Origin: Parolsenella massiliensis
GTDB lineage: Bacteria > Actinomycetota > Coriobacteriia > Coriobacteriales > Atopobiaceae
DNA length: 64,000 bases
NCBI RefSeq assembly: GCF_900143685.1
Contig: NZ_LT671675.1
Span: 1,295,985 to 1,359,984, forward strand
Direction of reading: 5' to 3'
The position numbers and the translations under genes were made by a program. Shown here piece after piece: positions 1 through 64,000 of this stretch. How positions within the stretch are numbered: the stretch's first letter is position 1; each line of letters opens with the position of its first letter. The notes under the pieces were generated by a model, which was given only the letters and a program-made list of their open reading frames with translations, ran no database searches and had not been told where the DNA came from.

Positions 1-30
1 GGGCGCATCGAGGCATGTCCGCGGCCAGAC

Positions 31-522
31 GTGGACGACCCGTTCCGCCCCCGCTGGATGGACATCAGCGACCCCGACGAGCGCCGGGGCGCCCACATCG
101 TGGACATGCTCGGCTTCTGCGGGCACTACATCCACGTGAACGGCGGAGGCCGCTCGGGCCGCGCGCCCATCATCTGCGCGCTACTCAAGCACGGCGACGC
201 CATCCCCCAGCGCGAGCTCATGAACATGTTCGACCTCAAGGCGGGCTCGCTGTCGGAGGTGCTCACCAAGATCGAGCGCGACGGCCTCATCGAGCGCACG
301 CGCGACCCCCAGGACCGCCGCCAGCTCATCGTTCGCCTCACGCCGGAGGGCCACGAGCAGGCCACGGCCGAGCAGCTCGACCGCGAGCGGTTCCGCGCCG
401 AGGCGCTCTGCTGCCTCACGGACGCCGAGCGCGAGCAGCTTGAGGACATGCTCGCACGCATCAAGCAGCACTGGAAGGAAATCGAGCCGGACATGAAGGG
501 AGACTGTGCATGCAAGAACTAG
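31..522 (+). CDS. MarR-family transcriptional regulator
   Basis: A 163-residue winged-helix repressor of the MarR type. The DNA-binding core covers about residues 45-105: a recognition-helix region (LKAGSLSEVLTKIERDGLI) and a wing with the family's D-P-x-D-x-R pattern (TRDPQDRRQ). The C-terminal third is the charged dimerisation helix. Its end overlaps the start of the following ABC exporter by 13 bases, so the two are probably translationally coupled and the exporter is the likely regulated target. GTG at 31 is chosen, but the frame is open to the window's left edge and ATG at 58 is also in frame, so the start is uncertain. The inducer is unknown. Confidence 0.85.
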   Translation: MDDPFRPRWMDISDPDERRGAHIVDMLGFCGHYIHVNGGGRSGRAPIICALLKHGDAIPQRELMNMFDLKAGSLSEVLTKIERDGLIERTRDPQDRRQLIVRLTPEGHEQATAEQLDRERFRAEALCCLTDAEREQLEDMLARIKQHWKEIEPDMKGDCACKN

Positions 523-2387
523 ACGCAGCCGCAAGCGGCAAGGCGGCCGAGAAGGTCAGCTACGCCGCCATCATGCGCAAGCTCATGGAGAGCATCCGCG
601 AGTATAGGGGCGTCACCATCGCCACGCCGCTGCTCGTCCTGGGCGAGGTCATCTGCGAGATGGCCATCCCCTTCCTCACGGCCAACCTCATCGACCAGAT
701 CAAGGTGGGCGCCACCGTTAGCCAGCTGCTGCAGCCTTCGGGCATCCTGGTGCTGCTCGCGCTGTGCTCGCTGGCGTGCGGAACGGCCGCGGGCGTTACG
801 TGCAGCCACGCTAGCTGCGGGTTTGCCAAGAACCTGCGCCGCGACATGTTCTACAACATCCAGCGCTTCAGCTTCGCCAACATCGACGAGTTCTCCTCGA
901 GCTCGCTCGTGACGCGCCTCACCACCGACATCAACAACGTCCAGCAGGCGTTCATGATGATCATCCGCATCGCCGTGCGCTCGCCTCTGTGCCTCGTGTT
1001 CGCCTTCACGATGGCGGCCATCATGGGAGGCTCGCTGGCCCTGGTGTACGCGCTTTTGCTGCCGCTTCTCGGCTTTGGCCTGTTTTACATCATCTACAAG
1101 GTGCGCCCCATCTTCACGCGCGTCTTCCACAAGTACGACGCCCTCAACGAGTCGGTCGAGGAGAACGTCACGGGCATGCGCGTGGTCAAGAGCTACGTGC
1201 GCGAGGACTACGAGAAGGGCAAGTTCGCCCGCGCCGCGCAGGACGTCTGCGCAGACTTCACGCGTGCCGAGAAGCTCCTGGCCTTCAACAACCCCATGAT
1301 GATGTTCGCCGTTGACCTCACCTGGGTCGTCATCATCTACTTTGGCTCGCAGGTCATCATCACGAGCAACGGCACTCAGTTCGACGTGGGCCAGCTATCG
1401 GCCACCTTCACGTACGGCTTCCAGATTCTCATGAGCCTCATGCAGCTGTCCATGATCTTCGTCATGGTCACGATGGCCGACGAGAGCGCCCACCGCATCA
1501 ACGAGGTCCTCGAGGCCGAGCCTACGATCGCCGCGCCCGCCGACCCCGTTCGCGAGGTGGCGGACGGCTCGATCGACTTCGACCACGTGAGCTTCAAGTA
1601 CTCCGCGCACGCCGAGCGCCAGGCCCTCTCCGACGTGGACCTGCACATCAAGAGTGGCGAGACCATCGGCGTCATCGGCGGCACGGGCTCGTCGAAGTCC
1701 ACGCTCGTGAACCTCGTGGCGCGCCTGTACGACGCCACCGAGGGCAGTGTCTCGGTGGGTGGCGTCGACGTGCGCCGCTACGACCTCGAGACGCTGCGTA
1801 CGAACGTCGCCATGGTGCTGCAGAAGAACGTGCTGTTCAGCGGCACCATCGCCGAGAACCTGCGCTGGGGCAACGAGAACGCCACCGACGAGGAGGTCCG
1901 CGAGGCCGCCCACCTCGCCTGCGCCGACGAGTTCGTCGATGGCTTCCCCAAGGGCTACGACACCTACATCGAGCAGGGCGGCTCCAACGTCTCCGGCGGC
2001 CAGAAGCAGCGCCTGTGCATCGCGCGCGCCCTGCTGCGCCACCCCAAGGTCCTCATCCTCGACGACTCCACGAGCGCCGTGGACACCAAGACCGACGCGA
2101 GCATCCGCGAGGCGCTTGCCACCTACCTGCCCACGACCACGAAGATCATCATCGCCCAGCGCACCTCCTCGGTGGAGGCCGCGGACCGCATCGTCGTGAT
2201 GGAGGGCGGCCGCATCGCCGACGTGGGCACCCACGCCGAGCTCATGCGCCGCTGCGCCATCTACCGCGAGACCTACACCTCGCAGAACAAGATGGGCACC
2301 GAGGAGTCCGACGTCGAGGCCGCCGAGGCCAAGGCGGACGCCGCGCTGCCCGACAATGCCGAGAAGGGAGGCGAGGCCCATGAGTAG
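510..2387 (+). CDS. Heterodimeric ABC exporter, subunit with the degenerate ATP site
   Basis: An ABC transporter with fused membrane and nucleotide-binding domains, 625 residues: a six-helix exporter domain (about 20-330) then the ATPase. Several ATP-site residues are non-canonical. Walker A reads GGTGSSKST (about residue 390), with Ser for the last Gly. Walker B ends LILDDS (about 514), with Asp where the catalytic Glu belongs. The switch-loop His is Gln (IIAQR, about 548). Its signature SGGQ is canonical. This is the pattern of the degenerate half of TM287/288-type heterodimers, and the next gene supplies the consensus half. The likely role is drug or metabolite export under MarR control; the substrate is not predictable. 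Confidence 0.9.
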   Translation: MQELDAAASGKAAEKVSYAAIMRKLMESIREYRGVTIATPLLVLGEVICEMAIPFLTANLIDQIKVGATVSQLLQPSGILVLLALCSLACGTAAGVTCSHASCGFAKNLRRDMFYNIQRFSFANIDEFSSSSLVTRLTTDINNVQQAFMMIIRIAVRSPLCLVFAFTMAAIMGGSLALVYALLLPLLGFGLFYIIYKVRPIFTRVFHKYDALNESVEENVTGMRVVKSYVREDYEKGKFARAAQDVCADFTRAEKLLAFNNPMMMFAVDLTWVVIIYFGSQVIITSNGTQFDVGQLSATFTYGFQILMSLMQLSMIFVMVTMADESAHRINEVLEAEPTIAAPADPVREVADGSIDFDHVSFKYSAHAERQALSDVDLHIKSGETIGVIGGTGSSKSTLVNLVARLYDATEGSVSVGGVDVRRYDLETLRTNVAMVLQKNVLFSGTIAENLRWGNENATDEEVREAAHLACADEFVDGFPKGYDTYIEQGGSNVSGGQKQRLCIARALLRHPKVLILDDSTSAVDTKTDASIREALATYLPTTTKIIIAQRTSSVEAADRIVVMEGGRIADVGTHAELMRRCAIYRETYTSQNKMGTEESDVEAAEAKADAALPDNAEKGGEAHE

Positions 2388-4281
2388 GGAGCCTAAGAAG
2401 ACCCAGACCAAGGCCGGCACCGCCGTCCGCCTCGTCAAGACGCTGTTCTCGTTCTACCCGCACCTGCTGCCCGCCGTGGTGGTGTGCCTGCTCGTGGCCG
2501 CCGTGTCCAGCTCGTTTGGCTCGGTGTTCCTGCAGGGCGCGCTGCAGATCGTGTCCACGTACGGCCAGTCGGGCGACTGGGCGGCCGCCCAGCCCGAGGT
2601 GCTTCGCCTTGTGCTCACGCTCGCCGCCATCTACCTCGCGGGCGTGGCCGCGTCGCTGTTCTGGAACCGCTCCATGGCCACGATCACACAGGGCTCGCTC
2701 GAGCAGCTGCGCGAGAAGCTCTTCAACCACATGCAGGACCTGCCCATCAGCTACTTCGACACGCACCAGCGCGGCGACGTCATGAGCCACTACACCAACG
2801 ACATCGACGCCATCCGCCAGATGATCTCGCAGTCGCTGCCGAACCTGTTCCAGACGTGCGTCATCCTCATCACAGTGTTCGTCATCATGCTGTACTACTC
2901 CGTGTGGATGTGCCTGGTCATCGTGGCCGGCGTGGCGTTCATGGTGGTCATGACCAACCTGCTCGGCAGCAAGTCCGCGCGCTTCTTCGTGGCCCAGCAG
3001 AAGGAGCTCGGCGTGGTCGAGGGTCAGGTCGAGGAGATCATGAACGGCCAGAAGGTCGTGAAGGCGTTCTGCCACGAGGCCGCCGCCGAGCGCGACTTCG
3101 ACGCGTTCAACGAGCGCCTGTTCGAGGTCTCGCAGAAGGCCAACATGTACGGCAACATCCTCATGCCCGTGCTCATGAACATCGGCAACCTCCTCTACGT
3201 CATCGTGGCGCTCGCCGGCGGCCTCATGCTGGCCCTCGGCGTGCCCAACGTGTCGCTGTCGGGCATGGCGCTGTCCATCGCCGTGGTGGTGCCGTTCCTC
3301 AACATGACCAAGCAGTTCTGCGGCCAGATCGGCCAGATCTCGATGCAGATCAACGCCGTGGTCATGGGCCTTGCGGGCGCCGAGCGCGTGTTCTCCCTCA
3401 TCGACGAGCAGCCCGAGGCCGACGAGGGCTACGTCACGCTCGTGAACCTGGGCGTGGAGGACGGCGAGCTCGTGGAGAGCGAGAAGCGCACGGGCCTGTG
3501 GGGTTGGAAGCACCCGCACCACGACGGCACGACTACCTACGTCCCGCTGCGCGGCGACGTCCGCATGGAGCACGTCGACTTTGGCTACGTGCCCGACCAC
3601 CTCGTGCTGCACGACGTCTCCGTCTACGCCAAGCCCGGCCAGAAGGTCGCGTTCGTGGGCGCTACGGGTGCCGGCAAGACCACGATCACGAACCTCATCA
3701 ACCGCTTCTACGACATCGACGACGGCAAGGTGCGCTACGACGGCATCAACGTCAACAAGATCCGCAAGGCCGACCTGCGCCGAAGCCTCGGCGTGGTGCT
3801 GCAGGACGTGAACCTGTTCACCGGCACCGTCATGGACAACATCCGCTACGGGCGCCTCGACGCCACGGACGACGAGTGCATCGCCGCCGCCAAGCTCGCC
3901 GGCGCCGATGACTTCATCAGCCGCCTGCCCGAGGGCTATCAGACGATGCTCACCGGCAACGGCAGCCAGCTCTCCCAGGGCCAGCGCCAGCTCGTCTCCA
4001 TCGCCCGCGCCGCCGTGGCAGACCCGCCCGCGATGATTCTGGACGAGGCCACCTCGAGCATCGACACGCGCACGGAGGCCATCGTGCAGCGCGGCATGGA
4101 CGCGCTCATGCAGGGCCGCACCACGTTCGTCATCGCCCACAGACTCTCGACGGTGCGTAACTCCGACGTCATCATCTGCCTCGACCACGGTCACGTGATC
4201 GAACGCGGCAACCACGACGAGCTCATCGCCAAGAAGGGCTACTACTACCAGCTCTACACGGGAGCGTTCGAGCTGGAGTAG
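2380..4281 (+). CDS. Heterodimeric ABC exporter, catalytic subunit
   Basis: Partner of the preceding exporter half: membrane domain about residues 15-330 and an ATPase with a canonical Walker A (GATGAGKTT, about 426), Walker B with catalytic Glu (MILDEA, about 552) and switch His (VIAHR, about 585). Its signature is LSQGQ instead of LSGGQ, as expected for the half that contributes the signature to the degenerate site. ATG 2380 is chosen because it sits inside an 8-base overlap with the upstream stop (ATGAGTAG) and follows a GGGAGG ribosome site; an in-frame ATG at 2356 has weaker support. A loop at about 350-390 between the two domains is longer than usual. Confidence 0.9.
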   Translation: MSREPKKTQTKAGTAVRLVKTLFSFYPHLLPAVVVCLLVAAVSSSFGSVFLQGALQIVSTYGQSGDWAAAQPEVLRLVLTLAAIYLAGVAASLFWNRSMATITQGSLEQLREKLFNHMQDLPISYFDTHQRGDVMSHYTNDIDAIRQMISQSLPNLFQTCVILITVFVIMLYYSVWMCLVIVAGVAFMVVMTNLLGSKSARFFVAQQKELGVVEGQVEEIMNGQKVVKAFCHEAAAERDFDAFNERLFEVSQKANMYGNILMPVLMNIGNLLYVIVALAGGLMLALGVPNVSLSGMALSIAVVVPFLNMTKQFCGQIGQISMQINAVVMGLAGAERVFSLIDEQPEADEGYVTLVNLGVEDGELVESEKRTGLWGWKHPHHDGTTTYVPLRGDVRMEHVDFGYVPDHLVLHDVSVYAKPGQKVAFVGATGAGKTTITNLINRFYDIDDGKVRYDGINVNKIRKADLRRSLGVVLQDVNLFTGTVMDNIRYGRLDATDDECIAAAKLAGADDFISRLPEGYQTMLTGNGSQLSQGQRQLVSIARAAVADPPAMILDEATSSIDTRTEAIVQRGMDALMQGRTTFVIAHRLSTVRNSDVIICLDHGHVIERGNHDELIAKKGYYYQLYTGAFELE

Positions 4282-4310
4282 CATGGGCCGCACAGCCTAG
4301 CGAATCACCT

Positions 4311-4347
4311 GGGCCCCGCGACGTCACCTGGCGTCGCGGGGCCCTTT
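4311..4347 (+). terminator. Rho-independent terminator of the MarR/ABC exporter operon
   Basis: A perfect 13-bp stem (GGGCCCCGCGACG at 4311-4323, its complement at 4332-4344) with an 8-base loop, followed by TTT. It lies 29 bases after the exporter stop codon. Confidence 0.85.
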
Positions 4348-4365
4348 CGAGATGATTGGAGCCAC

Positions 4366-5097
4366 ATGTATTCGTTCACGAGCCGCGTGAGGTACAGCGA
4401 GATAGACGAGAACGGCGTGCTGGGCATCCCGGCGCTCGTCGACTACCTGCAGGATTGCAGCACGTTCCAGAGCGAGTCGCTGGGACTGGGACCGGCGCAC
4501 ATCGCGAGCACGGGGCTGGCGTGGCTGCTCAGCGCCTGGAAGATCGAGATTGCCGAGCTGCCGCGCTTCAACGACGAGATCCGCGTGAGCACGTGGGCCA
4601 CGGGCTTCGCGGGCCTGCGCGCGAGCCGAAACTTCACCGTGTGCCGCGCGGATGACGAGGATGGTGCGCGGCCGCTCGTGCGTGCCGACTCGAGCTGGTT
4701 CATGTTCGACGCCAACAAGGGGCGCCCCGTGCGCACGCCGGAGGCGGAGAGCGCCCCCTACCTCGCAGACGCCCGCGACGACGCACCGCTCGACCTGCCT
4801 GCCATCCCACGCATGATCCACGTCGAGGGCGAGGGGCAGGCGGCCACCCCCATCACGGTGACCGGGGCGCACCTGGACACGAACCACCACGTCAACAACG
4901 CCCAGTACGTGAGCCTGGCACTCGGCGTGCTCGAGGAGGGCGAGGTCTCGGCGCCCTGCACGCTCGACGTCCACTACAGCCAGGCCGCCAAGCTCGGCGA
5001 CACCATCTACCCGCACGTTCACCGCGGCGAGGGCGGCGCCACCGTGACGCTCGACGACGAGGCCGGCAAGCACTACGCCCTCGTGCGCATGAGCTAG
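4366..5097 (+). CDS. Acyl-ACP thioesterase
   Basis: A 243-residue double-hotdog thioesterase of the bacterial acyl-ACP thioesterase family. These release fatty acids from acyl carrier protein in the cytosol. The N-terminal hotdog starts FTSRVRYSEID with the helix GIPALVDYLQDCSTF. The second hotdog carries the diagnostic D-x-N-x-H-V-N-N-x-x-Y motif (DTNHHVNNAQY, about residues 167-177) with the catalytic Asn and His. The length fits the family. It is a single gene between two terminators, so it is probably transcribed alone. Chain-length preference cannot be read from the sequence. Confidence 0.9.
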   Translation: MYSFTSRVRYSEIDENGVLGIPALVDYLQDCSTFQSESLGLGPAHIASTGLAWLLSAWKIEIAELPRFNDEIRVSTWATGFAGLRASRNFTVCRADDEDGARPLVRADSSWFMFDANKGRPVRTPEAESAPYLADARDDAPLDLPAIPRMIHVEGEGQAATPITVTGAHLDTNHHVNNAQYVSLALGVLEEGEVSAPCTLDVHYSQAAKLGDTIYPHVHRGEGGATVTLDDEAGKHYALVRMS

Positions 5098-5118
5098 GCG
5101 AGAAGCGACCAGGGGGCA

Positions 5119-5143
5119 CCCAAAGGGGTCTGACCCCTTTGGG
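5119..5143. repeat. Dispersed palindromic element (CCCAAAGGGGTC type)
   Basis: CCCAAAGGGGTC and its exact complement are separated by one base. Near-identical palindromes occur at 19944-19970 and, degenerate, at 19897-19923 and 33644-33670, always between genes. Confidence 0.85.
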
Positions 5144-5156
5144 CACTTTGGGCACG

Positions 5157-5204
5157 AAAAAAGCGGCCCGGGGACAGTGATTGTCTCCGGGCCGCTCGCC
5201 TTTT
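5157..5204. terminator. Bidirectional terminator between convergent genes
   Basis: A 15-bp stem with one mismatch (5162-5176 with 5182-5196), flanked by A6 on the left and TTTT on the right. It can therefore terminate both the thioesterase transcript (+) and the GntR transcript (-). Confidence 0.85.
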
Positions 5205-5205
5205 G

Positions 5206-5991
5206 CTATGAGATCTGCTTGCGGCGGATGAGGTCGAAGGTGACCACGCTCGTGTCCACGTACTCCTCGGCCACGACCACAGGCGCGTCATCGCCGTCAT
5301 AGATGACGGAGCGCACGAGAAGGTAGGGGCGCGCGCCCACGTCCGCCGGCGCCAGCGCGTCTGACAGCGCCAGTACCTCGGCTGGCTCCGCCACGTCTAT
5401 CTCGGCCTTGTCCCACTCGATCGCGCGACCGCCCCGCTCGCGCACAAAGCGAAAGAGCGACCCCCCGTAGCCCTTGAGCGCAGCCACGGCGTCCGTGGCC
5501 GTCTCGCAGCCCGTCGAGGAGAGCGCAAGCCAGTCGCGGCAGGCGGCGCACATGCGGCCGTCCGCGCAGAAGAGCTTCGCGACCTCGAGGACGGGCTCGT
5601 CGGCAGGCGCCCCCAGAACGCCCCGAAGGCGCGCCGCGACGGCTCCGGTGGCCTCGCGGGCCCCAAGCAGGCGCACCTCGGGCTCGTGTCCAGACGCGCG
5701 GATGGCGTCCGTGAGCTCGGTGCTGGGCGAGAATCGCGCACGGATGCCCAGGGAGGCAACGTTCACGAACGTCCCCCTCCCCTGCCGGCGAAGCACGATG
5801 CCATCAGCCGCGAGGTCGTTCAGGGCTTGGCGCACCGTCGTGCGGCTCACGCCGAGGATGCGGGCGAGCTCCTCCTCGCGCGGCAGCTTGTTGTCACGCG
5901 ACAGGTCCATCCCGCCGATCATGCGCATGAGCGCCTCGCGCGTCTGGGACGCGAGCAACGAGGTCCTGATGGCGCCCGACATGGCGAGCAC
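5206..5991 (-). CDS. GntR-family (HutC/UTRA type) transcriptional regulator
   Basis: A 261-residue one-component regulator. The N-terminal GntR winged helix spans about residues 15-80, with PREEELARILGVSRTTVR, ALNDLAADGIV and the wing RRQGRGTFV. The UTRA effector domain (about 100-255) is the small-ligand pocket of HutC-type members. The start is either GTG 5991, directly after the upstream stop, or ATG 5982; both have weak ribosome sites. It is co-transcribed behind the nucleoside/guanine-type deaminase, so a purine or related ligand is a reasonable guess. An 8-bp inverted repeat upstream of the deaminase (6621-6646) is a candidate operator. Confidence 0.85.
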   Translation of the reverse strand: MLAMSGAIRTSLLASQTREALMRMIGGMDLSRDNKLPREEELARILGVSRTTVRQALNDLAADGIVLRRQGRGTFVNVASLGIRARFSPSTELTDAIRASGHEPEVRLLGAREATGAVAARLRGVLGAPADEPVLEVAKLFCADGRMCAACRDWLALSSTGCETATDAVAALKGYGGSLFRFVRERGGRAIEWDKAEIDVAEPAEVLALSDALAPADVGARPYLLVRSVIYDGDDAPVVVAEEYVDTSVVTFDLIRRKQIS

Positions 5992-6471
5992 CTAGTCCCA
6001 GTAGCCCTTGTGGACCTCGGCGGCCTCCTCCTCGACCTCGGGGAAGGGACCCTCGACCAAGATGTCCTTCTGGCCGCGGGCAAAGACCTCGCGGCAGGGC
6101 AGGTCAAACGTGGGGTTCTGCTCGTTGGAGCCGGTGAGCTGGAGCAGGCGGCGCTCCGTCATGCCATAGACCACGCGGCCGATGCCGGCCCAGTAGATGG
6201 CACCCGAGCACATGGCGCACGGCTCGGCCGTGGTGTAGAGCGTGCAGTCCTTGAGGAAGGCGCGGCTGTACTCGTGGCTCGCGCGGCGCACGAGGGCCGT
6301 CTCGGCGTGTCCCGTGGCGTCATGCTGGGTGATCTCGATGTTCTCCTGCTCCATGAGGATGCTGCCGTCCTTGTCCGTGAGCAGGGCGCCGAAGGGCGTG
6401 TTGCCGTGCTCGCGCGACTCGCGGGAGACCTGGATGCAGCGACGCAGGTAGTACTCGTTGGTCTCGGCCAT
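5992..6471 (-). CDS. Nucleoside/guanine deaminase family protein
   Basis: A 159-residue zinc-dependent deaminase of the cytidine/deoxycytidylate deaminase superfamily. The two zinc motifs are present: H-A-E (GHAETALVRRA, about residue 54-56) with the catalytic Glu, and P-C-x-x-C (AEPCAMCSGAIYWAG, about 84-88). Length and the C-terminal extension resemble guanine deaminase of the GuaD type more than tRNA adenosine deaminase TadA, but substrate assignment is inference. ATG 6471 is chosen because it follows AAGGAGCTCATC; the frame stays open upstream without a better site. It is the first gene of a two-gene unit with the GntR regulator. Confidence 0.8.
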   Translation of the reverse strand: MAETNEYYLRRCIQVSRESREHGNTPFGALLTDKDGSILMEQENIEITQHDATGHAETALVRRASHEYSRAFLKDCTLYTTAEPCAMCSGAIYWAGIGRVVYGMTERRLLQLTGSNEQNPTFDLPCREVFARGQKDILVEGPFPEVEEEAAEVHKGYWD

Positions 6472-6620
6472 GATGAGCTCCTTCTTGGTACGTCGCGCCT
6501 CGCCCCTGTGGCCGCGCGACGGGCTCTTTGCGATGCGGGCCGGAGCCACAGGCGGCCCCGCCAGCATGGCGGACGCGGCGTCGCTCCCCTTCCGCGCGGC
6601 GCCGCGTCCATCCTTGAGCG

Positions 6621-6646
6621 TGAAAGGTCATACCTATTACCTTTCA
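6621..6646 (-). promoter_or_regulatory. Candidate operator upstream of the deaminase-gntR unit
   Basis: A perfect inverted repeat TGAAAGGT-N10-ACCTTTCA in an AT-rich island inside an otherwise GC-rich 290-bp spacer, about 150 bases upstream of the deaminase start. On the minus strand GGTATGA also occurs twice, 16 bases apart (6628-6634 and 6644-6650). Autoregulation by the GntR protein is inferred. Confidence 0.45.
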
Positions 6647-6761
6647 TACCAATCATAGCCCAGGAGAACGAGAGACGCCCCGCGCCGCGCTGCGAAAGAC
6701 GCAGGCGGCACGAGGCGCAGGCTGAGCGGTGGCTCGGAGCGGGACGTTGCCGGAAGCAAGC

Positions 6762-8777
6762 CTACATGAGCTCGCAGACGTGGCTCGCGAAGGCCACGGG
6801 GTCCTCGGGAAGCAGGCCCTCCACGAGCAGGGCCTGGTCATAGAGCAGGCCGGCATACAGGGAGAGCTTGTTCTTGTCGTCTGCCTCCTGCGCGGCCTTG
6901 AGCTTGTCGAACACGGGGTGCTTGGCGTTGAGCTCGAGCACGCGCTGGGCCTTGGGCGCCTCGCCGGCGTCGGGTCCGGCGGCCAGGACCTTCTCCATCT
7001 CGAGCGACAGCGGGCCCTCGGAGGTGATGGCCGCAGGGGCGTCCGTAAGGCGCGCGGAGACCGTGACCTTCGTGACCTTGTCGCCCAGGGCGTCCTTCAT
7101 GGCAGCGAAGAGGTCCTCGTTGGCCTTTGCGGCCTCCTCGGCGGCCTTCTTCTCGTCCTCCGTGGCGAAGTCGACGTCACCGGCGGCGACGTTCTTGAGC
7201 TCGAGCGAGCGGTCCTCGGTCTCGGGCTCGGCGCCGTCTGCCACGGCCTTGGCGGCCGCCTCGCGCGCGGCGTCGTCCTCGTAGGCCTTGGGCAGGCCCT
7301 TGGCCTCGTAGGTGCGCATGGCCTGGAACGTGAACTCATCGACGTCTGCCGTGCAGAGCAGCACGTCGTAGCCATGCTCGAGCGCGGCGCGCACGACGGG
7401 CATCTTCTCGAGGCGGTCACGAGAGTCGCCGGCGGCGTAGTAGACGGCCTTCTGGCCGGCGGGCATGGCCTTGGCGTACTCGGCGAGCGTCACCATCTTG
7501 TGCTCGCGGGCGCTCCAGAACAGCAGCAGGTCGGAGAGCTCGGAGGCCTTCATGCCGTAGCTGGAGTAGATGCCGAACTTGAGGCCGCGGCCGAAGTTCT
7601 CGAAGAACTTCTCGTAGGCGTCGCGGTCTTGGTCACGCATGGACTGAAGCTCGCTCGTGACCTTCTTCTCGATGCGGTTGGCGATGGCATGGAGCTGGCG
7701 GTTCTGCTGCAGCGTCTCACGCGAGATGTTGAGCGTGACGTCCGGCGAGTCCACGACGCCGCGGACGAAGTTGTAGTAGTCGGGCAGCAGGTCGGCGCAC
7801 TTGTCCATGATCAGGACGTTGGAGCTGTAGAGCGCCAGGCCCTTCTCGTAGTCCTTGCTGTACAGGTCGAACGGGGCCTTGCCGGGGATGAACAGCAGCG
7901 CGTCGTACTCGAGGGCACCCTCGGCGTGGAACGTGATCGTGCGGGCCGGGTCCTCCCAGTCGTGGAACGTGGACTTGTAGAACTCGTCGTAGTCCTTCTG
8001 CTCCACGTCGCCGCGCTTCTTCCAGATGGGCGTCATGGAGTTGATGGTCTCGAGCTCGGTGTAGTCCTCGTACTCGGGCTTGTAGTCCTCGGGGGCGTCG
8101 TCGGGCTTGGGCTTCTGGCGGCTCTTGGTCACCATCATCTGGATGGGATGGCGCACGTAGTTGCTGTACTGGCGGATGAGCTCCTTGAGCTCCCACTCCT
8201 CGAGGAATCGGCTGTAGCGCTCGCCCTCGGCGCCGTCCTCGCCGGCGACGTCGTCCTTGAGCGTGAGGATGACGTCGGTGCCGCAGTGGTCGCGCTGGCC
8301 GTCCTCGATGGTGTAGCCCTCCAGGCCGTCGCTCTCCCAGACGTGGGCGACGTCCTCGCCGGCCGCGCGCGTGACGACGCGGACCCTGCTCGCGACCATG
8401 AACGCGGAGTAGAAGCCCACGCCGAACTGGCCGATGATGTCGACGTCGTCACCCTGGTGCTCGGCGTTCTCCGCCTTGAACTCCTCGGAGCCGGAGTGGG
8501 CGATCGTGCCGAGGTTGCGCTCGAGGTCATCGGCGGTCATTCCGCAGCCGTTGTCCGAGATGGTGAGGGTGCGGGCGTCCTTGTCGGGCGTGACACGAAT
8601 GGAGAGGCTGTCCTCGTCGAGCTTGACCGAGGGGTCGGTGAGGCTCTTGAGGTAGAGCTTGTCCTCGGCGTCCGACGCGTTGGAGATGAGCTCGCGCAGG
8701 AAGATCTCCTTGTTGGTGTAGATCGAGTTGATCATGAGGTCGAGGAGCTTCTTGCTCTCTGTCTTGAACTTGCGCAT
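6762..8777 (-). CDS. htpG: Chaperone HtpG (Hsp90)
   Basis: A 671-residue bacterial Hsp90, an ATP-dependent cytosolic chaperone. The GHKL ATPase domain shows LRELISNASDAEDKL (Asn for Mg binding, near residue 33), DNGCGM and GQFGVGFYSAFMV. The middle domain contains the conserved NFVRGVVDSPDVTLNISRE stretch, whose Arg contacts ATP. The C-terminal dimerisation domain follows. It is longer than E. coli HtpG (about 624 residues), mainly from an acidic insert around residues 495-545. ATG 8777 is chosen because GGAGG precedes it by 7 bases. It is a single gene, divergent from the gene at 9197. Confidence 0.97.
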   Translation of the reverse strand: MRKFKTESKKLLDLMINSIYTNKEIFLRELISNASDAEDKLYLKSLTDPSVKLDEDSLSIRVTPDKDARTLTISDNGCGMTADDLERNLGTIAHSGSEEFKAENAEHQGDDVDIIGQFGVGFYSAFMVASRVRVVTRAAGEDVAHVWESDGLEGYTIEDGQRDHCGTDVILTLKDDVAGEDGAEGERYSRFLEEWELKELIRQYSNYVRHPIQMMVTKSRQKPKPDDAPEDYKPEYEDYTELETINSMTPIWKKRGDVEQKDYDEFYKSTFHDWEDPARTITFHAEGALEYDALLFIPGKAPFDLYSKDYEKGLALYSSNVLIMDKCADLLPDYYNFVRGVVDSPDVTLNISRETLQQNRQLHAIANRIEKKVTSELQSMRDQDRDAYEKFFENFGRGLKFGIYSSYGMKASELSDLLLFWSAREHKMVTLAEYAKAMPAGQKAVYYAAGDSRDRLEKMPVVRAALEHGYDVLLCTADVDEFTFQAMRTYEAKGLPKAYEDDAAREAAAKAVADGAEPETEDRSLELKNVAAGDVDFATEDEKKAAEEAAKANEDLFAAMKDALGDKVTKVTVSARLTDAPAAITSEGPLSLEMEKVLAAGPDAGEAPKAQRVLELNAKHPVFDKLKAAQEADDKNKLSLYAGLLYDQALLVEGLLPEDPVAFASHVCELM

Positions 8778-9196
8778 GTGATGGCCTCCAAAACGTGCGA
8801 AGCAGACGGCCATCGCGGGCGACGGCACAAATCTGCTATTGCTTGACTTAGGTTTTATAACCCAAATATGCGCAAGTATTCAGGAAAAGCGGTTTTGCGC
8901 GTCATCTGGCACACGTTTTACAGGCCCATGGGACACCCGTAGACAAGTAAAGTGCGAAATTCCGAGGCTAAACTGCTTGCTTCCGAGTAGCACGGCGGTT
9001 TGCAACGATAAAAGCGCAGGTAGAGAGCTTTTATACATGCGGTCTACTTAATATGTCGCGTTTTAGCCTCGGAATTTCGAACATGGTTCTCGAAGAGCCC
9101 AGGAATCAACGTCTAAATCAATTTAATGGAGGGAATAAGCAACTAAGGTGTGGCAGGTTTCGGCCGCCGCGCATGGCCGCGACGCGGGAGACCGAG
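8778..9196. other. Divergent spacer between htpG and the gene at 9197
   Basis: A 419-bp AT-richer spacer. Near 8850-8870 it holds TTTATAACCC-like sequence, which could be the htpG promoter. It also holds the 18-bp inverted repeat at 8955-9079. An open frame runs upstream of 9197 from ATG 9053 but lacks a ribosome site and overlaps the inverted repeat, so I treat this DNA as regulatory. Confidence 0.5.
8955..9079. repeat. 18-bp inverted repeat spaced 89 bp apart
   Basis: The arm at 8955-8972 is exactly complementary to TTTAGCCTCGGAATTTCG at 9062-9079. Between the arms lies a smaller potential hairpin (AAAAGC ... GCTTTT, about 9010-9034). It precedes the unknown gene at 9197. It could be a paired operator or a leader RNA stem. 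Confidence 0.6.
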
Positions 9197-10243
9197 ATGG
9201 ACCGCATCCTGACAGGCATGAGCGCATTTCGCTATCACCGGATTCCGCCGCAGGTGCTCGCCCTGTATCCACCCTTGCCCGAGGCCTTTGAAGATCCCAG
9301 GCATAACAAGATTGCCCAGAGCCCCATCGTTGAGGATCTCTTGGGAACGCCCGTCCACAGGCTAATGCCCTCTGGCTATAAAGCCACAGCCTCGAAGCTC
9401 TACCGCACGCACGTGGTGAGTCGGGAGCTGCCGTTTGGAAGCGTCGTCGACACGGAGCACGGATTCCAGGTGGCGTCGCCGTCGCTTGCGCTGCTCACGC
9501 TCGCAGGTGAGCTCAGTCGGGGACAGCTGCTCATGGCCGCCTACGAGCTGTGTGGCACCTACTCGGCGTTTGTGCCGAGCGCCCACACCGAGGGGCTGCT
9601 TGCGGACGCTGTCTCGCACGGCAGCCTTTCGGGCCGCGACGGCTGGCAGAGGGTCATCGGCTCGGGCGGACGACCCCTCAACCTGTGGAAACGGGAGCCG
9701 CTCCTTGGCGCAGAGGAGCTCGCAGGGTTTTTGGAGCAGGCCCAGGGCCTCCACGGCGTCAAGCGCCTGCGCTGGGCCGCGAGCCACGTGACGGGCACCT
9801 GCGCCTCCCCCTTCGAGGCGCAGGTGTCTGTCCTGCTGGGACTGCCCAAGGCAAGCGGTGGGCTGGGACTTCGCTTCGAGAACAACCGCCGCATTGCACT
9901 CTCGGGACAGGCTCAGCAGCTCTACCAGCGAAGTTGCTGCTACGCAGACCTCTTCTTCGAGGGAGACGCGGCGCATCCGCCCGTTGCGCTCGAGTGCCAG
10001 GGCACCTCGGTCCACAGCGGGGAGGCCGCAGCGCTCTCCGACGCCGCGCGCACGGCGGCACTGCAGCTCATGGGCGTGGACGTGATTCCCGTCACCCACG
10101 AGCAGATCAGGCAGCCAGAAAGCTGGGCCGCCGTGAAGCAGCTGCTCGCCAAGAGGCTGGGAGCGAGCATGGACAAGACCAGCCGTCAGCTGCGAGCCGA
10201 GACGATCCTGCGCCACGAGCTGCTCGGCCCGGCCGCCGCCTAG
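9197..10243 (+). CDS. Uncharacterised protein with a possible PD-(D/E)XK-like C-terminal domain
   Basis: A 348-residue protein that I cannot assign to a named family. The N-terminal part (FRYHRIPPQVLALYPPLP) and the central stretch LTLAGELSRGQLLMAAYELCGTYS look like the two-domain hypothetical proteins common in coriobacteria. The C-terminal third has a pattern suggestive of a PD-(D/E)XK nuclease-like fold: Asp in CYADLFFEG followed by E-x-Q in VALECQG, about 15 residues on. The gene at 44506 has an analogous arrangement. ATG 9197 is chosen because GGGAG lies six bases upstream; ATGs at 9173 and 9053 are in frame. It converges on the kinase gene with only 15 bases between. Confidence 0.6.
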   Translation: MDRILTGMSAFRYHRIPPQVLALYPPLPEAFEDPRHNKIAQSPIVEDLLGTPVHRLMPSGYKATASKLYRTHVVSRELPFGSVVDTEHGFQVASPSLALLTLAGELSRGQLLMAAYELCGTYSAFVPSAHTEGLLADAVSHGSLSGRDGWQRVIGSGGRPLNLWKREPLLGAEELAGFLEQAQGLHGVKRLRWAASHVTGTCASPFEAQVSVLLGLPKASGGLGLRFENNRRIALSGQAQQLYQRSCCYADLFFEGDAAHPPVALECQGTSVHSGEAAALSDAARTAALQLMGVDVIPVTHEQIRQPESWAAVKQLLAKRLGASMDKTSRQLRAETILRHELLGPAAA

Positions 10244-10258
10244 CGAGCGGAAGCCCGG

Positions 10259-12148
10259 CTACTTGCTGTGCCGGCGGCGGTGCCTGGCCCAGATGTTGTG
10301 CAGCACCGCAAACGCCAGGACAAACGCCAGCACGTAGCACACGAAGGCAAACGCCGGAACGCCAAGCACGGTGAAGGCCTTCTCGGGAACGCGGTCGCTC
10401 ATGACGATCGCGCTCGCGGCGATGAGGAATCCCACGCACAGAACGCCGAGCGTCAGGCGGTCGGCAATGTGGGAGAGGTCATCGATGGGGTCCTCGGAGC
10501 CCACGAAGTCCATGTTGAGCTTGAGCTGGCCGCGCGTGAGCATGCTCATGGCGAGCTCGGCCTGGGCGGCGGCCCCAAGCAGGCCCTTCGTTGCCGCCTT
10601 GCCGCGAATGGCAAGCTCGCTCGCGTCGTGCTTGAGCTTCTCGGTGGCGTCGGTGTGGGCGCGGATGTGCTGGGAGATGATGTCGATCATGTTGACGCCC
10701 GGCAGAAACTCGTCCAGCACGCCCTCGAGCGTCACGAGGCCGCGGGCCATGCTCGTGATCTGCCCGGGCAGCTCGATGCCGTTGCGACGCGCAAGCGCGA
10801 TGATGTCGCCAAGAAAGCTCCCCAGGTCGAGCTCGGAGAGGCTCACGGTGCCAAACTCCTCGACGACCTCGTCGAGGTCGGCGAGCAGCTCGGCATGGTC
10901 CACGTCGTCTGGATTCGTGGTCGACAGGCGCAGAAGCGCGCTCTTGAGCCGCGGGGTGTCTCGCTCGGCCACCGAGAAGATCATGTCGCGCATGATGCGA
11001 CGCAAAGACGGGCTCAGCCTGCCCGTGATCCCCAGGTCGAGGAACACGATCTGCCCGCCATAGACCTCGATGTTGCCGGGATGCGGGTCCGCGTGGAAGA
11101 AGCCGTCGTCGAGCAGCTGGGTGGCGTAGTTGTCCACGAGCTTGGTGCCGATCTCGGTGAGGTCGTAGCCCTCTTCGACGAGCTTGGCCGGGCTGGAGAT
11201 CGTGATGCCGTCCACGTACTCCATGACGACGACGTGCTTCGTGCACAGGGGCAGGTAGGGCTTGGGGCACGTCACGAACTTGCAGTCCTCGCTGTTGCGA
11301 CGGAACTCCTCGAGGTTGCGTGCCTCAACGAGGAAGTCCGTCTCCTCGCGAAACGTGTCCCACAGCTCCTCCACCACGCTCGTGAGGTCGAGGAACTGCT
11401 CGCCCTTGAAGAAGGGCGTGAGGTGGCGCACGAGCGAGCGCATGATGTCGATGTCTTGCGCCATGACCTCCTGAACGTGGGGGCGCTGCACCTTGACGGC
11501 CACGTCCTCGCCGCTCGCGAGGCGCGCGCGGTGCACCTGTGCCACCGAGGCCGACCCCAGCGGGTGCTCGCCGATGGCGTCGAACAGCTCGCCGAGACGG
11601 CCGCCGTACTCCTGCTCGAGCACGGCGAGGACCGTCTCGTAGGGCATGGGATCGACGTCGCTGCGCAGCTTCGTGAGCTCGGCGCAGAAGCGCTCGGGCA
11701 GGATCTCGGAGCGCATGGACAGGATCTGGCCGGCCTTCACGAACGTGGGGCCGAGCTCCTCGAGCATGCGGCGGAACTTCACCGGCGTGATGCCGCCAAA
11801 GACGTCGTACTTACGCACGATGCCGATTATCTGCAGGATGCGGGCGTGGCGGCGCTTGGCAGAGATGCCGTAGCGGCTTGCGTCGTTGCGGCGGGCGCCC
11901 CGCAGAAGGCCGATCGTCACCGAGTCGTCCTCGTCAAGCTCGCCCTCCACGCCGGCGAGCGCCGCCTCCCACATGGCGTCCTCGGCCTCGGGGGTCGACG
12001 GGTCCGGGCGCGGGGCGTCGCCGAGGGGCACCTGGCCCGCGCGCGCCTCCCCGTCGCCGCCAGGGGTGTCCTCGCAGACGCGAGAGGCCACCCCCGGGGC
12101 GTTCCCAGGGGTGGTCTTGTCCTTGCTGTCCTTGCTCGTGGTGCTCAA
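10259..12148 (-). CDS. AarF/UbiB (ABC1) family atypical kinase
   Basis: A 629-residue UbiB-type protein-kinase-like ATPase. Hallmarks include the K-x-G-Q motif (FVKAGQILSMR, about residues 135-145), the Ala-rich nucleotide loop (GSASVAQVHRARL), the VAIK-type lysine (DVAVKVQRP), the catalytic loop DPHPGN and the metal motif LDLG. Two C-terminal transmembrane helices (about 565-620) anchor it, as in UbiB. Where ubiquinone is absent, relatives act in other isoprenoid-lipid or membrane processes; the exact role here is unknown. The start is TTG 12148 after GGAG, six bases past the stop of the phasin-like gene. The first 60 residues are low-complexity. Confidence 0.9.
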   Translation of the reverse strand: MSTTSKDSKDKTTPGNAPGVASRVCEDTPGGDGEARAGQVPLGDAPRPDPSTPEAEDAMWEAALAGVEGELDEDDSVTIGLLRGARRNDASRYGISAKRRHARILQIIGIVRKYDVFGGITPVKFRRMLEELGPTFVKAGQILSMRSEILPERFCAELTKLRSDVDPMPYETVLAVLEQEYGGRLGELFDAIGEHPLGSASVAQVHRARLASGEDVAVKVQRPHVQEVMAQDIDIMRSLVRHLTPFFKGEQFLDLTSVVEELWDTFREETDFLVEARNLEEFRRNSEDCKFVTCPKPYLPLCTKHVVVMEYVDGITISSPAKLVEEGYDLTEIGTKLVDNYATQLLDDGFFHADPHPGNIEVYGGQIVFLDLGITGRLSPSLRRIMRDMIFSVAERDTPRLKSALLRLSTTNPDDVDHAELLADLDEVVEEFGTVSLSELDLGSFLGDIIALARRNGIELPGQITSMARGLVTLEGVLDEFLPGVNMIDIISQHIRAHTDATEKLKHDASELAIRGKAATKGLLGAAAQAELAMSMLTRGQLKLNMDFVGSEDPIDDLSHIADRLTLGVLCVGFLIAASAIVMSDRVPEKAFTVLGVPAFAFVCYVLAFVLAFAVLHNIWARHRRRHSK

Positions 12149-12154
12149 GCGGGG

Positions 12155-12520
12155 TTACTCCGCATCCTCGGAGCCGTCCTCGACCTCGACGTCGACCTTC
12201 TCGGCGGCGGGCTCGGCGGCCTTGGCGTTCATGTCGCTCGCGATCTGGCGGGCGCGGTCGGCAAAGGCGACGCGGTCCTCGGGCGCCATGGCGGCGAGGC
12301 GCGCGCGAAGCACGGTGTCCTGAGCCTCGCTCACGGTGTCCTTGGCCTTCTGCGTGAGCTCGCGGTTGAGGTCCTTGCCCTGGTCAACCGTGAGCTCGCC
12401 CTTCTTGACGAGCGTGTCGACGAACTCGGTGGTCTTCTCGGCACCAAAGGCGACGGCGCCCACGCCCGCGAGAAACGCCGTGCGTGCGGCCTCTGCGATG
12501 CCATTAGCGATGTCTGCCAT
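12155..12520 (-). CDS. Phasin-like (PHA granule/poly-helix) protein
   Basis: A 121-residue, mostly helical protein with the phasin-family core TEFVDTLVKKGELTVDQGKD and an acidic tail rich in Ala and Glu. A short Gly/Ala-rich segment near residues 14-26 may associate with membrane. Small proteins of this type often sit directly upstream of aarF-like genes, as here (6-bp gap), so a shared membrane-associated role is inferred; no polyhydroxyalkanoate synthesis gene is visible nearby. ATG 12520 follows GAGAGGAGC. Confidence 0.7.
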   Translation of the reverse strand: MADIANGIAEAARTAFLAGVGAVAFGAEKTTEFVDTLVKKGELTVDQGKDLNRELTQKAKDTVSEAQDTVLRARLAAMAPEDRVAFADRARQIASDMNAKAAEPAAEKVDVEVEDGSEDAE

Positions 12521-12645
12521 GGAAGCTCCTCTCGTCTGCGCGCGGCCCGCGCGCCCGGTCGTTGCTAGCCTTGTACCCAGTGTAGCCCTGGCGCGCGCCC
12601 GCGAATTCCGCGAGTGCGAGAAGGCGGCCTCGGGGAGCGTCCCGG

Positions 12646-13854
12646 TCACCCGAGAAGGACGCGGCGCATGTCGGCCACCGAGTCCACGCAGGCCGTGGCG
12701 CCGGCGCGCTCGAGCTCGCCGGGCTTGGCCGTATCTCCCAGATAGACGCCCAGGCTCGCCACGCCGTTTGCCGCGGCGCCCTCGATGTCGTAGAAGCGGT
12801 CGCCCACCATGACGGCGTCTGTCGGCTCGCAACCCAAGGCCGTGAGGGAGCCGGCAACGAGGTGCTCCTTGCCCACGTGCTTGGGGTCGTGGGCGGCCAC
12901 GACGGCGTCGAACAGGTCCTCTATGCCCGTCTCGGCCAGGGCCTTGTGCACGAGCCGCTCGTTCTTGGACGACGTGATGGCAAGGCGCTTGCCGGCCGCG
13001 CGCAGGTCTCCCAGAAGCTCGCGGATGCCGTCGAACAGCGGGAACGCCTCGGGGCCAAGGTTGCCGTAGATGGCGCGGTAGCGGCGCGTGACCTCGGCGG
13101 CGTCTTCCTCGGACAGGCCGTAGACGAGCGAGAAGGCCGCCGGGAAGGGCGGGCCCACGAGCCGGCCCGCGTCGCCGATCTCCTCATCGCTGAGGCCAAA
13201 GTCGCGAAGCACCCGCGTGGCCGTCCCCACGATGTAGGGCTTCGTGTCGGCGAGCGTGCCGTCGAAGTCGAACAGCACGCAGGACTTGCCCGCAAGCGCC
13301 TCGGCGGCACGCGCGAGCTCGGCGGCGCGGCGGTCGGCCGCACAGTCCTGCGCCTGCTCGGCGCGCAGCATCTTGAGGCCGTGGCGCGCGGGCGCAAGCA
13401 CCACCTCGAGGTTCTCGGTGGCACCCTTAGGGCTGCCGGGGACGTTCACGACAAGCGTGCGGCCCAGCGTACCGGCCGTGGCGCGAGACACCCAGGCGTG
13501 GTCGGTGATGGCGGCCGACTTGGCGCGCATGAGCTCGCCCAGGCCCGGGACCATACGCTCGCACACGTCCTCGGTGGCCTCGGGCGTGACGTCGCGGGGC
13601 GACAGGCCCGTGCCCCCGCAGGTGACGCACAGGGCAGTTTCTGCCGCGGCGGCCTCCCGGATGGCCTCGCCGATGCGGGCGCGATCGTCGGGCACGACCG
13701 TAGCCGAGACGACCCTAAACCCCTCGCGCGCGAGAAGCTCCGCCACGGCAGGGCCCGTGGCGTCCTCGCGAAGACCGGCAGCCGAGCGGTCGCTCACCGT
13801 GATAACCGCTGCCGAGAAGCTCGGCGCGCTCGTCTCGTGGTCGTGGTGTCCCAT
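12646..13854 (-). CDS. Fusion: MogA/MoaB molybdopterin adenylyltransferase - HAD phosphatase
   Basis: A 402-residue two-domain protein. Residues about 12-165 are a MogA/MoaB fold: AVITVSDRSAAG at the start, the pterin-binding loop TCGGTGLSPRDVTPEAT, and LVVNVPGSPKGA. MogA adenylylates molybdopterin before metal insertion. After a short linker, residues about 190-400 form a HAD hydrolase of the phosphoglycolate-phosphatase/beta-phosphoglucomutase type: DFDGTLADT (nucleophile Asp), ITSSKN (motif II), GKEH (motif III Lys) and VGDRFYDIEGA (motif IV). There is no stop or frameshift at the junction. It is last in the molybdenum operon, 9 bases after the moeA-like gene, and starts at ATG 13854 behind GGAGAG. 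The HAD substrate is unknown. Confidence 0.88.
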   Translation of the reverse strand: MGHHDHETSAPSFSAAVITVSDRSAAGLREDATGPAVAELLAREGFRVVSATVVPDDRARIGEAIREAAAAETALCVTCGGTGLSPRDVTPEATEDVCERMVPGLGELMRAKSAAITDHAWVSRATAGTLGRTLVVNVPGSPKGATENLEVVLAPARHGLKMLRAEQAQDCAADRRAAELARAAEALAGKSCVLFDFDGTLADTKPYIVGTATRVLRDFGLSDEEIGDAGRLVGPPFPAAFSLVYGLSEEDAAEVTRRYRAIYGNLGPEAFPLFDGIRELLGDLRAAGKRLAITSSKNERLVHKALAETGIEDLFDAVVAAHDPKHVGKEHLVAGSLTALGCEPTDAVMVGDRFYDIEGAAANGVASLGVYLGDTAKPGELERAGATACVDSVADMRRVLLG

Positions 13855-13863
13855 GTCTCTCCT

Positions 13864-14898
13864 CTACTTGCCGAACGGGCAGATGGGGTAGTGGCACTCC
13901 GCGCACCCCAGGCACAGGCCGCCCTCGCCATAGGCCACGACGTCCTCGCGCGTGAGGCGAATGCCCGCCGCGATGCGGGGCAGCACGAGGTCGAGGATCG
14001 TGGCCTTGGCGAACATGACGCAGCCCGGAAGGCCCAGCACGGGCGTGCCGTCCTCATAGTAGCCCACGAACAGCATGGCGCCGGGAAGCACCGGGGCGCC
14101 ATAGGTCACCATCTCAGCACCGCTCTTCTGGATGGCGCCGGGCGTGTTGTCGTCGGGGTCCACGGACATGCCGCCCGTGCACACCACGAGGTCCACGCCC
14201 GCCTCGCGCACGCGGCCAATGGCCGCCACGATGTCGTCCGTGTCGTCGCCGGGCAGCTCGTGGGCCACCATCTCGATGCCAAACGCCGCGAGCTTTGCCT
14301 GCACGACGGGGGTGAACGAGTCCTCGATGAGACCTCCCGCCACCTCGCTTCCCGTCGTGACTATTCCTACGCGCCGCAAGCGGAACGGCACGACCTCGCA
14401 CAGGGGCCCCTCGCCGGGGGCGGCGGCCGCCGCGGCGTCGGCCTCGTCGAGCACCGCGCCGTCGATGACGAGCGGGATGACGCGCATGCCGGCGAGCTCG
14501 TCACCGACACGCACAGCCGTGTTGCCCTTGCGCGTGGCCACCATGACCTGGGGCACGGAGTTCACGGCGAGAAGGGCCTCGGAGCGCACGGTGAAGCAGC
14601 CGTCCGTGGCGGCCGTGAGCTCGATCTTGCCCTCCTTGATGTCGGGGTTGTGCGTGCAGCCCGGGCCCTCGGCCAGCTGGCAGAGGCGCAGCGCCGCGTC
14701 GTTCTCGTGGAGCATGCCCGGCTCCATCTCCCACACGTAGACGCTGCGCTTGCCCATGGACAGCAGCACGTCAACGTCCTCGGGCTGCACCACGTGGCCC
14801 TTGCGGAAGCGCGCCCCCTTGAACTGGCCGGGGATGATCTGGGTCATGTCGTGGCACAGCACGTGCCCGACGGCGTCAGTCACGGCAAGCTCCCTCAT
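13864..14898 (-). CDS. MoeA-like molybdopterin-binding protein, short form with Cys-rich tail
   Basis: A 344-residue protein with the MoCF/MoeA molybdopterin-binding domain in its second half: VGIVTTGSEV, then LVVCTGGMSVDPDDNTP and PVLPGAMLFVGY, ending GLPGCVMF. This is the domain that inserts molybdate into adenylylated pterin. It is shorter than classical MoeA (about 400 residues) and its N-terminal half diverges. The last 17 residues carry a Cys/His cluster (CLGCAECHYPICPFG) that could bind a metal or cluster. ATG 14898 is preferred: it overlaps the upstream stop (ATGA) and has GGAGGT nine bases before. GTG 14907 is in frame but abuts that site. Confidence 0.8.
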   Translation of the reverse strand: MRELAVTDAVGHVLCHDMTQIIPGQFKGARFRKGHVVQPEDVDVLLSMGKRSVYVWEMEPGMLHENDAALRLCQLAEGPGCTHNPDIKEGKIELTAATDGCFTVRSEALLAVNSVPQVMVATRKGNTAVRVGDELAGMRVIPLVIDGAVLDEADAAAAAAPGEGPLCEVVPFRLRRVGIVTTGSEVAGGLIEDSFTPVVQAKLAAFGIEMVAHELPGDDTDDIVAAIGRVREAGVDLVVCTGGMSVDPDDNTPGAIQKSGAEMVTYGAPVLPGAMLFVGYYEDGTPVLGLPGCVMFAKATILDLVLPRIAAGIRLTREDVVAYGEGGLCLGCAECHYPICPFGK

Positions 14899-15395
14899 CG
14901 CTCGCACACCTCCACCACTCGAACCTTGTCACCGGCACGCACGACGCCACCTCGGATGACGATGGCGAAGATGCCCTCGCTGGGCATGGCGCACTTGCCG
15001 GTGAGCCGCTTGATCTCGCAGTCGTTGTGGCACTTCTTGCCGATCTGCGTCACGGCGAGAAGGGCGCTGCCCGCCGCAAGCGTCGTGCCCACGGGCAACG
15101 ACTTGAGGTCGAGCCCGCGCGTGAGGATGTTCTCGGCAAAGTCGCCGGGGGCGAGGTTGGGCAGCACCTCGCGAAGCGGGTCCACCGCCTCGTCCGGAAG
15201 CAGGCTCACCTGGCGGTGCCACGCGCCCGCGTGCGCGTCTCCCACGACACCCGTGCCCACGGCAAGCTCGATGGCCTCGACGGGCACCTTGCGCGTGCCC
15301 TTGCGCTCGCTCACGCACACGGCGATCACGTCCGCCTCGCGCGGGACGTCGGCGCCGGCGGTCCCCGCCACCGGCGTGTTCTCCCTGTTCTCCAA
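14895..15395 (-). CDS. MOSC-domain protein
   Basis: A 166-residue stand-alone MOSC domain. MOSC domains carry sulfur or bind molybdenum cofactor; free-standing ones in Mo operons are thought to act in cofactor sulfuration or delivery. Visible features: AIELAVGTGVVGDAHAG at about residue 42, RQVSLLPDEAV, DFAENILTRG, and the conserved Cys in QIGKKCHNDC (about 118-127). The start is TTG 15395 with GGAGG six bases upstream. Its stop overlaps the moeA-like start and moaC ends one base before its start codon, so translation is coupled. Confidence 0.85.
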   Translation of the reverse strand: MENRENTPVAGTAGADVPREADVIAVCVSERKGTRKVPVEAIELAVGTGVVGDAHAGAWHRQVSLLPDEAVDPLREVLPNLAPGDFAENILTRGLDLKSLPVGTTLAAGSALLAVTQIGKKCHNDCEIKRLTGKCAMPSEGIFAIVIRGGVVRAGDKVRVVEVCER

Positions 15396-15396
15396 G

Positions 15397-15954
15397 CTAG
15401 TCCTCCCTCACGAAGTGGCCGGAGCGGCCACCGTCCTTCTCCATGAGCCGCACGCGCTCGATGACCATGTCACGCTGGTGCGACTTGCACATGTCATAGA
15501 TGGTGAGCGCCGCCACGGACACGGCCGTGAGCGCCTCCATCTCAACGCCCGTCTCGCCCTTGCAGCGGGCCACGGCCTCGATGGCGATGCCGTCGGGCTC
15601 ATAGGCAAAGCTGATGTCCACGCCCGAGAGCGGGACCTGGTGGCACATCGGCACGAGCTCCCATGTGCGCTTGGCCGCCATGATGCCGGCGACCTGGGCC
15701 ACGGCGAGCACGTCGCCCTTGCGCGTGCCGCCGCTGCGCACAAGCGCAAGCGTCGAGGGCGCCATGAGCACCTTGCCCGCGGCGCGCGCCACCCTGGCCG
15801 TCACGGGCTTGGCGCCCACGTCGACCATGCGGGCGCGGCCCTGCTCGTTCACGTGCGTGAGCTCGGCGTCGCGGATGGACGCGGACGCAGGCGCCGGGAC
15901 CTCCTCGCAGCGGGGCTCGACGGCGGGGCGCAAGGCGTCGTTCGTATCGTCCAC
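15397..15954 (-). CDS. moaC: Cyclic pyranopterin monophosphate synthase MoaC
   Basis: MoaC converts the MoaA product 3',8-cyclo-7,8-dihydro-GTP to cyclic pyranopterin monophosphate. It is 185 residues long, somewhat longer than usual because of a 25-residue low-complexity N-terminus. Family motifs: [32 protein letters not shown], the substrate-binding [10 protein letters not shown] with Cys and His, [20 protein letters not shown] and the catalytic Lys in CKSHQRDM. The GTG start at 15954 follows AGGAGG, which itself overlaps the moaA stop. Confidence 0.95.
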
Positions 15955-15955
15955 G

Positions 15956-16906
15956 CTAGCCTCCTATCTCGTTCATGTCGCGCGGCGTGTCGCTGGGGCG
16001 CACGCCAGGCGCGAGGTTATGGTGTGCGGGCTTGGCCTCGATGCCGGCCCGGATGGCGTCCGCGAGCGCCTCTCCGGCAAGGCCGCGCAGGCTCACCTCG
16101 GCCGCCGAGTGCAGGCAGGGCTTGAGGCGGCCGTCGGCCGTGACGCGGATGCGGTCGCAGCCCGAGCAGAACCGATGGCTCACGGCGCGGATGAGGCCCA
16201 CGCGCCCGGCGAATCCCGGCGCCGAGTAGAGCTCGGCCACGCCCGAGGAACCCAGCGGCACAAGCTCGGGCACCCGCTCGAGCACGACGTCGCCCGAGAC
16301 GAACCGCTCGCGCGGCCAGGAGGCGCACTCCCCCATCGGCATGAGCTCGATGAAGCGCACCTCGATGGGCTCGCGGCGCGCGATGTCCACGAGGTCGGCC
16401 GCCTCGTCGTCGTTCACGCCGCCCATGAGCACGCAGTTGATCTTCGTGTTCTTAAAGCCCGCCTCGCGCGCGGCCGCGAGGCCCGCGAGCGCGTCTGAGA
16501 GTTCGCCGGTGCGGGTGATGGCCCGGTAGCGATCCGGCCGCAGCGTGTCGAGGCTGACGTTCAGGCGCGTGAGGCCGGCGGCGCGCAGGTCGGCGGCGAC
16601 GGGCGCGAGCATGGTCGCGTTCGTCGTCATGTCGACCTCCTCGATGCCGGGCACGCCGGACAGCATGCCCACGAGGTCCACGACGCCGCGGCGTGCGAGC
16701 GGCTCGCCGCCCGTGACGCGCACCTTGCGCACGCCCAGGGTGGCAGCGGCGCGCACGATGTCGGTGAGCTCCTCGAACGAGAGCAGGTCACGATGGCTGC
16801 GGGTGGGCACGCCGGCGGGCGGCATGCAGTACGTGCAGCGGCAGTTGCACTTGTCGGTCACGGAAAGCCGCAGGTAGGAGATGTTCCTTCCAAGCGTGTC
16901 GAGCAT
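15956..16906 (-). CDS. moaA: GTP 3',8-cyclase MoaA
   Basis: A radical SAM enzyme that starts pterin synthesis from GTP, 316 residues. The SAM cluster is Cys20-x3-Cys24-x2-Cys27. The SAM-binding VTGGEPL is at about 68-74. The second, GTP-binding cluster is in [20 protein letters not shown] near residue 255-275. The protein ends in Gly-Gly, which in MoaA is needed for activity. It starts at ATG 16906, three bases after the modC stop, inside the mod-moa operon. Together with moaC it covers the first pathway stages; moaD, moaE and mobA are not in the window. Confidence 0.96.
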
Positions 16907-16909
16907 GCC

Positions 16910-18043
16910 CTACCCCCTCAGAGCCATGACGTCGGCGGGCGCCACCTCGATGGTGACGCGGGTGGGGTCGCCAAGCGCCGCCCATGCGTCCTTCTCGAGC
17001 TCGACGCGCAGCTGGCCGCCGCCAGGCGTGTCGCACATGACGATGGTCGAGAACACGTTGTCGATGACGCGCGCCACGGTGCAGGGAATGTGGTTCTCGC
17101 GTGAACAGGAGTACGTCCCCCGTTCACCCTCACCGGCGCCGGAGCCAAAGCCGGTCGCAGCGTCGCCGATCGTGTCCACGGACCGACCGTCGGCCTCGAC
17201 GATGCGCAGGAAGTGCGCGCGAAGGCCCACGTGGTCGCAGCCCTCGACGCTCGCGCCGCAGGCAAGGCGCACGCCCCAGTCGGTGCAGTCGAGCGTCTGG
17301 GGGCCTGCGGGCACGGCGGCGCTCACGTTCTTGCAGCCGCTGATGACGGCCTCGGACAGCGACTCGGGCGCGTCGAACAGCTCGCGGGTGGGAACGGTGC
17401 GCCCGCTCTTGCCCGCCGTGAGCACGCAGACGCGGTCGCACATGCGATAGACCTCGTCGCGGCTGTGCGTCACGAACACCACGCCGCCCGGGAACGCCTT
17501 GAGCGTGTCGGACAGCTCGAGCTCGAGCTGCCAGCGCAGGAATCCGTCCAGGGCGCTGAACGGCTCGTCGAGAAGCAAGAGCTCGGGGTCGTTTGCCATG
17601 ATGCGGGCCAGGGCGCAGCGCTGCTGCTGGCCACCGGACAGCTCGGCGGGCCTGTGGTCCTCGAGGCCCTCGAGGCGAAACGCGCGGATCTGGGCCTGGG
17701 CGCGCTCGCGGCGCTCGTCTCGGCTCCCCTCGCGCACGCCCACGAGCACGTTGTCGAGCACCGTCATCGTGGGGAACAGCGCGTAGTTCTGGAACAGGTA
17801 GCCAACGCGGCGCTGCTGCACGGGCACGTCGACGCGGGCGGCCGAGTCGAACAGCACGCGGTCGTTGAGCACGATCCGGCCCTCGTCGGGGCGCTCGATG
17901 CCGGCGATGCACTTGAGGGCCATGGACTTGCCACAGCCCGATGCGCCGAGAAGCGCAAGCGTCTCGGTGGCGTCCTGGGCCTCGAAGCTCACGTCAAGCT
18001 GGAAGCTCCCCAGGCGCTTCTTGATGTCTACCGACAGGCTCAT
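16910..18043 (-). CDS. modC: Molybdate ABC transporter ATP-binding protein ModC
   Basis: A 377-residue ATPase of the molybdate importer. Walker A GASGCGKS is at about residue 33, the signature ELSGGQQQR at about 135, Walker B LLLLDEPFSALDG next, and the switch His in VTHSRDEVYRM. The last 130 residues form the molybdate-responsive MOBE/TOBE region. At about residues 306-314 the coding sequence contains a complete 27-bp palindromic repeat (17101-17127) translated in frame (around RGTYSCS), likely a repeat insertion tolerated in a surface loop. ATG 18043 overlaps the modB stop (ATGA) and follows GGGAGG. Confidence 0.94.
   Translation of the reverse strand: MSLSVDIKKRLGSFQLDVSFEAQDATETLALLGASGCGKSMALKCIAGIERPDEGRIVLNDRVLFDSAARVDVPVQQRRVGYLFQNYALFPTMTVLDNVLVGVREGSRDERRERAQAQIRAFRLEGLEDHRPAELSGGQQQRCALARIMANDPELLLLDEPFSALDGFLRWQLELELSDTLKAFPGGVVFVTHSRDEVYRMCDRVCVLTAGKSGRTVPTRELFDAPESLSEAVISGCKNVSAAVPAGPQTLDCTDWGVRLACGASVEGCDHVGLRAHFLRIVEADGRSVDTIGDAATGFGSGAGEGERGTYSCSRENHIPCTVARVIDNVFSTIVMCDTPGGGQLRVELEKDAWAALGDPTRVTIEVAPADVMALRG
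17101..17127. repeat. 27-bp palindromic element inside modC
   Basis: The ends are GTGAAC and GTTCAC, with a near-palindromic core built on GTACGTCCCC. The same element type, partly degenerate, lies at 22593-22616 over the yqeC stop. Its length is exactly nine codons. Confidence 0.7.
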
Positions 18044-18714
18044 GCGCGACCTCCCTGCGTGCGGGCCCTGCCCTCGAGCCAGTTCATGGCGAGCAGGACG
18101 ACAGCCGAGATGGCCACGTTCACGAGCACCCACTGAAACGCCAGGGCGTCGTCGCCGGTGCGCCACAGCTGGTAGACCGTCGTGGAGACGGTCGCCGTCT
18201 GGCCAGGCGTGTAGCCGGCGATCATGGCCGTGGCGCCATACTCGCCCAGCGCTCGGGCAAACGCCAGCACGGCGCCGGCGAGGATGCCCTGCGCGCAGCA
18301 CGGCATCTGGACGCGCCAGAACGCCCACGTGCGGCTCTTGCCCAGCGTGCGCGCCGCGTGCGACAAGGTCTTGTCGTAGGCCTCGAACGCGCCGCGGGCC
18401 GTGCGGTACATGAGCGGGAACGCCACGACGATGCAGGCGAAGATGGCGCTGTACCACGTCATCGTGAGCCTGATGCCAAACGCCTCGAGCGCCCAGGCGC
18501 CCACGATGCGCTTGGGCCCCAGCACGAGCAGCAAAAGGTAGCCCACGACGGTGGGCGGCAGGACGAGCGGCAGCGTGAGCACGACGTCGAGCAGGGCCTT
18601 GACCGTTCTCGGCAGCTTCGCGATGAGCTGCGCGGCGCCCACGCCGATGAAGAACACCACGACCGTCGCGATGGCGGCGATGCGCAGCGAGTTCAGTAAC
18701 GGATACCAGTCCAC
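18040..18714 (-). CDS. modB: Molybdate ABC transporter permease ModB
   Basis: A 224-residue inner-membrane permease with five to six hydrophobic helices. It carries the importer EAA loop (TLGKSRTWAFWRVQMP) followed by the ModB/CysT-type RALGEYGATAMIAG. It forms the channel that ModC energises and ModA feeds. GTG 18714 is chosen because AAAGGGG lies five bases upstream; a TTG at 18729 is in frame but less likely. It is separated from modA by a 107-bp spacer with a strong hairpin. Confidence 0.93.
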   Translation of the reverse strand: MDWYPLLNSLRIAAIATVVVFFIGVGAAQLIAKLPRTVKALLDVVLTLPLVLPPTVVGYLLLLVLGPKRIVGAWALEAFGIRLTMTWYSAIFACIVVAFPLMYRTARGAFEAYDKTLSHAARTLGKSRTWAFWRVQMPCCAQGILAGAVLAFARALGEYGATAMIAGYTPGQTATVSTTVYQLWRTGDDALAFQWVLVNVAISAVVLLAMNWLEGRARTQGGRA

Positions 18715-18734
18715 GCGGACCCCTTTCAAAAGCA

Positions 18735-18763
18735 GGGCGCCGCCCCATCATGGCGCGGCGCCC
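18735..18763 (-). terminator. Hairpin between modA and modB (possible partial terminator)
   Basis: A 9-bp GC-only stem (GGGCGCCGC at 18735-18743 with its complement at 18755-18763). On the coding strand it is followed by CTGCTTTT. It lies just upstream of the modB ribosome site, so it could lower modBC expression relative to modA or stabilise the modA mRNA end. Confidence 0.55.
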
Positions 18764-18821
18764 CCTTAGCTTAGCCGAGCCCCGCTCGCTCGCGGGGCCT
18801 CATGGACGAGCGGCGAAGAGC

Positions 18822-19700
18822 CTAGGCGTTGGCCAGCGGCTTGAAGCCGACCTCCTCGAAGCAGGCGCTCGCCTCGGAGCCCTTGAGGAACTCCAGGTAC
18901 TGCTTGGCGGCGTCCTCGTGCTTCGTGCCCTTGATGACGGCGGCAGGGTAGACGACCTCGCCGCACATGTCCTTCGTGGCGGAGTCGACGACGGTGAGGT
19001 TCGCGGAGACGGCGTCGGTGCGGTAGATGATGCCGCAGTCCACGGCGGCCTCGGAGACCTGCGTCGTGACCTCCTTGACGTTCGTGCCGTAGGTGAGCAC
19101 GCCGTCGGCGGCGAGCTGGTCCTCGTCGAGGTTGTAGTACGCGAGGATCTTCTGGGTGTACTGGCCCACGGGGACGTCGGAGTTGCCCATGGCGAGCTTG
19201 ATGTCGCCGGCCTTGAGGTGCTCGGCCAGCTCGCCGAAGCTGTTGACGTTCTTGGGGTTGCCCTCGGGGACGACGAGCGTGACCTCGTTCTGCAGGATGT
19301 TGAAGCGCGTGTCGGACTCGACGAAGTCCAGGCCGTCCTCGTGGTCCTTCTCGGCGTTGGCGTCAAGCTGGTTCATCTGCTTCTGACCGGCGGAGATGAA
19401 CACGTCGCACTCGGCGCCCTCCTGGATCTGGGTCTTGAGCGTGCCCGAGGAGTCGTAGTTGAACGAGACCTGAATGCCGGTGTCCTTGGTGAAGGTGTCC
19501 GTGGCCTTCGTGAGGCTCTCGGTCATGCTCGCGGCGGCGAAGACCGTCAGCGACTCGTCGGAGGCGGCGGCGGTAGAGGCCGCGGCCGTGGTGACGGGGC
19601 TGGAGCCGGAGCCGCCGCACGCGGTGAGGCCGAGGCCGGCGATGGCGGCAAAGCCCGCGCCGAACGTGACGATGGCCTGCCTGCGGGTGATGTTCTTCAT
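18822..19700 (-). CDS. modA: Molybdate ABC transporter substrate-binding lipoprotein ModA
   Basis: A 292-residue extracytoplasmic molybdate-binding protein. The N-terminus has a twin-arginine-like TRRQAIVTF, a hydrophobic stretch and a lipobox ending LTACG (Cys about residue 28), so it is a lipoprotein possibly exported by Tat. The mature part begins LTVFAAASMTESL, and the binding-site segments SSGTLKTQI, DVFISAGQKQM and IIYRTDA match ModA. The start at ATG 19700 follows AAGGGAG. It is first in the mod-moa operon; a ModE-like inverted repeat lies about 90 bases upstream. Confidence 0.94.
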   Translation of the reverse strand: MKNITRRQAIVTFGAGFAAIAGLGLTACGGSGSSPVTTAAASTAAASDESLTVFAAASMTESLTKATDTFTKDTGIQVSFNYDSSGTLKTQIQEGAECDVFISAGQKQMNQLDANAEKDHEDGLDFVESDTRFNILQNEVTLVVPEGNPKNVNSFGELAEHLKAGDIKLAMGNSDVPVGQYTQKILAYYNLDEDQLAADGVLTYGTNVKEVTTQVSEAAVDCGIIYRTDAVSANLTVVDSATKDMCGEVVYPAAVIKGTKHEDAAKQYLEFLKGSEASACFEEVGFKPLANA

Positions 19701-19788
19701 GGAGCACTCCCTTCCAATCACTCCCGCCGTGTGATACGCACCCCTTGGAGCGTCGCACTGCAACGAGAATTAATTACTATTCCGAAGT

Positions 19789-19812
19789 CGTTATTTATCA
19801 AAATAAACAACG
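19789..19812. promoter_or_regulatory. ModE-like operator upstream of modA
   Basis: An inverted repeat CGTTATTTAT-CAAA-ATAAACAACG (9 of 10 positions match) in an AT-rich promoter region. The CGTTAT...AACG form resembles ModE sites. No ModE gene is in the window. The motif AACAACGCT recurs upstream of yqeB/yqeC. Confidence 0.6.
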
Positions 19813-19943
19813 CTAGGCATAGCATGACAACAAACAAAAAGTTAGGCAACCAAAAATATCTGTTTGGTTCGAGAAATTCCGCGAGCGGTCCCCGATGGGC
19901 CCAAAGGGGTCAGAGCCTTTTGGAACCCGAATGACCCCGCCGC

Positions 19944-19970
19944 GCCCAAAGGGGTCTGACCCCTTTGGGC
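19944..19970. repeat. Dispersed palindromic element (CCCAAAGGGGTC type)
   Basis: Perfect 13-bp arms (GCCCAAAGGGGTC and complement) around one base, with a degenerate copy just before it at 19897-19923. It lies 3' of xdhC on the minus strand. Confidence 0.85.
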
Positions 19971-19997
19971 GAGCGGCAGGTTTGGGCAGGCGAACGG

Positions 19998-20966
19998 TTA
20001 GTGGCTCGGGCAGTCGTGCGGGGCGTCGCCGTCGTGGGCGTGGCGCACCTCGATAAGCTTGGCGGTGATGCTCACGGCGATCTCTGCGGGCGTGACGGCG
20101 CCAATGGAAAGACCAATCGGCAGGTCGACGGCCGCGATCTCTTCGGGCGTGGCGCCACGCCCGGCCACGACCTGCTCAAGCACGCGACGCTTGTGGCGGC
20201 TGCCCATGCAGCCAAGGTAGTGCGGATGGGCGCCGATGGCCTGGGCCACGACGTCCTCATCGGCCACGTGGCCGTGCGTCATGACGATGACGTAGTCGCG
20301 CTCGCCCAGCGTGATGCCGGCGGCAATGTCCTTGAAGTCGCCAAGGATGACCTCGCTTGCGGCCGGGAAGTTCTCGGGAAGCGCCACCTCGGGGCGGTCG
20401 TCGAACACCGTCACCGCAAAGTCGACGGCGGCAAGCGCCGGCACGCACGCGCGGCCCACGTGGCCGCCGCCAAAGATGACGACGCGCTCGGCCGCCACGA
20501 CGGGCTCCGTGTAGACGTCGCCCTCCATGCGCGGGCCGGCACCGGCCGCGGCGCCCGCGGAAAAGCTCGCCACGGGCTCGGGCGCGGACCAGTCGACGGA
20601 CAGCCAGCCGGGCGTGCCGGCATCGGCCGCGGCAAGCGCCGCATCGAGGGCCACGAGGTCGGCCTGGCTCAGAGCGCGCACGCCCAGGTCCTGGGCGCCG
20701 CCGCACGCGATGTCGACGACGCCGCGCTCCATCGTGGTGCGGCGCGGCCGGCCGTCGAGGAGCGCCTCGCGGCTCAGGCGCTGGCACTCGAGCTCGGGGG
20801 ACCCACCGCCCACGGTGCCCAGCAGCGTTCCGTCCTCGAGCGTGAGCATGCGCGCGCCGGCATGGCGGGCGGCAGAGCCCCTCGACGCGAGCACGACGCA
20901 CTCGACCACCCTGCGACCGGCGCGCAGCTCCTCGGCCGCGCGACGAAGCAGCGCGATTCCCTCCAT
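19998..20966 (-). CDS. XdhC/CoxI family molybdenum-hydroxylase maturation protein
   Basis: A 322-residue XdhC-type chaperone that binds molybdenum cofactor and assists its sulfuration and insertion into xanthine-dehydrogenase-like enzymes. The N-terminal XdhC/CoxI domain has SRGSAARHAGARML and GTVGGGSPE. The C-terminal Rossmann domain (about 160-300) has VVIFGGGHVGRA, TVFDDRPE, VIVMTHGH and YLGCMGSR. ATG 20966 follows GGAGGGATAGCC, and the gene is coupled to yqeB two bases upstream. The hydroxylase structural genes are not present here. Confidence 0.92.
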   Translation of the reverse strand: MEGIALLRRAAEELRAGRRVVECVVLASRGSAARHAGARMLTLEDGTLLGTVGGGSPELECQRLSREALLDGRPRRTTMERGVVDIACGGAQDLGVRALSQADLVALDAALAAADAGTPGWLSVDWSAPEPVASFSAGAAAGAGPRMEGDVYTEPVVAAERVVIFGGGHVGRACVPALAAVDFAVTVFDDRPEVALPENFPAASEVILGDFKDIAAGITLGERDYVIVMTHGHVADEDVVAQAIGAHPHYLGCMGSRHKRRVLEQVVAGRGATPEEIAAVDLPIGLSIGAVTPAEIAVSITAKLIEVRHAHDGDAPHDCPSH

Positions 20967-20968
20967 GG

Positions 20969-21763
20969 CTATCCCTCCAGTCGCGACGTGAACATGCAGA
21001 TGGCCTCGAGCACGCCACCGCCAACGGCACGCGCCTTGTCCGAGGCGGTGAAGCAGTGCGCCCGCTCGCAGCGCGGGTCGATGTCGCCGGACTTCATGCC
21101 ACTCGTGACCTCGACGCCGGCCTGGAGAAGGCCGCGCAGCACGCCGTCGATCGTGCAGGTCATGGGCACGCCGGCAACCGTGGCGGCCACCTGGCCGGCA
21201 CGCACGACGTCGCCGATCTGGAGCACCGGCTCAAAGATGCCGTCGGCCGGGGCGCGCAGCACGCGGTCGGCCGAGTGGCCGGCGATGACGCCGGGGATGC
21301 CGGTGTTGGGCGCGGCCGGGCCGTCGAGGATGACCTGCCCCAGGTAGTGGCCGCGCTTGGTCTCCACCACGGCGTGGCAGTCCTTGCCGGCCGTGAAGCC
21401 CGGGCCCACGCCAATGACGACGGGCGCCATGTCCATCGTGGTGCCCAGGTTTCGCTTGGCGAGAATGGCGTCCACAAGAGCGGCAGGCCTGAGCTCGCGG
21501 GCGCTTGCGCCCTCGGGGTCCACGAGCACGGCGACGTCGCCGGGCACCACGATCGTGCGCGCCTCGGCCAGCGTATGGGCGAGGCGGGCGCGGACCCCCT
21601 CTACCTCGCACTCCCCCAGCCTGATGGCCTCCGAGAAGCACACGGTGCGGCGGATGGACGTGGGCACGGCCAGGTCGCACATGACGATCTTGCAACCGGC
21701 GCGGTGCAGGCGCAGCGCGATGCCAGTCGCGATGTCGCCCGCTCCCCGAATCTCAACGAGCAT
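20969..21763 (-). CDS. yqeB: Selenium-dependent molybdenum hydroxylase accessory protein YqeB (EF2563 family)
   Basis: A 264-residue protein of the EF2563/YqeB family, restricted to genomes with selenium-dependent molybdenum hydroxylases. It starts with the typical nucleotide-binding-like MLVEIRGAGDIATGIA, then LVDAILAKRN, IGVGPGFTAGKDC and NTGIPGVIAGHSADRVLRAP. The molecular function is unproven; a role in placing selenium at the molybdenum site is inferred from co-occurrence. ATG 21763 is preferred to ATG 21775 because GGGAG sits in the right place and homologues begin at this point. Confidence 0.9.
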   Translation of the reverse strand: MLVEIRGAGDIATGIALRLHRAGCKIVMCDLAVPTSIRRTVCFSEAIRLGECEVEGVRARLAHTLAEARTIVVPGDVAVLVDPEGASARELRPAALVDAILAKRNLGTTMDMAPVVIGVGPGFTAGKDCHAVVETKRGHYLGQVILDGPAAPNTGIPGVIAGHSADRVLRAPADGIFEPVLQIGDVVRAGQVAATVAGVPMTCTIDGVLRGLLQAGVEVTSGMKSGDIDPRCERAHCFTASDKARAVGGGVLEAICMFTSRLEG

Positions 21764-21807
21764 GGTCTCTCCCATCCCTGACCTGCGTCAGAATGATGTT
21801 TTGCTCA

Positions 21808-21862
21808 AGCGTAGTTCGTTACCGAGAACAACGCTGTCCTCACTATAAGTTAGGTTGCCAAA
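21808..21862. promoter_or_regulatory. Shared motif region in the yqeB/yqeC divergent promoter
   Basis: An imperfect inverted repeat AGCGTAGTT-N10-AACAACGCT (8 of 9), followed by AGTTAGGTTGCCAAA, which touches the yqeC start codon. The modA upstream region has AACAACGCT and AGTTAGGCAACCAAA in the same order, which suggests a common regulator. Confidence 0.5.
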
Positions 21863-22596
21863 TGGATTGTCTGGAAGCGCTCAACATTTCCGCCGGCGAG
21901 GCCAGGGCATCTGGGACCGGGGCGGTGGTGGCCGTCATCGGCAGCGGCGGCAAGTCGACGCTGCTGCGCACGCTGGCGCGCGAAGCCGGCGAGCGCGGGG
22001 GCCGCGTCGTGCTCGCCACGACGACCCACTTCCTGACGTTCGAGGGAATAGCGCTTGTGACCTCGGGAAACATGGGTGACGTCGTTCGCGCGCTCGACGA
22101 GGCGGGTACCGCGTGCGTAGGCACGCCCACCGGCGACGCCCTGGGCAGGCTTGGCGCACCTGCGTTTTCGATGGGCGAGCTCTCGCGTGCGGCAGACCTC
22201 GTGCTCGTGGAGGCGGACGGCTCCAAGCGCCTGCCGCTCAAGGCGCACGCGAGTCACGAGCCCGTCGTGCCATCCGAGGCAACGGTCACGGTCGACGTCG
22301 TGGGAGCGAGCGGGTTCGGCCGCCCCCTGCGCGAGGCGATGCACCGCTTTGAGCTCGCATGCGAGCGGCTCGGGTTCCATCCCGACGACGCGGCGACGCC
22401 CGAGCTCGTCGCCCGCGTCATGGCCGACGAGATGGCACGGGGGCTCATCGCGCCCACGCACGTCATCGTGAACCAGGCAGAAGGTGCCGAGCGCTTGTCC
22501 TGCGCCCGCCGCTTCGCTGCCGCACTGCGCGAGCAGGGCTGCGAGCTGCCCGTTTTTCTCGGCAGCATCCGGGACGGCAGGCTTGAGCGGGCGTGA
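21862..22596 (+). CDS. yqeC: Selenium-dependent hydroxylase accessory protein YqeC
   Basis: A 244-residue P-loop-containing member of the YqeC family, another marker of selenium-dependent molybdenum hydroxylases. VAVIGSGGKSTLLRTLA (about residues 23-39) is the nucleotide-binding loop, TTTHFLTF follows, and LVLVEADGSKRLPLKAHASHEPV (about 113-135) is the family signature. ATG 21862 has only a weak ribosome site, but homology begins here. The TGA stop lies within a GTGAAC-type palindromic repeat. It is divergent from yqeB. Confidence 0.9.
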   Translation: MDCLEALNISAGEARASGTGAVVAVIGSGGKSTLLRTLAREAGERGGRVVLATTTHFLTFEGIALVTSGNMGDVVRALDEAGTACVGTPTGDALGRLGAPAFSMGELSRAADLVLVEADGSKRLPLKAHASHEPVVPSEATVTVDVVGASGFGRPLREAMHRFELACERLGFHPDDAATPELVARVMADEMARGLIAPTHVIVNQAEGAERLSCARRFAAALREQGCELPVFLGSIRDGRLERA

Positions 22597-22616
22597 ACAG
22601 GGGACGTACCCCCCAC
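22593..22616. repeat. Palindromic element overlapping the yqeC stop
   Basis: GTGAACAGGGGACGTAC followed by CCCC, related to the 27-bp element inside modC. The TGA of GTGAAC is the yqeC stop codon. Confidence 0.6.
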
Positions 22617-22629
22617 GGGCCGCGCCGCG

Positions 22630-22962
22630 CTACCCCTCGATGATGCCCTGGGAGCGCAGGGCCGAGAGGTACTCCTCGCCTCGGGGCGTCACGCAGTAGA
22701 GGTTCTCGAGCTGGCCGCCGTTGGGCAGGTGCGCCTCGGCCACACTCACGATGCCTTGCTCGGCCATGGACCTGATGGAGCGGCGCACGGTTCCCTCGCT
22801 CTTGTCCGTCGCCTCGGCAAGGCCGGCGAGCGAGAGCGCCACGGGCCGCGAGGCATGGCCGGCCGCACCCACGGATTGGTGCTCAATCTCCAGCAGGACC
22901 TGGAGCATCGTCTCGTTCATGCGGGTGGAGGCCCACCCGGTCGCCCTGACCTTCTTTGCCAT
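22630..22962 (-). CDS. Small winged-helix DNA-binding protein
   Basis: A 110-residue regulator with one winged helix: VALSLAGLAEATDKSEGTVRRSI is the helix-turn-helix, followed by MAEQGIVSVAEAH and a wing ending YCVTPRGEEYLS. I cannot name the subfamily. Its place between yqeC and the selenium genes makes local regulation plausible. ATG 22962 is preferred, with a weak ribosome site; a GTG at 23013 is in frame and lies directly downstream (in reading sense) of a run of nine Gs, so the N-terminus is uncertain. Confidence 0.65.
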   Translation of the reverse strand: MAKKVRATGWASTRMNETMLQVLLEIEHQSVGAAGHASRPVALSLAGLAEATDKSEGTVRRSIRSMAEQGIVSVAEAHLPNGGQLENLYCVTPRGEEYLSALRSQGIIEG

Positions 22963-23076
22963 GCCCAGTCCAAGTCGCCAGCGAATGATGCGCGTTTCGT
23001 CGGCGAAATACACTACCCCCCCCCGAGCGCTTTTGTCAACGCCGGAAGGGGTGCCCGCATGGGCCGAGCACGGCCT

Positions 23077-24237
23077 TTACGCGGCCGCGACCTCGCGGAT
23101 GGCATCCACGGCCACGTCAATCTCCTCGGGCGTGGTGAACCAGCTGGTCGAGAGGCGCACGATGCCCTGACGCTCCGTGCCGAGCGCGCGGTGCATGAGC
23201 GGGGCGCAGTGGGCGCCGGGGCGCGTCGCGATGCCCCAGCCATCCATGAGGGCGTCGGACACCTCGGCCGAGTCGAGCCCGTCCACGTTAAGCGCCACGA
23301 CGCCCGTACGCACGTCCGTCTCGCCCGCCTCGAACGCGGGCCAGTCGCCGTAGACGGTGACGCCGGGGGCGTCGCGCACGCCCTCGTACAGGCGCCGGGC
23401 CATGGCAAGCTCGTGGGCACTCATGGCCTCCACACCGCCGTTCTCGGCAATAAATCGCAGGCCAGCGGCCAGGCCGGCAATCCCGTGCCCATTGAGCGTG
23501 CCCGCCTCCAGGCGCGTGGGCCACCCGAGGGGCTGCTGCTCGTCGAAGCTACGCACGCCCGTACCGCCCACGTTCCAGGGGGCCACGTCCACGCCGGGCA
23601 TGACGGCCGCGCCACCCGTGCCCTGCGGCCCCATGAGCGCCTTGTGGCCCGTGAAGCACACGACGTCGAGGCCCTGCTCGGCCATGTTCATGGGGACGAG
23701 GCCCGCCGCCTGCGACGCGTCCACGACGACGAGCGCCCCCGCCGCGTGCGCGAGCGCCGCCACGGCCGCCACGTCCACGACGTTTCCCGTGACGTTGGAC
23801 GCCGCCGTCACGACGACGGCACGCGTGCCCGGCGTCACGAGGCGTGCGAGCTCGTCCATGTCGAGCCGGCCATACGCGTCACACCCGGCATGCTCCACGG
23901 TGACGCCGCGCTCGGCGGCAAGCCGGTTGAGCGGCCGCAGCACCGAGTTGTGCTCGAGCACCGTCGTGACGACGCGGTCGCCCTCGCCCACGATACCGTT
24001 GATGACGCAGTTGAGCGCCTCGGTGGAGTTGGGGGCAAACGCCACGTGGTCCGCGCGCGGGCAGCCGAGAATCTCGGCCACGAGCTCGCGGCAGCCGTGG
24101 ATGACGCGCGCGGCGCCCATGGCGCCCGCACCCGCCCCTCGCCCGGCGTTTCCGAGCGTGCCCATCGCCGCCACGACGGCATCGATGACCGCCTGCGGCT
24201 TGCGCATCGTCGTCGCCGCGTTGTCCAGGTAGATCAT
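23077..24237 (-). CDS. Class V aminotransferase, cysteine desulfurase/selenocysteine lyase-like
   Basis: A 386-residue PLP enzyme of the NifS/CsdB class. MIYLDNAATT begins the protein; the PLP lysine is in CFTGHKALMGPQGTGG (about residue 200). The catalytic-loop Cys lies in RPGAHCAPLMHRALGT near the C-terminus, the position that accepts sulfur or selenium. Enzymes of this type beside yedF and selD are thought to supply selenium for selenophosphate. It starts at ATG 24237 after AAAGGAA. A palindromic repeat separates it from the DUF3343 gene. Confidence 0.85.
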   Translation of the reverse strand: MIYLDNAATTMRKPQAVIDAVVAAMGTLGNAGRGAGAGAMGAARVIHGCRELVAEILGCPRADHVAFAPNSTEALNCVINGIVGEGDRVVTTVLEHNSVLRPLNRLAAERGVTVEHAGCDAYGRLDMDELARLVTPGTRAVVVTAASNVTGNVVDVAAVAALAHAAGALVVVDASQAAGLVPMNMAEQGLDVVCFTGHKALMGPQGTGGAAVMPGVDVAPWNVGGTGVRSFDEQQPLGWPTRLEAGTLNGHGIAGLAAGLRFIAENGGVEAMSAHELAMARRLYEGVRDAPGVTVYGDWPAFEAGETDVRTGVVALNVDGLDSAEVSDALMDGWGIATRPGAHCAPLMHRALGTERQGIVRLSTSWFTTPEEIDVAVDAIREVAAA

Positions 24238-24252
24238 GGCATTCCTTTCAGA

Positions 24253-24289
24253 AAGGGGTGACAAAGGGACTGTCCCCTTGTCACCCCTT
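24253..24289. repeat. Dispersed palindromic element (GGGGTGACAA type)
   Basis: Near-perfect inverted arms: 24253-24270 with 24271-24289, no loop, GGGTGACAA at one end and TTGTCACCC at the other. It lies between the CsdB-like and DUF3343 genes. Confidence 0.75.
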
Positions 24290-24292
24290 GTC

Positions 24293-24550
24293 TCATCCGC
24301 GGACGAACTCGAGCATCTCGATGACGGTCATGGCCTCGACCTCGACGCCCGCCTCGGCAAGCGCCGATGCCAGCACGCCCTGGTCCTCGGGCGCCGCCTT
24401 CCACGCAAGGCCGCAGCCGGCCCTGACCTCGCCCGGGACGGGAATCATGCGCCCGGGCAGCCCCTGGGCGCCGCACAGCTCCTCGCAGGCCATGGCAGCG
24501 GCCGTGGTGGGAAACGTCACGACAAGCGCGGGCTTTCGCACGCGAGGCAT
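24293..24550 (-). CDS. DUF3343 domain protein (putative sulfur/selenium carrier)
   Basis: An 85-residue protein matching the DUF3343 pattern: LVVTFPTTAAAMACEELC at the start, PGRMIPVPGEVRAGCGLAW with a conserved Cys in the middle (about residue 46), and an acidic C-terminal helix. DUF3343 proteins accompany YedF in selenium-using anaerobes and are proposed selenium or sulfur carriers; biochemical proof is lacking. It begins two bases after the yedF stop, so it is coupled to it. Confidence 0.8.
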   Translation of the reverse strand: MPRVRKPALVVTFPTTAAAMACEELCGAQGLPGRMIPVPGEVRAGCGLAWKAAPEDQGVLASALAEAGVEVEAMTVIEMLEFVRG

Positions 24551-24552
24551 GC

Positions 24553-25176
24553 CTAGGGCCTCACGACGACGGAGGCACCTGTGAGCTTCTCGGTGATGAC
24601 GTACATGTTCGTGACCTCGCCCACGGCGAGCTTGTCGGTGAGGCCGTAGTGGTCAAGGCAGGTGCCGCACGTGAGAATCTCCACGCCGGCGGCGGCGAGG
24701 TTCTTGAGGTCCTCGAGCGAGGCCGACCCCTCGCAGGTCAGACGAGCGCCACCGTTGTAGAACAGCATGGTGCGCGGCAGCTCGGGCAGCTGGGTGAGCG
24801 AGAAGATGAAGCCCTTGATGAGCTTGTGGCCCAGCTCGTCGTCGCCGATGCCCATCGCGTCGCTCGCCACCTGAATGACCACTCCGTTGCCCGCGGGCGC
24901 GGCGCACGTGGCGGCCTCGGGCTCGCCGGCGGCAACCTCCACGGCCTCGGTGGCCGTGGTCGTGACGTGCCACTCCTTCTCGGCCGTCTGCTCCACGGCG
25001 CTCGCGCAGCCCTTCGACGTCGCCATGCGGCCGAGGTTCTCGACGGCGACCTTGTTGTCCACGATCGTCTCGACCTCGCCGGGGCCACCAAGCGCGCCCA
25101 GCGCCTTGAGCGTCTTCACGACGGGGATGGGGCACGCGTCGCCGCGCGCGTCGATGACCAGCTTGTTCTCGGACAT
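24553..25176 (-). CDS. yedF: Selenium metabolism protein YedF
   Basis: A 207-residue protein with two domains. Residues 1-75 are a TusA/SirA-type domain with the C-P-x-P motif (DARGDACPIPVVK, Cys15). Residues about 110-205 are a DsrE-like domain with LFYNGGARLTCEGS and the Cys pair of ILTCGTCLDHYG. This arrangement is the selenium-specific YedF family, which travels with SelD. The TusA-like cysteine suggests handling of persulfide or selenide. ATG 25176 follows AAGGAACGCAC. Upstream, towards selD, lies a palindromic repeat. Confidence 0.9.
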   Translation of the reverse strand: MSENKLVIDARGDACPIPVVKTLKALGALGGPGEVETIVDNKVAVENLGRMATSKGCASAVEQTAEKEWHVTTTATEAVEVAAGEPEAATCAAPAGNGVVIQVASDAMGIGDDELGHKLIKGFIFSLTQLPELPRTMLFYNGGARLTCEGSASLEDLKNLAAAGVEILTCGTCLDHYGLTDKLAVGEVTNMYVITEKLTGASVVVRP

Positions 25177-25201
25177 GTGCGTTCCTTTCTCGAATGCGAG
25201 C

Positions 25202-25231
25202 GCCCGCAAGGGGACCGTCCCCCTTGTGGGC
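25202..25231. repeat. Dispersed palindromic element (GGGGAC type)
   Basis: GCCCGCAAGGGGAC pairs with the following CGTCCCCCTTGTGGGC (one mismatch plus wobble). It lies between selD and yedF, directly after the selD stop. Confidence 0.7.
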
Positions 25232-26275
25232 CTACATCGTCACGTGTACAGAATAGTCCCCGCGCGGCGCGGCCTGACCCACCACGGCGGCGGGCTGGCC
25301 GAGCTCGCGAAGGCGCGAGACGTACTCGTCGGCCTCATCGGCAGGCAGGGCCACGAGGAGGCCGCCGGAGGTCTGCGGGTCGAACAGGACGTCGGACAGG
25401 TCGAGCGGCACGTCGTCAGCGATCGAGACGCGCGAGCCAAAGAAGTCGCGGTTGCGGTAGGCGCCGGCCGGGATGAGGCCCATGCTCGCCATCTCGCGGG
25501 CGCGCGCCATGACGGGCACGGCGCCGGCACGGATCTCGAGCGTGACGTCGCTTGCCTCGGCCATCTCGCAGCCATGTCCCATGAGCGAGAAGCCCGTGAC
25601 GTCGGTGGCGGCGTGGGCGTGAAGGCCGCAGAGCGCCTCGGCACCGTACTTGTTGAGGCAGATCATGGAGTCCGTGGCGACCTTGACGCCGGCGTCGTCG
25701 AGAAGCTCGGCCTTGTGGGCCGTCGTGAGGATGCCGGTGCCGAGTGCCTTCGTGAGCACGAGCGCGTCGCCTGCGCGAGCGCCGCCGTTGGCGAGCATGT
25801 GGTCAAGCTCCACGAAGCCCGTGACGGCCAGGCCGAACTTGGGCTCGTGGTCGTTGATGGAGTGGCCGCCGGCCACGATGACGCCCGCCTCGCGGCACTT
25901 GTCGGCACCGCCCGCCAGAATCTGGCCGGCGACCTCGATGCCCAGGCAGTTGGGGAAGCACAGCAGGTTCAGCGCGAGCACGGGATGCCCGCCCATGGCC
26001 CAGACGTCTGACAGGGCGTTCGCGGCCGCCACCTGGCCAAACAGGAACGGGTCGTCCACCATCGGCGGGAAGAAGTCCGTGGTCCCCACAAGGCCGCGGC
26101 CGTCTCCCAGGTCGTAGACGTAGGCGTCATCGGAGGCGTCAAAGCCCACGAGCAGGCGGTCGTCCTCCAGGCGCGGCAGATCCGCGAGCACCTGCGAGAG
26201 GTAGCCCGGCGCGAGCTTGGCCGCACAGCCCGCCGCCTCCACGAGCTCCGTGAGCCTCACTCCGGTCATATCCAT
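25232..26275 (-). CDS. selD: Selenide, water dikinase SelD
   Basis: A 347-residue enzyme making selenophosphate from selenide and ATP. The catalytic Cys17 and Lys20 are present in AAGCAAKLAPG, in the same positions as in E. coli SelD, so this is the Cys rather than selenocysteine form. ATP-binding segments include GTTDFFPPMVDDP, DVWAMGG and VIVAGGHSINDHEPKFGLAVTG; the C-terminal half has DVTGFSLMGHG and FDPQTSGGLLVALP. ATG 26275 follows GGGGAGAG. No selA or selB is visible, so it may be an orphan SelD for cofactor selenium. Confidence 0.95.
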   Translation of the reverse strand: MDMTGVRLTELVEAAGCAAKLAPGYLSQVLADLPRLEDDRLLVGFDASDDAYVYDLGDGRGLVGTTDFFPPMVDDPFLFGQVAAANALSDVWAMGGHPVLALNLLCFPNCLGIEVAGQILAGGADKCREAGVIVAGGHSINDHEPKFGLAVTGFVELDHMLANGGARAGDALVLTKALGTGILTTAHKAELLDDAGVKVATDSMICLNKYGAEALCGLHAHAATDVTGFSLMGHGCEMAEASDVTLEIRAGAVPVMARAREMASMGLIPAGAYRNRDFFGSRVSIADDVPLDLSDVLFDPQTSGGLLVALPADEADEYVSRLRELGQPAAVVGQAAPRGDYSVHVTM

Positions 26276-26336
26276 GTCGCTCTCCCCTCCCTGCGCGGGC
26301 GACACCTCGCCACACGCGATCGTTCACGTAACCGTT

Positions 26337-27101
26337 CTACCCCACGAGCGAAAGCGCGCGTTCGGCGGCCCCGAGCGCGCCGGCAAAGCGCGCGAGCGGA
26401 CACGTCGAGACGGGCGAGCTGAGAAGCGCACCCAGGCGCTCTACCACGTAGTCGTTCTCGCACAGGCCGCCCGTAAGGAAGTACGGCGCCGCGCCCTGGC
26501 CCGCGAGCGCGGCCACGCGCGAGACCACCGACTCGATGATGCCATGGGCGATGTCTTCCCTCGGCTTGCCGGCACCCACGAGACTGATGACCTCCGACTC
26601 GGCAAACACCGTGCACATGCTGGAGATCTTGACGCCGTCGCCGGCGCGCGCGAGTTCTGCGAGCTCACCTTGGCTGACGCCGAGTCGATCGGCCATAACC
26701 TCGAGGAAGCGGCCCGTTCCCGCGGCGCACTTGTCGTTCATCTGGAACTTGGTCACGCGGCCGCCGCGCAGCTGGATGACCTTCGTGTCCTGGCCGCCCA
26801 CGTCGATGACGGTACCGTCAGGCCCAAACAGGTGCGCCGCGCCCACGCCGTGGCACGTGATCTCGGTCACGACCTTGTCCGCGTATGGCACGGCGACGCG
26901 CCCGTAGCCGGTGGCCACGACGCGTGTCTCGGGAGCCGCCACGTCGACGCCCTGGCCCGCCAGCCACGATGCCACGCGCTCGGCCGCGTCCACGCTCGAG
27001 AACCCCGTGGACATGACCTCGTGCGCGACGAGCTCGCCGGCCTCGTCGAGCACCACGGCCTTCGTCGCCGTGGACCCTATGTCGATACCTACGCCAAGCA
27101 T
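26337..27101 (-). CDS. 2-hydroxyacyl-CoA dehydratase-type activase (BadF/HgdC family)
   Basis: A 254-residue ATP-dependent electron-injecting activase of the ASKHA fold. The phosphate-binding GIDIGSTATKAVVLD is at the N-terminus and VIDVGGQDTKVI follows. The bridging [4Fe-4S] cysteines of the dimer lie in MNDKCAAGTGRF and ISSMCTVFAESE, and a second phosphate loop is FLTGGLCEN. Such proteins hydrolyse ATP to push a low-potential electron into a partner. The partners here are the double-cubane proteins encoded upstream. It starts at ATG 27101 after GGAG, in operon order DCCP-DCCP-activase-selD. Confidence 0.92.
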   Translation of the reverse strand: MLGVGIDIGSTATKAVVLDEAGELVAHEVMSTGFSSVDAAERVASWLAGQGVDVAAPETRVVATGYGRVAVPYADKVVTEITCHGVGAAHLFGPDGTVIDVGGQDTKVIQLRGGRVTKFQMNDKCAAGTGRFLEVMADRLGVSQGELAELARAGDGVKISSMCTVFAESEVISLVGAGKPREDIAHGIIESVVSRVAALAGQGAAPYFLTGGLCENDYVVERLGALLSSPVSTCPLARFAGALGAAERALSLVG

Positions 27102-27178
27102 GTGCGTCTCCGTTTCGCGGTGGGCAAAGGCATGCCAAGGGAACCCGTCCCCAATGGCACGTTAAATCACTGAGGTTG

Positions 27179-27265
27179 CCAGGTACCCCAGATGGGGAGC
27201 GACAATCCCGACGCCGCGTGCCGAGGCACGCAAGGAGGGTTGGAGCCCCCAGATGGGGTGCCTGG
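27179..27265 (-). repeat. 87-bp structured repeat, copy 1 (3' of the second double-cubane gene)
   Basis: 82 of 87 bases match copy 2 (28518-28604), and both begin five bases after a stop codon. Outer arms CCAGG/CCTGG here are CCGGG/CCCGG in copy 2, a compensatory pair. Inside are two CCCCAGATGGGG hairpins and a central GCGTGCC/GGCACGC hairpin. It may be an RNA element or a BIME-like mobile palindrome. Confidence 0.85.
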
Positions 27266-27270
27266 TGGCC

Positions 27271-28434
27271 TCAGATGGTTTCGATGAAGGCGGCGATGCG
27301 CGTGTCTATCTGGCCCTGGTCGCCGGCGCTGTAGTCGGTCTCGATCTTCATGTAGGGGATGCCCACGCCCTCGACGGCCGCCTGCATACGCGCGCTTTCG
27401 ACGTTGAAGGTGTGGCAGGCCGTGAGCACGCTCTCGATGACGCCGTCCACGTGATATTTCTCGCACATGGCGAGCGTGTTGTCCATGCGACCGTCGTTGG
27501 GCGTCATGACCGAGCAGTTGATGTCCAGGTAGCGGTCGGCGATGGCGGCGAGGATGTCGGGGGCATCGGCGTTGACCATCATGGACGCCGTGCGCTCGCC
27601 GGAGCAGTCGTCCATGCACACGACCACGCCGCCGTTGCGCTCGATGGTGCGCCCGATCTTGTTGATGACGCCACCCACGGGGCAGCCCGTTATGAGGATG
27701 CGTTTGGCGCTCGCAGGGATGGGGCGCTCGCCCGCCTCGTAGGCCGCGCGGCGCTCGGCCACCGTCTGCTCCACCTTGCGCGTGAAGTCCTCGACGTCGA
27801 AGTTGAACGTGCCGGCGAACATCGTGCTCATGAGCTCGACGCCGCCCATGACCGGCGGATCTGCGGCCTGCAGCTCGAACATTGCAAGCTGGGCGGCACG
27901 CAGGCGGTTGCGGCGGCGGGCCGCGGCGCGCAGGTCGTCATCGGTGATCGTGATGCCATAGAGCTGCTCGAGACGCTCCTTGAGCAGGCGGCACTCCTCG
28001 CGCCAGCCCTGCCGCTCCCAGGCACGGTCGCGTCCCTGGGGCAGGCGCAGGATGTGGAGGGGCTTGAGCTCGCTCAGCAGCTCGTACATCTTCTTCTTGC
28101 CGCCACAGGTGGTCTCGCCGATGATCAGGTCGCTGAAGTAGGTGAACGGGCACTTCTGCGAGTAGGCGAAGCCGTACGTGGACTTGATGAGCGGGCAGAG
28201 GTTGGCCGGCAGCACCTTCTCGGCCTCCGGAATCACCTCGTCGGACGTGCCGCACAAGGCCACGCCCGCAGCCCCTGCCGCATCAATGATCTCCAGCGGT
28301 GTGTAGCTGCAGAGATATCCCACGAGGCGGTTTCCCGCCTGCTTGTAGTCCTTCACGCGGATGAAGCTCGCGCGGCGCTGCTCGTTGAACTCCTCGAACG
28401 TGCGCGGCAGCGGCTGCTCGGCGATGTCGGTCAT
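27271..28434 (-). CDS. Double-cubane-cluster-type anaerobic reductase (2-hydroxyacyl-CoA dehydratase D family), paralogue 1
   Basis: A 387-residue protein of the HgdB/YjiM superfamily. Conserved cysteines fit the double-cubane [8Fe-9S] proteins: [41 protein letters not shown] and the C-terminal CMDDCSGER. Such proteins take electrons from an activase at ATP cost and reduce small molecules; the physiological substrate is unknown. A true 2-hydroxyacyl-CoA dehydratase would normally have two different subunits working together, so that alternative remains open with the neighbouring paralogue. It starts at ATG 28434 after GGAGGAG. Confidence 0.85.
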
Positions 28435-28517
28435 TCTCGTCTCCTCCGGTCAACGGGGCGCCCAAGGCGCCAGAGACCCTTGGACGCCCCTAAGAGAGCT
28501 ACATCTTCTGAGAGCAA

Positions 28518-28604
28518 CCGGGTGCCCCAGATGGGGAGCGACAAGCCCGACGCCGCGTGCCGAGGCACGCAAGGAGGGTTGGGGCCCCCAGATGGGGTGC
28601 CCGG
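28518..28604 (-). repeat. 87-bp structured repeat, copy 2 (3' of the first double-cubane gene)
   Basis: Near-identical to 27179-27265. It starts five bases after the stop codon at 28610-28612 on the coding strand and lies between the two paralogues. Confidence 0.85.
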
Positions 28605-28609
28605 GGCTC

Positions 28610-29896
28610 TCAGATCGTCTCGAGGAACGCCTCGATGCGAGTCTGGAGCTGACCGGCGTCCTCACCGGCGTAGTCGGTGGTGATGTGCATGAACAGCACG
28701 CCGGCCTCCTCGGCGGCCTTCTCGACGTTGAAGGCCTCCATCTCGTAGAGCGTGCAGAACTGCAGCGAGCAGTCGATGATGCCGTCTGCGTGCAGGTCGC
28801 GGGCCATGGTCACGATGTCTTCCATGCGCTGGTCGTTGGGCGTGAACACCGCGCAGCTGATCTTGAAGTAGCGCTCGGCGATTCGGTCGAGCATCTCGTC
28901 GACCGTGGTGCCGTCCTCCTCGACGAGGTCCTTGTAGTAGCGCGAGCCCGTGCAGCACTCCTCGCCCACCACGATGCCGCCGGCCTTCTCGATGATGTTG
29001 TAGAGCTTCCAGTTGGGGACGGCCATGGGCGTGCCGGTGTAGAGGATGCGCTTGGTGCCCGCAGGTGTCGCGCCCTCGCCAGCCGCCACGCGGGCCTCGC
29101 ACTCCTCGGCCATGGCGTTGATGGCGCCCGTGAGGCGCGGCGTGTCGTCCATGAAAGCGGCCTGCACCGTGAGCAGGCTGTCGAGGCCGCTGATGGGCGC
29201 GGGGTCCGCGGCGCGCGTGGCCGCAAGGCGGCGCAGTGCCAGGCGCTTCTCGTTCACCTCGTGGATGGCATGGGCGAGGCGCTCGGGCGTAAGCGCAACG
29301 CCGCACTCCTGTTCGAGCTTGGCGGCGAGCTTCTTGACCTCGGCCTTCCAGTCCTCGAGCGTGCGCTCGTTGTGGACGTTGGGGATGTCGACCACGTACA
29401 TGTCCTTCTGCGTGGCGAAGAACTCGTAGGCCTTCTTCTTGCCGTCGCAGGTGTTCTCGCCCACCACCAGGTCGCTCGACTCGATGTAGGGGCAGACCTG
29501 GCCCAGCTTGAAGCCCGCGAAGCTCTTGATGAGCGGGCAGGTGTTGCGCGGCAGGTGCTCCTCGACCTTGTCGGTGGCCCAGTCGGCGCCCGAGCACAGG
29601 CCCACGGGGATGCCGTCCACGGCAAGCACGATCTCCTCGGGCACGTAGAGGCAGAACGATCCCACGATCTTGGTGGCCTCGCCAGCGGCCTTCTTGTCGA
29701 GCATCTCCTTGATACGGCCGCTGTGGATGTTGGTGGCAACAAAGTCCAGGTAGCTCGTGGAGGCAGGGCGATTATTCTGCCTGAGGAACATATCTCCGTA
29801 CATCTGGCCCACGGCACCCAGCAGCATGTCGTGGTCCTCGAGGTTCATGCCGAGCGACTCCCACATCGGGTGATAGTCGTAGCTCTCTTCTGCCAT
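28610..29896 (-). CDS. Double-cubane-cluster-type anaerobic reductase, paralogue 2
   Basis: A 428-residue paralogue of the downstream gene, with the same cysteine landmarks (GLCSGADWATD, LPRNTCPLIKSFAGF, LVVGENTCDGKKKAYE, VGEECCTGSRYY and ISCAVFTPNDQRM) and an extra N-terminal 40 residues. Protein similarity to paralogue 1 is only moderate, unlike the nearly identical 3' repeats. It is first in the operon, with ATG 29896 after AGGAGAG. The two could form a heteromer or be alternative partners for the single activase. Confidence 0.85.
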   Translation of the reverse strand: MAEESYDYHPMWESLGMNLEDHDMLLGAVGQMYGDMFLRQNNRPASTSYLDFVATNIHSGRIKEMLDKKAAGEATKIVGSFCLYVPEEIVLAVDGIPVGLCSGADWATDKVEEHLPRNTCPLIKSFAGFKLGQVCPYIESSDLVVGENTCDGKKKAYEFFATQKDMYVVDIPNVHNERTLEDWKAEVKKLAAKLEQECGVALTPERLAHAIHEVNEKRLALRRLAATRAADPAPISGLDSLLTVQAAFMDDTPRLTGAINAMAEECEARVAAGEGATPAGTKRILYTGTPMAVPNWKLYNIIEKAGGIVVGEECCTGSRYYKDLVEEDGTTVDEMLDRIAERYFKISCAVFTPNDQRMEDIVTMARDLHADGIIDCSLQFCTLYEMEAFNVEKAAEEAGVLFMHITTDYAGEDAGQLQTRIEAFLETI

Positions 29897-29976
29897 GGTT
29901 CTCTCCTTCTTCGCGTGTCCCGCGGCAGGTCCCCGCCCGACGCGAGCCTTCCCACGCTCAACGGTACCCGTGCATA

Positions 29977-30027
29977 TGCCGATAAGTTTTTATTACCGAA
30001 GCGTTATCGGCAAGATGCTACAACGCT
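29977..30027. promoter_or_regulatory. Inverted repeats upstream of the double-cubane operon
   Basis: TGCCGATAA (29977-29985) pairs with TTATCGGCA (30004-30012). Overlapping it, AGCGTTAT (30000-30007) and ACAACGCT (30020-30027) echo the half-sites upstream of modA and yqeB/yqeC. It is AT-rich, about 80-130 bases before the first gene, so it is a candidate operator and promoter. Confidence 0.45.
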
Positions 30028-30133
30028 CACGCAAACGGCAAACGATTGATGAACCGTTATTCGAGAATCGAACAACGCCCCAGGCGACAAGCGCAGGAGC
30101 ACGAGCGGTCAACCGGCCAGCTCCCCACAACAA

Positions 30134-30216
30134 CGCCGAGAATGAATATTGGGACATTCTCGCAGTCGCCAACTGGGGTTTTGTCGGCGTGGATGTCTCA
30201 AAAATCATTCTCGGCG
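30134..30216. repeat. 12-bp inverted repeat in the double-cubane upstream region
   Basis: CGCCGAGAATGA (30134-30145) and its exact complement (30205-30216), 59 bases apart, with a third half-site CATTCTC at 30155-30161. No gene is convincing in the spacer 29897-30281. Confidence 0.55.
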
Positions 30217-30239
30217 AAATGGTAGGGGGACGGCGGCGG

Positions 30240-30273
30240 GCCCGGGAGCGCGGAGCCTGGCCGGCTCCCGGGC
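30240..30273 (-). terminator. Hairpin after the substrate-binding-protein remnant
   Basis: GCCCGGGAGC (30240-30249) pairs with GCTCCCGGGC (30264-30273). It is a strong stem without a clear T run, nine bases past the stop of the remnant. Confidence 0.5.
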
Positions 30274-30281
30274 CTTAGCGG

Positions 30282-31166
30282 CTACGAGTTGGAGACGATC
30301 TCCTTGCCGCTCGTGACCTCGTCCCACTTGGCGAGCGTGGCCTCGCGGGCGCTGCCGAACTTCGAGAGGTCCTCGTTCATGAGCTGCGAGGTGTCGAAGT
30401 CCAGCGTCAGGCCAGAGACGTCGGGCAGGGCGAGCAGCATCGTCGTCTTCTTGTCGATGTCAGCGAGCGTCTTGAGGTTCTCGTCGCTCGAGAAGAGCCA
30501 CTCGATGAAGAGCTTGGCGTCCTCGACGTCATCGGCACCGGCGAAGGCCGACACGCCGTCGGGGATGTAGGGCATGCCCTCCTCGGGGTAGACGATGTCG
30601 AGCGTGCCGTCGGCCAGGATGTCGTCGAGCGTGTTGTCGATGTAGGTGATGCCCACGGCGGCCTCGCCCGCGGCGACGCGCGTCGAGGGGTCGCTGCCGC
30701 GCTTCGCGTAGAACGGGATGTTGTCGTTGAGCTGGGACAGGTACTCCCAGCCCTTGTCCTCGCCCATCGTCTGGAGGAGAGCCGCCACGGCGGCGTAGTT
30801 CGTGCCCGAGACGGCCGGCGACGACATCATGATCTCGTCCTTGAAGACGGGCTTGGTGAGGTCGGCCCAGCTCTTGGGGGCGTCGGCGCCGATCTCTGCC
30901 AGGATGTCGTTGTTCACGATGAAGCCCACGACCGTGGCGCCCTTGGAGAACCAGTAGTTGTCCGGGCTCTTGAAGCCGTCGGCGAACGACGAGGCGCGGT
31001 CGAAGTCGACCTTCTCGAGAAGGCCGGAGTCCGCGGCGCTCATGAACGAGTCGATGCCGCCGCCAAACCACAGGTCGGCCGTGGGCTTGCCACCCTCGGC
31101 CTTGAGCTTGGAGAGCACCTCACCGGAGGACATGGACACATTGCGCAAACGGACAACGGTTGTCTG
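30282..31166 (-). pseudogene. N-terminally truncated ABC substrate-binding protein (AfuA/PotD-like)
   Basis: The frame encodes about 290 residues of a periplasmic-binding-protein type II fold of the iron(III)/polyamine class: SSGEVLSKLKAEGGKPTADL, WFGGGIDSF, MMSSPAVSGTNYAAVAALLQ and GVSAFAGADDVEDAKLFIEWL. The signal peptide and the first beta strands are missing. Recognisable homology begins near QTTVVRL (about 31166), and no lipobox or signal exists in the open frame upstream. An internal ATG at 31133 could start a 283-residue cytosolic fragment, but it would not be exported. Transporter partners are absent. The best reading is a decayed importer gene. Confidence 0.75.
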
Positions 31167-31219
31167 GACGTTCCTCGCGCTTCTCGGCCAAACAATCTGT
31201 AAGGCAGACCTATGATGGC

Positions 31220-31278
31220 GACAACTGGGGACGGGATCGTTCTGCCACTGGTACAGTTTGACCCCGTCCCCAACTGTC
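31220..31278. repeat. Dispersed palindromic element (GGGGACGGG type)
   Basis: Arms of about 19 bp (31220-31238 and 31260-31278, three mismatches), containing GGGGACGGG and CCCGTCCCC. Relatives lie at 32513-32561, 54778-54822 and, partial, 27131-27160 and 56846-56868. Confidence 0.7.
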
Positions 31279-31301
31279 ACCGCAAGCAGATGGAGGCATG
31301 C

Positions 31302-32507
31302 ATGGGAAGCACGGCAGCTGGCGACGAGGCCTGGGAGCTCGCGAGGGAGCTCGTGCGAATCGACTCCTCCGACCCGGGCGCCTACGAAGGCCAGATCGAG
31401 CGGTTCATCAAGGGCTGGCTTGAGGAGCGCATCGGCGCGCTGCCGGCAGAGCTTGCCTCGCGCATCACCATCGACGAGCTCAAGGCGCTGCCCGGCCGCA
31501 CCGAGCTCATGGCCACGATCCCGGGCACGGGTACGGAGCCGCGCCTCGTCTACATCTGCCACATGGACACCGTGACGCTGGGAGATGGCTGGGACGATGA
31601 CATCGACCCGCTCGGCGGCCTCATCCGAGACGACCGCCTCTACGGCCGCGGCGCCTGCGACATGAAGAGCGGCCTGGCGAGCGCCCTGGTGGCCTTCGCC
31701 TCCCAGCTCGCGCACGTGGGCCAGACCGGCGAGCTGCCGCGCCGAGGCCTGTCGCTCATCTGCAGCGTGGACGAGGAGGACTTCATGCGCGGCGTCGAGG
31801 CGGCCATCGAGGCCGGCTGGGTGGGCGCCTGCGAGTGGGTGCTCGACACCGAGCCCACCGACGCCCAGCTCCAGATCGCGCACAAGGGCCGCACGTGGTT
31901 CGAGGTCACGATGGAAGGCGTCACGGCCCACGCAAGCCAGCCGTGGAAGGGGGCCGACGCCATCGCCGCTATGGCCGAGTGCGTGAGCCGCATCCGCGCG
32001 GCCATTCTCGCCCAGCCCGAGCACGACGAGCTTGGCCGTTCCACGGTGACGTTTGGCCAGGTGGAAGGGGGATATCGCCCCTACGTGGTGCCCGACTCCT
32101 GCAAGGTCTGGATCGACATGCGCCTCGTGCCGCCGTGCAGCACCGAGGTGGCCACGGGAATCGTGGAGCAGGCCATCGCCGAGGCCGAGGCCGAGGTGCC
32201 GGGCTGCCACGGCTCCTACGTCATCACGGGAGACCGCCCCGCCATTGAGCGCGACCCGGCCTCACCGCTTGCCGCCGCCGTGCTCGATGCCTGCCGCGAG
32301 GAGTGCGGCGCGCCCGCCGAGGTGGGCATCTTCACCGGCTACACGGACACCGCCGTCATCGCCGGGCGCTGCGGCAACCACAACTGCATGAGCTACGGTC
32401 CGGGATCGCTCGCGCTGGCGCACAAGCCCAACGAGTACGTGCCCCATGCCGACGTCCGCCGCGCTCAGGCCGTCCTCACCCGCCTGGCCGAGTCCGTCTG
32501 CCGCTAG
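31302..32507 (+). CDS. M20-family metallopeptidase (ArgE/DapE-like)
   Basis: A 401-residue zinc amidohydrolase. Metal-ligand motifs are in order: CHMDTV (His-x-Asp), GRGACDMKSGLASAL (bridging Asp), SVDEEDF (catalytic Glu pair), DTEPTD, and the C-terminal LAHKPNEYV His. The lid/dimerisation domain is about residues 180-295. It removes acyl or aminoacyl groups from small substrates. The group resembles hydrolases that accompany selenium metabolism (YgeY type), but that link is only by neighbourhood. ATG 31302 has GGAGG five bases upstream; ATG 31290 is in frame. Confidence 0.88.
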   Translation: MGSTAAGDEAWELARELVRIDSSDPGAYEGQIERFIKGWLEERIGALPAELASRITIDELKALPGRTELMATIPGTGTEPRLVYICHMDTVTLGDGWDDDIDPLGGLIRDDRLYGRGACDMKSGLASALVAFASQLAHVGQTGELPRRGLSLICSVDEEDFMRGVEAAIEAGWVGACEWVLDTEPTDAQLQIAHKGRTWFEVTMEGVTAHASQPWKGADAIAAMAECVSRIRAAILAQPEHDELGRSTVTFGQVEGGYRPYVVPDSCKVWIDMRLVPPCSTEVATGIVEQAIAEAEAEVPGCHGSYVITGDRPAIERDPASPLAAAVLDACREECGAPAEVGIFTGYTDTAVIAGRCGNHNCMSYGPGSLALAHKPNEYVPHADVRRAQAVLTRLAESVCR

Positions 32508-32512
32508 CCACA

Positions 32513-32561
32513 TGCCATTGGGGACGGGTTCGTTTGGCATGCCACTGGAACCCGTCCCCTT
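32513..32561. repeat. Dispersed palindromic element (GGGGACGGG type)
   Basis: GGGGACGGGTTC (32520-32531) and its exact complement (32548-32559), extended by TGCCA/TGGCA-like ends. It directly follows the M20 gene and may act as its terminator. Confidence 0.75.
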
Positions 32562-32590
32562 TGACAGAATTGTCCGGCTAGCGCGCTATC

Positions 32591-32977
32591 ATGGGGCGCA
32601 TGGATGCGAGACGCCTGACATACCGCGAGTACGCCCAGCTGGCGCGCCTGCCGCACGACAAGCTTGCCGAGCAGTGCGACGTGCAGGCCTTTCATGCCTC
32701 GGGCCCCGGCGGCCAGTGCGTGAACACCACCGACTCGGCCGTGCGCATGACGCATCGCGAGACGGGCATCGTGGTGGTCAGCCGCGAGAGCCGCAGCCAG
32801 TACCGCAACCGTCAGCTGTGCCTGAACAAGCTGCGCGACGAGTTCGCCCGCCGCGCCATTCCGCCCAAGGTGCGCCACAAGACCAAGCCCTCGCGCGGGC
32901 AACGCCTGCGCCGCCTGGCCGACAAGCGCCACCGCTCACAGGTCAAGCAGCTCCGCGGCCGCGTGGACGGGGAATGA
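32591..32977 (+). CDS. GGQ-motif release-factor-like protein (RF-1 domain, ArfB-like)
   Basis: A 128-residue protein with the peptidyl-tRNA hydrolysis loop SGPGGQCVNTTDSAVRMTH (GGQ at about residue 40) of class I release factors, and a basic C-terminal tail (GQRLRRLADKRHRSQVKQLRGR) as in ArfB, where the tail enters the empty mRNA channel of stalled ribosomes. Stop-codon recognition domains are absent, so ribosome rescue is the likely role. No ribosome site precedes ATG 32591 or 32600. TTGACA at 32562-32567 and TATCAT just before the start suggest a very short or leaderless message. Confidence 0.82.
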   Translation: MGRMDARRLTYREYAQLARLPHDKLAEQCDVQAFHASGPGGQCVNTTDSAVRMTHRETGIVVVSRESRSQYRNRQLCLNKLRDEFARRAIPPKVRHKTKPSRGQRLRRLADKRHRSQVKQLRGRVDGE

Positions 32978-33007
32978 CGACGGGGCGCCCGCGAGCGCCC
33001 CGTTTTG

Positions 33008-33280
33008 CTACCTCGACAGCTTGTCGATGACGCCGTCGATCTCCTTGAGCTTCTCGGTACGCTCGGCGTCAGAGCCGCAGCGGCAGGCCGACTGCACGCA
33101 CCCGGCAATGTGGGCCTTGAGCACAATGGCGTTCGTCTTGGCCACGAGGCTCTCGACGGCCATGAGCTGGTTGGATATGTCGATGCAGTAGCGGTCCTCC
33201 TCGACCATGCGAATCACGGCGTCCAGCTGGCCGCGCGCCGTCTTGAGCAGGTTGAGCACCGTCTTCGAATCTGCCTGCAT
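33008..33280 (-). CDS. csoR: CsoR-family copper-sensing repressor
   Basis: A 90-residue all-helical metal sensor. The Cu(I) ligands Cys32, His57 and Cys61 of the C-H-C set are all present (YCIDISNQL and LKAHIAGCV), typical of CsoR rather than RcnR. It is last in the copA-copZ-csoR operon, and a CsoR-like operator precedes copA, so autoregulation is expected. ATG 33280 follows AGAGGC. Confidence 0.92.
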   Translation of the reverse strand: MQADSKTVLNLLKTARGQLDAVIRMVEEDRYCIDISNQLMAVESLVAKTNAIVLKAHIAGCVQSACRCGSDAERTEKLKEIDGVIDKLSR

Positions 33281-33306
33281 GCCTCTCCCCTCTTTGGGTC
33301 CGAGAA

Positions 33307-33342
33307 GGCCGGCGTCGCGAGTCCCCGCCCGCGACGCCGGCC
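33307..33342. terminator. Intercistronic hairpin copZ-csoR
   Basis: A perfect 13-bp stem (33307-33319 with 33330-33342), no T run. It may stabilise the upstream message or partly stop transcription before csoR. Confidence 0.5.
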
Positions 33343-33355
33343 ACGCTCGGTCGTC

Positions 33356-33574
33356 TTACTCGGCCGTGACCTCGAGCACCTTGTACGTGTCGCTCGCACC
33401 CTCGATGGCGGCCTTGAGCTGCTCGGGATCCACGCCGTTGGCCTCGACCGTCACGACGTTGGTCTCGTGGTCGGCCTCGGCATCGGTGACGCCGGCAACG
33501 GCGAGCAGCGCACTCTCGACCTTGGCCTCGCAGTGACCGCACATGATTCCCTGGGTCTTGATGGTGTAGTTCAT
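33356..33574 (-). CDS. copZ: CopZ-like copper chaperone (HMA domain)
   Basis: A 72-residue heavy-metal-associated domain with the metal site M-x-C-x-x-C (IMCGHCEAKV, Cys12 and Cys15). It hands Cu(I) to the CopA ATPase. ATG 33574 follows AAGGGAACC. A degenerate palindromic repeat lies between it and copA. Confidence 0.92.
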   Translation of the reverse strand: MNYTIKTQGIMCGHCEAKVESALLAVAGVTDAEADHETNVVTVEANGVDPEQLKAAIEGASDTYKVLEVTAE

Positions 33575-33643
33575 GATGGTTCCCTTCTCGATGGTTGCCT
33601 TCTCAATGCTATGGCACCTTTGGGCACTCGCTGCCAGCAAAGC

Positions 33644-33670
33644 GCCCAAAGGGGTCTGACGCTTTTGAAG
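33644..33670. repeat. Degenerate palindromic element (CCCAAAGGGGTC type)
   Basis: GCCCAAAGGGGTC matches the perfect copies; the second arm (GACGCTTTTGAAGC) has diverged. It lies between copA and copZ. Confidence 0.6.
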
Positions 33671-33684
33671 CGACCGCGGCCCCG

Positions 33685-35991
33685 CTACACGCGCGGGCGA
33701 AAGCGGCGCAGGCGAAGCGCGTTGCTCACCACGCAGACGCTCGACAGACTCATGGCCGCCGCGCCGAACATCGGCGATAGCTGCCAGCCCAGCAGCGGGT
33801 AGAACACGCCGGCAGCGAGCGGGATGCCGCAGGCGTTGTAGCACAGCGCCCAGAACAGGTCCTGCTTGATGTTGCGGATCACCGCACGCGACAGCTCGAT
33901 GGAGCGGGCGACGTCGAGCAGGTCGGAGTGCATGAGCACCACGTCGGCCCCCTCCTTGGCGATGTCGGCGCCGGTCCCGATGGCCAGGCCCACGTCGGCG
34001 CGAGCGAGTGCCGGCGAGTCGTTGATGCCGTCGCCCACCATGGCCACGGTGCGGCCCGCCTGCTGCAGCTCGCGCACGCGGCGCTCCTTGTCGGCGGGCA
34101 GCACGTTGGCGATGACCTCGTCCTCGCCCAGGCCCACCTGTCGGGCGATGGCCGCAGCCGTGACGTCATTGTCGCCCGTGAGCATGACGGCGCTCACGCC
34201 CAGCGATCGCAGGGCCTCAATGGCCGCCGTGCTCGTGGGCTTCACCTGGTCTGCCACGGCGACGACGCCCACGAGCTCGCCATTCTTGGCGAACATGAGC
34301 GGCGTCTTGCCGTCGCGGGCAAGCGAGGCGAGCAGGGCCTCGTCCACGGCAACCCCCAGCTCGACCATGAGGCGGGCGTTGCCGGCCGCCACCTTGTTGG
34401 CACCCTCGCGGGCCATAACGCCGCGACCCGGCACGGCGGCGAAGTCGCTCACAGTGCGGGGCACGATGCCCAGCTCGTCTGCGCGCGCCATGACGGCCTC
34501 GGCCAGCGGGTGCTCCGAGCCCGCCTCGAGCGTGGCGGCGAGCTTGAGCAGGCGCTTCTCGGTGACGCCAGGCGCGGGGAGCACGTCTGTGACCTGCGGC
34601 TTCCCCTGTGTGATGGTGCCGGTCTTGTCAAGCACCACCGCGTCGACACCGCGCAGGGTCTCGAGCGCCTCGGCGCTCTTGAACAGCACACCCATCTCGG
34701 CGCCGCGGCCCGTGCCCACCATGATGGCAACGGGCGTGGCCAGCCCCAGTGCGCACGGGCAGCTGATCACGAGCACGGCGACGCCCGAGGTGATGGCCTC
34801 GCTCACGCTGCCCGTCACCGCCAGCCACACGGCAAACGTCACGAGCGCGATGCCGATGACCGCGGGCACGAACACGCCAGCGACCTTGTCGGCCAGGCGG
34901 GCGATGGGCGGCTTGGTGGCGTTGGCATCCTCCACGAGCTGCACGATCTTGGCGAGGCTCGTGTCGGCGCCCACGCGCGTGGCACGAAAGGTGAACGTGC
35001 CCGTGCGGTTGATCGTAGCGGCGCTCACGGCGTCGCCCGCGCCCTTCTCCACCGGGATGGACTCGCCGGTGAGCGCGCTCTCGTCAATGGAGCTCGCACC
35101 CTCAACGACCACGCCGTCGACGGGCAGGCTCTCGCCAGGGCGGATGCGGATGATGTCGCCCACGGCGATCTGCTCGGCGGCCACCTCGCGCTCCGAGCCG
35201 TCCGCGTCCACGACGTGGGCCGTCTTGGGCGCCAGGTCGATGAGCTTCTCAAGCGCTCCGCCGGTCTTGGCCTTGCTGCGCGTCTCGAGGTACTTGCCCA
35301 CGGTCACAAGCGTGAGGATGGTGCCGGCGCTCTCGATGTAGAGGTTGTCCATACCCGTCATCATCGCAGCGTGGACGTCTGCAGCGGCAAGCTGGTCGGC
35401 CATCACGAACATGGCGTAGACGCTCCACGCGAGGCTCGCCGTGGCGCCGATCGCGATGAGCGCGTCCATCGTGGGGGCGCGGTGCCACAGGCTCTTGAAG
35501 CCGTTCGTGAAGTAGGCGCGGTTCTCATAGACGATGGGCAGCACGAGCAGAAGCTCGGTGAGCGCGAGCGTCATCGAGTGCGTGTGGTCCGTGAAGACGG
35601 GCGGAAGCGGCCAGCCCAGCATGTGGCCCATCCCGATGTAGAACAGCGGCACGAGGAACACGATGGAGACAATGAGGCGGCGGCGCATGGCGTCTGCCGC
35701 AGCGTCGAGCTTCTTCGTGGGATTCTCGAGCGCGGGGGCGGTGGAGCCGGGAGCCGTAGCGCCGGCGGAGGCGACGGCTGCCACGGGACTCGCCGAATAC
35801 CCGGCGCGGTCCACCGCCTGGCAGATGGCGTCTGCCGTGGTAGTGGCCTCGTCGTAGTCCACGACCATGGATCCGGAGAGCAGGTTGACTGTGACGTCCG
35901 AGACGCCGTCGACCCCGCTCACCGCCTTCTGCACATGGGCCTGGCACGCCGCGCACGTCATGCCTCCCACGTCGAACTTCTCGTGTGCCAT
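33685..35991 (-). CDS. copA: Copper-exporting P1B-type ATPase CopA
   Basis: A 768-residue membrane pump exporting Cu(I). One N-terminal HMA domain (GMTCAAC, Cys13 and Cys16) is followed by two extra helices, the actuator loop ([11 protein letters not shown]), the transmembrane metal site CPC ([12 protein letters not shown]), the phosphorylation site DKTGT ([11 protein letters not shown]), SEHPLAEA in the nucleotide domain, and the hinge [10 protein letters not shown]. The C-terminal helices carry the [11 protein letters not shown] and MSLSSVCVV segments of class IB-1 Cu(I) pumps. ATG 35991 has GGGAGG five bases upstream. It is first in a copper operon under a CsoR-type operator. Confidence 0.96.
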
Positions 35992-36027
35992 AGAAGCCTC
36001 CCTGGGTCTTAGTGTCTGATGGGAGTA

Positions 36028-36047
36028 TACCCCTCCCCTAGGGGGTA
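36028..36047 (-). promoter_or_regulatory. CsoR operator upstream of copA
   Basis: TACCCC-N8-GGGGTA in a C-rich/G-rich pseudo-palindrome (36028-36047), 37 bases before the copA start. It matches the GC-rich TACCC...GGGTA form of known CsoR sites. Confidence 0.75.
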
Positions 36048-36101
36048 GGGTTGAAAGAGCAGAGAAGATATCATTCACCCGAAAAAGTCTCATAGCCAGT
36101 C

Positions 36102-36512
36102 GAGCGCGCGTTTGGGAGCAGCCACTTGGCAGTTTTGGCCCTCGAGAGTGCGGCCGCAGGCCCCGCGCGAGGCCAAAAGCCGCCCGAAGCCGCCCCGCGG
36201 CGGCCCGCCGTCACACTCTCGAGCGGCTTTGCGACGGAAAACGAGCCACGAGGGCTCGGCGGCTCCTCTTCCATCGCACTCTCGAGGGCCAAAACTGCCA
36301 CGAACCCGCTCGCGAGCCGTTTGCCGCAAAAACACCAGAGGTTTGTGCGCTCGCAGGCCCTCCGAGCGCCCCCGCGCGGGCGCAAACCGCCCCGCGGCGG
36401 CGCTCGGGCCGGCCCCAGGCGCCCAAACAGCGCCGCGGAGCCAAAAAGTGCGGCGCCGGGAACCCCGACGCCGCACAAACCTCGCTCGGTTTTTGCAGAA
36501 ATCCGCTCGCGA
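36102..36512. repeat. Long structured repeat, copy 1 (411 bp)
   Basis: It aligns over its whole length with 62471-62872 (roughly 80 percent by eye). Perfect 26-bp inverted arms (36127-36152 with 36275-36300) enclose about 120 bases; a terminator-like hairpin sits near the right end. Open frames exist on both strands but are not conserved between copies because of small indels, so it looks non-coding. It abuts the 3' end of the minus-strand dehydrogenase gene. Confidence 0.85.
36443..36476 (-). terminator. Terminator of the 2-hydroxyacid dehydrogenase gene, within the long repeat
   Basis: On the minus strand GTGCGGCG...CGCCGCAC is followed by TTTTT. The equivalent in copy 2 is a perfect stem. 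Confidence 0.75.
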
Positions 36513-36517
36513 GCCCG

Positions 36518-37474
36518 CTACAGCTCGCAAACGTTCTCGGGATGCCCCTCGAGCCAGGCGCGGACATTGTCGAACTCGATGACCGCGCGGCGCTCCATGG
36601 CCTCCTCGGTGAGAAACGCCACGTGAGGCGTGAGCACGCAGTTCCTGGCATGCGCCAGCGCGTAGCCCTCAGGCAGCGGCGGCTCCATGTCGAACACGTC
36701 GATGCCGGCACCCGCGAGCTTGCCGGCGTTCAGCGCGGCGGCGAGCGCGTCGTTGTCCACGATGGCGCCGCGAGCGCAGTTCACGAGCACCGCGCCGTCC
36801 CTCATGGCAGAGATCTTGTCCGCATCGAACCAGCCACGCGTCTCGTCGTTCAGCGGCAGGTGAAGCGATACGATGTCCGAGCTCGCGAGCAGCTCACCTA
36901 GGCCCACGAACTCCACGCCCGCCTCGCGGGCCGCGGCGCTCTCGTGGCGCGCATATCCCAGCACGCGGGCGCCAAACGCACGGAACAGCCTCGCGGCCGC
37001 ACAGCCGATGTGGCCCGTGCCCACGATACCCACGGTCTTGCCGCAGATCTCGCGACCCATGAGTCCGGCAGACGTGCCGCCGGCGCGCGTGGCGGCATCG
37101 GCCGGCACCACGTGGCGGAGCACGTCGATCGCAAGGCCCACCGTGAGCTCGGCCACGCTCACATCCGAGTAGCCGGCGCAGTTGCACACGGTGACGCCGC
37201 GCTCGCGACAGGCGTCGAGCCCCACGTGGTCGATGCCCGTGAACGCCACGGCGACCATCTTGAGCGCGTCGGCCCCGCGCACGACCTCGGCAGGATAGGG
37301 GTTGTTGGCGATCATGACGACGTCCGCGCCCCCGCTTCGGCGCGCAAGCTCGGCGGCATCACGCGTCTTGTCCGGGTAGTAGACGAACTCGTGGCCCGCC
37401 TCCTCGATGGACCGGGCAAGCTCGCGAACCCTCGCCTCGGGAATGCCAAGCGGCTCGAGCAGCGCAACCTTCAT
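36518..37474 (-). CDS. D-isomer-specific 2-hydroxyacid dehydrogenase
   Basis: A 318-residue NAD-dependent oxidoreductase of the phosphoglycerate/hydroxypyruvate/D-lactate dehydrogenase family. The Rossmann motif is VGIVGTGHIGCAAARL (about residues 140-155). The catalytic triad is Arg in NCARGAIVD, Glu in DVFDMEPPLP and His in LTPHVAFLT. The substrate domain contains NNPYPAEV and AVAFTGIDHVG. The exact hydroxyacid cannot be told. ATG 37474 has GGAGG six bases before it. It stands alone downstream of gatCAB. Confidence 0.88.
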   Translation of the reverse strand: MKVALLEPLGIPEARVRELARSIEEAGHEFVYYPDKTRDAAELARRSGGADVVMIANNPYPAEVVRGADALKMVAVAFTGIDHVGLDACRERGVTVCNCAGYSDVSVAELTVGLAIDVLRHVVPADAATRAGGTSAGLMGREICGKTVGIVGTGHIGCAAARLFRAFGARVLGYARHESAAAREAGVEFVGLGELLASSDIVSLHLPLNDETRGWFDADKISAMRDGAVLVNCARGAIVDNDALAAALNAGKLAGAGIDVFDMEPPLPEGYALAHARNCVLTPHVAFLTEEAMERRAVIEFDNVRAWLEGHPENVCEL

Positions 37475-37566
37475 GACCATCCTCCTCACAAGGGCGCCCA
37501 CCGCGATTGGCAGACGCACAGTCCACACAACAGGGCACCCACCCAAACGGGCGGGCGCCCGCATCG

Positions 37567-39225
37567 CTACATCTTCGAGAGCTTCTCGCCCAGGAGCTGG
37601 TTGAACAGCTTGGGGTTGCCCTTGCCGCGGCTCTCCTTCATGCACTGGCCCACGAGGAAGCCCACGACCTTGCGGTTGCCGCCGCGGTACTGCTCCACCT
37701 GCTCGCCGCAGCGCGCGAGCACCGCGTCCACCACGGGCTCGAGCGCACCGGTGTCGCTCACCTGGCGCATGCCACGCTCGTCGACGACCTTCTCGGGGTC
37801 GAGCTCGGTGCCGTTCACCGCGTCGAGCACCTCGCGGGCCTGGGCAAACCCAATGGCGTCGCTCGCGAGAAGCGCGCTCACGCTCGCCACCTGCGCCGCC
37901 GTGAGCACGTCATAGGCCGGCACGAGGTTCACCACGACGTTGCCCACCGTAAGCGCGGCCTTCTCGGGTGCGAGCTTGCAGGCGGCCTCGAACAGCTCGG
38001 CCGTGGCCGGGTCGCCTGCGATCTGCTCGGCGTCGGCGCGCTTGAGGCCGTACTGCTCGCACAGGCGGTCGCGCTTGGCGTCCGGAAGCTCGGGAATCTC
38101 GGCGCGGCAGCCGTCGATGAAGTCGTCCGTGAGGTCGAACGGCGCCAGGTCTGGGTCGGGGAACAGGCGATAGTCGTCGGCCGTCTCCTTGACACGCATA
38201 ACCACGGTGCGCTTGCGGCTCGGCTCCCAGTGACGCGTCTCCTGGTAGATGACGCCGCCCTCCTCGAGCACCTCGGCCTGGCGGCAGATCTCGTACTCGA
38301 GGCCGTCGTGCAGGGCCTTGAACGAGTTGAGGTTCTTGAGCTCGGTCTTGGTGCCCAGCTTGGTCTCGCCGCGGCGACGCAGGCTCACGTTGCCGTCGCA
38401 GCGCATGGAGCCCTTCTCCATGGAGCAGTCGGAGATGCCCAGCGTCAGGAACACGCGGCGCAGCTTCTCCATGAACAGGCGCGCCTCCTCGGGCGTGCGC
38501 AGGTCGGGCTCGGTGACGAGCTCGATGAGGGGCGTGCCGCAGCGGTTGTAGTCCACGAGGCTCTCGGTGGCGCCGCCGATGCGGCCCTCCTCGCCGCCCA
38601 CGTGCACCATCTTGGCGGCGTCCTCCTCCATGTGGATGCGCAGGATGCGGATGGGCACCGTGTACGAGCCGTCCTCGGCGCGCACGGGCACGGCGAGGTT
38701 GGCCGTGTCGTACGTCCCCTGGCTGGAGGCCTTGGGACGCGTGCCGCCCTCAGGCAGGTGGTCGCTCATGGCCGTGGACAGGCCCACGGCGTTGGCGCTC
38801 GCACTCGCCAGGCTCATGGCCTCGGCCTCGCCAAACGCGCACTCCGGGCGCTCGGCGGCGCCACGGCCCGTGACCTCGAGGTCCAGATGTCCGTGCATGC
38901 AGAAGGCCACAGGTCCCTGCGTGGTCTGGAAGTTCTTGGCCATGTCGGGATAGAAGTAATGCTTGCGGTAGAACATGCTGTGCCGCATGATCTGGCAGTT
39001 CGTGGCCAGGCCCGCCTTCACGATGGCCTGGATGGCGCGGCGGTTGGGCACGGGCAGGGCGCCCGGAAGGCCCAGGCACACGGGGCAGACGTTCGTGTTG
39101 GGCGCGTCGTCATGCGACAGGCGGCAGTTGCAGAACATCTTGGTGTCGAGCGCGGTGAGCTCGGTGTGGATCTCAAGGCCAATGACGGCCTCCCAGTCCT
39201 GAAGAACGTCGGCGAGCTTCTTCAT
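37567..39225 (-). CDS. gatB: Asp-tRNA(Asn)/Glu-tRNA(Gln) amidotransferase subunit B
   Basis: The 552-residue kinase and tRNA-binding subunit of GatCAB, which amidates Glu-tRNA(Gln) and/or Asp-tRNA(Asn). Features: VIGLEIHTEL, zinc-site cysteines in FCNCRL and NVCPVCLGLPG, the KHYFYPDMAKNFQTTQ segment, NRCGTPLIELVTEPD, and the C-terminal YqeY-like tail domain. Its ATG overlaps the gatA stop (ATGA). The protein begins about 11 residues earlier than the catalytic cradle, as usual. Confidence 0.97.
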   Translation of the reverse strand: MKKLADVLQDWEAVIGLEIHTELTALDTKMFCNCRLSHDDAPNTNVCPVCLGLPGALPVPNRRAIQAIVKAGLATNCQIMRHSMFYRKHYFYPDMAKNFQTTQGPVAFCMHGHLDLEVTGRGAAERPECAFGEAEAMSLASASANAVGLSTAMSDHLPEGGTRPKASSQGTYDTANLAVPVRAEDGSYTVPIRILRIHMEEDAAKMVHVGGEEGRIGGATESLVDYNRCGTPLIELVTEPDLRTPEEARLFMEKLRRVFLTLGISDCSMEKGSMRCDGNVSLRRRGETKLGTKTELKNLNSFKALHDGLEYEICRQAEVLEEGGVIYQETRHWEPSRKRTVVMRVKETADDYRLFPDPDLAPFDLTDDFIDGCRAEIPELPDAKRDRLCEQYGLKRADAEQIAGDPATAELFEAACKLAPEKAALTVGNVVVNLVPAYDVLTAAQVASVSALLASDAIGFAQAREVLDAVNGTELDPEKVVDERGMRQVSDTGALEPVVDAVLARCGEQVEQYRGGNRKVVGFLVGQCMKESRGKGNPKLFNQLLGEKLSKM

Positions 39226-40733
39226 GCGAGCTCACCCCCCTTCCCGGCTAAGTCGGGCGCCACGGCAAGCGTGGGCGTGCCGTCCGCGGACGCGGCGCCA
39301 CGCTCCACGGCACGCGCGAACGTGAGCAGGTCGCGGTCCTTGAACGCGGGTCCCACGAGCTGGGCAGACACCGGAAGGCCACTCTCGGCACCCAGGCCCA
39401 GCGGCACGGAGACGCCGCCGTTGCCGGCGATGTTGATGCTGATGGTGTAGAGGTCCGAGAGGTACATCTGCGTGGGGTCTGACAGCTCGCCGAACTTGAA
39501 CGCCGTGCGGGGCGAGGCGGGCATGAGGATGACGTCGACCTTCTCGTAGGCGGCGGCGTAGTCGCGCGTGATGAGCGTGCGCGCCTTCTGGGCAGCGAGG
39601 TAGTACTTCTCGTACACGCCGCTGGACAGCAGCCACGCGCCCAGCATCTGGCGGCGCTTGGCCTCGGCGCCAAAGCCGTGGGCGCGCGACAGCGAGCTCT
39701 GCTCGGCCAGGGTGGCGCACCCCGGCTCCTGGTAGCCATAGCGCACGCCGTCGAAGCGCGCGAGGTTCGAGAACGCCTCGCACGGGCCCAGCACGTAGTA
39801 GGCGGCGATGGCGGCGTCGAGGTTGGGAAGCTCGACCTCGACGAGCTCGGCACCCTGCTCCTCGAGCGACTTGGCGGCGGCGCGCACGGCGTCGCGCACC
39901 TCGGGCGTGAGGCCGTCTGCCTCCATGAGCGCGGGGATGACGCCCACGCGCCTGCCCGCCACGCCGTCCTCGAGGTGCTCGGTGAAGTCCACGGCGCAGT
40001 CCTGGCTCGTGGAGTCCCTGGGGTCGTGGCCCGCGGCCGTGAGCGCGTTCATGGCAAGCGCCACGTCGGCCACGCTGCGGCCGAAGGGACCCACCTGGTC
40101 GAGCGACGAGCCAAACGCCACGACGCCGTAGCGGCTCACGGCACCGTACGTGGGCTTCATGCCCACGACGCCGCACAGCGAGGCCGGCTGGCGAATCGAT
40201 CCGCCCGTGTCGGAGCCCAGCGCGAGCGTAACCTCGCCGGCGGCCACCGCGGCGGCCGAGCCGCCCGAGGAGCCGCCCGGCACGCGCTCGGTGTCCCAGG
40301 GGTTGTTCGTGCGATGAAACGCCGAGCTCTCCGTGGACGAGCCGAACGCGAACTCGTCCATGTTGGCCTTGCCGATGGGCAGGCAGCCCGCGTCGAGCAT
40401 GCGCTGCACGCACGTGGCGGTGTAGACGCTCTCGTAGTTCTCGAGCATGCGCGAGGCACACGTCGTGCGCGTGCCCGCGAGCATCATGTTGTCCTTGACG
40501 GCAATGGGCACGCCGGCAAGCGGCGGGAGCTTCTCGCCGGCGGCACGGGCGTCGTCGATGCGCTTGGCAGCCGCGAGCGCGAGCTCGGGTGCCACCTGCA
40601 GAAACGCCTGGACGGCCCCATCGCGGGCCTCCACGGCATCGAGCGCGGCGTGGGCGACCTCGGTGGCCGTGAAGTCACCGGCAGTGACGCCAGCCGCAAT
40701 CTGGGCGGCGGAGAGGGTGTCGAGGTTGGCCAT
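39222..40733 (-). CDS. gatA: Asp-tRNA(Asn)/Glu-tRNA(Gln) amidotransferase subunit A
   Basis: The 503-residue glutaminase subunit of GatCAB, amidase-signature family. The Ser-cisSer-Lys triad is recognisable: Lys in PIAVKDNM (about residue 79), the Gly/Ser-rich VPGGSSGGSAAAVAAG, and GSDTGGSIRQPAS holding the nucleophile. It starts with TAATG overlap at the gatC stop and ends overlapping gatB, so the three are translated together. Confidence 0.97.
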   Translation of the reverse strand: MANLDTLSAAQIAAGVTAGDFTATEVAHAALDAVEARDGAVQAFLQVAPELALAAAKRIDDARAAGEKLPPLAGVPIAVKDNMMLAGTRTTCASRMLENYESVYTATCVQRMLDAGCLPIGKANMDEFAFGSSTESSAFHRTNNPWDTERVPGGSSGGSAAAVAAGEVTLALGSDTGGSIRQPASLCGVVGMKPTYGAVSRYGVVAFGSSLDQVGPFGRSVADVALAMNALTAAGHDPRDSTSQDCAVDFTEHLEDGVAGRRVGVIPALMEADGLTPEVRDAVRAAAKSLEEQGAELVEVELPNLDAAIAAYYVLGPCEAFSNLARFDGVRYGYQEPGCATLAEQSSLSRAHGFGAEAKRRQMLGAWLLSSGVYEKYYLAAQKARTLITRDYAAAYEKVDVILMPASPRTAFKFGELSDPTQMYLSDLYTISINIAGNGGVSVPLGLGAESGLPVSAQLVGPAFKDRDLLTFARAVERGAASADGTPTLAVAPDLAGKGGELA

Positions 40734-41035
40734 TACTCCTCACCTCCGAGGATGGACGGGACGCGGAAGTAGCGGTCACGCGGGCTCGGCGCGTCGAGCA
40801 GGGCATCCTCGATGGACAGGCCGGGCTCGGGCACGTCCGCGGCCATGACGTTCGACAGGTCTCCGATGGGATGGAACGTGGGCGGCACGTCCGCCTCGCC
40901 ATACTGGAGCACGGGCTCCAGGACGCCCTCGATGGCGCCGTTCATGTACGTGGTCATCTCCGCGAGCTCCTCGTCGGTGAGGGCGATGCGGGCGTAGTCG
41001 GCGATGCCGCGCACGTCGTTTTCGCTGAGTGCCAT
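40733..41035 (-). CDS. gatC: Asp-tRNA(Asn)/Glu-tRNA(Gln) amidotransferase subunit C
   Basis: A 100-residue GatC, the belt that joins GatA and GatB: helical N-terminus (IADYARIALTDEELAEMTTYM) and the C-terminal DVPEPGLSIEDALLDAPSPRDRYFRVPSIL. ATG 41035 follows GGGAGG. It is first in gatC-gatA-gatB. Confidence 0.95.
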   Translation of the reverse strand: MALSENDVRGIADYARIALTDEELAEMTTYMNGAIEGVLEPVLQYGEADVPPTFHPIGDLSNVMAADVPEPGLSIEDALLDAPSPRDRYFRVPSILGGEE

Positions 41036-41206
41036 GGGGCCTCCCAACAGTTCAGAAGTTGCAACGCTCCCATTCTATGGCACGAGGCGGACACGTCGGG
41101 CGGCCGACGGCGTTTGTGTCAGGACGGTAACAGTGCGCGCGGCGCAACGATGCGCACACGGCAAAGACGCGCGGGCAGCCCCGTCACGCGCGGCGCCTCG
41201 CGAGCC

Positions 41207-42400
41207 TTAAGCCTCCCGCACGCGCCGCGCCACCGCGACGAGCACGGCCCCCGTCGCCGCAACGAGCGCGGACGCCGAGACGAGCACGGCCTGCACGCCG
41301 AGGGCCTCGGCAAGAAACGGAGCCGCAAGCAGCGGCAGCGTGCCCGACACGCTGATGCCCACGCGCATGAGCGCGCTCACGCTGCCCAGGCTTGCGAGTT
41401 CGCAGTTGCGCTGCGTGAGCGTCACGCGAAGCGGCATGATCATGCCGTTGGCCACGCCAAGCACGAGCTGCCCCGCCGCCGCGCACCACACGATGGGCGT
41501 GACCGTGTACAGCACCGCACCCAGGCCCTCCAGCACAAGCAGGCCGCACAGCACGGGCAGCGTCACGCGCTTGGGCGGCACGCGGGGCGCAAGCAGAGAT
41601 CCTGCCGTGGCGCCCACGCCCACGATGGCCGTGAGCCAGCCCATCCACTCGGCGCCCACGCGCAGCACGTCTCGATAGAAGAGGCTCTCGAGCGAGTCGA
41701 ACGCCCCAAAGCCGAGGTTGCCGAGAAAGCACACGAGGAACAAGACGATGAGCGCCGGGCTCTCCGCGCATGCGCGCACGCCGTCAGCTATGCGCGAGAA
41801 CAGCGAGCGCGCGGGCTCATTACCGCTCCCCTCCCGTTTGGGCCGCACGCGCTCGCGAAGGGTAAGCGCCACGGCCACGCCGGGAACCGACGTCAGCGGC
41901 AGCACCGCGAACACGAGCCTGTTGTCCGCCGCTCCGGCGATGGCGCCGGCAAGCAGCGGGCCTGCGATGACGGCCGCGAACGTCGCCACGCTCGCAAGCG
42001 AGTTCACGCGCACGAGCGTGGGCTCGTCGGCCGTGAGGTAGCGCGGGAAGGTCTCGACGGCCGTGGAGGCCGCCGCGCCCGAAAGCCCCATGACCACGGA
42101 GACAGCCAGAAGCGACGCCATGCACAGCGGGGCGGCAAACATCACCGCCGCGGCGGCAAGCGGCCCCGCGAGCGCGCCCGCGAGCACGGGGCGCGGCCCC
42201 ATGGCGTCGATGAGGGCGCCGGCAAGCGAGTAGCCCATGAGCATCACGACGTTCATCACGAACACGAGCACCGACACGCCAACGGCGTCCGCGCCCAGCG
42301 CATAGGTGGCGCAACCGATGATTCCCACGAAGTACGCGGCCTGAAATCCCAGTTGGTTGAGGAAACACACCACGACGAGCCTCTTGCACATGACATCCAC
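41207..42400 (-). CDS. Major facilitator superfamily transporter
   Basis: A 397-residue membrane protein with about twelve predicted helices in two halves, separated by a charged loop (RERVRPKREGSGNE) near residue 190. The MFS loop motif between helices 2 and 3 is weakly preserved (AGALIDAMGPRPV). The arrangement resembles drug or metabolite efflux carriers, but no substrate can be given. GTG 42400 follows a GGGGGG tract; ATG 42391 is an alternative. It is a single gene, divergent from eno. Confidence 0.8.
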   Translation of the reverse strand: MDVMCKRLVVVCFLNQLGFQAAYFVGIIGCATYALGADAVGVSVLVFVMNVVMLMGYSLAGALIDAMGPRPVLAGALAGPLAAAAVMFAAPLCMASLLAVSVVMGLSGAAASTAVETFPRYLTADEPTLVRVNSLASVATFAAVIAGPLLAGAIAGAADNRLVFAVLPLTSVPGVAVALTLRERVRPKREGSGNEPARSLFSRIADGVRACAESPALIVLFLVCFLGNLGFGAFDSLESLFYRDVLRVGAEWMGWLTAIVGVGATAGSLLAPRVPPKRVTLPVLCGLLVLEGLGAVLYTVTPIVWCAAAGQLVLGVANGMIMPLRVTLTQRNCELASLGSVSALMRVGISVSGTLPLLAAPFLAEALGVQAVLVSASALVAATGAVLVAVARRVREA

Positions 42401-43911
<1,511 letters not shown>

Positions 43912-43918
43912 CACGTAC

Positions 43919-43951
43919 GGCCGCCGCGACCGGCTGCGCGCCGCGGCGGCC
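43919..43951 (+). terminator. Terminator-like hairpin after eno
   Basis: GGCCGCCGCG pairs with CGCGGCGGCC around a 13-base loop, seven bases after the eno stop. The T run is weak. Confidence 0.6.
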
Positions 43952-44141
43952 CCTTGGGAGCCGAGCCAATCGCGACCGACTCGGCGCGGCTCGTCTCCCA
44001 AGGGGTCCAGAGGCCCCGCAGACCCTTGCTTTACCCGATGCCCGCGGGCCCTCTCCCCCGCGAGCGAAAGCCCTCATGGCCGGCGTGTCCCCGCGCGACG
44101 GCCCCGAGGCCGCGTGTCCCCGCACGCGCGTCTCGACCCAT

Positions 44142-44180
44142 GGCGCCCGCGTGTCCCCGCACGCGGGCGCCCCTCTTTTA
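44142..44180 (+). terminator. Rho-independent terminator in the eno-44506 spacer
   Basis: A perfect 12-bp stem GGCGCCCGCGTG/CACGCGGGCGCC with a 6-base loop, followed by CCTCTTTTA. Confidence 0.75.
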
Positions 44181-44220
44181 GTCGCGCGCCGGCGCCACGC
44201 GGCGACGTCACCCCGCACCG

Positions 44221-44305
44221 ACGCCGTTCTCGGCCGGCTTTTACGTACAGGCGCCGCCCTCGGCCGGCTTTTACGCGTTATTTGACGCCAAGACACGTAA
44301 ATTCC
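44221..44305. repeat. Motif cluster, left flank of the 44506 gene
   Basis: Two direct copies of CGGCCGGCTTTTACG (44231-44245, 44261-44275) and an inverted relative ACACGTAAATTCCGGC (44293-44308). The right flank of the gene (45470-45560) has the same order of related motifs and also begins ACGCCGTTCT. Confidence 0.6.
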
Positions 44306-44505
44306 GGCTCACGGCGAATCGGAGCCGTCACATCGCCGATGCATCCGCCGGCAGCGTCAGGGCAACCGTCCACCGACAGCCACAAGCTTACAAGCGAAGC
44401 ATTTTCCCCCAACTAGCTGGCCTGTTAGATTTGCGTTGGATTCCCGTCAGGTTCCTGCGTCCCACTCGCTGCTAGCCTACGCAAAACGGCGGCGATGGAG
44501 GACGC

Positions 44506-45468
44506 GTGGCGGCGCATCGGGACAGGCAGATCGGCGAGCTTCTCGATGAGGCGCAACGCTGCGGAAGATGCGCCGCCGCCTCGGACAGATTGCTTCGCGA
44601 AGCGCTCGACCGCCGTGTGGGAACAGAGCTCGTGCGGCCTCGTCCGCGCCTCTACGCCCGCACCTCGTATTGGAATGGCCTCCCGAGAAGATCGCGCGAG
44701 GAGCACATCCTGCGCGGGCTTGCCGCGCTTCATCCAGACTGGACCTTCTGCAGCGCTAGCGCGGCCCTTCTCCACGGCCTTCCTGTCTCATACCGGCAGC
44801 TGAAAAGCGCCCACATCCTCGACCCGGCGTCGCACACGAGTTGCGCCGGCGTGACTCGCCATCGCCAGAGAAGCGATCAGCCCAGCCCGGCACGCGCGAA
44901 GGGCGTCCGCGTCACGCCGCTGACGGACACCATCGTGGACTGTTTGCTTGCACTCAACTTCAAGGAAGGTCTGGCCGTCGCCGACGCCGCGCTCTCACGC
45001 CTGCGAATGAGCGTCCCGGAACTCGATGCCCTTCTCGCCGAGAAGGGCCGGCAGCGGCCCGGCGTTCGGCAGGCACGCAAGACGGCACAGCACGCAGACG
45101 CCCGCAGCGAGAGCGGTGGCGAGTCCATGGCCCGTGCCGTCATGGTCGAGAACGGCTTCATGCTGCCCGAGCTGCAGGTTCCCATCGAGAATCCCGACAG
45201 GCCGGAGTGGCCCTGGCGCACCGACTTCTACTGGCTGCTGCCCGACGGCACGACCGTCGCCGGCGAGCTCGACGGCGGCGAGAAGTACGTCAACCCGAAC
45301 ATGACGCACGGCCGAGACGCATTGCAGGTGCTGCGAGACGAGCGCATCCGTGAGTCACAGCTCACGCTCGCCGTGGATCGCGTGATGCGCTTCACATTCG
45401 CCGACGTCATCGACGAGCGTCGGCTCGTGGCGCTCCTCGAGCGGTTCGGCATTCCTCGCATCGGATGA
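44506..45468 (+). CDS. Uncharacterised two-domain protein with PD-(D/E)XK/DUF559-like C-terminus
   Basis: A 320-residue protein. The N-terminal part (GLAALHPDWTFCSASAALLHGLP, then VTPLTDTIVDCLLALNFKEGLAVADAALS) looks like the AbiEi-type or transcriptional-regulator-like domain that precedes DUF559 domains in actinobacteria. The C-terminal part has an Asp (RTDFYWLLPDG) followed by E-x-D (AGELDGGEKY) and an alternating strand/helix pattern, fitting a PD-(D/E)XK-like nuclease fold; this is inference. The GTG start has GGAGG four bases upstream. Both flanks carry the same repeated motif cluster, which suggests autoregulation or movement as a cassette. Confidence 0.65.
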   Translation: MAAHRDRQIGELLDEAQRCGRCAAASDRLLREALDRRVGTELVRPRPRLYARTSYWNGLPRRSREEHILRGLAALHPDWTFCSASAALLHGLPVSYRQLKSAHILDPASHTSCAGVTRHRQRSDQPSPARAKGVRVTPLTDTIVDCLLALNFKEGLAVADAALSRLRMSVPELDALLAEKGRQRPGVRQARKTAQHADARSESGGESMARAVMVENGFMLPELQVPIENPDRPEWPWRTDFYWLLPDGTTVAGELDGGEKYVNPNMTHGRDALQVLRDERIRESQLTLAVDRVMRFTFADVIDERRLVALLERFGIPRIG

Positions 45469-45469
45469 C

Positions 45470-45560
45470 GCCGTTCTGTGCCGGATATTACGCGCCCGTA
45501 TCATCGCGCGCCGGGTTTTACGCATCCGGAAGCGTTAAAACACGTAATTTCAGGCCGAGA
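45470..45560. repeat. Motif cluster, right flank of the 44506 gene
   Basis: It begins ACGCCGTTCT, then GTGCCGGATATTACG and CGCGCCGGGTTTTACG (direct), then ACACGTAATTTCAGGC (inverted): the same order as the left flank. Confidence 0.6.
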
Positions 45561-45671
45561 ACGACCACGCCGCGTAGTATCCGGCGCAGAACGGCCACGC
45601 CAGCCGCCGGCAACAAAAAGCGCCGCCACCCGGGAGGGGCGGCGGCGCAGGCACACGCTATGCGGCACGCA

Positions 45672-46418
45672 TTAGAACATGCCGAGGAAGCCGTGCACGA
45701 ACAGCGCGGCCACGGCGGCGCCCACAAACGGCGCGATGCCGGGGACGAGCAGGCCGTACTTCCAGTTGTTGTCGGCCTTGTTGGCGATGGGAAGCAGCTG
45801 GTAGGCCATGCGCGGGCCCAGGTCTCGGGCCTGGTTCATGGCAAAGCCCGTGATGCCGCCCATGCCCATGCCTACGGCCCACACGATGAGGCCCACGCAG
45901 ATAGCGAGCATGAGCACGTTGTCGCCGGCGCGGTTGGCCGCAGCAAGAATCGCCGAGATGAACACGAAGGTGCAGATGGCCTCGCAGAAGAAGTTGCGGG
46001 CGTAGTTGCTGCCCTCCTTGGTGGGGTTCGTCGAGAAGATGTTGCGCTGGGCAACCGGGTCGACGACGCCCTCGGACGCCTTGAACTCGTCGGCGTACAT
46101 GAACCAGGCGACGCATGCACCCGCAAAGCCGCCAAGCATGTCGGCGACCATGTACGGGATGCAGCTGGACCACGGCACGAGGCCCACGATGCACTGGGCG
46201 AGCACCATGGCCGGGTTCATACAGACGGCGCCGCCAAAGACGAACAGGCACACGGAGATGCCGAACGACCACGTCGTGATGGCGAACATGTGGCCGGAAC
46301 CCTGGTACTTGGTGCCCTTGAGCACGGTGTCGCAGTGGACGCCCACGCCAAAGACGATCATGAGTGCCGTGCTGCCAAACTCGCACAGCATATGGAAAAG
46401 CAGATCGTTGCTGATCAC
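45672..46418 (-). CDS. Aquaporin/glycerol facilitator-family channel (LarD-like)
   Basis: A 248-residue MIP-family channel with six helices and two half-helix motifs. The first is intact (VCMNPAMVLA). The second reads MNQARDLGPRMAY, with Gln where the family has Pro (NPA becomes NQA). In lactate racemization operons a channel of this family (LarD) moves lactic acid, and here the gene follows larA, so a lactate-channel role is inferred. GTG 46418 has AAGGAG eight bases upstream; TTG 46424 is too close to it. Confidence 0.8.
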   Translation of the reverse strand: MISNDLLFHMLCEFGSTALMIVFGVGVHCDTVLKGTKYQGSGHMFAITTWSFGISVCLFVFGGAVCMNPAMVLAQCIVGLVPWSSCIPYMVADMLGGFAGACVAWFMYADEFKASEGVVDPVAQRNIFSTNPTKEGSNYARNFFCEAICTFVFISAILAAANRAGDNVLMLAICVGLIVWAVGMGMGGITGFAMNQARDLGPRMAYQLLPIANKADNNWKYGLLVPGIAPFVGAAVAALFVHGFLGMF

Positions 46419-46488
46419 GTGCAAAACTCCTTCGAATGTACTTCCTTCTGTCCCCTATCCAAGGCCGCGCCCCCGCGGCCACGTCGGG

Positions 46489-47766
46489 CTAGTGCTGGGC
46501 CACGACCACGCCCAGGCCGTCGGGGATGACGGCCACCTTGGCGTCGGCGCCCTTCATCTCGAAGGCCAGCTTGAGTGCCTCGTCAACGGTGTTGACCGGC
46601 GTCATGTGCATGTCGCGCAGCATCTGGTGGTCGCACAGGTCGCTCACCATGATCACGGGGTGATGCGCCAGGATGCGGGCGAAGATCTGCGAGGTCCACT
46701 GGTCGGGAAGGGTCTCGTCCTTCGGGCGGTCGATGCAGGCGCGCTCGAACTCGGCCGGGTCGTTGTCGGCAATGTTGTGGTAGAAGCCCTCGCCGCCATG
46801 GCCGTCTGCGCAGCCGGCCACGTCGATGATGACGCCGCCCTCGGGCAGCGTGGCCTCGGCGGCGCACATGCCCTTCACAGCCTGGTAGATGTTCTGGTCG
46901 AGCGGGTAGCCGCCGTTCGTGGTGACGGCGATGTCACACGCGACGGGCTCCACGCCCGCAAGGCTGCGAACGAAGTCGCATCCCGCCTCGTGAGCCTCGT
47001 GGATGTCGCCGGCAAACGAGCCGATGACCTCGTGCTTGCCGTTGAGCACCACGTTGAGCACGAACGCGAGGTGCGCCATCTCGGCCGCGGCGAACATGTC
47101 CTCGTTCACGTGGTTGTGGCACAGGTTGCCGGCGCGGGAGTGAGAGTCGTTCACGAACTGGCCGTTGTGGTTGTACATGATCGTCTTGTAGCTGGCCACG
47201 CCCGGCAGCACAGACTTGCGGCTGCCCGAGAAGCCCGCGAAGAAGTGAGGCTCAATGAAGCCCTCCGCAAGCAGCAGATCGGCATCGGCCGCGACCTTAT
47301 TGATGATGCACTCGCCACCGGAGGGCAGCGTGCCGATCTTCTCCATCATGCTGTCGTCGGTGGCGACGTGCATGACGATCTCCTCGTTGGCGACGATATC
47401 CTCGCCGTACTTGTTGACGAGCTCCTCGTGCGTGGAGGGACGGTGCATGCCCGTGGCCACGAGGATGCGCACGCGCGCCTCGGGCGCCGCGGCGTGGATG
47501 CGGCGCAGTAAGATGGGCATGGTCACGCGCGAGGGCACGGGACGCGTGTGGTCGGAGCTGATGATGACGATGTCACGCTTACCCGCGCAAAGCTCCTCGA
47601 GCTTGGGAGAGCCGTAGGGGTTGTCGAGGGAGTCCTCGACGAGCTGCTCCTGGCTCTCGGACGGCTTGAAGTCATTCTGGTGGCCCTGCATGAGGCCAGC
47701 GAAGTTCTTGTCCTCGAGACGAATGGTCATCGTCTTATGGTCATACGGCAGTTCGGTCTCGAACAT
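46489..47766 (-). CDS. larA: Nickel-pincer lactate racemase family protein (LarA)
   Basis: A 425-residue LarA-family (DUF2088) enzyme. It has SSDHTRPVPSR, the histidines in VATGMHRPST, EPHFFAGFSGSRKSVLPG (His, and the Lys that tethers the nickel-pincer cofactor) and NDSHSRAGN, and the C-terminal GGYPLDQN. It would interconvert L- and D-lactate or a related 2-hydroxyacid. Cofactor genes larB, larC and larE are not in the window. Some LarA homologues use other hydroxyacids, so the substrate is tentative. ATG 47766 has a loosely spaced AAGGGAAG. It is upstream of the channel gene in one unit. Confidence 0.88.
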   Translation of the reverse strand: MFETELPYDHKTMTIRLEDKNFAGLMQGHQNDFKPSESQEQLVEDSLDNPYGSPKLEELCAGKRDIVIISSDHTRPVPSRVTMPILLRRIHAAAPEARVRILVATGMHRPSTHEELVNKYGEDIVANEEIVMHVATDDSMMEKIGTLPSGGECIINKVAADADLLLAEGFIEPHFFAGFSGSRKSVLPGVASYKTIMYNHNGQFVNDSHSRAGNLCHNHVNEDMFAAAEMAHLAFVLNVVLNGKHEVIGSFAGDIHEAHEAGCDFVRSLAGVEPVACDIAVTTNGGYPLDQNIYQAVKGMCAAEATLPEGGVIIDVAGCADGHGGEGFYHNIADNDPAEFERACIDRPKDETLPDQWTSQIFARILAHHPVIMVSDLCDHQMLRDMHMTPVNTVDEALKLAFEMKGADAKVAVIPDGLGVVVAQH

Positions 47767-47928
47767 GGTTCGAATCGCTTCCCTTTTTCCTTGCAGACGC
47801 GCCTAATGTAGGGCGTGCTCTTTGGTGTAGATACCACGTTGCAACGAGGTGCCACTTGGGCGCTGCCTAGGGTACACCGCATGACAACTACCGTCCACGA
47901 CAAATTTGCTACCCTTCGCCAAGTTCAG

Positions 47929-47969
47929 GAAAAAAGAAAACCGCTGCCCGAGAAGCCCGAGCAGCGGTC
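47929..47969 (-). terminator. Terminator of the GGGtGRT/scaffold operon
   Basis: On the minus strand CCGCTGC ... GCAGCGG (7 bp plus inner pairs) is followed by TTTTCTTTTTT. It is about 50 bases past the stop at 48019. Confidence 0.8.
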
Positions 47970-48018
47970 TCAACTCACGCTAGAAACCTGGCGCGAGAAT
48001 GATTCTGTAAGGTTGTCC

Positions 48019-49023
48019 TTACGCGTTCAGCGCGGCGTTCACGGCGACGGCGCAGGCGACGGTGGCACCGACCATGGGGTTGTTGCCCATGCCGATGAGA
48101 CCCATCATGTCGACGTGCGCAGGCACGGAGGAGGAGCCGGCGAACTGGGCGTCGGAGTGCATGCGGCCCATGGTGTCGGTCATGCCGTAGGAGGCGGGGC
48201 CGGCGCCCATGTTGTCCGGGTGCAGGGTACGACCAGTGCCGCCACCAGAGGCGACAGAGAAGTACTTCTTGCCAGCCTCGAGGCGCTCCTTCTTGTAGGT
48301 GCCAGCGACCGGGTGCTGGAAGCGCGTCGGGTTGGTGGAGTTACCGGTGATCGAGATGTCGACGTTCTCGTGCCACATGATGGCAACGCCCTCACGGACG
48401 TCATCGGCGCCGTAGCAGTTGACGGCGGCACGCGGGCCATCGGAGTACGGGATGGTCTCGACGATCTTAAGCTCGCCCGTGTAGTAGTCGAACTGGGTCT
48501 TCACATAGGTGAAGCCGTTGATGCGGGCGATGATCTGGGCGGCGTCCTTGCCAAGGCCGTTCAGGATGACGCGGAGCGGCTTCTGACGGGCCTTGTTGGC
48601 GTTGAGGGCCAGGCCGATGGCGCCCTCAGCGGCGGCGAAGGACTCGTGGCCGGCGAGGAACGCGAAGCACTCGGTGTCGTCGGAGAGCAGCATGGCACCG
48701 AGGTTGCCGTGGCCGAGACCGACCTTGCGGTCCTCAGCGACGGAGCCGGGGACGGTGAAGGCCTGGATGCCCTCGCCGATCACGGAAGCGGCCTCGGAAG
48801 CGGACTTGACGCCACGCTTGACAGCCAGGGCGCAGCCCAGGGTGTAGGCCCACTCGGCGTTCTGGAAGGCGATGGACTGCGTGTTGTGGACAATCTCACG
48901 CGGGTTGAAGCCCTTGTCAGTGCAGATCTGCAGGGCCTCCTCGAGGGAGGCGATGCCGTTGTCGGCGAGGCACTTGTTGATCTTGTCAACGCGGCGCTCG
49001 TAACCTTCGAACGTAACAGCCAT
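48019..49023 (-). CDS. GGGtGRT family protein
   Basis: A 334-residue protein of the GGGtGRT family, named from its invariant motif, here ASGGGTGRTLHPDNM (about residues 255-269). Other conserved blocks are VPGSVAEDRKVGLGHGNLGAMLLS and GHESFAAAEGAIGLALNANKARQ, and a Gly-rich C-terminus. Its function is unknown; it is conserved in anaerobes next to an IscU/NifU-like scaffold, as here (18-bp gap), which suggests a shared iron-sulfur-related job. ATG 49023 follows AAAGGGAGGG. Confidence 0.88.
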   Translation of the reverse strand: MAVTFEGYERRVDKINKCLADNGIASLEEALQICTDKGFNPREIVHNTQSIAFQNAEWAYTLGCALAVKRGVKSASEAASVIGEGIQAFTVPGSVAEDRKVGLGHGNLGAMLLSDDTECFAFLAGHESFAAAEGAIGLALNANKARQKPLRVILNGLGKDAAQIIARINGFTYVKTQFDYYTGELKIVETIPYSDGPRAAVNCYGADDVREGVAIMWHENVDISITGNSTNPTRFQHPVAGTYKKERLEAGKKYFSVASGGGTGRTLHPDNMGAGPASYGMTDTMGRMHSDAQFAGSSSVPAHVDMMGLIGMGNNPMVGATVACAVAVNAALNA

Positions 49024-49041
49024 GGTTATATCCCTCCCTTT

Positions 49042-49776
49042 CTACTCGTGAACCGGGAACGTGCTGGCGACGGAGTGGGTCTCCTCGTCAGTGCGCGGAT
49101 CGATGTACTTGGCGGCGTTGTCCCACTGGCCATAGTGGCCCATGGCGCCCTGGATGGCGTCCTCAGCGGACTTGCCGGCCTTGAGGGCGTCGGTGAACTT
49201 GCCGAGGTTCAGGAACTCGAACGCGATGATCTCGTTCTTGTCGTTGAGCGCCATGCGGGTGACGTAGCCCTGAGCGAGCTCGAGGTAACGAGCGCCCTTG
49301 GCCTTGGTGCCGAACATGGTGCCGACCTGGGAGCGAAGGCCCTTGCCGAGGTCGTCGAGGGAGGCGCCGACGGGCAGGCCACCCTCGGAGAACGCGGTCT
49401 GGCTGCGACCGTAGACGATCTGCAGGAAGATCTCGCGCATGGCGACGTTAATGGCATCGCAGACGAGGTCGGTGTTGAGGGCCTCGAGGATGGTCTTGCC
49501 GGGAAGAATCTCGGAAGCCATGGCGGCGGAGTGGGTCATGCCGGAGCAGCCGATGGTCTCGACCAGGGCCTCCTCGATGATGCCCTCCTTGACGTTCAGC
49601 GTGAGCTTGCAGGCGCCCTGCTGGGGAGCGCACCAACCCACACCGTGCGTGAGGCCAGAGATGTCAGAGACCTCCTTGGCCTGAACCCACTTGCCCTCCT
49701 CGGGGATGGGCGCGGGGCCGTGGTAAGCACCCTTAGCGACGGGGCACATGTTCTCCACTTCCTGTGAATACTGCAT
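49042..49776 (-). CDS. IscU/NifU-like iron-sulfur scaffold partner of the GGGtGRT protein
   Basis: A 244-residue protein. The first 150 residues have the IscU-like fold with ligand-type Cys in VGWCAPQQGACKLTLNV and VETIGCSGMTHSAAMASEILPGKT; the C-terminal half is specific to this family. It is not a stand-alone IscU (about 130 residues). The pairing with the GGGtGRT gene is a conserved operon in gut anaerobes; the client protein is unknown. ATG 49776 follows AAGGAGAGG. Confidence 0.85.
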   Translation of the reverse strand: MQYSQEVENMCPVAKGAYHGPAPIPEEGKWVQAKEVSDISGLTHGVGWCAPQQGACKLTLNVKEGIIEEALVETIGCSGMTHSAAMASEILPGKTILEALNTDLVCDAINVAMREIFLQIVYGRSQTAFSEGGLPVGASLDDLGKGLRSQVGTMFGTKAKGARYLELAQGYVTRMALNDKNEIIAFEFLNLGKFTDALKAGKSAEDAIQGAMGHYGQWDNAAKYIDPRTDEETHSVASTFPVHE

Positions 49777-50134
49777 GCCTCTCCTTTCTGTTTGCGTAGG
49801 TGACGGCCCACACCCCAGCGCGGCCGCCACGTGCGTGCCACGGCGCTTTCCCCGGCGCCGCGGCGTCCCTTTGGGTTGCGCCACCCGGATGGGCGGTCGC
49901 TTCCACAGACGGCTTCATAATAGCGCGAACGGGCCATCTCCATAGCCTTCTCAAGTGAGCAATTCCGAACGTTTGCCCACGTAGACCGCGAGTTGTCCAG
50001 CGATTTGCGGTCAACTTGCGATGCCCGGGCGCCGGCGGGGCGCTTGCATGCGCTCGCGCCGTTGCTGATGCGTATTTGCACGCTGGCGGCACCGCTAGCG
50101 TGCAAATACGTTGCATCGGCGGCAGCGTACGCGT
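49777..50134. other. Spacer between the scaffold gene and the DUF4160 gene
   Basis: 358 bp, AT-richer than its surroundings in the middle. The promoter of the scaffold operon (minus) must lie here. The only strong structure is the 40-bp hairpin at 50071-50110. No gene is seen. Confidence 0.45.
50071..50110. repeat. Perfect 14-bp inverted repeat after the DUF4160 gene
   Basis: CGTATTTGCACGCT pairs exactly with AGCGTGCAAATACG; the 12-base interior can add more pairs. It lies 24 bases past the DUF4160 stop on the minus strand, without a T run. Confidence 0.7.
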
Positions 50135-50413
50135 CTAGAGATAGAACGCGAGGGAGTCAGGACCGAACGTCTCCAGCCAGCGCTCGCAGATGAGGCCGTG
50201 GTTGAACTTGATGACCTTGGCGAGGCTCCTCAGGTCCTTCTCGGGAATGCCGCTGTTGTTGTTGGCGAGAATGCAGCCGCCACAAGACGTGAGCCAGAAC
50301 TTCGTCGAGTTCTTCTCGGCATGCCGTATGGCCACATGGACGTGAACGGGCTCGCCATTCTCGGAGACCCAGAAGAACAGCACGTACCTGCCAACCGTAA
50401 GCACCTTGGGCAT
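50135..50413 (-). CDS. DUF4160 domain protein
   Basis: A 92-residue protein with DUF4160 hallmarks: VLFFWVSENGEPVHVHV at the front and GIPEKDLRSLAKVIKFNHGLICERW at the end. DUF4160 genes often pair with a small partner in two-gene modules resembling toxin-antitoxin systems, but activity is unproven. Its ATG shares one base with the stop of the upstream gene (TGATG), so it is translationally coupled. Confidence 0.82.
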   Translation of the reverse strand: MPKVLTVGRYVLFFWVSENGEPVHVHVAIRHAEKNSTKFWLTSCGGCILANNNSGIPEKDLRSLAKVIKFNHGLICERWLETFGPDSLAFYL

Positions 50414-50682
50414 CAGGCGGTCAACCTCTCGCTTGGGTCTGCCTGGGCAAACTCGAAGATGAGCGGGGCGTTGTTGCGCACGAGGCGATCGAGCTTGCCC
50501 ATCTCCTCGTCAGAGAAGCCCTCGACGTTGCTCCACACAAACGAGGGAAGCATGCAGCGAGCAGAGTCGAAGCCCATGTCAACGGGACGCTCGACGCGCA
50601 CCTCGACCGTGCCGTCCTCGTTCATGTCCGAATAGGCGACCTGCGTCTCGTCGGGCAACTGAATGTAGTCCCAAAACACCAT
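50413..50682 (-). CDS. Small acidic partner of the DUF4160 protein
   Basis: An 89-residue protein I cannot assign to a named domain. It is rich in Asp and Glu (YSDMNEDGTVEVRVERPVD) with aromatic clusters (MVFWDY, LPSFVW). It is first in the two-gene module. ATG 50682 follows AAGGGAGG closely. An antitoxin-like role would be inference only. Confidence 0.7.
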   Translation of the reverse strand: MVFWDYIQLPDETQVAYSDMNEDGTVEVRVERPVDMGFDSARCMLPSFVWSNVEGFSDEEMGKLDRLVRNNAPLIFEFAQADPSERLTA

Positions 50683-50811
50683 GGCCTCCCTTCCGCCGTG
50701 TTTTATGGATTGTACCCAAATGACCCATCCCGCCCCACCCGGGTAGAATGGACACGCGAACGCACGGGCGCCTCGGGGAGGCGCCCGCCACACATATATG
50801 AAGGAGATCAC

Positions 50812-51738
50812 ATGGCAGAACAGAACGGCGTTCCCCAGTTCGAGCTGGGCGAGCTGTCGCGCGTGCGTCACCTCATCGGCGTCGTCTCGGGCAAGGGAGG
50901 CGTGGGCAAGTCGCTCGTCACGGGCATCCTGGCCCGCGAGCTCAACCGCGCCGGCAAGAGCGTGGGCATCCTGGACGCCGACATCACGGGACCCTCCATC
51001 CCCCACATGTTCGGCATGGCAGACGCCCACGCCACGGCCGCAGACGAGCACCTCATCCCCGTGGAGTCCAAGCACGGCGTCAAGGTCATGAGCGCCAACC
51101 TGGTCCTGGCCGACGAGACACAGCCCGTGCTGTGGCGCGGCCCGGTGCTGGGCGGCGCCATCCGCCAGTTCTGGGGGGACACGGCCTGGGGCGACATCGA
51201 CTACATGCTCGTCGACATGCCTCCCGGAACGGGCGACGTGGCCCTCACCGTGTTCCAGAGCCTGCCCATCGAGGGCATCGTCATCGTCACGAGCCCGCAG
51301 GACCTCGTGAGCATGATCGTGGGCAAGGCCGTGAACATGGCCGCCCAGATGCAGATCCCGGTGCTGGGCCTGGTGGAGAACATGAGCTACGCCGTGTGCC
51401 CCAACTGCGGCGAGCACATCCACGTGTTCGGCGAGAGCAAGCTCGCCGAGGTCGCCGCCGGCTACGGCCTGCCCGTCCTGGGCACGTTGCCCATCGACCC
51501 GGCCATCGCCAAGGCGTGCGACGAGGGCACCTTCGAGGACGACCTGCCCGAGGGACTGTTGCCCGACGCCGTGGCGCTCGCCCTCGACCTGCCCGAGCTC
51601 GAGGTTGCCGAGCAGCAGCCCAAGGGGCCCGAGCCCACGATGGCCGAGCGCGCCGCCGCTGCCGCTGCCGCGTACAAGGCCAAGCAGGCCGCCGCGGCAA
51701 GCGACGAGACCGTCGACGTCACCCCGCGCGAGGTCTAG
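50812..51738 (+). CDS. Mrp/NBP35-family iron-sulfur carrier ATPase
   Basis: A 308-residue P-loop ATPase (ParA/MinD fold) of the ApbC/Mrp group, which delivers iron-sulfur clusters. The deviant Walker A is VVSGKGGVGKSLVTG (about residues 24-38). Then come DADITGPSIPHMFG, LVDMPPGTGDVALT (switch/Walker B) and the C-x-x-C cluster site AVCPNCGEHI (about 200-205). The C-terminal 40 residues are an Ala-rich tail. ATG 50812 has AAGGAG upstream. The FAD oxidoreductase gene follows after two bases. Confidence 0.93.
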   Translation: MAEQNGVPQFELGELSRVRHLIGVVSGKGGVGKSLVTGILARELNRAGKSVGILDADITGPSIPHMFGMADAHATAADEHLIPVESKHGVKVMSANLVLADETQPVLWRGPVLGGAIRQFWGDTAWGDIDYMLVDMPPGTGDVALTVFQSLPIEGIVIVTSPQDLVSMIVGKAVNMAAQMQIPVLGLVENMSYAVCPNCGEHIHVFGESKLAEVAAGYGLPVLGTLPIDPAIAKACDEGTFEDDLPEGLLPDAVALALDLPELEVAEQQPKGPEPTMAERAAAAAAAYKAKQAAAASDETVDVTPREV

Positions 51739-51739
51739 C

Positions 51740-53095
51740 GTGGCGGGGCGCAAGACTACGCAGAAGGGGGCACGGACGAGCCGCGCGAGGGAGCGCGAGC
51801 TTCTCGAGCAGCGTGCCGCCGCCGTGGCCATGCCGAGAAGCGCCGATGTGTGCGTCATCGGCGGCGGGGCGGCGGGGCTCGCCTGCGCCGTCACGGCCGC
51901 CGAGGCAGGCGCGAGCGTCGTTTTGCTCGAGCGCTCGCTCGAGTGCGGCCGCACGATACTTGCCACCGGCAACGGCCGCTGCAACTTCTGCAACACAAGC
52001 CTTGCGCCCGGAAACTACAACCATCCCGAGTTCGTGGCCACCTCCATGGGAGAGCCCGGCGAGGCGCTCGAGCGCGTGCTGGGCTTCTGGGAGAGTTGCG
52101 GCCTTGTGTGGGCCGAGGAGGACGGCAGGCTCTACCCGCGCAGCCGCCAGGCGGCGAGCGTGAGAAACGTGCTGCTCGCACGCGCCGAGCGCGTCGGCGT
52201 CACGCTTGCGGCGGGTCGCGAGGCCACGGGCGCCGCGCGCCACGGTGGCGGCTGGCGCGTCCGCCTCGCCCAGACGTGGGACGGACAGGAGCGCGCGATC
52301 GACGCGGCCGCCCTCGTCATCGCGAGTGGCGGGGCAACGAGCGCGCTGGCGGGCGCGCTGGGCCTGCCACTCGTGCCCGAGTCGCCCGTGCTGTGCGCCG
52401 TGGGCGCGAGCGCGCCGGTGCCGGGGCTTCTCGAGCGCCTGAGCGGCAGGCGCGCGCACTGCGTGGCTGCGCTCACGCGCGGCGGACGCGTGGTCATGCG
52501 CGAGGCGGGCGAGGTGCTCTTCCGCGAGTACGGCCTTTCCGGCATCGTGTCGTTTAACCTCTCGAGGCACGCGGCTCCCGGAGACGCCATCGAGCTTGAC
52601 CTTGTCCCGGAGGTGGACGCTTGGGAGGTTGACCACCTCGTCGCGAGCCGCCCCGGGGACTCCCACGCGCTCGACGGCATTCTCGACCCGGCCATCGCCA
52701 GCGAGCTCATGACCCTTGCGGGAGGGGCGCAGGCAGGCGGCGTCGCCTGGCGCGTGGCCCCGCTCGTGAAGGGCCTCCCCTTCCGCGTGACGGGCCTTGC
52801 CGACGAGGCGCACGCCCAGGTCACGCGCGGGGGCATCAGCGTGGACGCACTCGACGCCCGCACGCTTGCCGTCCGCGACGAGCCGGGCCTGTTTGCCTGC
52901 GGGGAGGCGCTCGACGTCGACGCGGCCTGCGGCGGCTTCAACCTCGCCTGGGCCTGGTCAAGCGGCATGACCTGCGGCGCGTCCGCGGCCCGGCATGCGG
53001 CGAGCGTGCGCGTGACGCATTCCTCGGACACGCCCGCAGGCACCAAGAACGACGCGCCCATGCGCACGGCGGCACCCGAAAGGACCCTCTCGTGA
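51740..53095 (+). CDS. NAD(P)/FAD-dependent oxidoreductase (HI0933/BaiN-like)
   Basis: A 451-residue flavoprotein of the HI0933/YhiN group. The FAD-binding motif VCVIGGGAAGLACAV is at about residue 36, the family segment GRTILATGNGRCNFCN follows, and the C-terminal FAD contact is GLFACGEALDVDAACGGFNL. BaiN in bile-acid-transforming anaerobes belongs here, but the substrate of this member is unknown. GTG 51740 overlaps the end of the mrp unit and has GAGG upstream; ATG 51830, nearer the FAD motif, is an alternative. Its stop overlaps the next start (GTGA). Confidence 0.88.
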   Translation: MAGRKTTQKGARTSRARERELLEQRAAAVAMPRSADVCVIGGGAAGLACAVTAAEAGASVVLLERSLECGRTILATGNGRCNFCNTSLAPGNYNHPEFVATSMGEPGEALERVLGFWESCGLVWAEEDGRLYPRSRQAASVRNVLLARAERVGVTLAAGREATGAARHGGGWRVRLAQTWDGQERAIDAAALVIASGGATSALAGALGLPLVPESPVLCAVGASAPVPGLLERLSGRRAHCVAALTRGGRVVMREAGEVLFREYGLSGIVSFNLSRHAAPGDAIELDLVPEVDAWEVDHLVASRPGDSHALDGILDPAIASELMTLAGGAQAGGVAWRVAPLVKGLPFRVTGLADEAHAQVTRGGISVDALDARTLAVRDEPGLFACGEALDVDAACGGFNLAWAWSSGMTCGASAARHAASVRVTHSSDTPAGTKNDAPMRTAAPERTLS

Positions 53096-54759
53096 TCGAG
53101 ATCTCAAACCTCAGGCTCTCGCTCGACAAGCTCGACGGCACGCAGGCCGCCGAGCAGCGCGCCCTGCGCCGCGCCGTGCTGCGGCGCCTGCACGCCGCGC
53201 CAGACGACGTCACGGGCGTGGCGCTGCGCCGCCGCTCCATCGACGCGCGCAAGAAGAGCGACGTCCACCTCACGTGCACCGCGCGCGTCACGCTGCGCGG
53301 CGGGGAGAACGCCGAGCGCGCGTTGCTCGCACGCCTCGCGCGCCGCCGAGAAGACCGCGGAGTTCGCCAGGTCGTGGCGTCGACGCCCACGCTGCCGGCA
53401 CGCATCGGGCGCGGGGAGGCCGCACGGCCCGTCGTCGTGGGCGCGGGCTGCGCGGGGCTGTTCTGCGCCCTTGCGCTTGCCAATGCCGGTCTCGAGCCCC
53501 TGCTCATCGAGCGCGGTGACGACGCGGCCCGCCGCAGCCAGGCCGTGGCCCGCTTCAACGAGACGGGCGAGCTCGACTGCGAGAGCAACATCCAGTTCGG
53601 CGCGGGCGGCGCCGGCACGTTCTCGGACGGCAAGCTCACGACGGGCACGAAGAGCCCGCTGCACCGGCTCGTGCTCGACACGTTCGTTGCGGCAGGTGCT
53701 GCCGAGAACATCGCCTGGGACGCGAAGCCCCACATCGGCTCCGACGTCCTGCCCGGCGTCGTGGACCACATCTGCCGCCGTATCACCGAGCTGGGTGGCG
53801 AGGTGCGTTATCGCTGTCGACTCACTGACATCGAGGTCACGGGAGGCACCGCGGCGCCGCGCGTGAGCGCCGTGACACTCGAGGAGCGCCGCGAGGGTGG
53901 GCTTGTCGTGCAGGAGCGCGTCGCATGCGACCGCCTCGTGCTCGCCTGCGGTCACTCCGCGCGCGACGTCTTCGAGCTGCTCGCTCGCGCAGGCGTCACG
54001 CTCGAGCGCAAGACGTTTGCCATGGGCGTGCGCATCGAGCATCTGCAGGCAGACGTCGACCGCGCCCAGTACGGCCCCTCGGCCGGCCACCCCGCACTCG
54101 GGGCCGCGCCCTACAAGCTCGTGAGCCACCTACCAAGCGGACGCTCGGCCTACTCGTTCTGCATGTGCCCGGGCGGCTACGTCGTGGCCGCGGCCAGCGA
54201 GGAGGGCGGCGTGGTCACGAATGGCATGAGTCTCGTGGCCCGCGCCGGCGAGAACGCCAACTCCGGCCTTCTCGCAAACGTGTTGCCAAGCGACCTGCCC
54301 GGAGATGACCCGCTTGCCGGCATCGCGTTGCAGCGCACGTGCGAGCAGGCGGCCTATGAGCTGGGAGGTGGCGGCTACGTGGCGCCGGCCCAGCTCGTGG
54401 GGGACTTCCTCGCCGGACGTCCGTCAAGCGCGGGCGGGCGCGTCTCGCCCACCTACCCGCGCGGCGTGGCCTGGGGCTCCATCGAGGGGTGCCTGCCTCC
54501 CTACGTCACCGAGACGCTGCGCGCCGCCATCCCCGACATGGCCCGTCACCTGCGCGGATTCGATGACGAACAGGCCGTGCTCACGGGCGTCGAGAGCCGC
54601 TCGAGCTCGCCAGTTCGCGTCACGCGCGGCGCCGACCTGCAGAGCGTGAGCCACGCGGGTCTCTACCCCACCGGCGAGGGTGCGGGATACGCCGGCGGCA
54701 TCATGAGCGCCGCCACCGATGGCCTGCGCGTTGCCCAGGCCATCGTCGACGCCTGGTAA
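53092..54759 (+). CDS. FAD-dependent dehydrogenase (COG2509 family)
   Basis: A 555-residue uncharacterised FAD dehydrogenase. A short N-terminal domain (1-105) with basic residues precedes the dinucleotide motif PVVVGAGCAGLFCALALANAG (about 112). It also has ESNIQFGAGGAGTFSDGKL, typical of COG2509, and a C-terminal GLYPTGEGAGYAGGIMSAATDG. Homologues are widespread in anaerobes without known function. The GTG start overlaps the previous stop by four bases. It is third in the mrp-BaiN-like-COG2509 unit. Confidence 0.9.
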   Translation: MIEISNLRLSLDKLDGTQAAEQRALRRAVLRRLHAAPDDVTGVALRRRSIDARKKSDVHLTCTARVTLRGGENAERALLARLARRREDRGVRQVVASTPTLPARIGRGEAARPVVVGAGCAGLFCALALANAGLEPLLIERGDDAARRSQAVARFNETGELDCESNIQFGAGGAGTFSDGKLTTGTKSPLHRLVLDTFVAAGAAENIAWDAKPHIGSDVLPGVVDHICRRITELGGEVRYRCRLTDIEVTGGTAAPRVSAVTLEERREGGLVVQERVACDRLVLACGHSARDVFELLARAGVTLERKTFAMGVRIEHLQADVDRAQYGPSAGHPALGAAPYKLVSHLPSGRSAYSFCMCPGGYVVAAASEEGGVVTNGMSLVARAGENANSGLLANVLPSDLPGDDPLAGIALQRTCEQAAYELGGGGYVAPAQLVGDFLAGRPSSAGGRVSPTYPRGVAWGSIEGCLPPYVTETLRAAIPDMARHLRGFDDEQAVLTGVESRSSSPVRVTRGADLQSVSHAGLYPTGEGAGYAGGIMSAATDGLRVAQAIVDAW

Positions 54760-54777
54760 TGCGCCACCGTAACAGTT

Positions 54778-54822
54778 CGACCCCGTCCCCAAGTGTCACC
54801 GTGACAGCTGGGGGCGGGGTCG
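54778..54822. repeat. Dispersed palindromic element (GACCCCGTCCCC type)
   Basis: 22-bp arms with three mismatches (54778-54799 with 54801-54822), between convergent genes. It may double as a terminator for both. Confidence 0.7.
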
Positions 54823-54841
54823 TCTTGTCACCGCGCGGCCG

Positions 54842-55954
54842 TCACTCGGAAGATCCGCCGGGCAGCAGCCCCCTCACGAGCGCCGCCACCGTCTCGAGCA
54901 TGAAGCGGCGGGTCTCCTCGTCCATGTCGGCGAGCCGCGACGCCATGGCGGGAAGCGACGTGCGCCACTGCTCGCGCGCCTCGGCCATCGTCTGGGCCCG
55001 CGTGGAGTCGAGAAGGCCAAACAGCTCGGCCGTGAAGCGGTCGCGCTCTTCGGGCGTCCGGCCGGCTATCCAGCTGTTGAGCGCCGCGTCCACGTGGCGT
55101 GCCCCCGCCGAGAGCCGCTCGACCTCCACGAAGGCCTGCCCGTCCACGACCCACGAGAACGGGTCGTGCTGGAAGATCCCCACGCTCGTGCTGCGCACGA
55201 CGGAGTAGTCCTCCTGGTTCTCGAGCATCATCCCCACGACCGAGCTCTGCGGCAGCGTCTTGTCCACGCGGCCCGCGATGGCGCCAAAGCCCGCGCTCGC
55301 GAGAAACTTCGCGTCAAAGCCCGGTCCATCGTGCGAGAAGACGCGGACGATGCGCGCCTGGACCTCCTCGCCCGCCTCGGCCGCCGCATAGACGGCGAGG
55401 TTTCCGCCCTTCGAGTGGCCACCGAGCACGAGCGGCACGCCCGGCAGCTCGCGGGCAGCACGCCCAAGGTAGGCAAGCGCCTCCCGCTGGGCGGGGACGG
55501 GACGCGTGAACGTCATGTCGAAGTCCTCGCGCCAGCCCACAAACGTGGCATCCGTCCCACGAAACGCCAGGTAGGCAGTACCATCGTCAAGCAAGAGGGT
55601 CACGGCCGCGAACTGCTTGGGGTGCTCGGGATCCGCCCCGTCGATGTCCAGGACAAAGCCGCCCACGGCAATGTCGCGAAATCGCGGGCTCGCGGCCATG
55701 GCCTGCAGCAGCCGCTTGCAGCTCGCCGGGTCCCACACGTCGAACAGCGTGTCGAAGCACTCCGCGCGCAGCACGTCGCGCAGGCGCACGGCCCCGTCGC
55801 GAGTGCCCTCCCACGAGTCGAGCTGGCCTCCCAGCGCCTCGAGCCTGAAGTTCGAGAACCACGACAGCACGAGGCTGTCGGGCGCGCACAGCGGCCGCTC
55901 GGAGAAGGTCTCGAGGTTCTCCTCGACGTACGTGCAGATGTTCGCCTGCGCCAT
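54842..55954 (-). CDS. Mbeg1-like alpha/beta hydrolase (DUF2974)
   Basis: A 370-residue protein with a lipase-like alpha/beta fold. The nucleophile elbow G-x-S-x-G is LVLGGHSKGGNLAVYAAA (about residues 169-186), preceded by AYLAFRGTDATFVGWREDF. It has no signal peptide, so it is cytosolic. The DUF2974/Mbeg1-like family is common in Firmicutes and coriobacteria; the substrate is unknown. ATG 55954 follows GGGGAGAGG. Confidence 0.87.
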   Translation of the reverse strand: MAQANICTYVEENLETFSERPLCAPDSLVLSWFSNFRLEALGGQLDSWEGTRDGAVRLRDVLRAECFDTLFDVWDPASCKRLLQAMAASPRFRDIAVGGFVLDIDGADPEHPKQFAAVTLLLDDGTAYLAFRGTDATFVGWREDFDMTFTRPVPAQREALAYLGRAARELPGVPLVLGGHSKGGNLAVYAAAEAGEEVQARIVRVFSHDGPGFDAKFLASAGFGAIAGRVDKTLPQSSVVGMMLENQEDYSVVRSTSVGIFQHDPFSWVVDGQAFVEVERLSAGARHVDAALNSWIAGRTPEERDRFTAELFGLLDSTRAQTMAEAREQWRTSLPAMASRLADMDEETRRFMLETVAALVRGLLPGGSSE

Positions 55955-56027
55955 GCCCTCTCCCCTCTCGCGCCGGCACCGGTGGCAATGGTGCCGGGGT
56001 CGTTTGTCACCGCCGTGCCGGTAGCCG

Positions 56028-56765
56028 TCACACGAGCGCCGCCGCGGCGTTCACGAGCCCCGCCATGCCGATGAACGCGTAGGCGAGCCTGCTGATGGCC
56101 GTGCGGTCAAGGCGTGCCACGACGCGGCCCGCCACCGCGGAACCCACGATGACGCCTGCCACCGCGAGCGCCACGACGGGCGCGTCGCCAAGCGTCGTGA
56201 TGCCGTTTGCCGCGCGGAACAGCGTGATGTAGACGGAGTTTATCGTGAAGAAGCCCTGGATGGTGCCCAGGTACTCCTCGTTGCTGGCGGTTCTCGCAAG
56301 GTAGTACAGCGCCATGAGCGGCCCGCCAAAGCCGAACAGCCCCTCCGTGAGGCCGCTAGCCGCCACGAAGGCCACGGCCACGGCACCCTGCGGCCTAAAG
56401 GTGCCGTCCCCCTGGAAGAACAGCAGGTAGACGGACAGCCCCACGAGAAACACGCCAAGCGCGAGCTTCATGGACGTCTGGTCGACGCTCTTCACGAGAA
56501 GGATCACGACGCTGCTCACGGCCAGGTATCCCACGCTTGCCGGCACGATGAGCGCGGGACGCGCGCGTCTGCGGTAGCGCCAGAAGATGACGAAGTCGAG
56601 CACGAGGCACACCGGCGACACGATGCCCGTGGCATGCGTGACGCCAAACGCCGCAGGCAGGAACGCCATGAGCACCACGGCCGAGCCAAAGCCCGCCACG
56701 CCCTGAATGATGCCCGCGAGCACCGCCGGCAGAAACGCAATCGCCACGAGCCCGGCCACGTCCAT
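56028..56765 (-). CDS. TauE/SafE-family anion exporter
   Basis: A 245-residue membrane protein of the sulfite exporter TauE/SafE family with about eight helices. The duplicated family motif is present (AGIIQGVAGFGSAVVLMAFLP in the first half, ASGLTEGLFGFGGPLMALYYL in the second). Known members move sulfite, sulfoacetate or other organic anions; no sulfonate gene lies nearby to specify the cargo. ATG 56765 follows GGGGGT. It is a single gene. Confidence 0.88.
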   Translation of the reverse strand: MDVAGLVAIAFLPAVLAGIIQGVAGFGSAVVLMAFLPAAFGVTHATGIVSPVCLVLDFVIFWRYRRRARPALIVPASVGYLAVSSVVILLVKSVDQTSMKLALGVFLVGLSVYLLFFQGDGTFRPQGAVAVAFVAASGLTEGLFGFGGPLMALYYLARTASNEEYLGTIQGFFTINSVYITLFRAANGITTLGDAPVVALAVAGVIVGSAVAGRVVARLDRTAISRLAYAFIGMAGLVNAAAALV

Positions 56766-56892
56766 CGATACCCCCGCCCTCCTCGGCGCCACGCGCGCCA
56801 GCCACACATATGATGAAAAGCCTAGCACGCCAACGCGGTGACGGACCGACCCCGTCCCCAAACGTCACCACACCCATCGAACAGGAGCAGCC

Positions 56893-57420
56893 ATGTCATT
56901 CGCAGACCTCACGCGCGAGCGCTACTCGTGCCGCCACTTCACGGAAGAGTCCGTGGAGCCCGCCCAGCTCGCCGCCATCCTCGAGGCGGGTCGCATCGCG
57001 CCCTCCGCCTGCAACAAGCACCCCACGCGCGTCATGGTGTGCGACACGCCCGAGAAGCGCAAGGCGGCCGCCGCGGCCCAGCCGCGCTTCGAGCGCGACG
57101 GCAGCGTGTTCGGCGCACCTCTCGTGCTCGTCGTGTGTGCCGTGGAGGGCGACGCCTGGGTGCGCCGCGCCGACGGGCTCTCCTCGGCCGCCATCGACAC
57201 GGCCATCGTGTGCGACCAGATGATGATGCAGGCAACCGAGCTTGGCCTGGGCACGTGCTGGGTGTGCGCCTTCGACCCGGCCGTGGCCCGCGAGCGCCTG
57301 GGCCTTCCCGAGGGCGTCTACCCCTACCACATGCTCATCGTGGGCCACGCGGCAGACAAGATCGACGATGCCGAGAAGCGCGCCGCCCGCACCATCCCGC
57401 TGGGCGACTTTCTCCTCTAG
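56893..57420 (+). CDS. Nitroreductase family protein
   Basis: A 175-residue short nitroreductase (FMN-dependent). RYSCRHFTEESV and ILEAGRIAPSACNKHPTRV bind FMN phosphate and ring; GLGTCWVCAFDP and LGLPEGVYPYHMLIVGHA close the fold. It probably dimerises and reduces quinones or nitro compounds with NAD(P)H. ATG 56893 has AGGAGCAGCC. A half-copy of the GACCCCGTCCCC element lies just upstream. Confidence 0.9.
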   Translation: MSFADLTRERYSCRHFTEESVEPAQLAAILEAGRIAPSACNKHPTRVMVCDTPEKRKAAAAAQPRFERDGSVFGAPLVLVVCAVEGDAWVRRADGLSSAAIDTAIVCDQMMMQATELGLGTCWVCAFDPAVARERLGLPEGVYPYHMLIVGHAADKIDDAEKRAARTIPLGDFLL

Positions 57421-57534
57421 CCCGCCACAGCCCGCGCGCGTTCGTCTCGGGCGCCAAGGACCCGCCCGCAGAGGCCCTCCACGCCGCCGCGATACAATCC
57501 TTCCTCGTAATCGCCACACGACTGGGAGGCACAC

Positions 57535-58446
57535 GTGAGCATCAGCAGGATGACCATCATGGGCAAGGGGGCCATCGGCCTTCTGTACGGCAGCATCGCC
57601 GCCGCGCACGCGGGCGCGGGGGCCGTGGAGTACGTCATGGACGACGCTCGCTTCGAGCGCCACGCCCACGACGAGCTTACGATCAACGGAGAGCCCTGCC
57701 AGCTCAGGAGCGTCCGCGCGAGCGAGGCCAGGCCGGCCGAGCTGCTCGTCTTCGCCGTGAAGGCCACGGGTCTCGACGCCGCGCTCGATGAGGCAGCTCC
57801 CCTCGTTGGCCCCGGCACGCGCATCGTCTCGCTTCTCAACGGCGTCACGAGCGAGGAGCGAATCGCGGAGCGCTTTGGCTGGGACAACGTCGTGCTCGCC
57901 ACGGCGCAGGGCCTCGACGCAACGTTTCTGTCCGGCGAGCTGCTCTACAGCTGCGCCGGCCACATCCACCTGGGAGCGGCCGCAGACACGAAGCCGGGCG
58001 TGGTCGAGGGCATCGCGGACTTCTTCGAGCGGGCGGGCGTCCCCTACATCCTCGAGGATGACATCCGCCACCGTCTGTGGGCCAAGCTCATGCTGAACGT
58101 GGGCGTCAACCAGACCACCATGGTCTATGGCGGCACGTACGGCAGCGTCACGAGTGAGCCCGAGCAGATCCGTTGCTTCGTGGCCGCCATGCGCGAGGTG
58201 CGCGCCGTGGCCGCCGCCGAGGGCGTCATGCTCACAGAGGACGAGCTCACGGGCATGTTCGAGCTGTGCGCCTCCATGGCGCCCGACGGCATGCCCTCCA
58301 TGGCCCAGGATCGCATCGCGCACCGTCCCACCGAGGTCGAGGAGTTCTCCGGCACGATCTGCGCACTGGGACGCAAGCACCACATCCTCACACCCCAGAA
58401 CGCCTGGCTCCACGAGCGCGTGCGCCAGATCGAGACAAGCTGGTAG
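57535..58446 (+). CDS. Ketopantoate reductase family protein (PanE/ApbA-like)
   Basis: A 303-residue NAD(P)-dependent reductase. The Rossmann motif is MGKGAIGLLYGS (about residues 9-20) and VFAVKATGLDAAL follows. The catalytic Lys is in HRLWAKLMLNVGVNQ (about 183-197), and the C-terminal Glu region is RPTEVEEFSGTICALG. It may make pantoate, but the family is broad and no pan genes are near. GTG 57535 has GGGAGG five bases upstream; GATACAAT at 57490-57497 is a likely -10. Confidence 0.87.
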   Translation: MSISRMTIMGKGAIGLLYGSIAAAHAGAGAVEYVMDDARFERHAHDELTINGEPCQLRSVRASEARPAELLVFAVKATGLDAALDEAAPLVGPGTRIVSLLNGVTSEERIAERFGWDNVVLATAQGLDATFLSGELLYSCAGHIHLGAAADTKPGVVEGIADFFERAGVPYILEDDIRHRLWAKLMLNVGVNQTTMVYGGTYGSVTSEPEQIRCFVAAMREVRAVAAAEGVMLTEDELTGMFELCASMAPDGMPSMAQDRIAHRPTEVEEFSGTICALGRKHHILTPQNAWLHERVRQIETSW

Positions 58447-58493
58447 GCAAGGGTTCCCAAAAGCGGCAAGGGCCTCTGGGCCTGCAGCCGCAT

Positions 58494-58533
58494 GCGGGCC
58501 GGCGCTCCCCCACGGGACGCCGGCCCGCTTTTT
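58494..58533 (+). terminator. Rho-independent terminator after the panE-like gene
   Basis: An 11-bp stem GCGGGCCGGCG/CGCCGGCCCGC, 13-base loop, then TTTTT. Confidence 0.9.
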
Positions 58534-58629
58534 CTTCTCGCACGGCCCCACCGAGGTGCTCAAACCACCTTGCGAAATCGATACCACAGAGGGCTTCGGT
58601 GCTCTTTTATCGAAAAAGTAAAATTATTC

Positions 58630-58657
58630 TTGACATATAACATTTGAAGTATTTTAT
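58630..58657 (+). promoter_or_regulatory. Promoter of the fructose-type PTS operon
   Basis: TTGACA (58630-58635) and TTTTAT (58652-58657), 16-bp spacing, in the most AT-rich stretch of the window; TATTTT at 58650 is an alternative -10. Confidence 0.6.
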
Positions 58658-58665
58658 GAGGTTTC

Positions 58666-58693
58666 CGTAATGGTTAATCCCTTAACTATTACG
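58666..58693. promoter_or_regulatory. Operator-like palindrome in the PTS promoter
   Basis: CGTAATGGTTAA and TTAACTATTACG (11 of 12 complementary) around TCCC, just downstream of the predicted -10: the expected position for a repressor of the PTS operon. The regulator gene is not in the window. Confidence 0.65.
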
Positions 58694-58862
58694 TGATAAC
58701 AAACGTTCTACCTGCACGTTTACCGATACCGCGTTGCGAATCCTTCAATTGCTGAGGTACAAACACAGCGTACGAAATGTTCGCTCGCAGCGCAGACCAC
58801 GGGTCATCCGCAGCACCCGGCGCCGCGACGCGGCAAGGAGCCATTGGTCAAAGGAGGAGAAC

Positions 58863-60347
58863 GTGAAGATCGTAGGAGTTAGCGCCTGCACCGTCGGCAT
58901 CGCGCACACCTACATGGCCAAGAAGGCCATGGAGGAGGAGTGCGCCAAGCGCGGCTTCGAGTGCAAGGTCGAGGCCCAGGGTGGCATGGGCATCGAGGAC
59001 GAGCTCACGCAGGAGGACGTCGACTCGGCGGACCTCGTCATCGAGACAATCGACGTGGGCATCGAGGGTGAGGACCGCTTCGAGGCCAAGGTCGCCGAGG
59101 GCCGCCTGCTGAAGGTTGGCACGGCCGACGCCATCGCCAACGCCGCGGCCGTTCTCGACCAGGCCCTCGCGCTCATCGGTGGCGCTGAGGCCGTCGCGGC
59201 CGAGCAGCCCGCAGCCGCCGAGGCCCCCGAGCCCGCGGCCGAGCCGGCCAAGGCAACCGCCGCCCCTGGTGGACCCAAGCCCGCCACCAAGCAGTCCATC
59301 TTCGCCGAGCCGGGCAAGACGCTGCTCAACGCCTTCAACACCGGCGTGAGCTACTTCATCCCCATCGTCGTCATCGGCGGCGTGTTCCTGGCCTTCTCGC
59401 TGGCCTCCGGCACCGCCGGCGCCAACGGCATGGAGGTCACGAACCCCTTCATGGTGTCGCTGAACACCATCGGCATGGCCGGCATCTCCATGATGATCCC
59501 GGTGCTTGCCGCCTACATCGCCTACTCCATGGCCGGCAAGCCCGCCCTCGCCCCTGGCTTCGTGCTCGGTTATCTGGTTAACAACGCCGTCGTCACCCCG
59601 AGTGGCTCGTCGGTCTCCACGGGCTTTCTGGGCGCCATGATCATGGCCGTCATCTGCGGTTACTTCGTTCGCTGGATGAAGACCTGGAAGGTCAACGACA
59701 CGATCAACACGATCATGCCGATCCTGATCATCCCGATCCTGACCTCGCTCGTCCTGGGCATGGCCTACATCTACATCCTGGCCACGCCGCTCGGCTACGT
59801 CATGGACTGGCTCACCGCCGCACTCGGTAGCCTCCAGGGTGGCTCCGCCGTGGTCCTGGGCCTCGTCATCGGCGTCATGACCGCGTTCGACATGGGCGGC
59901 CCCATCAACAAGACGGCCTCCACGTTCACCATGGCCCTCATGGCCTCCAGCATCTACGGCCCGAACGGCATGTTCCGCGTCGCCGTCGCCGTGCCTCCCC
60001 TGGCCTGTGGCATCGCTTCCCTGATCGCCCGCAACAAGTTCGACGACGCCGACCGTCAGATGGGCATCTCCGCCATCTTCATGGGCTGCATCGGCATCAC
60101 CGAGGGCGCCATCCCGTTCGCCGTCAAGGACCTCGCCCACACGCTGCCTGGCATCTGCATCGGCTCTGCCGTGGGCGCGGGACTCGCCGCCTTCCAGGGC
60201 ATCGACTGCTATGTCCCGCACGGCGGCTTCATCGTCGCGCTCGCCACGAGCAACGTCGGCCTGTTCTGCCTTGACATCGTGATCGGCGCGCTTGTTGGCG
60301 CCGCCATCCTCGTTGTCATGAAGCCAAAGCTCGACAAGGCTAACTAG
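58863..60347 (+). CDS. PTS fructose-family transporter subunit IIBC
   Basis: A 494-residue enzyme II of the fructose/mannitol-type phosphotransferase system. The IIB domain (1-100) has its phosphocysteine Cys9 in VSACTVGIAHTYMAKKAME (most relatives read ACPTGIAHT). After an Ala/Pro linker (110-145), the IIC domain (about 150-490) has some nine helices with VFDMGGPINKTA-like TAFDMGGPINKTAST and GITEGAIPFAVKD. It imports and phosphorylates a sugar, probably fructose or a relative. GTG 58863 follows AAAGGAGG. The leader between operator and gene is about 170 bases and holds no clear structure. Confidence 0.92.
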   Translation: MKIVGVSACTVGIAHTYMAKKAMEEECAKRGFECKVEAQGGMGIEDELTQEDVDSADLVIETIDVGIEGEDRFEAKVAEGRLLKVGTADAIANAAAVLDQALALIGGAEAVAAEQPAAAEAPEPAAEPAKATAAPGGPKPATKQSIFAEPGKTLLNAFNTGVSYFIPIVVIGGVFLAFSLASGTAGANGMEVTNPFMVSLNTIGMAGISMMIPVLAAYIAYSMAGKPALAPGFVLGYLVNNAVVTPSGSSVSTGFLGAMIMAVICGYFVRWMKTWKVNDTINTIMPILIIPILTSLVLGMAYIYILATPLGYVMDWLTAALGSLQGGSAVVLGLVIGVMTAFDMGGPINKTASTFTMALMASSIYGPNGMFRVAVAVPPLACGIASLIARNKFDDADRQMGISAIFMGCIGITEGAIPFAVKDLAHTLPGICIGSAVGAGLAAFQGIDCYVPHGGFIVALATSNVGLFCLDIVIGALVGAAILVVMKPKLDKAN

Positions 60348-60366
60348 CAGCACTTTTGCACCATAC

Positions 60367-60405
60367 GCGGGCCCCGTGCGAGCACGTGCCTCGCACGGGG
60401 CCCGC
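60367..60405 (+). terminator. Perfect 16-bp intercistronic hairpin in the PTS operon
   Basis: 60367-60382 pairs exactly with 60390-60405 around a 7-base loop; no T run follows. It is likely an mRNA-stabilising or processing hairpin between IIBC and IIA rather than a terminator. Confidence 0.6.
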
Positions 60406-60454
60406 ACTTGAGCCCACGCACGCCCACGCCGCGCCACGATCGAAAGGACACGCA

Positions 60455-60910
60455 ATGAGCGGATTCGTCAGCGAGGAGAACATCCTCCTGAACCAGCAGG
60501 CCACGACGAGGGAGGAGGCGCTGCGCACGATCGCCGACGCCGCCGCCAGGCTCGGCATCGCCGACGACGCCGACGCCGTCTACGACGCCTTCCTTGCCCG
60601 CGAGCAAATCGACAAGACCGGCATGGTCGACGGCTTCGCCGTGCCCCACTGCAAGACGGACGCCGTGAAGAGCGCCGCCGTGGTCATCTTCAAGAACGAG
60701 CAGCCCCTCGAGTGGCCCAGCCTCGACGACAAGCCCGTCGACATCACGATGGCACTGCTCATCCCCGACTCCGAGGCCGGCACGACGCACCTGCGCCTGC
60801 TCTCGAAGGCCGCCATGCTGCTCATGGACGACAACTTCAAGTCCAAGCTGCGCGAGAGCAACGACGCCGCCGACCTCGCGGCCACGCTCAACGTGGAGCT
60901 CGTGGCGTAG
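60455..60910 (+). CDS. PTS fructose-family subunit IIA
   Basis: A 151-residue IIA protein with its phospho-accepting His65 in VDGFAVPHCKTDAV. It takes phosphate from HPr and passes it to the IIB cysteine of the upstream gene. ATG 60455 follows GAAAGGACACGC. Its own terminator, 26 bases after the stop, is split by the IS3 element. Confidence 0.93.
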   Translation: MSGFVSEENILLNQQATTREEALRTIADAAARLGIADDADAVYDAFLAREQIDKTGMVDGFAVPHCKTDAVKSAAVVIFKNEQPLEWPSLDDKPVDITMALLIPDSEAGTTHLRLLSKAAMLLMDDNFKSKLRESNDAADLAATLNVELVA

Positions 60911-60936
60911 CGCCAAACCCTCGATAGCGCCCCTTC

Positions 60937-60953
60937 AAAGGGCCACCGCCCCG
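60937..60953 (+). terminator. Left half of the PTS terminator, split by an IS
   Basis: AAAGGGCCACCGC plus loop bases CCCG. The matching arm GCGGTGGCCCTTTT lies at 62405-62418, beyond the IS. Joined, they form a 13-bp stem with a CCCG loop and a T-rich tail. Confidence 0.85.
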
Positions 60954-60991
60954 TTGAACTGCGCCCCAAAACTTGGACGCCTGAATAGCGA

Positions 60992-61903
60992 CTAGGCCGT
61001 GAGGGCCTGTCTCCGGAACTCCTCCGGGGTCAGGCCCTTCAATCTTACCTGCCTCCGGCGCGTGTTCCAGTGGACGACGTACGCCTCGAGGTCGCGCTTG
61101 AAGTCCTCGAAGCTGTCCCACTCGCAGCCCCGGTAGAACTCGTCCTTGACGTGGCCGAAGAGCTGCTCGGTGGCGGCGTTGTCGATGCAGTTGCCCTTGC
61201 GGGACATGCTCTGGGCGATGCCAGCCTCCCTGAGCCTCGCCGCGTACCGCTCGTGCTGATACTGCCAGCCCATGTCCGAGTGCATGACCGGCGACGCCCC
61301 CTCCGGGAGCCTCGCCAGGAGCTCATCCAGCATCCTAAGCTGCTGGGTCATGTCGGGCGAGGCCGAGACGTCGCTCGCCACGATCTCCTTGGTGCAGAAG
61401 TCCAGCGTGGGCGCCCAATAGGCCTTGCCGCCGGCCACCTTGAACTCGGTGACGTCCGTGCCGAGCTTCTCCCACGGGGCGCCGGCGGCGAAGTCCCGGG
61501 CGAGCAGGTTCTCGAACGTGCTGCCCACGACTCCCCTGTACGAGCTGTACCTGTGGTAGGCGGTCTCGCGGCGTATGCCGCAGCGGATCCCCATCTCGCG
61601 CATCATCTTGAGCACCGTCTTGTCGGCGATCACGGCGCCCTCCTCCGCCCTGAGGCACATCGCGACCTGGCGGTGGCCGCAGCCGTTGGCGGTGCGGGAG
61701 AAGATCTCGGCCGCCGCCTCCCAGAGCTCCGGTCTCGTCGGCCGCGGCGGGGGCGCCAGGGCGTAGTAGTAGGTCGACCTTGCGAGCCCCGAGCACGCGA
61801 GCAGGTGCCGCAGCGAGTGCCCCTCGGCGCGCAGGGCCGCGACCGCCTCGGCCTTCGCCCCGGTCAGAGCCCGTCCCGCTCGGCCAGGGCGCGCAATTTT
61901 TTT
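60992..61903 (-). CDS. IS3-family transposase OrfB (DDE integrase)
   Basis: About 300 residues of the catalytic part, read after a -1 frameshift from orfA. HTH_21-like region SLRHLLACSGLARSTYYYAL; the DDE triad: Asp in LGTDVTEFKV, Asp in VMHSDMGWQYQHE, and Glu in NAATEQLFGHVKDE. It ends with the family C-terminus YVVHWNTRRRQVRLKGLTPEEFR. The start shown is the slippage point (A7 at 61897-61903); there is no good independent start. Fused to OrfA it makes the OrfAB transposase. Confidence 0.9.
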   Translation of the reverse strand, partial: KKIARPGRAGRALTGAKAEAVAALRAEGHSLRHLLACSGLARSTYYYALAPPPRPTRPELWEAAAEIFSRTANGCGHRQVAMCLRAEEGAVIADKTVLKMMREMGIRCGIRRETAYHRYSSYRGVVGSTFENLLARDFAAGAPWEKLGTDVTEFKVAGGKAYWAPTLDFCTKEIVASDVSASPDMTQQLRMLDELLARLPEGASPVMHSDMGWQYQHERYAARLREAGIAQSMSRKGNCIDNAATEQLFGHVKDEFYRGCEWDSFEDFKRDLEAYVVHWNTRRRQVRLKGLTPEEFRRQALTA

Positions 61904-62355
61904 AGGTAGGCGACCTCGGCCTCGAGCCTGCGGCAGCGTTCCTCGAGCTCCTCCTCGCGGCTCCTCGGCCCGGGCCCCGCGGCCTTCGGCCTGCCCCTGG
62001 GCTTCGGGCGCAGCGCCTCCGCGCCGCCCTCCCGGTAGAGCCTGCACCAGCGGTCGAGGGGAGACTTCGACATGATGCCGAACCTGGCCATCGCCGCCGG
62101 CCTTGGCATCCCGCGGTCGACGACGGCCGAGGCGGCGGCGACCCTCTGCTCGTACGTGTACCTGGCCTGCTTCCCGTCCATGCGCAGCAGCACCTCGCTC
62201 CCGAACGCGCGGTATATCTCCTGCCATTTTCTCACGGCGGCAATCGGGGCCGGGAGGCTGGCGGCGACCGACCTGCAGCCCAGTCCAGAGGAGAAGAGCT
62301 CCGCGGCCCTCCTCCTCACCCCGACGTCGTATCTAAACCTGAGGTCCGCCCGCAT
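61864..62355 (-). CDS. IS3-family transposase OrfA
   Basis: A 163-residue protein with helix-turn-helix regions (RAAELFSSGLGCRSVAASL and AVVDRGMPRPAAMARFGI) and a leucine-zipper-like coiled coil (REEELEERCRRLEAEVAYLKKL) near its end. The message has A7 (61897-61903) just before the stop, in register for the -1 slippage that yields OrfAB. ATG 62355 lies 46 bases inside the right terminal repeat. Confidence 0.88.
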   Translation of the reverse strand: MRADLRFRYDVGVRRRAAELFSSGLGCRSVAASLPAPIAAVRKWQEIYRAFGSEVLLRMDGKQARYTYEQRVAAASAVVDRGMPRPAAMARFGIMSKSPLDRWCRLYREGGAEALRPKPRGRPKAAGPGPRSREEELEERCRRLEAEVAYLKKLRALAERDGL

Positions 62356-62470
62356 GAGAAAGCCTCCCATTTCTCGTGTCCAAGAAATGGGAGGCAGTTC
62401 ACCGGCGGTGGCCCTTTTGTTGTTTTGGGGGCGGTCCTTCGGCGGGTGCAGACATGCCGCGCAAGCAACC

Positions 62471-62872
62471 GACCGCGCGTTCGGGAGCGGCCACTTGGCA
62501 GTTTTAGCCCCCGAGTGTGCGGTCGCGAGACCCGCGCAATGCCAAAAGCCACCCCGCGACGGCCTGCCGCCGCGCTTCCGGCCGGCTTTGCGACGGAAAA
62601 CGGACCATGAGGGCCCGGTGGCCTCGCATCCATCGCACACTCGAGGGCCAAAACTGCCACAAACCCGTTCGCAAGCCGTTTGCCGCAAAAAGCAACAGAG
62701 GTTTGTGCGCTCGTGGGCCCTCCGGGCGCCCCCACGCGGGCGCAAACCGCCCCACGGCGGCGCCCAAACCGGCCCCAGACGCCCAAACAGCGCCGCGGAG
62801 CCAAAAAGTGCGGCGCCGGGAGCCCCGGCGCCGCACAAACCTCGCTCATTTTTTGCAGAAATCCGCTCGCGA
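62471..62872. repeat. Long structured repeat, copy 2 (402 bp)
   Basis: Second copy of the element at 36102-36512, same strand. Inverted arms 62486-62511 and 62634-62659: the inner part reads CGAGTGTGCG here against CGAGAGTGCG in copy 1, with the partner arm changed to match. It abuts the degV 3' end. The 66 bp between it and the IS hold the right half of the PTS terminator. Confidence 0.85.
62803..62836 (-). terminator. Terminator of degV, within the long repeat
   Basis: On the minus strand a perfect 13-bp stem (GTGCGGCGCCGGG and complement) is followed by TTTTT. Confidence 0.85.
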
Positions 62873-62906
62873 ACTCCGCACGCGCCGCTCGCAAGTGCCC
62901 CGGGCC

Positions 62907-63761
62907 CTACTCCTCGACCGCGAACGCCACGCCAAACGAACCCGGGCCGCAGTGGGACGTGATGACGTTCTGCGTGTCATACCAGCGCAGCTCCTCGAAG
63001 CCCATCTCGCGGGCACGCTGCTCGGCAGCCTGCTGGATGGCAAGCGGCAGCCCGCACGAGCGCACGAAGAACAGCGTCGAGGTGTCCGCCGGCACGCCGG
63101 CGATCATGTGCTCCATGAAGTCGAGCGAGCAGCTCGCTATCTTACCGCGCAGCTTCTTCGTAGCCACGAGGCGCCCGTCGAGAAGCTCGATAATCGGCTT
63201 GATGCGCAGTAGCGTGGCGCCCACGAAGGCAGCGTTGGACAGGCGACCGCCGGCACGCAGATAACCCAGGTCCCCAGGCAGAAAGCCCATGCGCACGCGC
63301 TTGGCATACGCCTGAGACCACTCAAGGAGCTCCTCCACCGTGATGTCGGGGTTCTCGCGCAGGTGCTCGACCGTCTTGCGCACGACGAGGGCCAGGCCCA
63401 TCGTCACGTGACCCGTGTCGAACATCGAGACGTAGCCGCGGCCCTCGGCGGCCGTGCGAGCGCTCTCAAACGAGCATGTCGTTGACGCGGAATAGGCGAT
63501 GTAGAGGATGTGCGCCTCGGGGTTTGTCTCGTGAATGCGGTCGAACACGGCCGAGAAGTCCGCCGGCATGGATCCGCTCGTGCGCGGCAGGACGCCAAGC
63601 TGGCGGCACTCCTCGAGCATCTCGGCCGAGTCGAGCGTGCCATCGTCGATCGTGACGTCGCCGATGGAGACGTGCATCGGGACGAGCTCGATGCCAAGCT
63701 CAGCCGCCTCGGAGGCGGTGATGTCGCTGCCGGTCTCGGTGACAATTACGATGTTGCTCAC
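62907..63761 (-). CDS. DegV family fatty-acid-binding protein
   Basis: A 284-residue DegV/FakB-type protein, which holds a fatty acid for phosphorylation by the FakA kinase. The EDD fold begins IVIVTETGSDITASEAAELGI; LPRTSGSMPADF contains the Thr-Ser that contacts the carboxylate; then IAYSASTTCSFESAR and DTGHVTMGLALVV. The C-terminal domain has LSNAAFVGATLLRIKPII. GTG 63761 has AGGGG upstream. No fakA is visible in the window. Confidence 0.92.
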   Translation of the reverse strand: MSNIVIVTETGSDITASEAAELGIELVPMHVSIGDVTIDDGTLDSAEMLEECRQLGVLPRTSGSMPADFSAVFDRIHETNPEAHILYIAYSASTTCSFESARTAAEGRGYVSMFDTGHVTMGLALVVRKTVEHLRENPDITVEELLEWSQAYAKRVRMGFLPGDLGYLRAGGRLSNAAFVGATLLRIKPIIELLDGRLVATKKLRGKIASCSLDFMEHMIAGVPADTSTLFFVRSCGLPLAIQQAAEQRAREMGFEELRWYDTQNVITSHCGPGSFGVAFAVEE

Positions 63762-64000
63762 GAGTTCCCCTATCGACGGGCGCGCGCAGGCGCATGCGGA
63801 TGTCCACCCGTCTGCGACGGATGCGCGTGGCCGCGCCATGGGCTCGAGGTCACGTACGCGCCATTGTTTCACACGCACGAGCGCCTGTCTGCCGATAAGG
63901 AAGTGTAAAGCTGGGAATTCGCCATTTCTCTGGCGCGAGCCCGCAGACACGGACCGCGCCTCCCCCGCATAGCAAAAGAGGCCGAAACCACTTGGTCCCG
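63762..64000. other. Upstream region of degV to the window edge
   Basis: 239 bp. A short AT-rich patch (about 63890-63925) may hold the degV promoter. No gene is recognised; the last bases may lead into a neighbour outside the window. Confidence 0.35.

What the first reader, a model, noticed from the sequence alone, without database searches (positions are those of the whole stretch)
27179..28604. Near-identical 87-bp structured element five bases after each double-cubane stop codon
27179-27265 and 28518-28604 share 82 of 87 bases, while the preceding genes are only moderately similar paralogues. Outer arms are CCAGG/CCTGG in one and CCGGG/CCCGG in the other, a compensatory pair. Each has two CCCC-N4-GGGG hairpins in inverted arrangement around a central GCGTGC/GCACGC hairpin. 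Constraint or recent copying acts on the element, not on the genes.
Basis: partly seen in the sequence, partly recalled or inferred. Interest (0 to 1): 0.7.

Follow-up and report, generated by a model that had tools for sequence, protein, structure and literature searches.

The report
Dispersed hairpin repeat after stop codons
The two near-identical pieces are members of a large, apparently undescribed family of long DNA hairpins that sit directly behind genes, run with the replication fork, and are shared by gut Coriobacteriales and sulphur-cycling bacteria, so they are not a signal specific to the two genes where they were first seen.

Summary
In detail: 82 of 87 bases are identical, each copy lies five bases after a TGA stop, and the two genes encode proteins only 38% identical. 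It is one long imperfect hairpin; the CCCC and GGGG blocks pair across the element, and AUCU is a conserved internal loop. In both copies the outer stem includes the stop codon. It is not specific to double-cubane genes: of 22 orthologues whose 3' end I read, only 2 are followed by a copy. A covariance model finds the family in 187 of 395 Coriobacteriales genomes, up to 73 match rows in one, and in Desulfobulbales-type records. Copies follow stop codons of pheS, gyrB, argJ-like and many other genes, with massive covariation (408 both-side changes, slid controls 64-127), and are almost all co-oriented with replication (34 of 34 in one genome where genes are 67%). Best reading: a long REP-like palindromic repeat, probably dispersed through single-stranded DNA, no enzyme identified. 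RAYT transposases and Rfam families do not account for it.

The parts
27179..27265 (-). Copy a, the 87-bp core of the element, 3' of double-cubane gene 1
   Evidence: R2 score 81.0 bits
27170..27274 (-). Copy a with the outer stem CUGAGG/CCUCAG, which includes the stop codon
   Evidence: fold; helix count
28518..28604 (-). Copy b, the 87-bp core, 3' of double-cubane gene 2
   Evidence: R2 score 73.0 bits
28507..28614 (-). Copy b with the outer stem UCUGAGAGC/GCUCUCAGA, which includes the stop codon
   Evidence: fold; helix count
27251..27254 (-). First AUCU, holding half of the conserved UC/UC internal loop (copy a); partner at 27190-27193
   Evidence: columns 23-26 and 88-91 of the 47-sequence alignment
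27271..28434 (-). Double-cubane-cluster anaerobic reductase 1 (HGD-D family), gene before copy a
   Evidence: NF040772 477.7 bits over cut-off 350; PF06050
28610..29896 (-). Double-cubane-cluster anaerobic reductase 2, gene before copy b
   Evidence: NF040772 466.9 bits; PF06050
26337..27101 (-). Acyl-CoA dehydratase activase-type ATPase, next gene downstream of copy a
   Evidence: TIGR00241 225.4 bits

Best explanation
The two copies belong to a family of long, imperfect palindromic repeats: one hairpin of about 109 nt with roughly 40 covarying pairs and two conserved symmetric internal loops, CA/CA and UC/UC. In Eggerthellaceae a second hairpin of 11-12 bp lies just upstream. It is a REP-like, non-coding, dispersed element that lies directly 3' of stop codons and points with transcription and with the replication fork. 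Shown: structure, covariation, dispersal, position, orientation. Inferred: it spreads as a folded single DNA strand, entering the lagging-strand template behind genes through an enzyme not identified here; once resident it forms the 3' hairpin of the upstream message and may slow 3' decay or set the boundary between operon genes. The near-identity of the window's two copies is then recent copying or gene conversion between neighbours.
For: Dispersal: 4 distinct copies in this genome (two here, one pheS-pheT, one histidine kinase-response regulator); 187 of 395 order genomes, 52 of 123 genera; Desulfobulbales-type records with several copies each. Structure: 85.3% of cells paired against 30-44% for slid controls, 408 both-side changes against 64-127. 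Position: of 69 hits with a predicted upstream gene 62 follow a co-directional gene, 53 of those with the model start at -22 to +20 nt from the stop; second set 65 of 83 co-directional, 46 of 65 within 55 nt. Orientation: 34/34, 33/38, 24/25 and 7/8 co-oriented with the fork in four genomes, against 182/273 genes in the first, p about 1e-6. Wobble: in paired columns A-C/C-A is at least as common as G-T/T-G in all three sets (87:29, 106:80, 59:36), not what selection on the gene-strand RNA alone predicts. Within-genome near-copies at separate loci, e.g. G276 2312183 and 2789250.
Against: No transposase was found: Y1 transposase hits are absent from three copy-rich genomes and none of 18 Y1 loci carries a significant copy (one R2 hit at E 0.13). 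No target duplication or clean empty site was demonstrated. Some sites are kept across genera (pheS-pheT in g1, g28, g33; gyrB-gyrA in g28, g33), which looks like retention for function. In pheS, a UAG-to-UGA stop change is matched in the 3' flank, which fits selection on RNA pairing. Fork orientation is partly confounded with lying behind leading-strand genes.
Confidence: 0.55

Rival explanations
1. A vertically kept cis-acting RNA hairpin at mRNA 3' ends (processing, RNase protection or gene-to-gene uncoupling in operons), spread by occasional gene conversion rather than by transposition.
For: Fixed position after stops and in the gene's direction; same sites across genera; outer stem pairs with the stop codon and follows stop-codon changes in pheS; conserved internal loops.
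Against: G-U pairs are scarce and A-C outnumbers them on the gene strand; fork orientation exceeds gene bias; very uneven copy number, 5 to 73 match rows in 8 genomes that have any; no match in 208 of 395 order genomes (only 9 candidates scored per genome).
Confidence: 0.3
2. A regulatory RNA of the double-cubane/hgd genes.
For: Both double-cubane genes in the window have a copy, and the orthologue in G059 has one.
Against: 27 of 140 family genomes have the gene-1 orthologue; of the 22 loci whose 3' end I read only the window's own and G059's have a copy. Most copies follow other genes.
Confidence: 0.03
3. Known RAYT-mobilised REP elements.
For: Dispersed palindrome just 3' of genes, as reported for REPs (PMC3733652, abstract, passages and section 15 read).
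Against: No GTAG tag, stem far longer than 5-13 bp, no Y1 hit in G015, G273, G270, no significant copy beside any of 18 Y1 loci.
Confidence: 0.05
4. Intrinsic terminators.
For: Hairpin just after stop codons; some copies lie between convergent genes.
Against: No T-run; the scan finds no terminator-like site in 26900-28800; many copies lie inside operons such as pheST and gyrBA.
Confidence: 0.05

Closest known systems
REP elements, GTAG and CGTC super-families (Di Nocera 2013, PMC3733652)
   Same: Non-coding palindromes, dispersed, often within 20 bp of the 3' end of the upstream gene; the CGTC type lacks a known transposase.
   Different: REPs are 20-40 bp with 5-13 bp stems; this is a ~109-nt hairpin with two conserved internal loops. 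CGACG upstream of the long hairpin reads CGTCG on the other strand, a resemblance only. That paper's main text does not mention Eggerthella, Gordonibacter, Slackia, Coriobacter or Desulfobulbus.
ERIC and other long intergenic palindromes (ERIC recalled; RU-1 of 127 bp seen in an abstract, PMC2759123)
   Same: Size class, intergenic, imperfect palindrome.
   Different: Different taxa; no sequence comparison was made here.
IS200/IS605 ends (PMC6006769, passages read)
   Same: Folded single-strand recognition and lagging-strand-template targeting would explain fork orientation.
   Different: No transposase gene in the element, and no TnpA linked to it.
Integron attC sites (recalled)
   Same: Imperfect hairpin just after a stop codon, structure conserved more than sequence.
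   Different: Conserved ends do not fit the R boxes as recalled; copies lie in housekeeping operons, not cassette arrays.

Membership tests
REP (GTAG/CGTC) | Palindrome close behind coding regions, dispersed | tested here: met
REP (GTAG/CGTC) | 20-40 bp unit with short stem (5-13 bp) | tested here: not met
   109-position model with 41 pairs
REP (GTAG/CGTC) | Unpaired GTAG or CGTC tag at one end | tested here: inconclusive
   No GTAG; CGACG (CGTCG on the other strand) precedes the long hairpin in many Eggerthellaceae and g9 copies, not in the window copies
REP mobilised by RAYT | Y1 transposase in the genome, flanked by copies | tested here: not met
   absent in 3 of 10 genomes searched, all copy-rich; no significant copy at 18 Y1 loci
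Rfam 15 families | Score over a family's gathering threshold | tested here: not met
   only sub-threshold matches, best E 0.31 and 0.11
Intrinsic terminator | GC-rich stem followed by T-run | tested here: not met
   0 found in 26900-28800; 3' flanks read
Integron attC | R'/R'' boxes and linked integrase | tested here: inconclusive
   Conserved ends seen do not look like the boxes as I recall them; integrase linkage not tested
IS200/IS605-type MITE | Orientation with the lagging-strand template | tested here: met
   (confounded with gene strand)
IS200/IS605-type MITE | Autonomous relative with tnpA and matching ends | tested here: not met
   only 10 genomes searched

The most novel reading that the evidence does not exclude
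A mobile family of folded single-strand DNA elements that uses an unknown enzyme, inserts at gene ends in the lagging-strand template, and makes the host gene's own stop codon part of its hairpin, with the 3' flank becoming or staying the complement of the gene end (pheS UAG/CUA and UGA/UCA). It has crossed between Actinomycetota and Desulfobacterota.
Probability: 0.25. Interest if true: 0.82.

Novelty: new variant of a known kind. Interest (0 to 1): 0.62.

Why it matters
Long dispersed palindromes are used for typing and can shape mRNA decay, yet in the searches made here none turned up as described for Coriobacteriales (Eggerthella, Gordonibacter, Collinsella, Olsenella relatives), which matter in the gut. 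A family with this much covariation, conserved internal loops, near-perfect fork orientation and a two-phylum range offers a clear target: find the protein that recognises the CA/CA and UC/UC loops, and decide whether it works on DNA or RNA.

Tried and rejected
Local CCCC-N4-GGGG hairpins: rejected. Selenocysteine insertion at the UGA stops: considered because the window holds selD and yedF; set aside because both proteins end where double-cubane proteins end (NF040772 matches to position 372 of 372), and other copies follow UAG or UAA. Double-cubane specificity: rejected. RAYT/Y1 mobilisation: not supported. Rfam: nothing. Phages, plasmids, viral contigs: no match with one copy by blastn or with the motif pattern; these are weak tests, since the stems vary. 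Literature (8 searches): the listings showed nothing on such an element in Coriobacteriales or Desulfobulbales; three papers were opened (PMC3733652: outline with abstract, passages, section 15; PMC6006769: passages; PMC8040213: passages). The supplementary motif tables of PMC8040213 could not be read, so a human-microbiome motif list may hold part of this family.

The tRNA control for wobble (32 G-T, 0 A-C of 567 pairs in 26 tRNAs) is weak, because ARAGORN seems to mark only standard pairs. A first attempt failed (error) and a second used 7 tRNAs only; neither is used.

Rows dropped before counts: opposite-strand matches of the same place (36 of 127); per-genome counts are capped at 9 scored candidates, and rows include some opposite-strand duplicates. 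Alignment A5 used 47 of the 74 hits analysed, chosen for diversity. Orthologous pheS copies are not independent. The gene calls come from a simple composition rule of mine and mislabel some loci. Fork counts use only the rows printed, with rounded genome sizes for three genomes.

Full report
What is there. Both double-cubane genes are on the minus strand, and an 87-bp element starts five bases after each TGA stop (27271 and 28610). The copies differ at 5 of 87 positions, while the two proteins are 38% identical. On the gene strand each folds into one long imperfect hairpin (-53.1 and -52.5 kcal/mol), on the other strand into a more stable one (-63.0 and -62.7); none of 200 shuffles does as well in any case. 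With flanks, the stem continues outwards through the stop codon: CUGAGG/CCUCAG and UCUGAGAGC/GCUCUCAGA, whose partners in the 3' flank differ between the copies. No terminator- or promoter-like site is found in 26900-28800, and no Rfam family fits.

It is a dispersed family. Blastn finds only these two as significant matches in the 2.01-Mb genome, but blastn over 140 family genomes finds divergent copies in four others, after unrelated genes. A covariance model from 9 copies (R1) reaches 22 of 140 family genomes and two more copies in this genome, at pheS-pheT and before a response-regulator gene. A second model from 47 copies (R2) gives matches in 187 of 395 genomes of the order, 52 of 123 genera. 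In eight genomes scanned more deeply there were 7, 62, 73, 67, 47, 20, 5 and 8 match rows (some rows are the opposite strand of the same place). In an even sample of the phylum 22 of 396 genomes match: 21 are of this order, and one is outside it with 42 bits. R2 matches nearly all of these 80 loci: the Ornithinibacter one is not matched, and the Protochlamydia and Planctomycetota ones are weak, 31.0 and 47.4 bits.

Structure. In the 47-sequence alignment 85.3% of 1895 cells form the named pairs, with 408 both-side changes and covariation score 0.501; structures slid by one to three columns give 30-44%, 64-127 and at most 0.131. Column pair 27/87 has all four Watson-Crick types with no exception in 46 sequences. 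AUCU is nearly invariant on both arms and forms a UC/UC loop; CA/CA forms another. In Eggerthellaceae a perfect or near-perfect 11-12-bp hairpin of varied sequence lies 8-11 nt before the long one, right after the stop, and in some genes the stop codon is in its loop.

Position. Using simple gene calls, 62 of 69 hits with a predicted upstream gene follow a gene on the same strand, and in 53 of those 62 the model start is -22 to +20 nt from the stop (74 hits in all, orthologous copies not thinned). In the second set 65 of 83 do, 46 of 65 within 55 nt (89 hits in all). A group at 36-45 nt is explained by the extra hairpin. Closeness to 3' ends is a known habit of REPs (PMC3733652, section 15).

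Orientation with replication. With dnaA as origin, listed copies co-oriented with the fork are 34/34 in G276, 33/38 in G273 (4 of the 5 exceptions lie just past the half-way point from dnaA), 24/25 in G270 and 7/8 in G148; predicted genes in 20 stretches of G276 are 182/273, p about 1e-6. By hand the four copies of this genome are also all co-oriented. This fits insertion into the lagging-strand template, as described for IS200/IS605 elements (PMC6006769, abstract passage), but the strand of the upstream gene is a confounder.

DNA or RNA? In paired columns, G-T/T-G against A-C/C-A counts are 29:87 (Atopobiaceae set), 80:106 (Eggerthellaceae and relatives) and 36:59 (Desulfobulbales-type). The model itself favours G-U, so selection on the gene-strand RNA should have left the opposite excess. 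On the complementary strand the two loops become tandem G-U and tandem G-A, and A-C becomes G-U. Against a pure DNA reading, the outer stem follows the stop codon in orthologous pheS genes: UAG copies carry CUA and most UGA copies carry UCA in the 3' flank, with one mismatched case, L028. Over 29 non-g9 copies the mean longest outer helix is 7.1 against 5.3 for swapped flanks; 23 of 29 reach 6 bp, but 40% of swapped pairs also do, because many copies are pheS orthologues.

Not a double-cubane signal. The gene-1 orthologue is in 27 of 140 family genomes. Of the 22 loci whose 3' end I read, only the window's own and G059's carry a copy, and those two copies are of different sequence subtypes.

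Enzyme. Y1 transposase hits are absent from three copy-rich genomes, and none of 18 Y1 loci in the others has a significant copy nearby. The mobilising enzyme, if any, is unknown.

Verdict. A new family of long REP-like intergenic palindromes, with strong evidence for conserved structure and dispersal, good evidence for gene and fork orientation, and an open mechanism.

Noticed in passing
window 21793-29896: The double-cubane pair and its activase sit beside selD, yedF, a cysteine desulfurase and yqeC, a selenium-metabolism neighbourhood; in G059 the double-cubane gene is also near a SelD-like gene.
   Followed up: no
L292 9651-9676; L282 9694-9721; L176: In some Eggerthellaceae genes the last codons form one arm and the stop codon lies in the loop of the short hairpin before the element.
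   Followed up: partly
L024 1492-1540: A short version of the element, apparently with the interior deleted and the two arms brought together, after an M20-peptidase-like gene in G059.
   Followed up: no
L158 971-1078 and 1127-1234; L086; L085: Tandem or closely paired copies occur.
   Followed up: no
L212, L193: Copies also lie directly behind what look like tRNA genes, after a hairpin (read by eye).
   Followed up: no
g9 copies and Gordonibacter copies, 3' side: About 35 bases beyond the hairpin are also conserved in g9 copies, and a CCAACCTG-like tail in Gordonibacter, so the unit may be longer than modelled.
   Followed up: partly

Follow-up and report, generated by a model that had tools for sequence, protein, structure and literature searches.

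Inverted 26-bp arm pairs at whole-turn spacing define a family of intergenic, putatively loop-forming units in Parolsenella

The intergenic regions of the Parolsenella massiliensis chromosome contain a family of short units, each of which is a pair of inverted 26-bp arms separated by a whole number of helix turns and enclosing an interior that for the most part varies from unit to unit. Judging from the sequence, each unit is probably a site on double-stranded DNA at which a protein binds and a loop forms, MITE-like in its organization and maintained by selection after insertion. A putative sequence-specific protein would bind both inverted arms, in many units with the assistance of a second site in the middle, either a TTTCCGAACG-N12-CGTTCGGAAA dyad or, possibly, a TTAACGGATA box, and the arms would be drawn together on one helical face, so that a loop of 13 to 16 turns is closed. 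The units themselves would be small intergenic elements that move or duplicate and belong to a single genus, with the arms and their spacing presumably kept by selection once an element is inserted.

The stretch of DNA analyzed here (64,000 nucleotides; hereinafter, the window) includes two copies of a composite repeat, 411 and 402 bp long, which, as described in an earlier note, align end to end on the same strand; the copies are 85% identical (Table 1). The perfect 26-bp inverted repeat previously reported in copy 1 was recovered as well. The description of this sequence as a two-copy repeat is accurate with respect to the length of the repeat, but the copies are parts of a genome-wide family. 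When copy 1 was used as the query against its own genome (2,009,306 bp, one contig), many short matches were found, forming inverted pairs that lie approximately 140–170 bp apart. Reading of the matched loci showed that each composite consists of two units, one with A arms and the other with B arms; the B arm pair within each composite had been overlooked, as had sixteen more A or B pairs outside the window copies. Between copies 1 and 2, the four arms are 93% identical, compared to 86% elsewhere. No inverted pairs other than A and B stand out in the 64-kb window. Other short dispersed repeats in the window (5107-5155, 19888-19970, 27129-27162, 31244-31282, 32510-32543, and 54763-54801) have GGGGACGGGTTC- or GGGGTCTGACCCC-like cores, are partly palindromic, and bear no relation to the A or B arms.

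Table 1. Features of the two composites, in window coordinates
Feature	Position	Strand	Remarks
Composite copy 1 (A unit + B unit)	36102..36512	.	lies between the D-2-hydroxyacid dehydrogenase-like gene (3' end) and copA
D-2-hydroxyacid dehydrogenase-like gene flanking copy 1	ends 36518	minus	
copA flanking copy 1		minus	opposite side from the dehydrogenase-like gene
A left arm, copy 1	36127..36152	+	
A right arm, copy 1	36275..36300	-	spacing 148 bp = 14 turns
B left arm, copy 1	36324..36348	+	consensus arm minus one base
B right arm, copy 1	36472..36497	-	spacing 148 bp = 14 turns
Class C arm relic, degenerate	36212..36236	-	aligns with the intact C arm of the orthologous unit in G059
Terminator-like hairpin of the dehydrogenase-like gene	36448..36476	-	overlaps the inner end of the copy-1 B right arm
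Composite copy 2	62471..62872	.	lies between the DegV-like gene (3' end) and an IS3-family copy
DegV-like gene flanking copy 2	ends 62907	minus	
A left arm, copy 2	62496..62521	+	
A right arm, copy 2	62634..62659	-	spacing 138 bp = 13 turns
B left arm, copy 2	62684..62709	+	
B right arm, copy 2	62832..62857	-	spacing 148 bp = 14 turns
Terminator-like hairpin, copy 2	62808..62836	-	

A search of the genome with 26-bp motifs for the A arm (TGGCAGN7CYTCGAGWGTGCG) and the B arm (TGCAAAAAN7AGGTTTGTGCG) identified 10 A and 10 B pairs, all with a left arm followed by the inverted right arm; one B left arm contains three mismatches, and another, in copy 1, lacks one base. These pairs occupy 14 loci, at approximately 354, 515, 652, 707, 785, 1332 (copy 1), 1358 (copy 2), 1472, 1483, 1506, 1508, 1534, 1552, and 1570 kb, and at 1483 kb, an A pair and a B pair are interleaved, with a 42-bp offset at both ends. 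In the 20 A arms, 15 of the 26 columns are invariant, and the interiors have little in common except for the central dyad. The inverted ends of the units read TG...CA, and each arm includes a 7-bp spacer that differs between the paired arms in 8 of the 10 A pairs and in all 9 intact B pairs. Inspection by eye also detected a further box near GAGAGTTCGC about 20 bp outside many B arms (L146, L147, L151, and L145), so that the true ends of the B units may lie beyond the 26-bp arm.

The start-to-start spacings of the arms in the 20 pairs are 137, 138, 147, 148 (eight pairs), 158, 159, 169 (six pairs), and 170 bp, that is, they fall into classes of 137-138, 147-148, 158-159, and 169-170 bp, corresponding to 13, 14, 15, and 16 turns of B-DNA. 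The best period for these spacings is 10.60 bp (R 0.976; at 10.5 bp, R 0.974), a periodicity that was not reached in any of 200,000 uniform random draws. Inclusion of nine units from the congener G059 gives a best period of 10.55 bp (R 0.93), for a data set that encompasses two species, 14 loci in the P. massiliensis genome, and few independent spacing changes. The register of the A unit relative to the B unit within one composite shows no significant phasing (p 0.27).

A third element of the units is phased as well. The central dyad, TTTCCGAACG-N12-CGTTCGGAAA, with at least 14 of the 20 bases matching, was found in twelve unit readings, in all of which its center lies 5–11 whole turns from both arm centers (R 0.97); these readings are not all independent, as an A and a B unit that interleave have a single dyad in common. 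In a family-wide search, the dyad was confined to the units in both species, and its matches in other genera were at about the level of a reversed-pattern control. The symmetry of the dyad largely extends into the inner N12, and the dyad itself may have a hairpin or cruciform role. In addition, TTAACGGATA occurs in three 148-bp A units, at 81, 81, and 102 bp, a difference of two turns, the second of the 81-bp positions being measured from the other arm, with the box reversed. With whole-turn spacing, both arms of a pair face the same side of the helix, as is characteristic of looping or synapsis pairs; two sites with a third one between them, all separated by whole turns, are what loop-forming complexes require, which suggests that the units form DNA loops.

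Spacing that is counted in DNA turns argues against the proposal, made in the earlier note, that the repeat is a large structured RNA. This reading, or that of a transcribed hairpin, draws on the long inverted arms, on the strong hairpins in some of the interiors, and on the terminator-like hairpins of the two window copies, and nevertheless appears extremely unlikely. In the test for covariation, the left arms match their own right arms at the variable columns no better than they match shuffled partners (A, p 0.14; B, p 0.77; A inner box, p 0.84). The A-to-T change in an arm of copy 2, matched in the opposite arm, is indeed present, but the column in question (column 21, W in the motif) pairs in 5 of the 10 A pairs compared to 5.4 after shuffling, so that the apparent compensation is a matter of chance and provides no evidence of pairing. 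A scan of the window against Rfam gave no match, and folding of the interiors (mean z -1.7) revealed no common fold. With no covariation beyond chance and with two units interleaved, a structured RNA is not supported. As for the suggestion of a terminator element, the minus-strand hairpins are real in both copies but are a property of the duplicated composite, and most of the other units lack them.

Among the 140 genomes of the family that were searched, paired arms were found only in P. massiliensis and in G059, the single congener among them; the 138 other relatives contain scattered single matches only. In sets from which records very close to the P. massiliensis genome may be left out, there were no exact B pairs in genome contigs or viral contigs, and no A pairs or single A, B, or C arms in viral contigs; a single B arm had five matches in genome contigs, in unrelated organisms and at about the number expected by chance. 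A search of the open literature found nothing relevant on such repeats in Coriobacteria or on inverted repeats spaced by whole turns in the intergenic regions of bacteria.

Recognizable arms are retained in G059 at 9 of the 14 loci, and comparison of the two species shows how the units change. In the orthologue of copy 1, located between the same flanking genes (L138), the B spacing is 158 bp compared to 148 bp in P. massiliensis, and the A spacing is 169 bp compared to 148 bp. The spacing of the 1570-kb unit is 137 bp in P. massiliensis and 159 bp in G059, and within P. massiliensis, the A spacing is 138 bp in copy 2 and 148 bp in copy 1. Thus, wherever the spacings of orthologous or duplicated units differ, they differ by whole turns. 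The arm sequence itself also changes. In G059, there is also a third class of arm, C (TGTCACAAAACCAATCNTGTGTGCG); its spacings are 147, 147, 147, 157, and 168 bp, and family-wide it was detected in this genome only, apart from one relic in P. massiliensis. The C units of G059 occupy loci that hold A units in P. massiliensis; the 1483-kb elements align end to end between the species, with A arms opposite C arms or A/C hybrid arms, and degenerate C relics persist in P. massiliensis. Together, the alignment of A with C arms and these relics indicate that the arm sequence changed in place. Several arms in G059 are degenerate or partnerless, with a single recognizable one left at 652 kb. The counterpart of the 1506–1508-kb region in G059 is a C unit adjacent to a B arm, without the gene (L151 3137-4402, G000:C1), encoding a protein that has a cell-wall anchor motif, which lies between the A and B units in P. 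massiliensis.

The remaining five loci, at 354, 515, 707, 785, and 1358 kb, lack arms in G059, a pattern that, with two species compared, could equally reflect acquisition by one lineage or loss from the other; the distance from flank to flank is about 40 bp in G059 compared to 229 bp in P. massiliensis at 707 kb, and 98 compared to 300 bp at 785 kb. This presence and absence between close relatives, together with the general organization of the units, namely, short, non-coding, multicopy elements with terminal inverted repeats, bears out much of the earlier suggestion of a MITE-like element: the units are small, dispersed, and intergenic, have inverted TG...CA ends, and include duplicated composites. 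The support is partial. No target duplications were seen by eye beside the 26-bp arms, although the true borders may lie further out; and in the P. massiliensis genome, no autonomous transposon was found to share the arms, every A or B arm of full strength there being part of a short pair and none flanking a gene-bearing element. Two nearly identical IS3-family copies (window 60954-62401 and L144 1285-2732; 99.9% identity over 1448 bp) adjoin the A units of copy 2 and of the 354-kb locus, with the left arm 95 and 49 bp away, respectively.

Under a simpler scenario, the units are plain MITEs, the ends of which were mobilized by an unseen transposase that could synapse and transpose only whole-turn lengths, followed by neutral decay. 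The genus-restricted distribution, the missing loci, the duplicated composites, the position of the B unit at 1472 kb, on one side of the A/C unit in P. massiliensis and on the other side in G059, and the helical-twist precedents cited in the literature (PMC3464196) are all in line with this scenario, which we nonetheless regard as rather unlikely. The arms are near perfect despite the divergence of the interiors, neutral decay predicts neither the in-phase spacing changes in orthologues nor the in-place change of arm class, and simple insertion cannot produce interleaved pairs. Retention of the arms and spacing, apparently in place, thus favors a function after insertion, whereas the missing loci and duplicated composites favor mobility, and the two can both hold. 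Within the preferred interpretation of the units as loop-forming sites maintained by selection, the loop may either provide the synapsis step of excision or transposition or persist as a structure with an architectural or regulatory role.

Alternatively, the units may be viewed as host sites for chromosome architecture or gene control, at which a dedicated protein would hold permanent loops unconnected with DNA mobility. The loci common to both species and the phased central site are compatible with such a role, and so is the distribution along the chromosome: the units are confined to 354-785 kb and 1332-1570 kb (G000:C1), the chromosome being free of them over its first 354 kb, over its last 439 kb, and between 785 and 1332 kb (gaps of 793 and 548 kb), a clustering with p 0.001 that was noticed post hoc. 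However, 5 of the 14 loci are not shared and the arm sequence has changed, which is fast for a core chromosomal system, and the orientation of the genes around the loci is mixed. We view a purely architectural or regulatory role as possible but doubtful. Where the neighboring genes were checked, they proved to be ordinary ones (alcohol dehydrogenase, FtsX-like permease, prepilin peptidase, and queuosine synthesis, among others).

Inverted arms with a 7-bp spacer in each could also delimit invertible, phase-variable segments between recombinase sites, and both genomes encode tyrosine recombinases. This possibility appears very improbable given that the two inverted sites lack an identical crossover sequence, the spacers being unlike in the great majority of pairs, and that the interiors alignable across the two species share the same orientation. 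When the tyrosine recombinases of both genomes were listed as candidates for the arm-binding protein, no link was found. Two of those in P. massiliensis, L186 (G000:C1:1250861) and L188 (G000:C1:1106105), are 56% identical to each other and have no close match among the G059 tyrosine recombinases compared.

Several known systems share some of these features. The Correia repeat enclosed elements of Neisseria are MITEs that are short, dispersed, and intergenic, lack coding capacity, and have inverted ends approximately 26 bp long. The units resemble them in all these respects but differ from these and other bacterial MITEs in that the interiors are unshared, the arms are spaced by whole turns, the arm class changes in place, several units overlap or interleave, and no transposase or target duplication is known for them. 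The attC sites of integrons carry R boxes, RYYYAAC and GTTRRRY, at their ends. Like attC, the units consist of two inverted sites, each with two boxes around an unpaired spacer, and a variable center; unlike attC, the arm consensus lacks these boxes, there is no cassette array, and the units are helix-phased, which is needless for a folded single strand. With REP/BIME sequences, the units share the organization of paired, extragenic, genus-restricted inverted repeats, but the unit arms are singly non-palindromic and few in number, with spacing quantized over 13–16 turns.

The closest published natural case of size periodicity is that of the internal eliminated sequences of Paramecium, the lengths of which show a period of about 10 bp that has been explained by an end-to-end loop in a transpososome-like complex and discussed alongside bacterial helical-twist experiments (PMC3464196). 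These sequences differ from the units in that they are eukaryotic, are excised by a domesticated transposase from both coding and non-coding DNA, and have a weak end consensus; the units have a phased central site in addition to arms that are long and specific. In the looping operator pairs of lac and ara and in the Hin enhancer complex, the two sites are required to be on the same helix face (PMC3464196), as would be the two putative protein sites of the units; those systems are single loci beside regulated promoters, whereas the units comprise about 20 inverted pairs distributed chromosome-wide, in varied gene contexts.

The family, which is known here from two related species only, could represent an undescribed bacterial loop system, with a dedicated protein, paired arms and a central site, loops of 13–16 turns, and a recognition sequence that changes together with its sites between sister species; we put this forward tentatively, as one of the less probable outcomes. 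At the level of the sequence, nature has apparently performed a helical-twist experiment, in which only whole-turn spacings were kept and orthologues shifted by whole turns, so that whole-turn arm spacing can serve as a signature of a DNA-loop complex that is readable from sequence. The family further provides a case of an arm sequence altered at many sites between two congeners, and the 26-bp arm would be usable as bait, making the putative binding protein findable.
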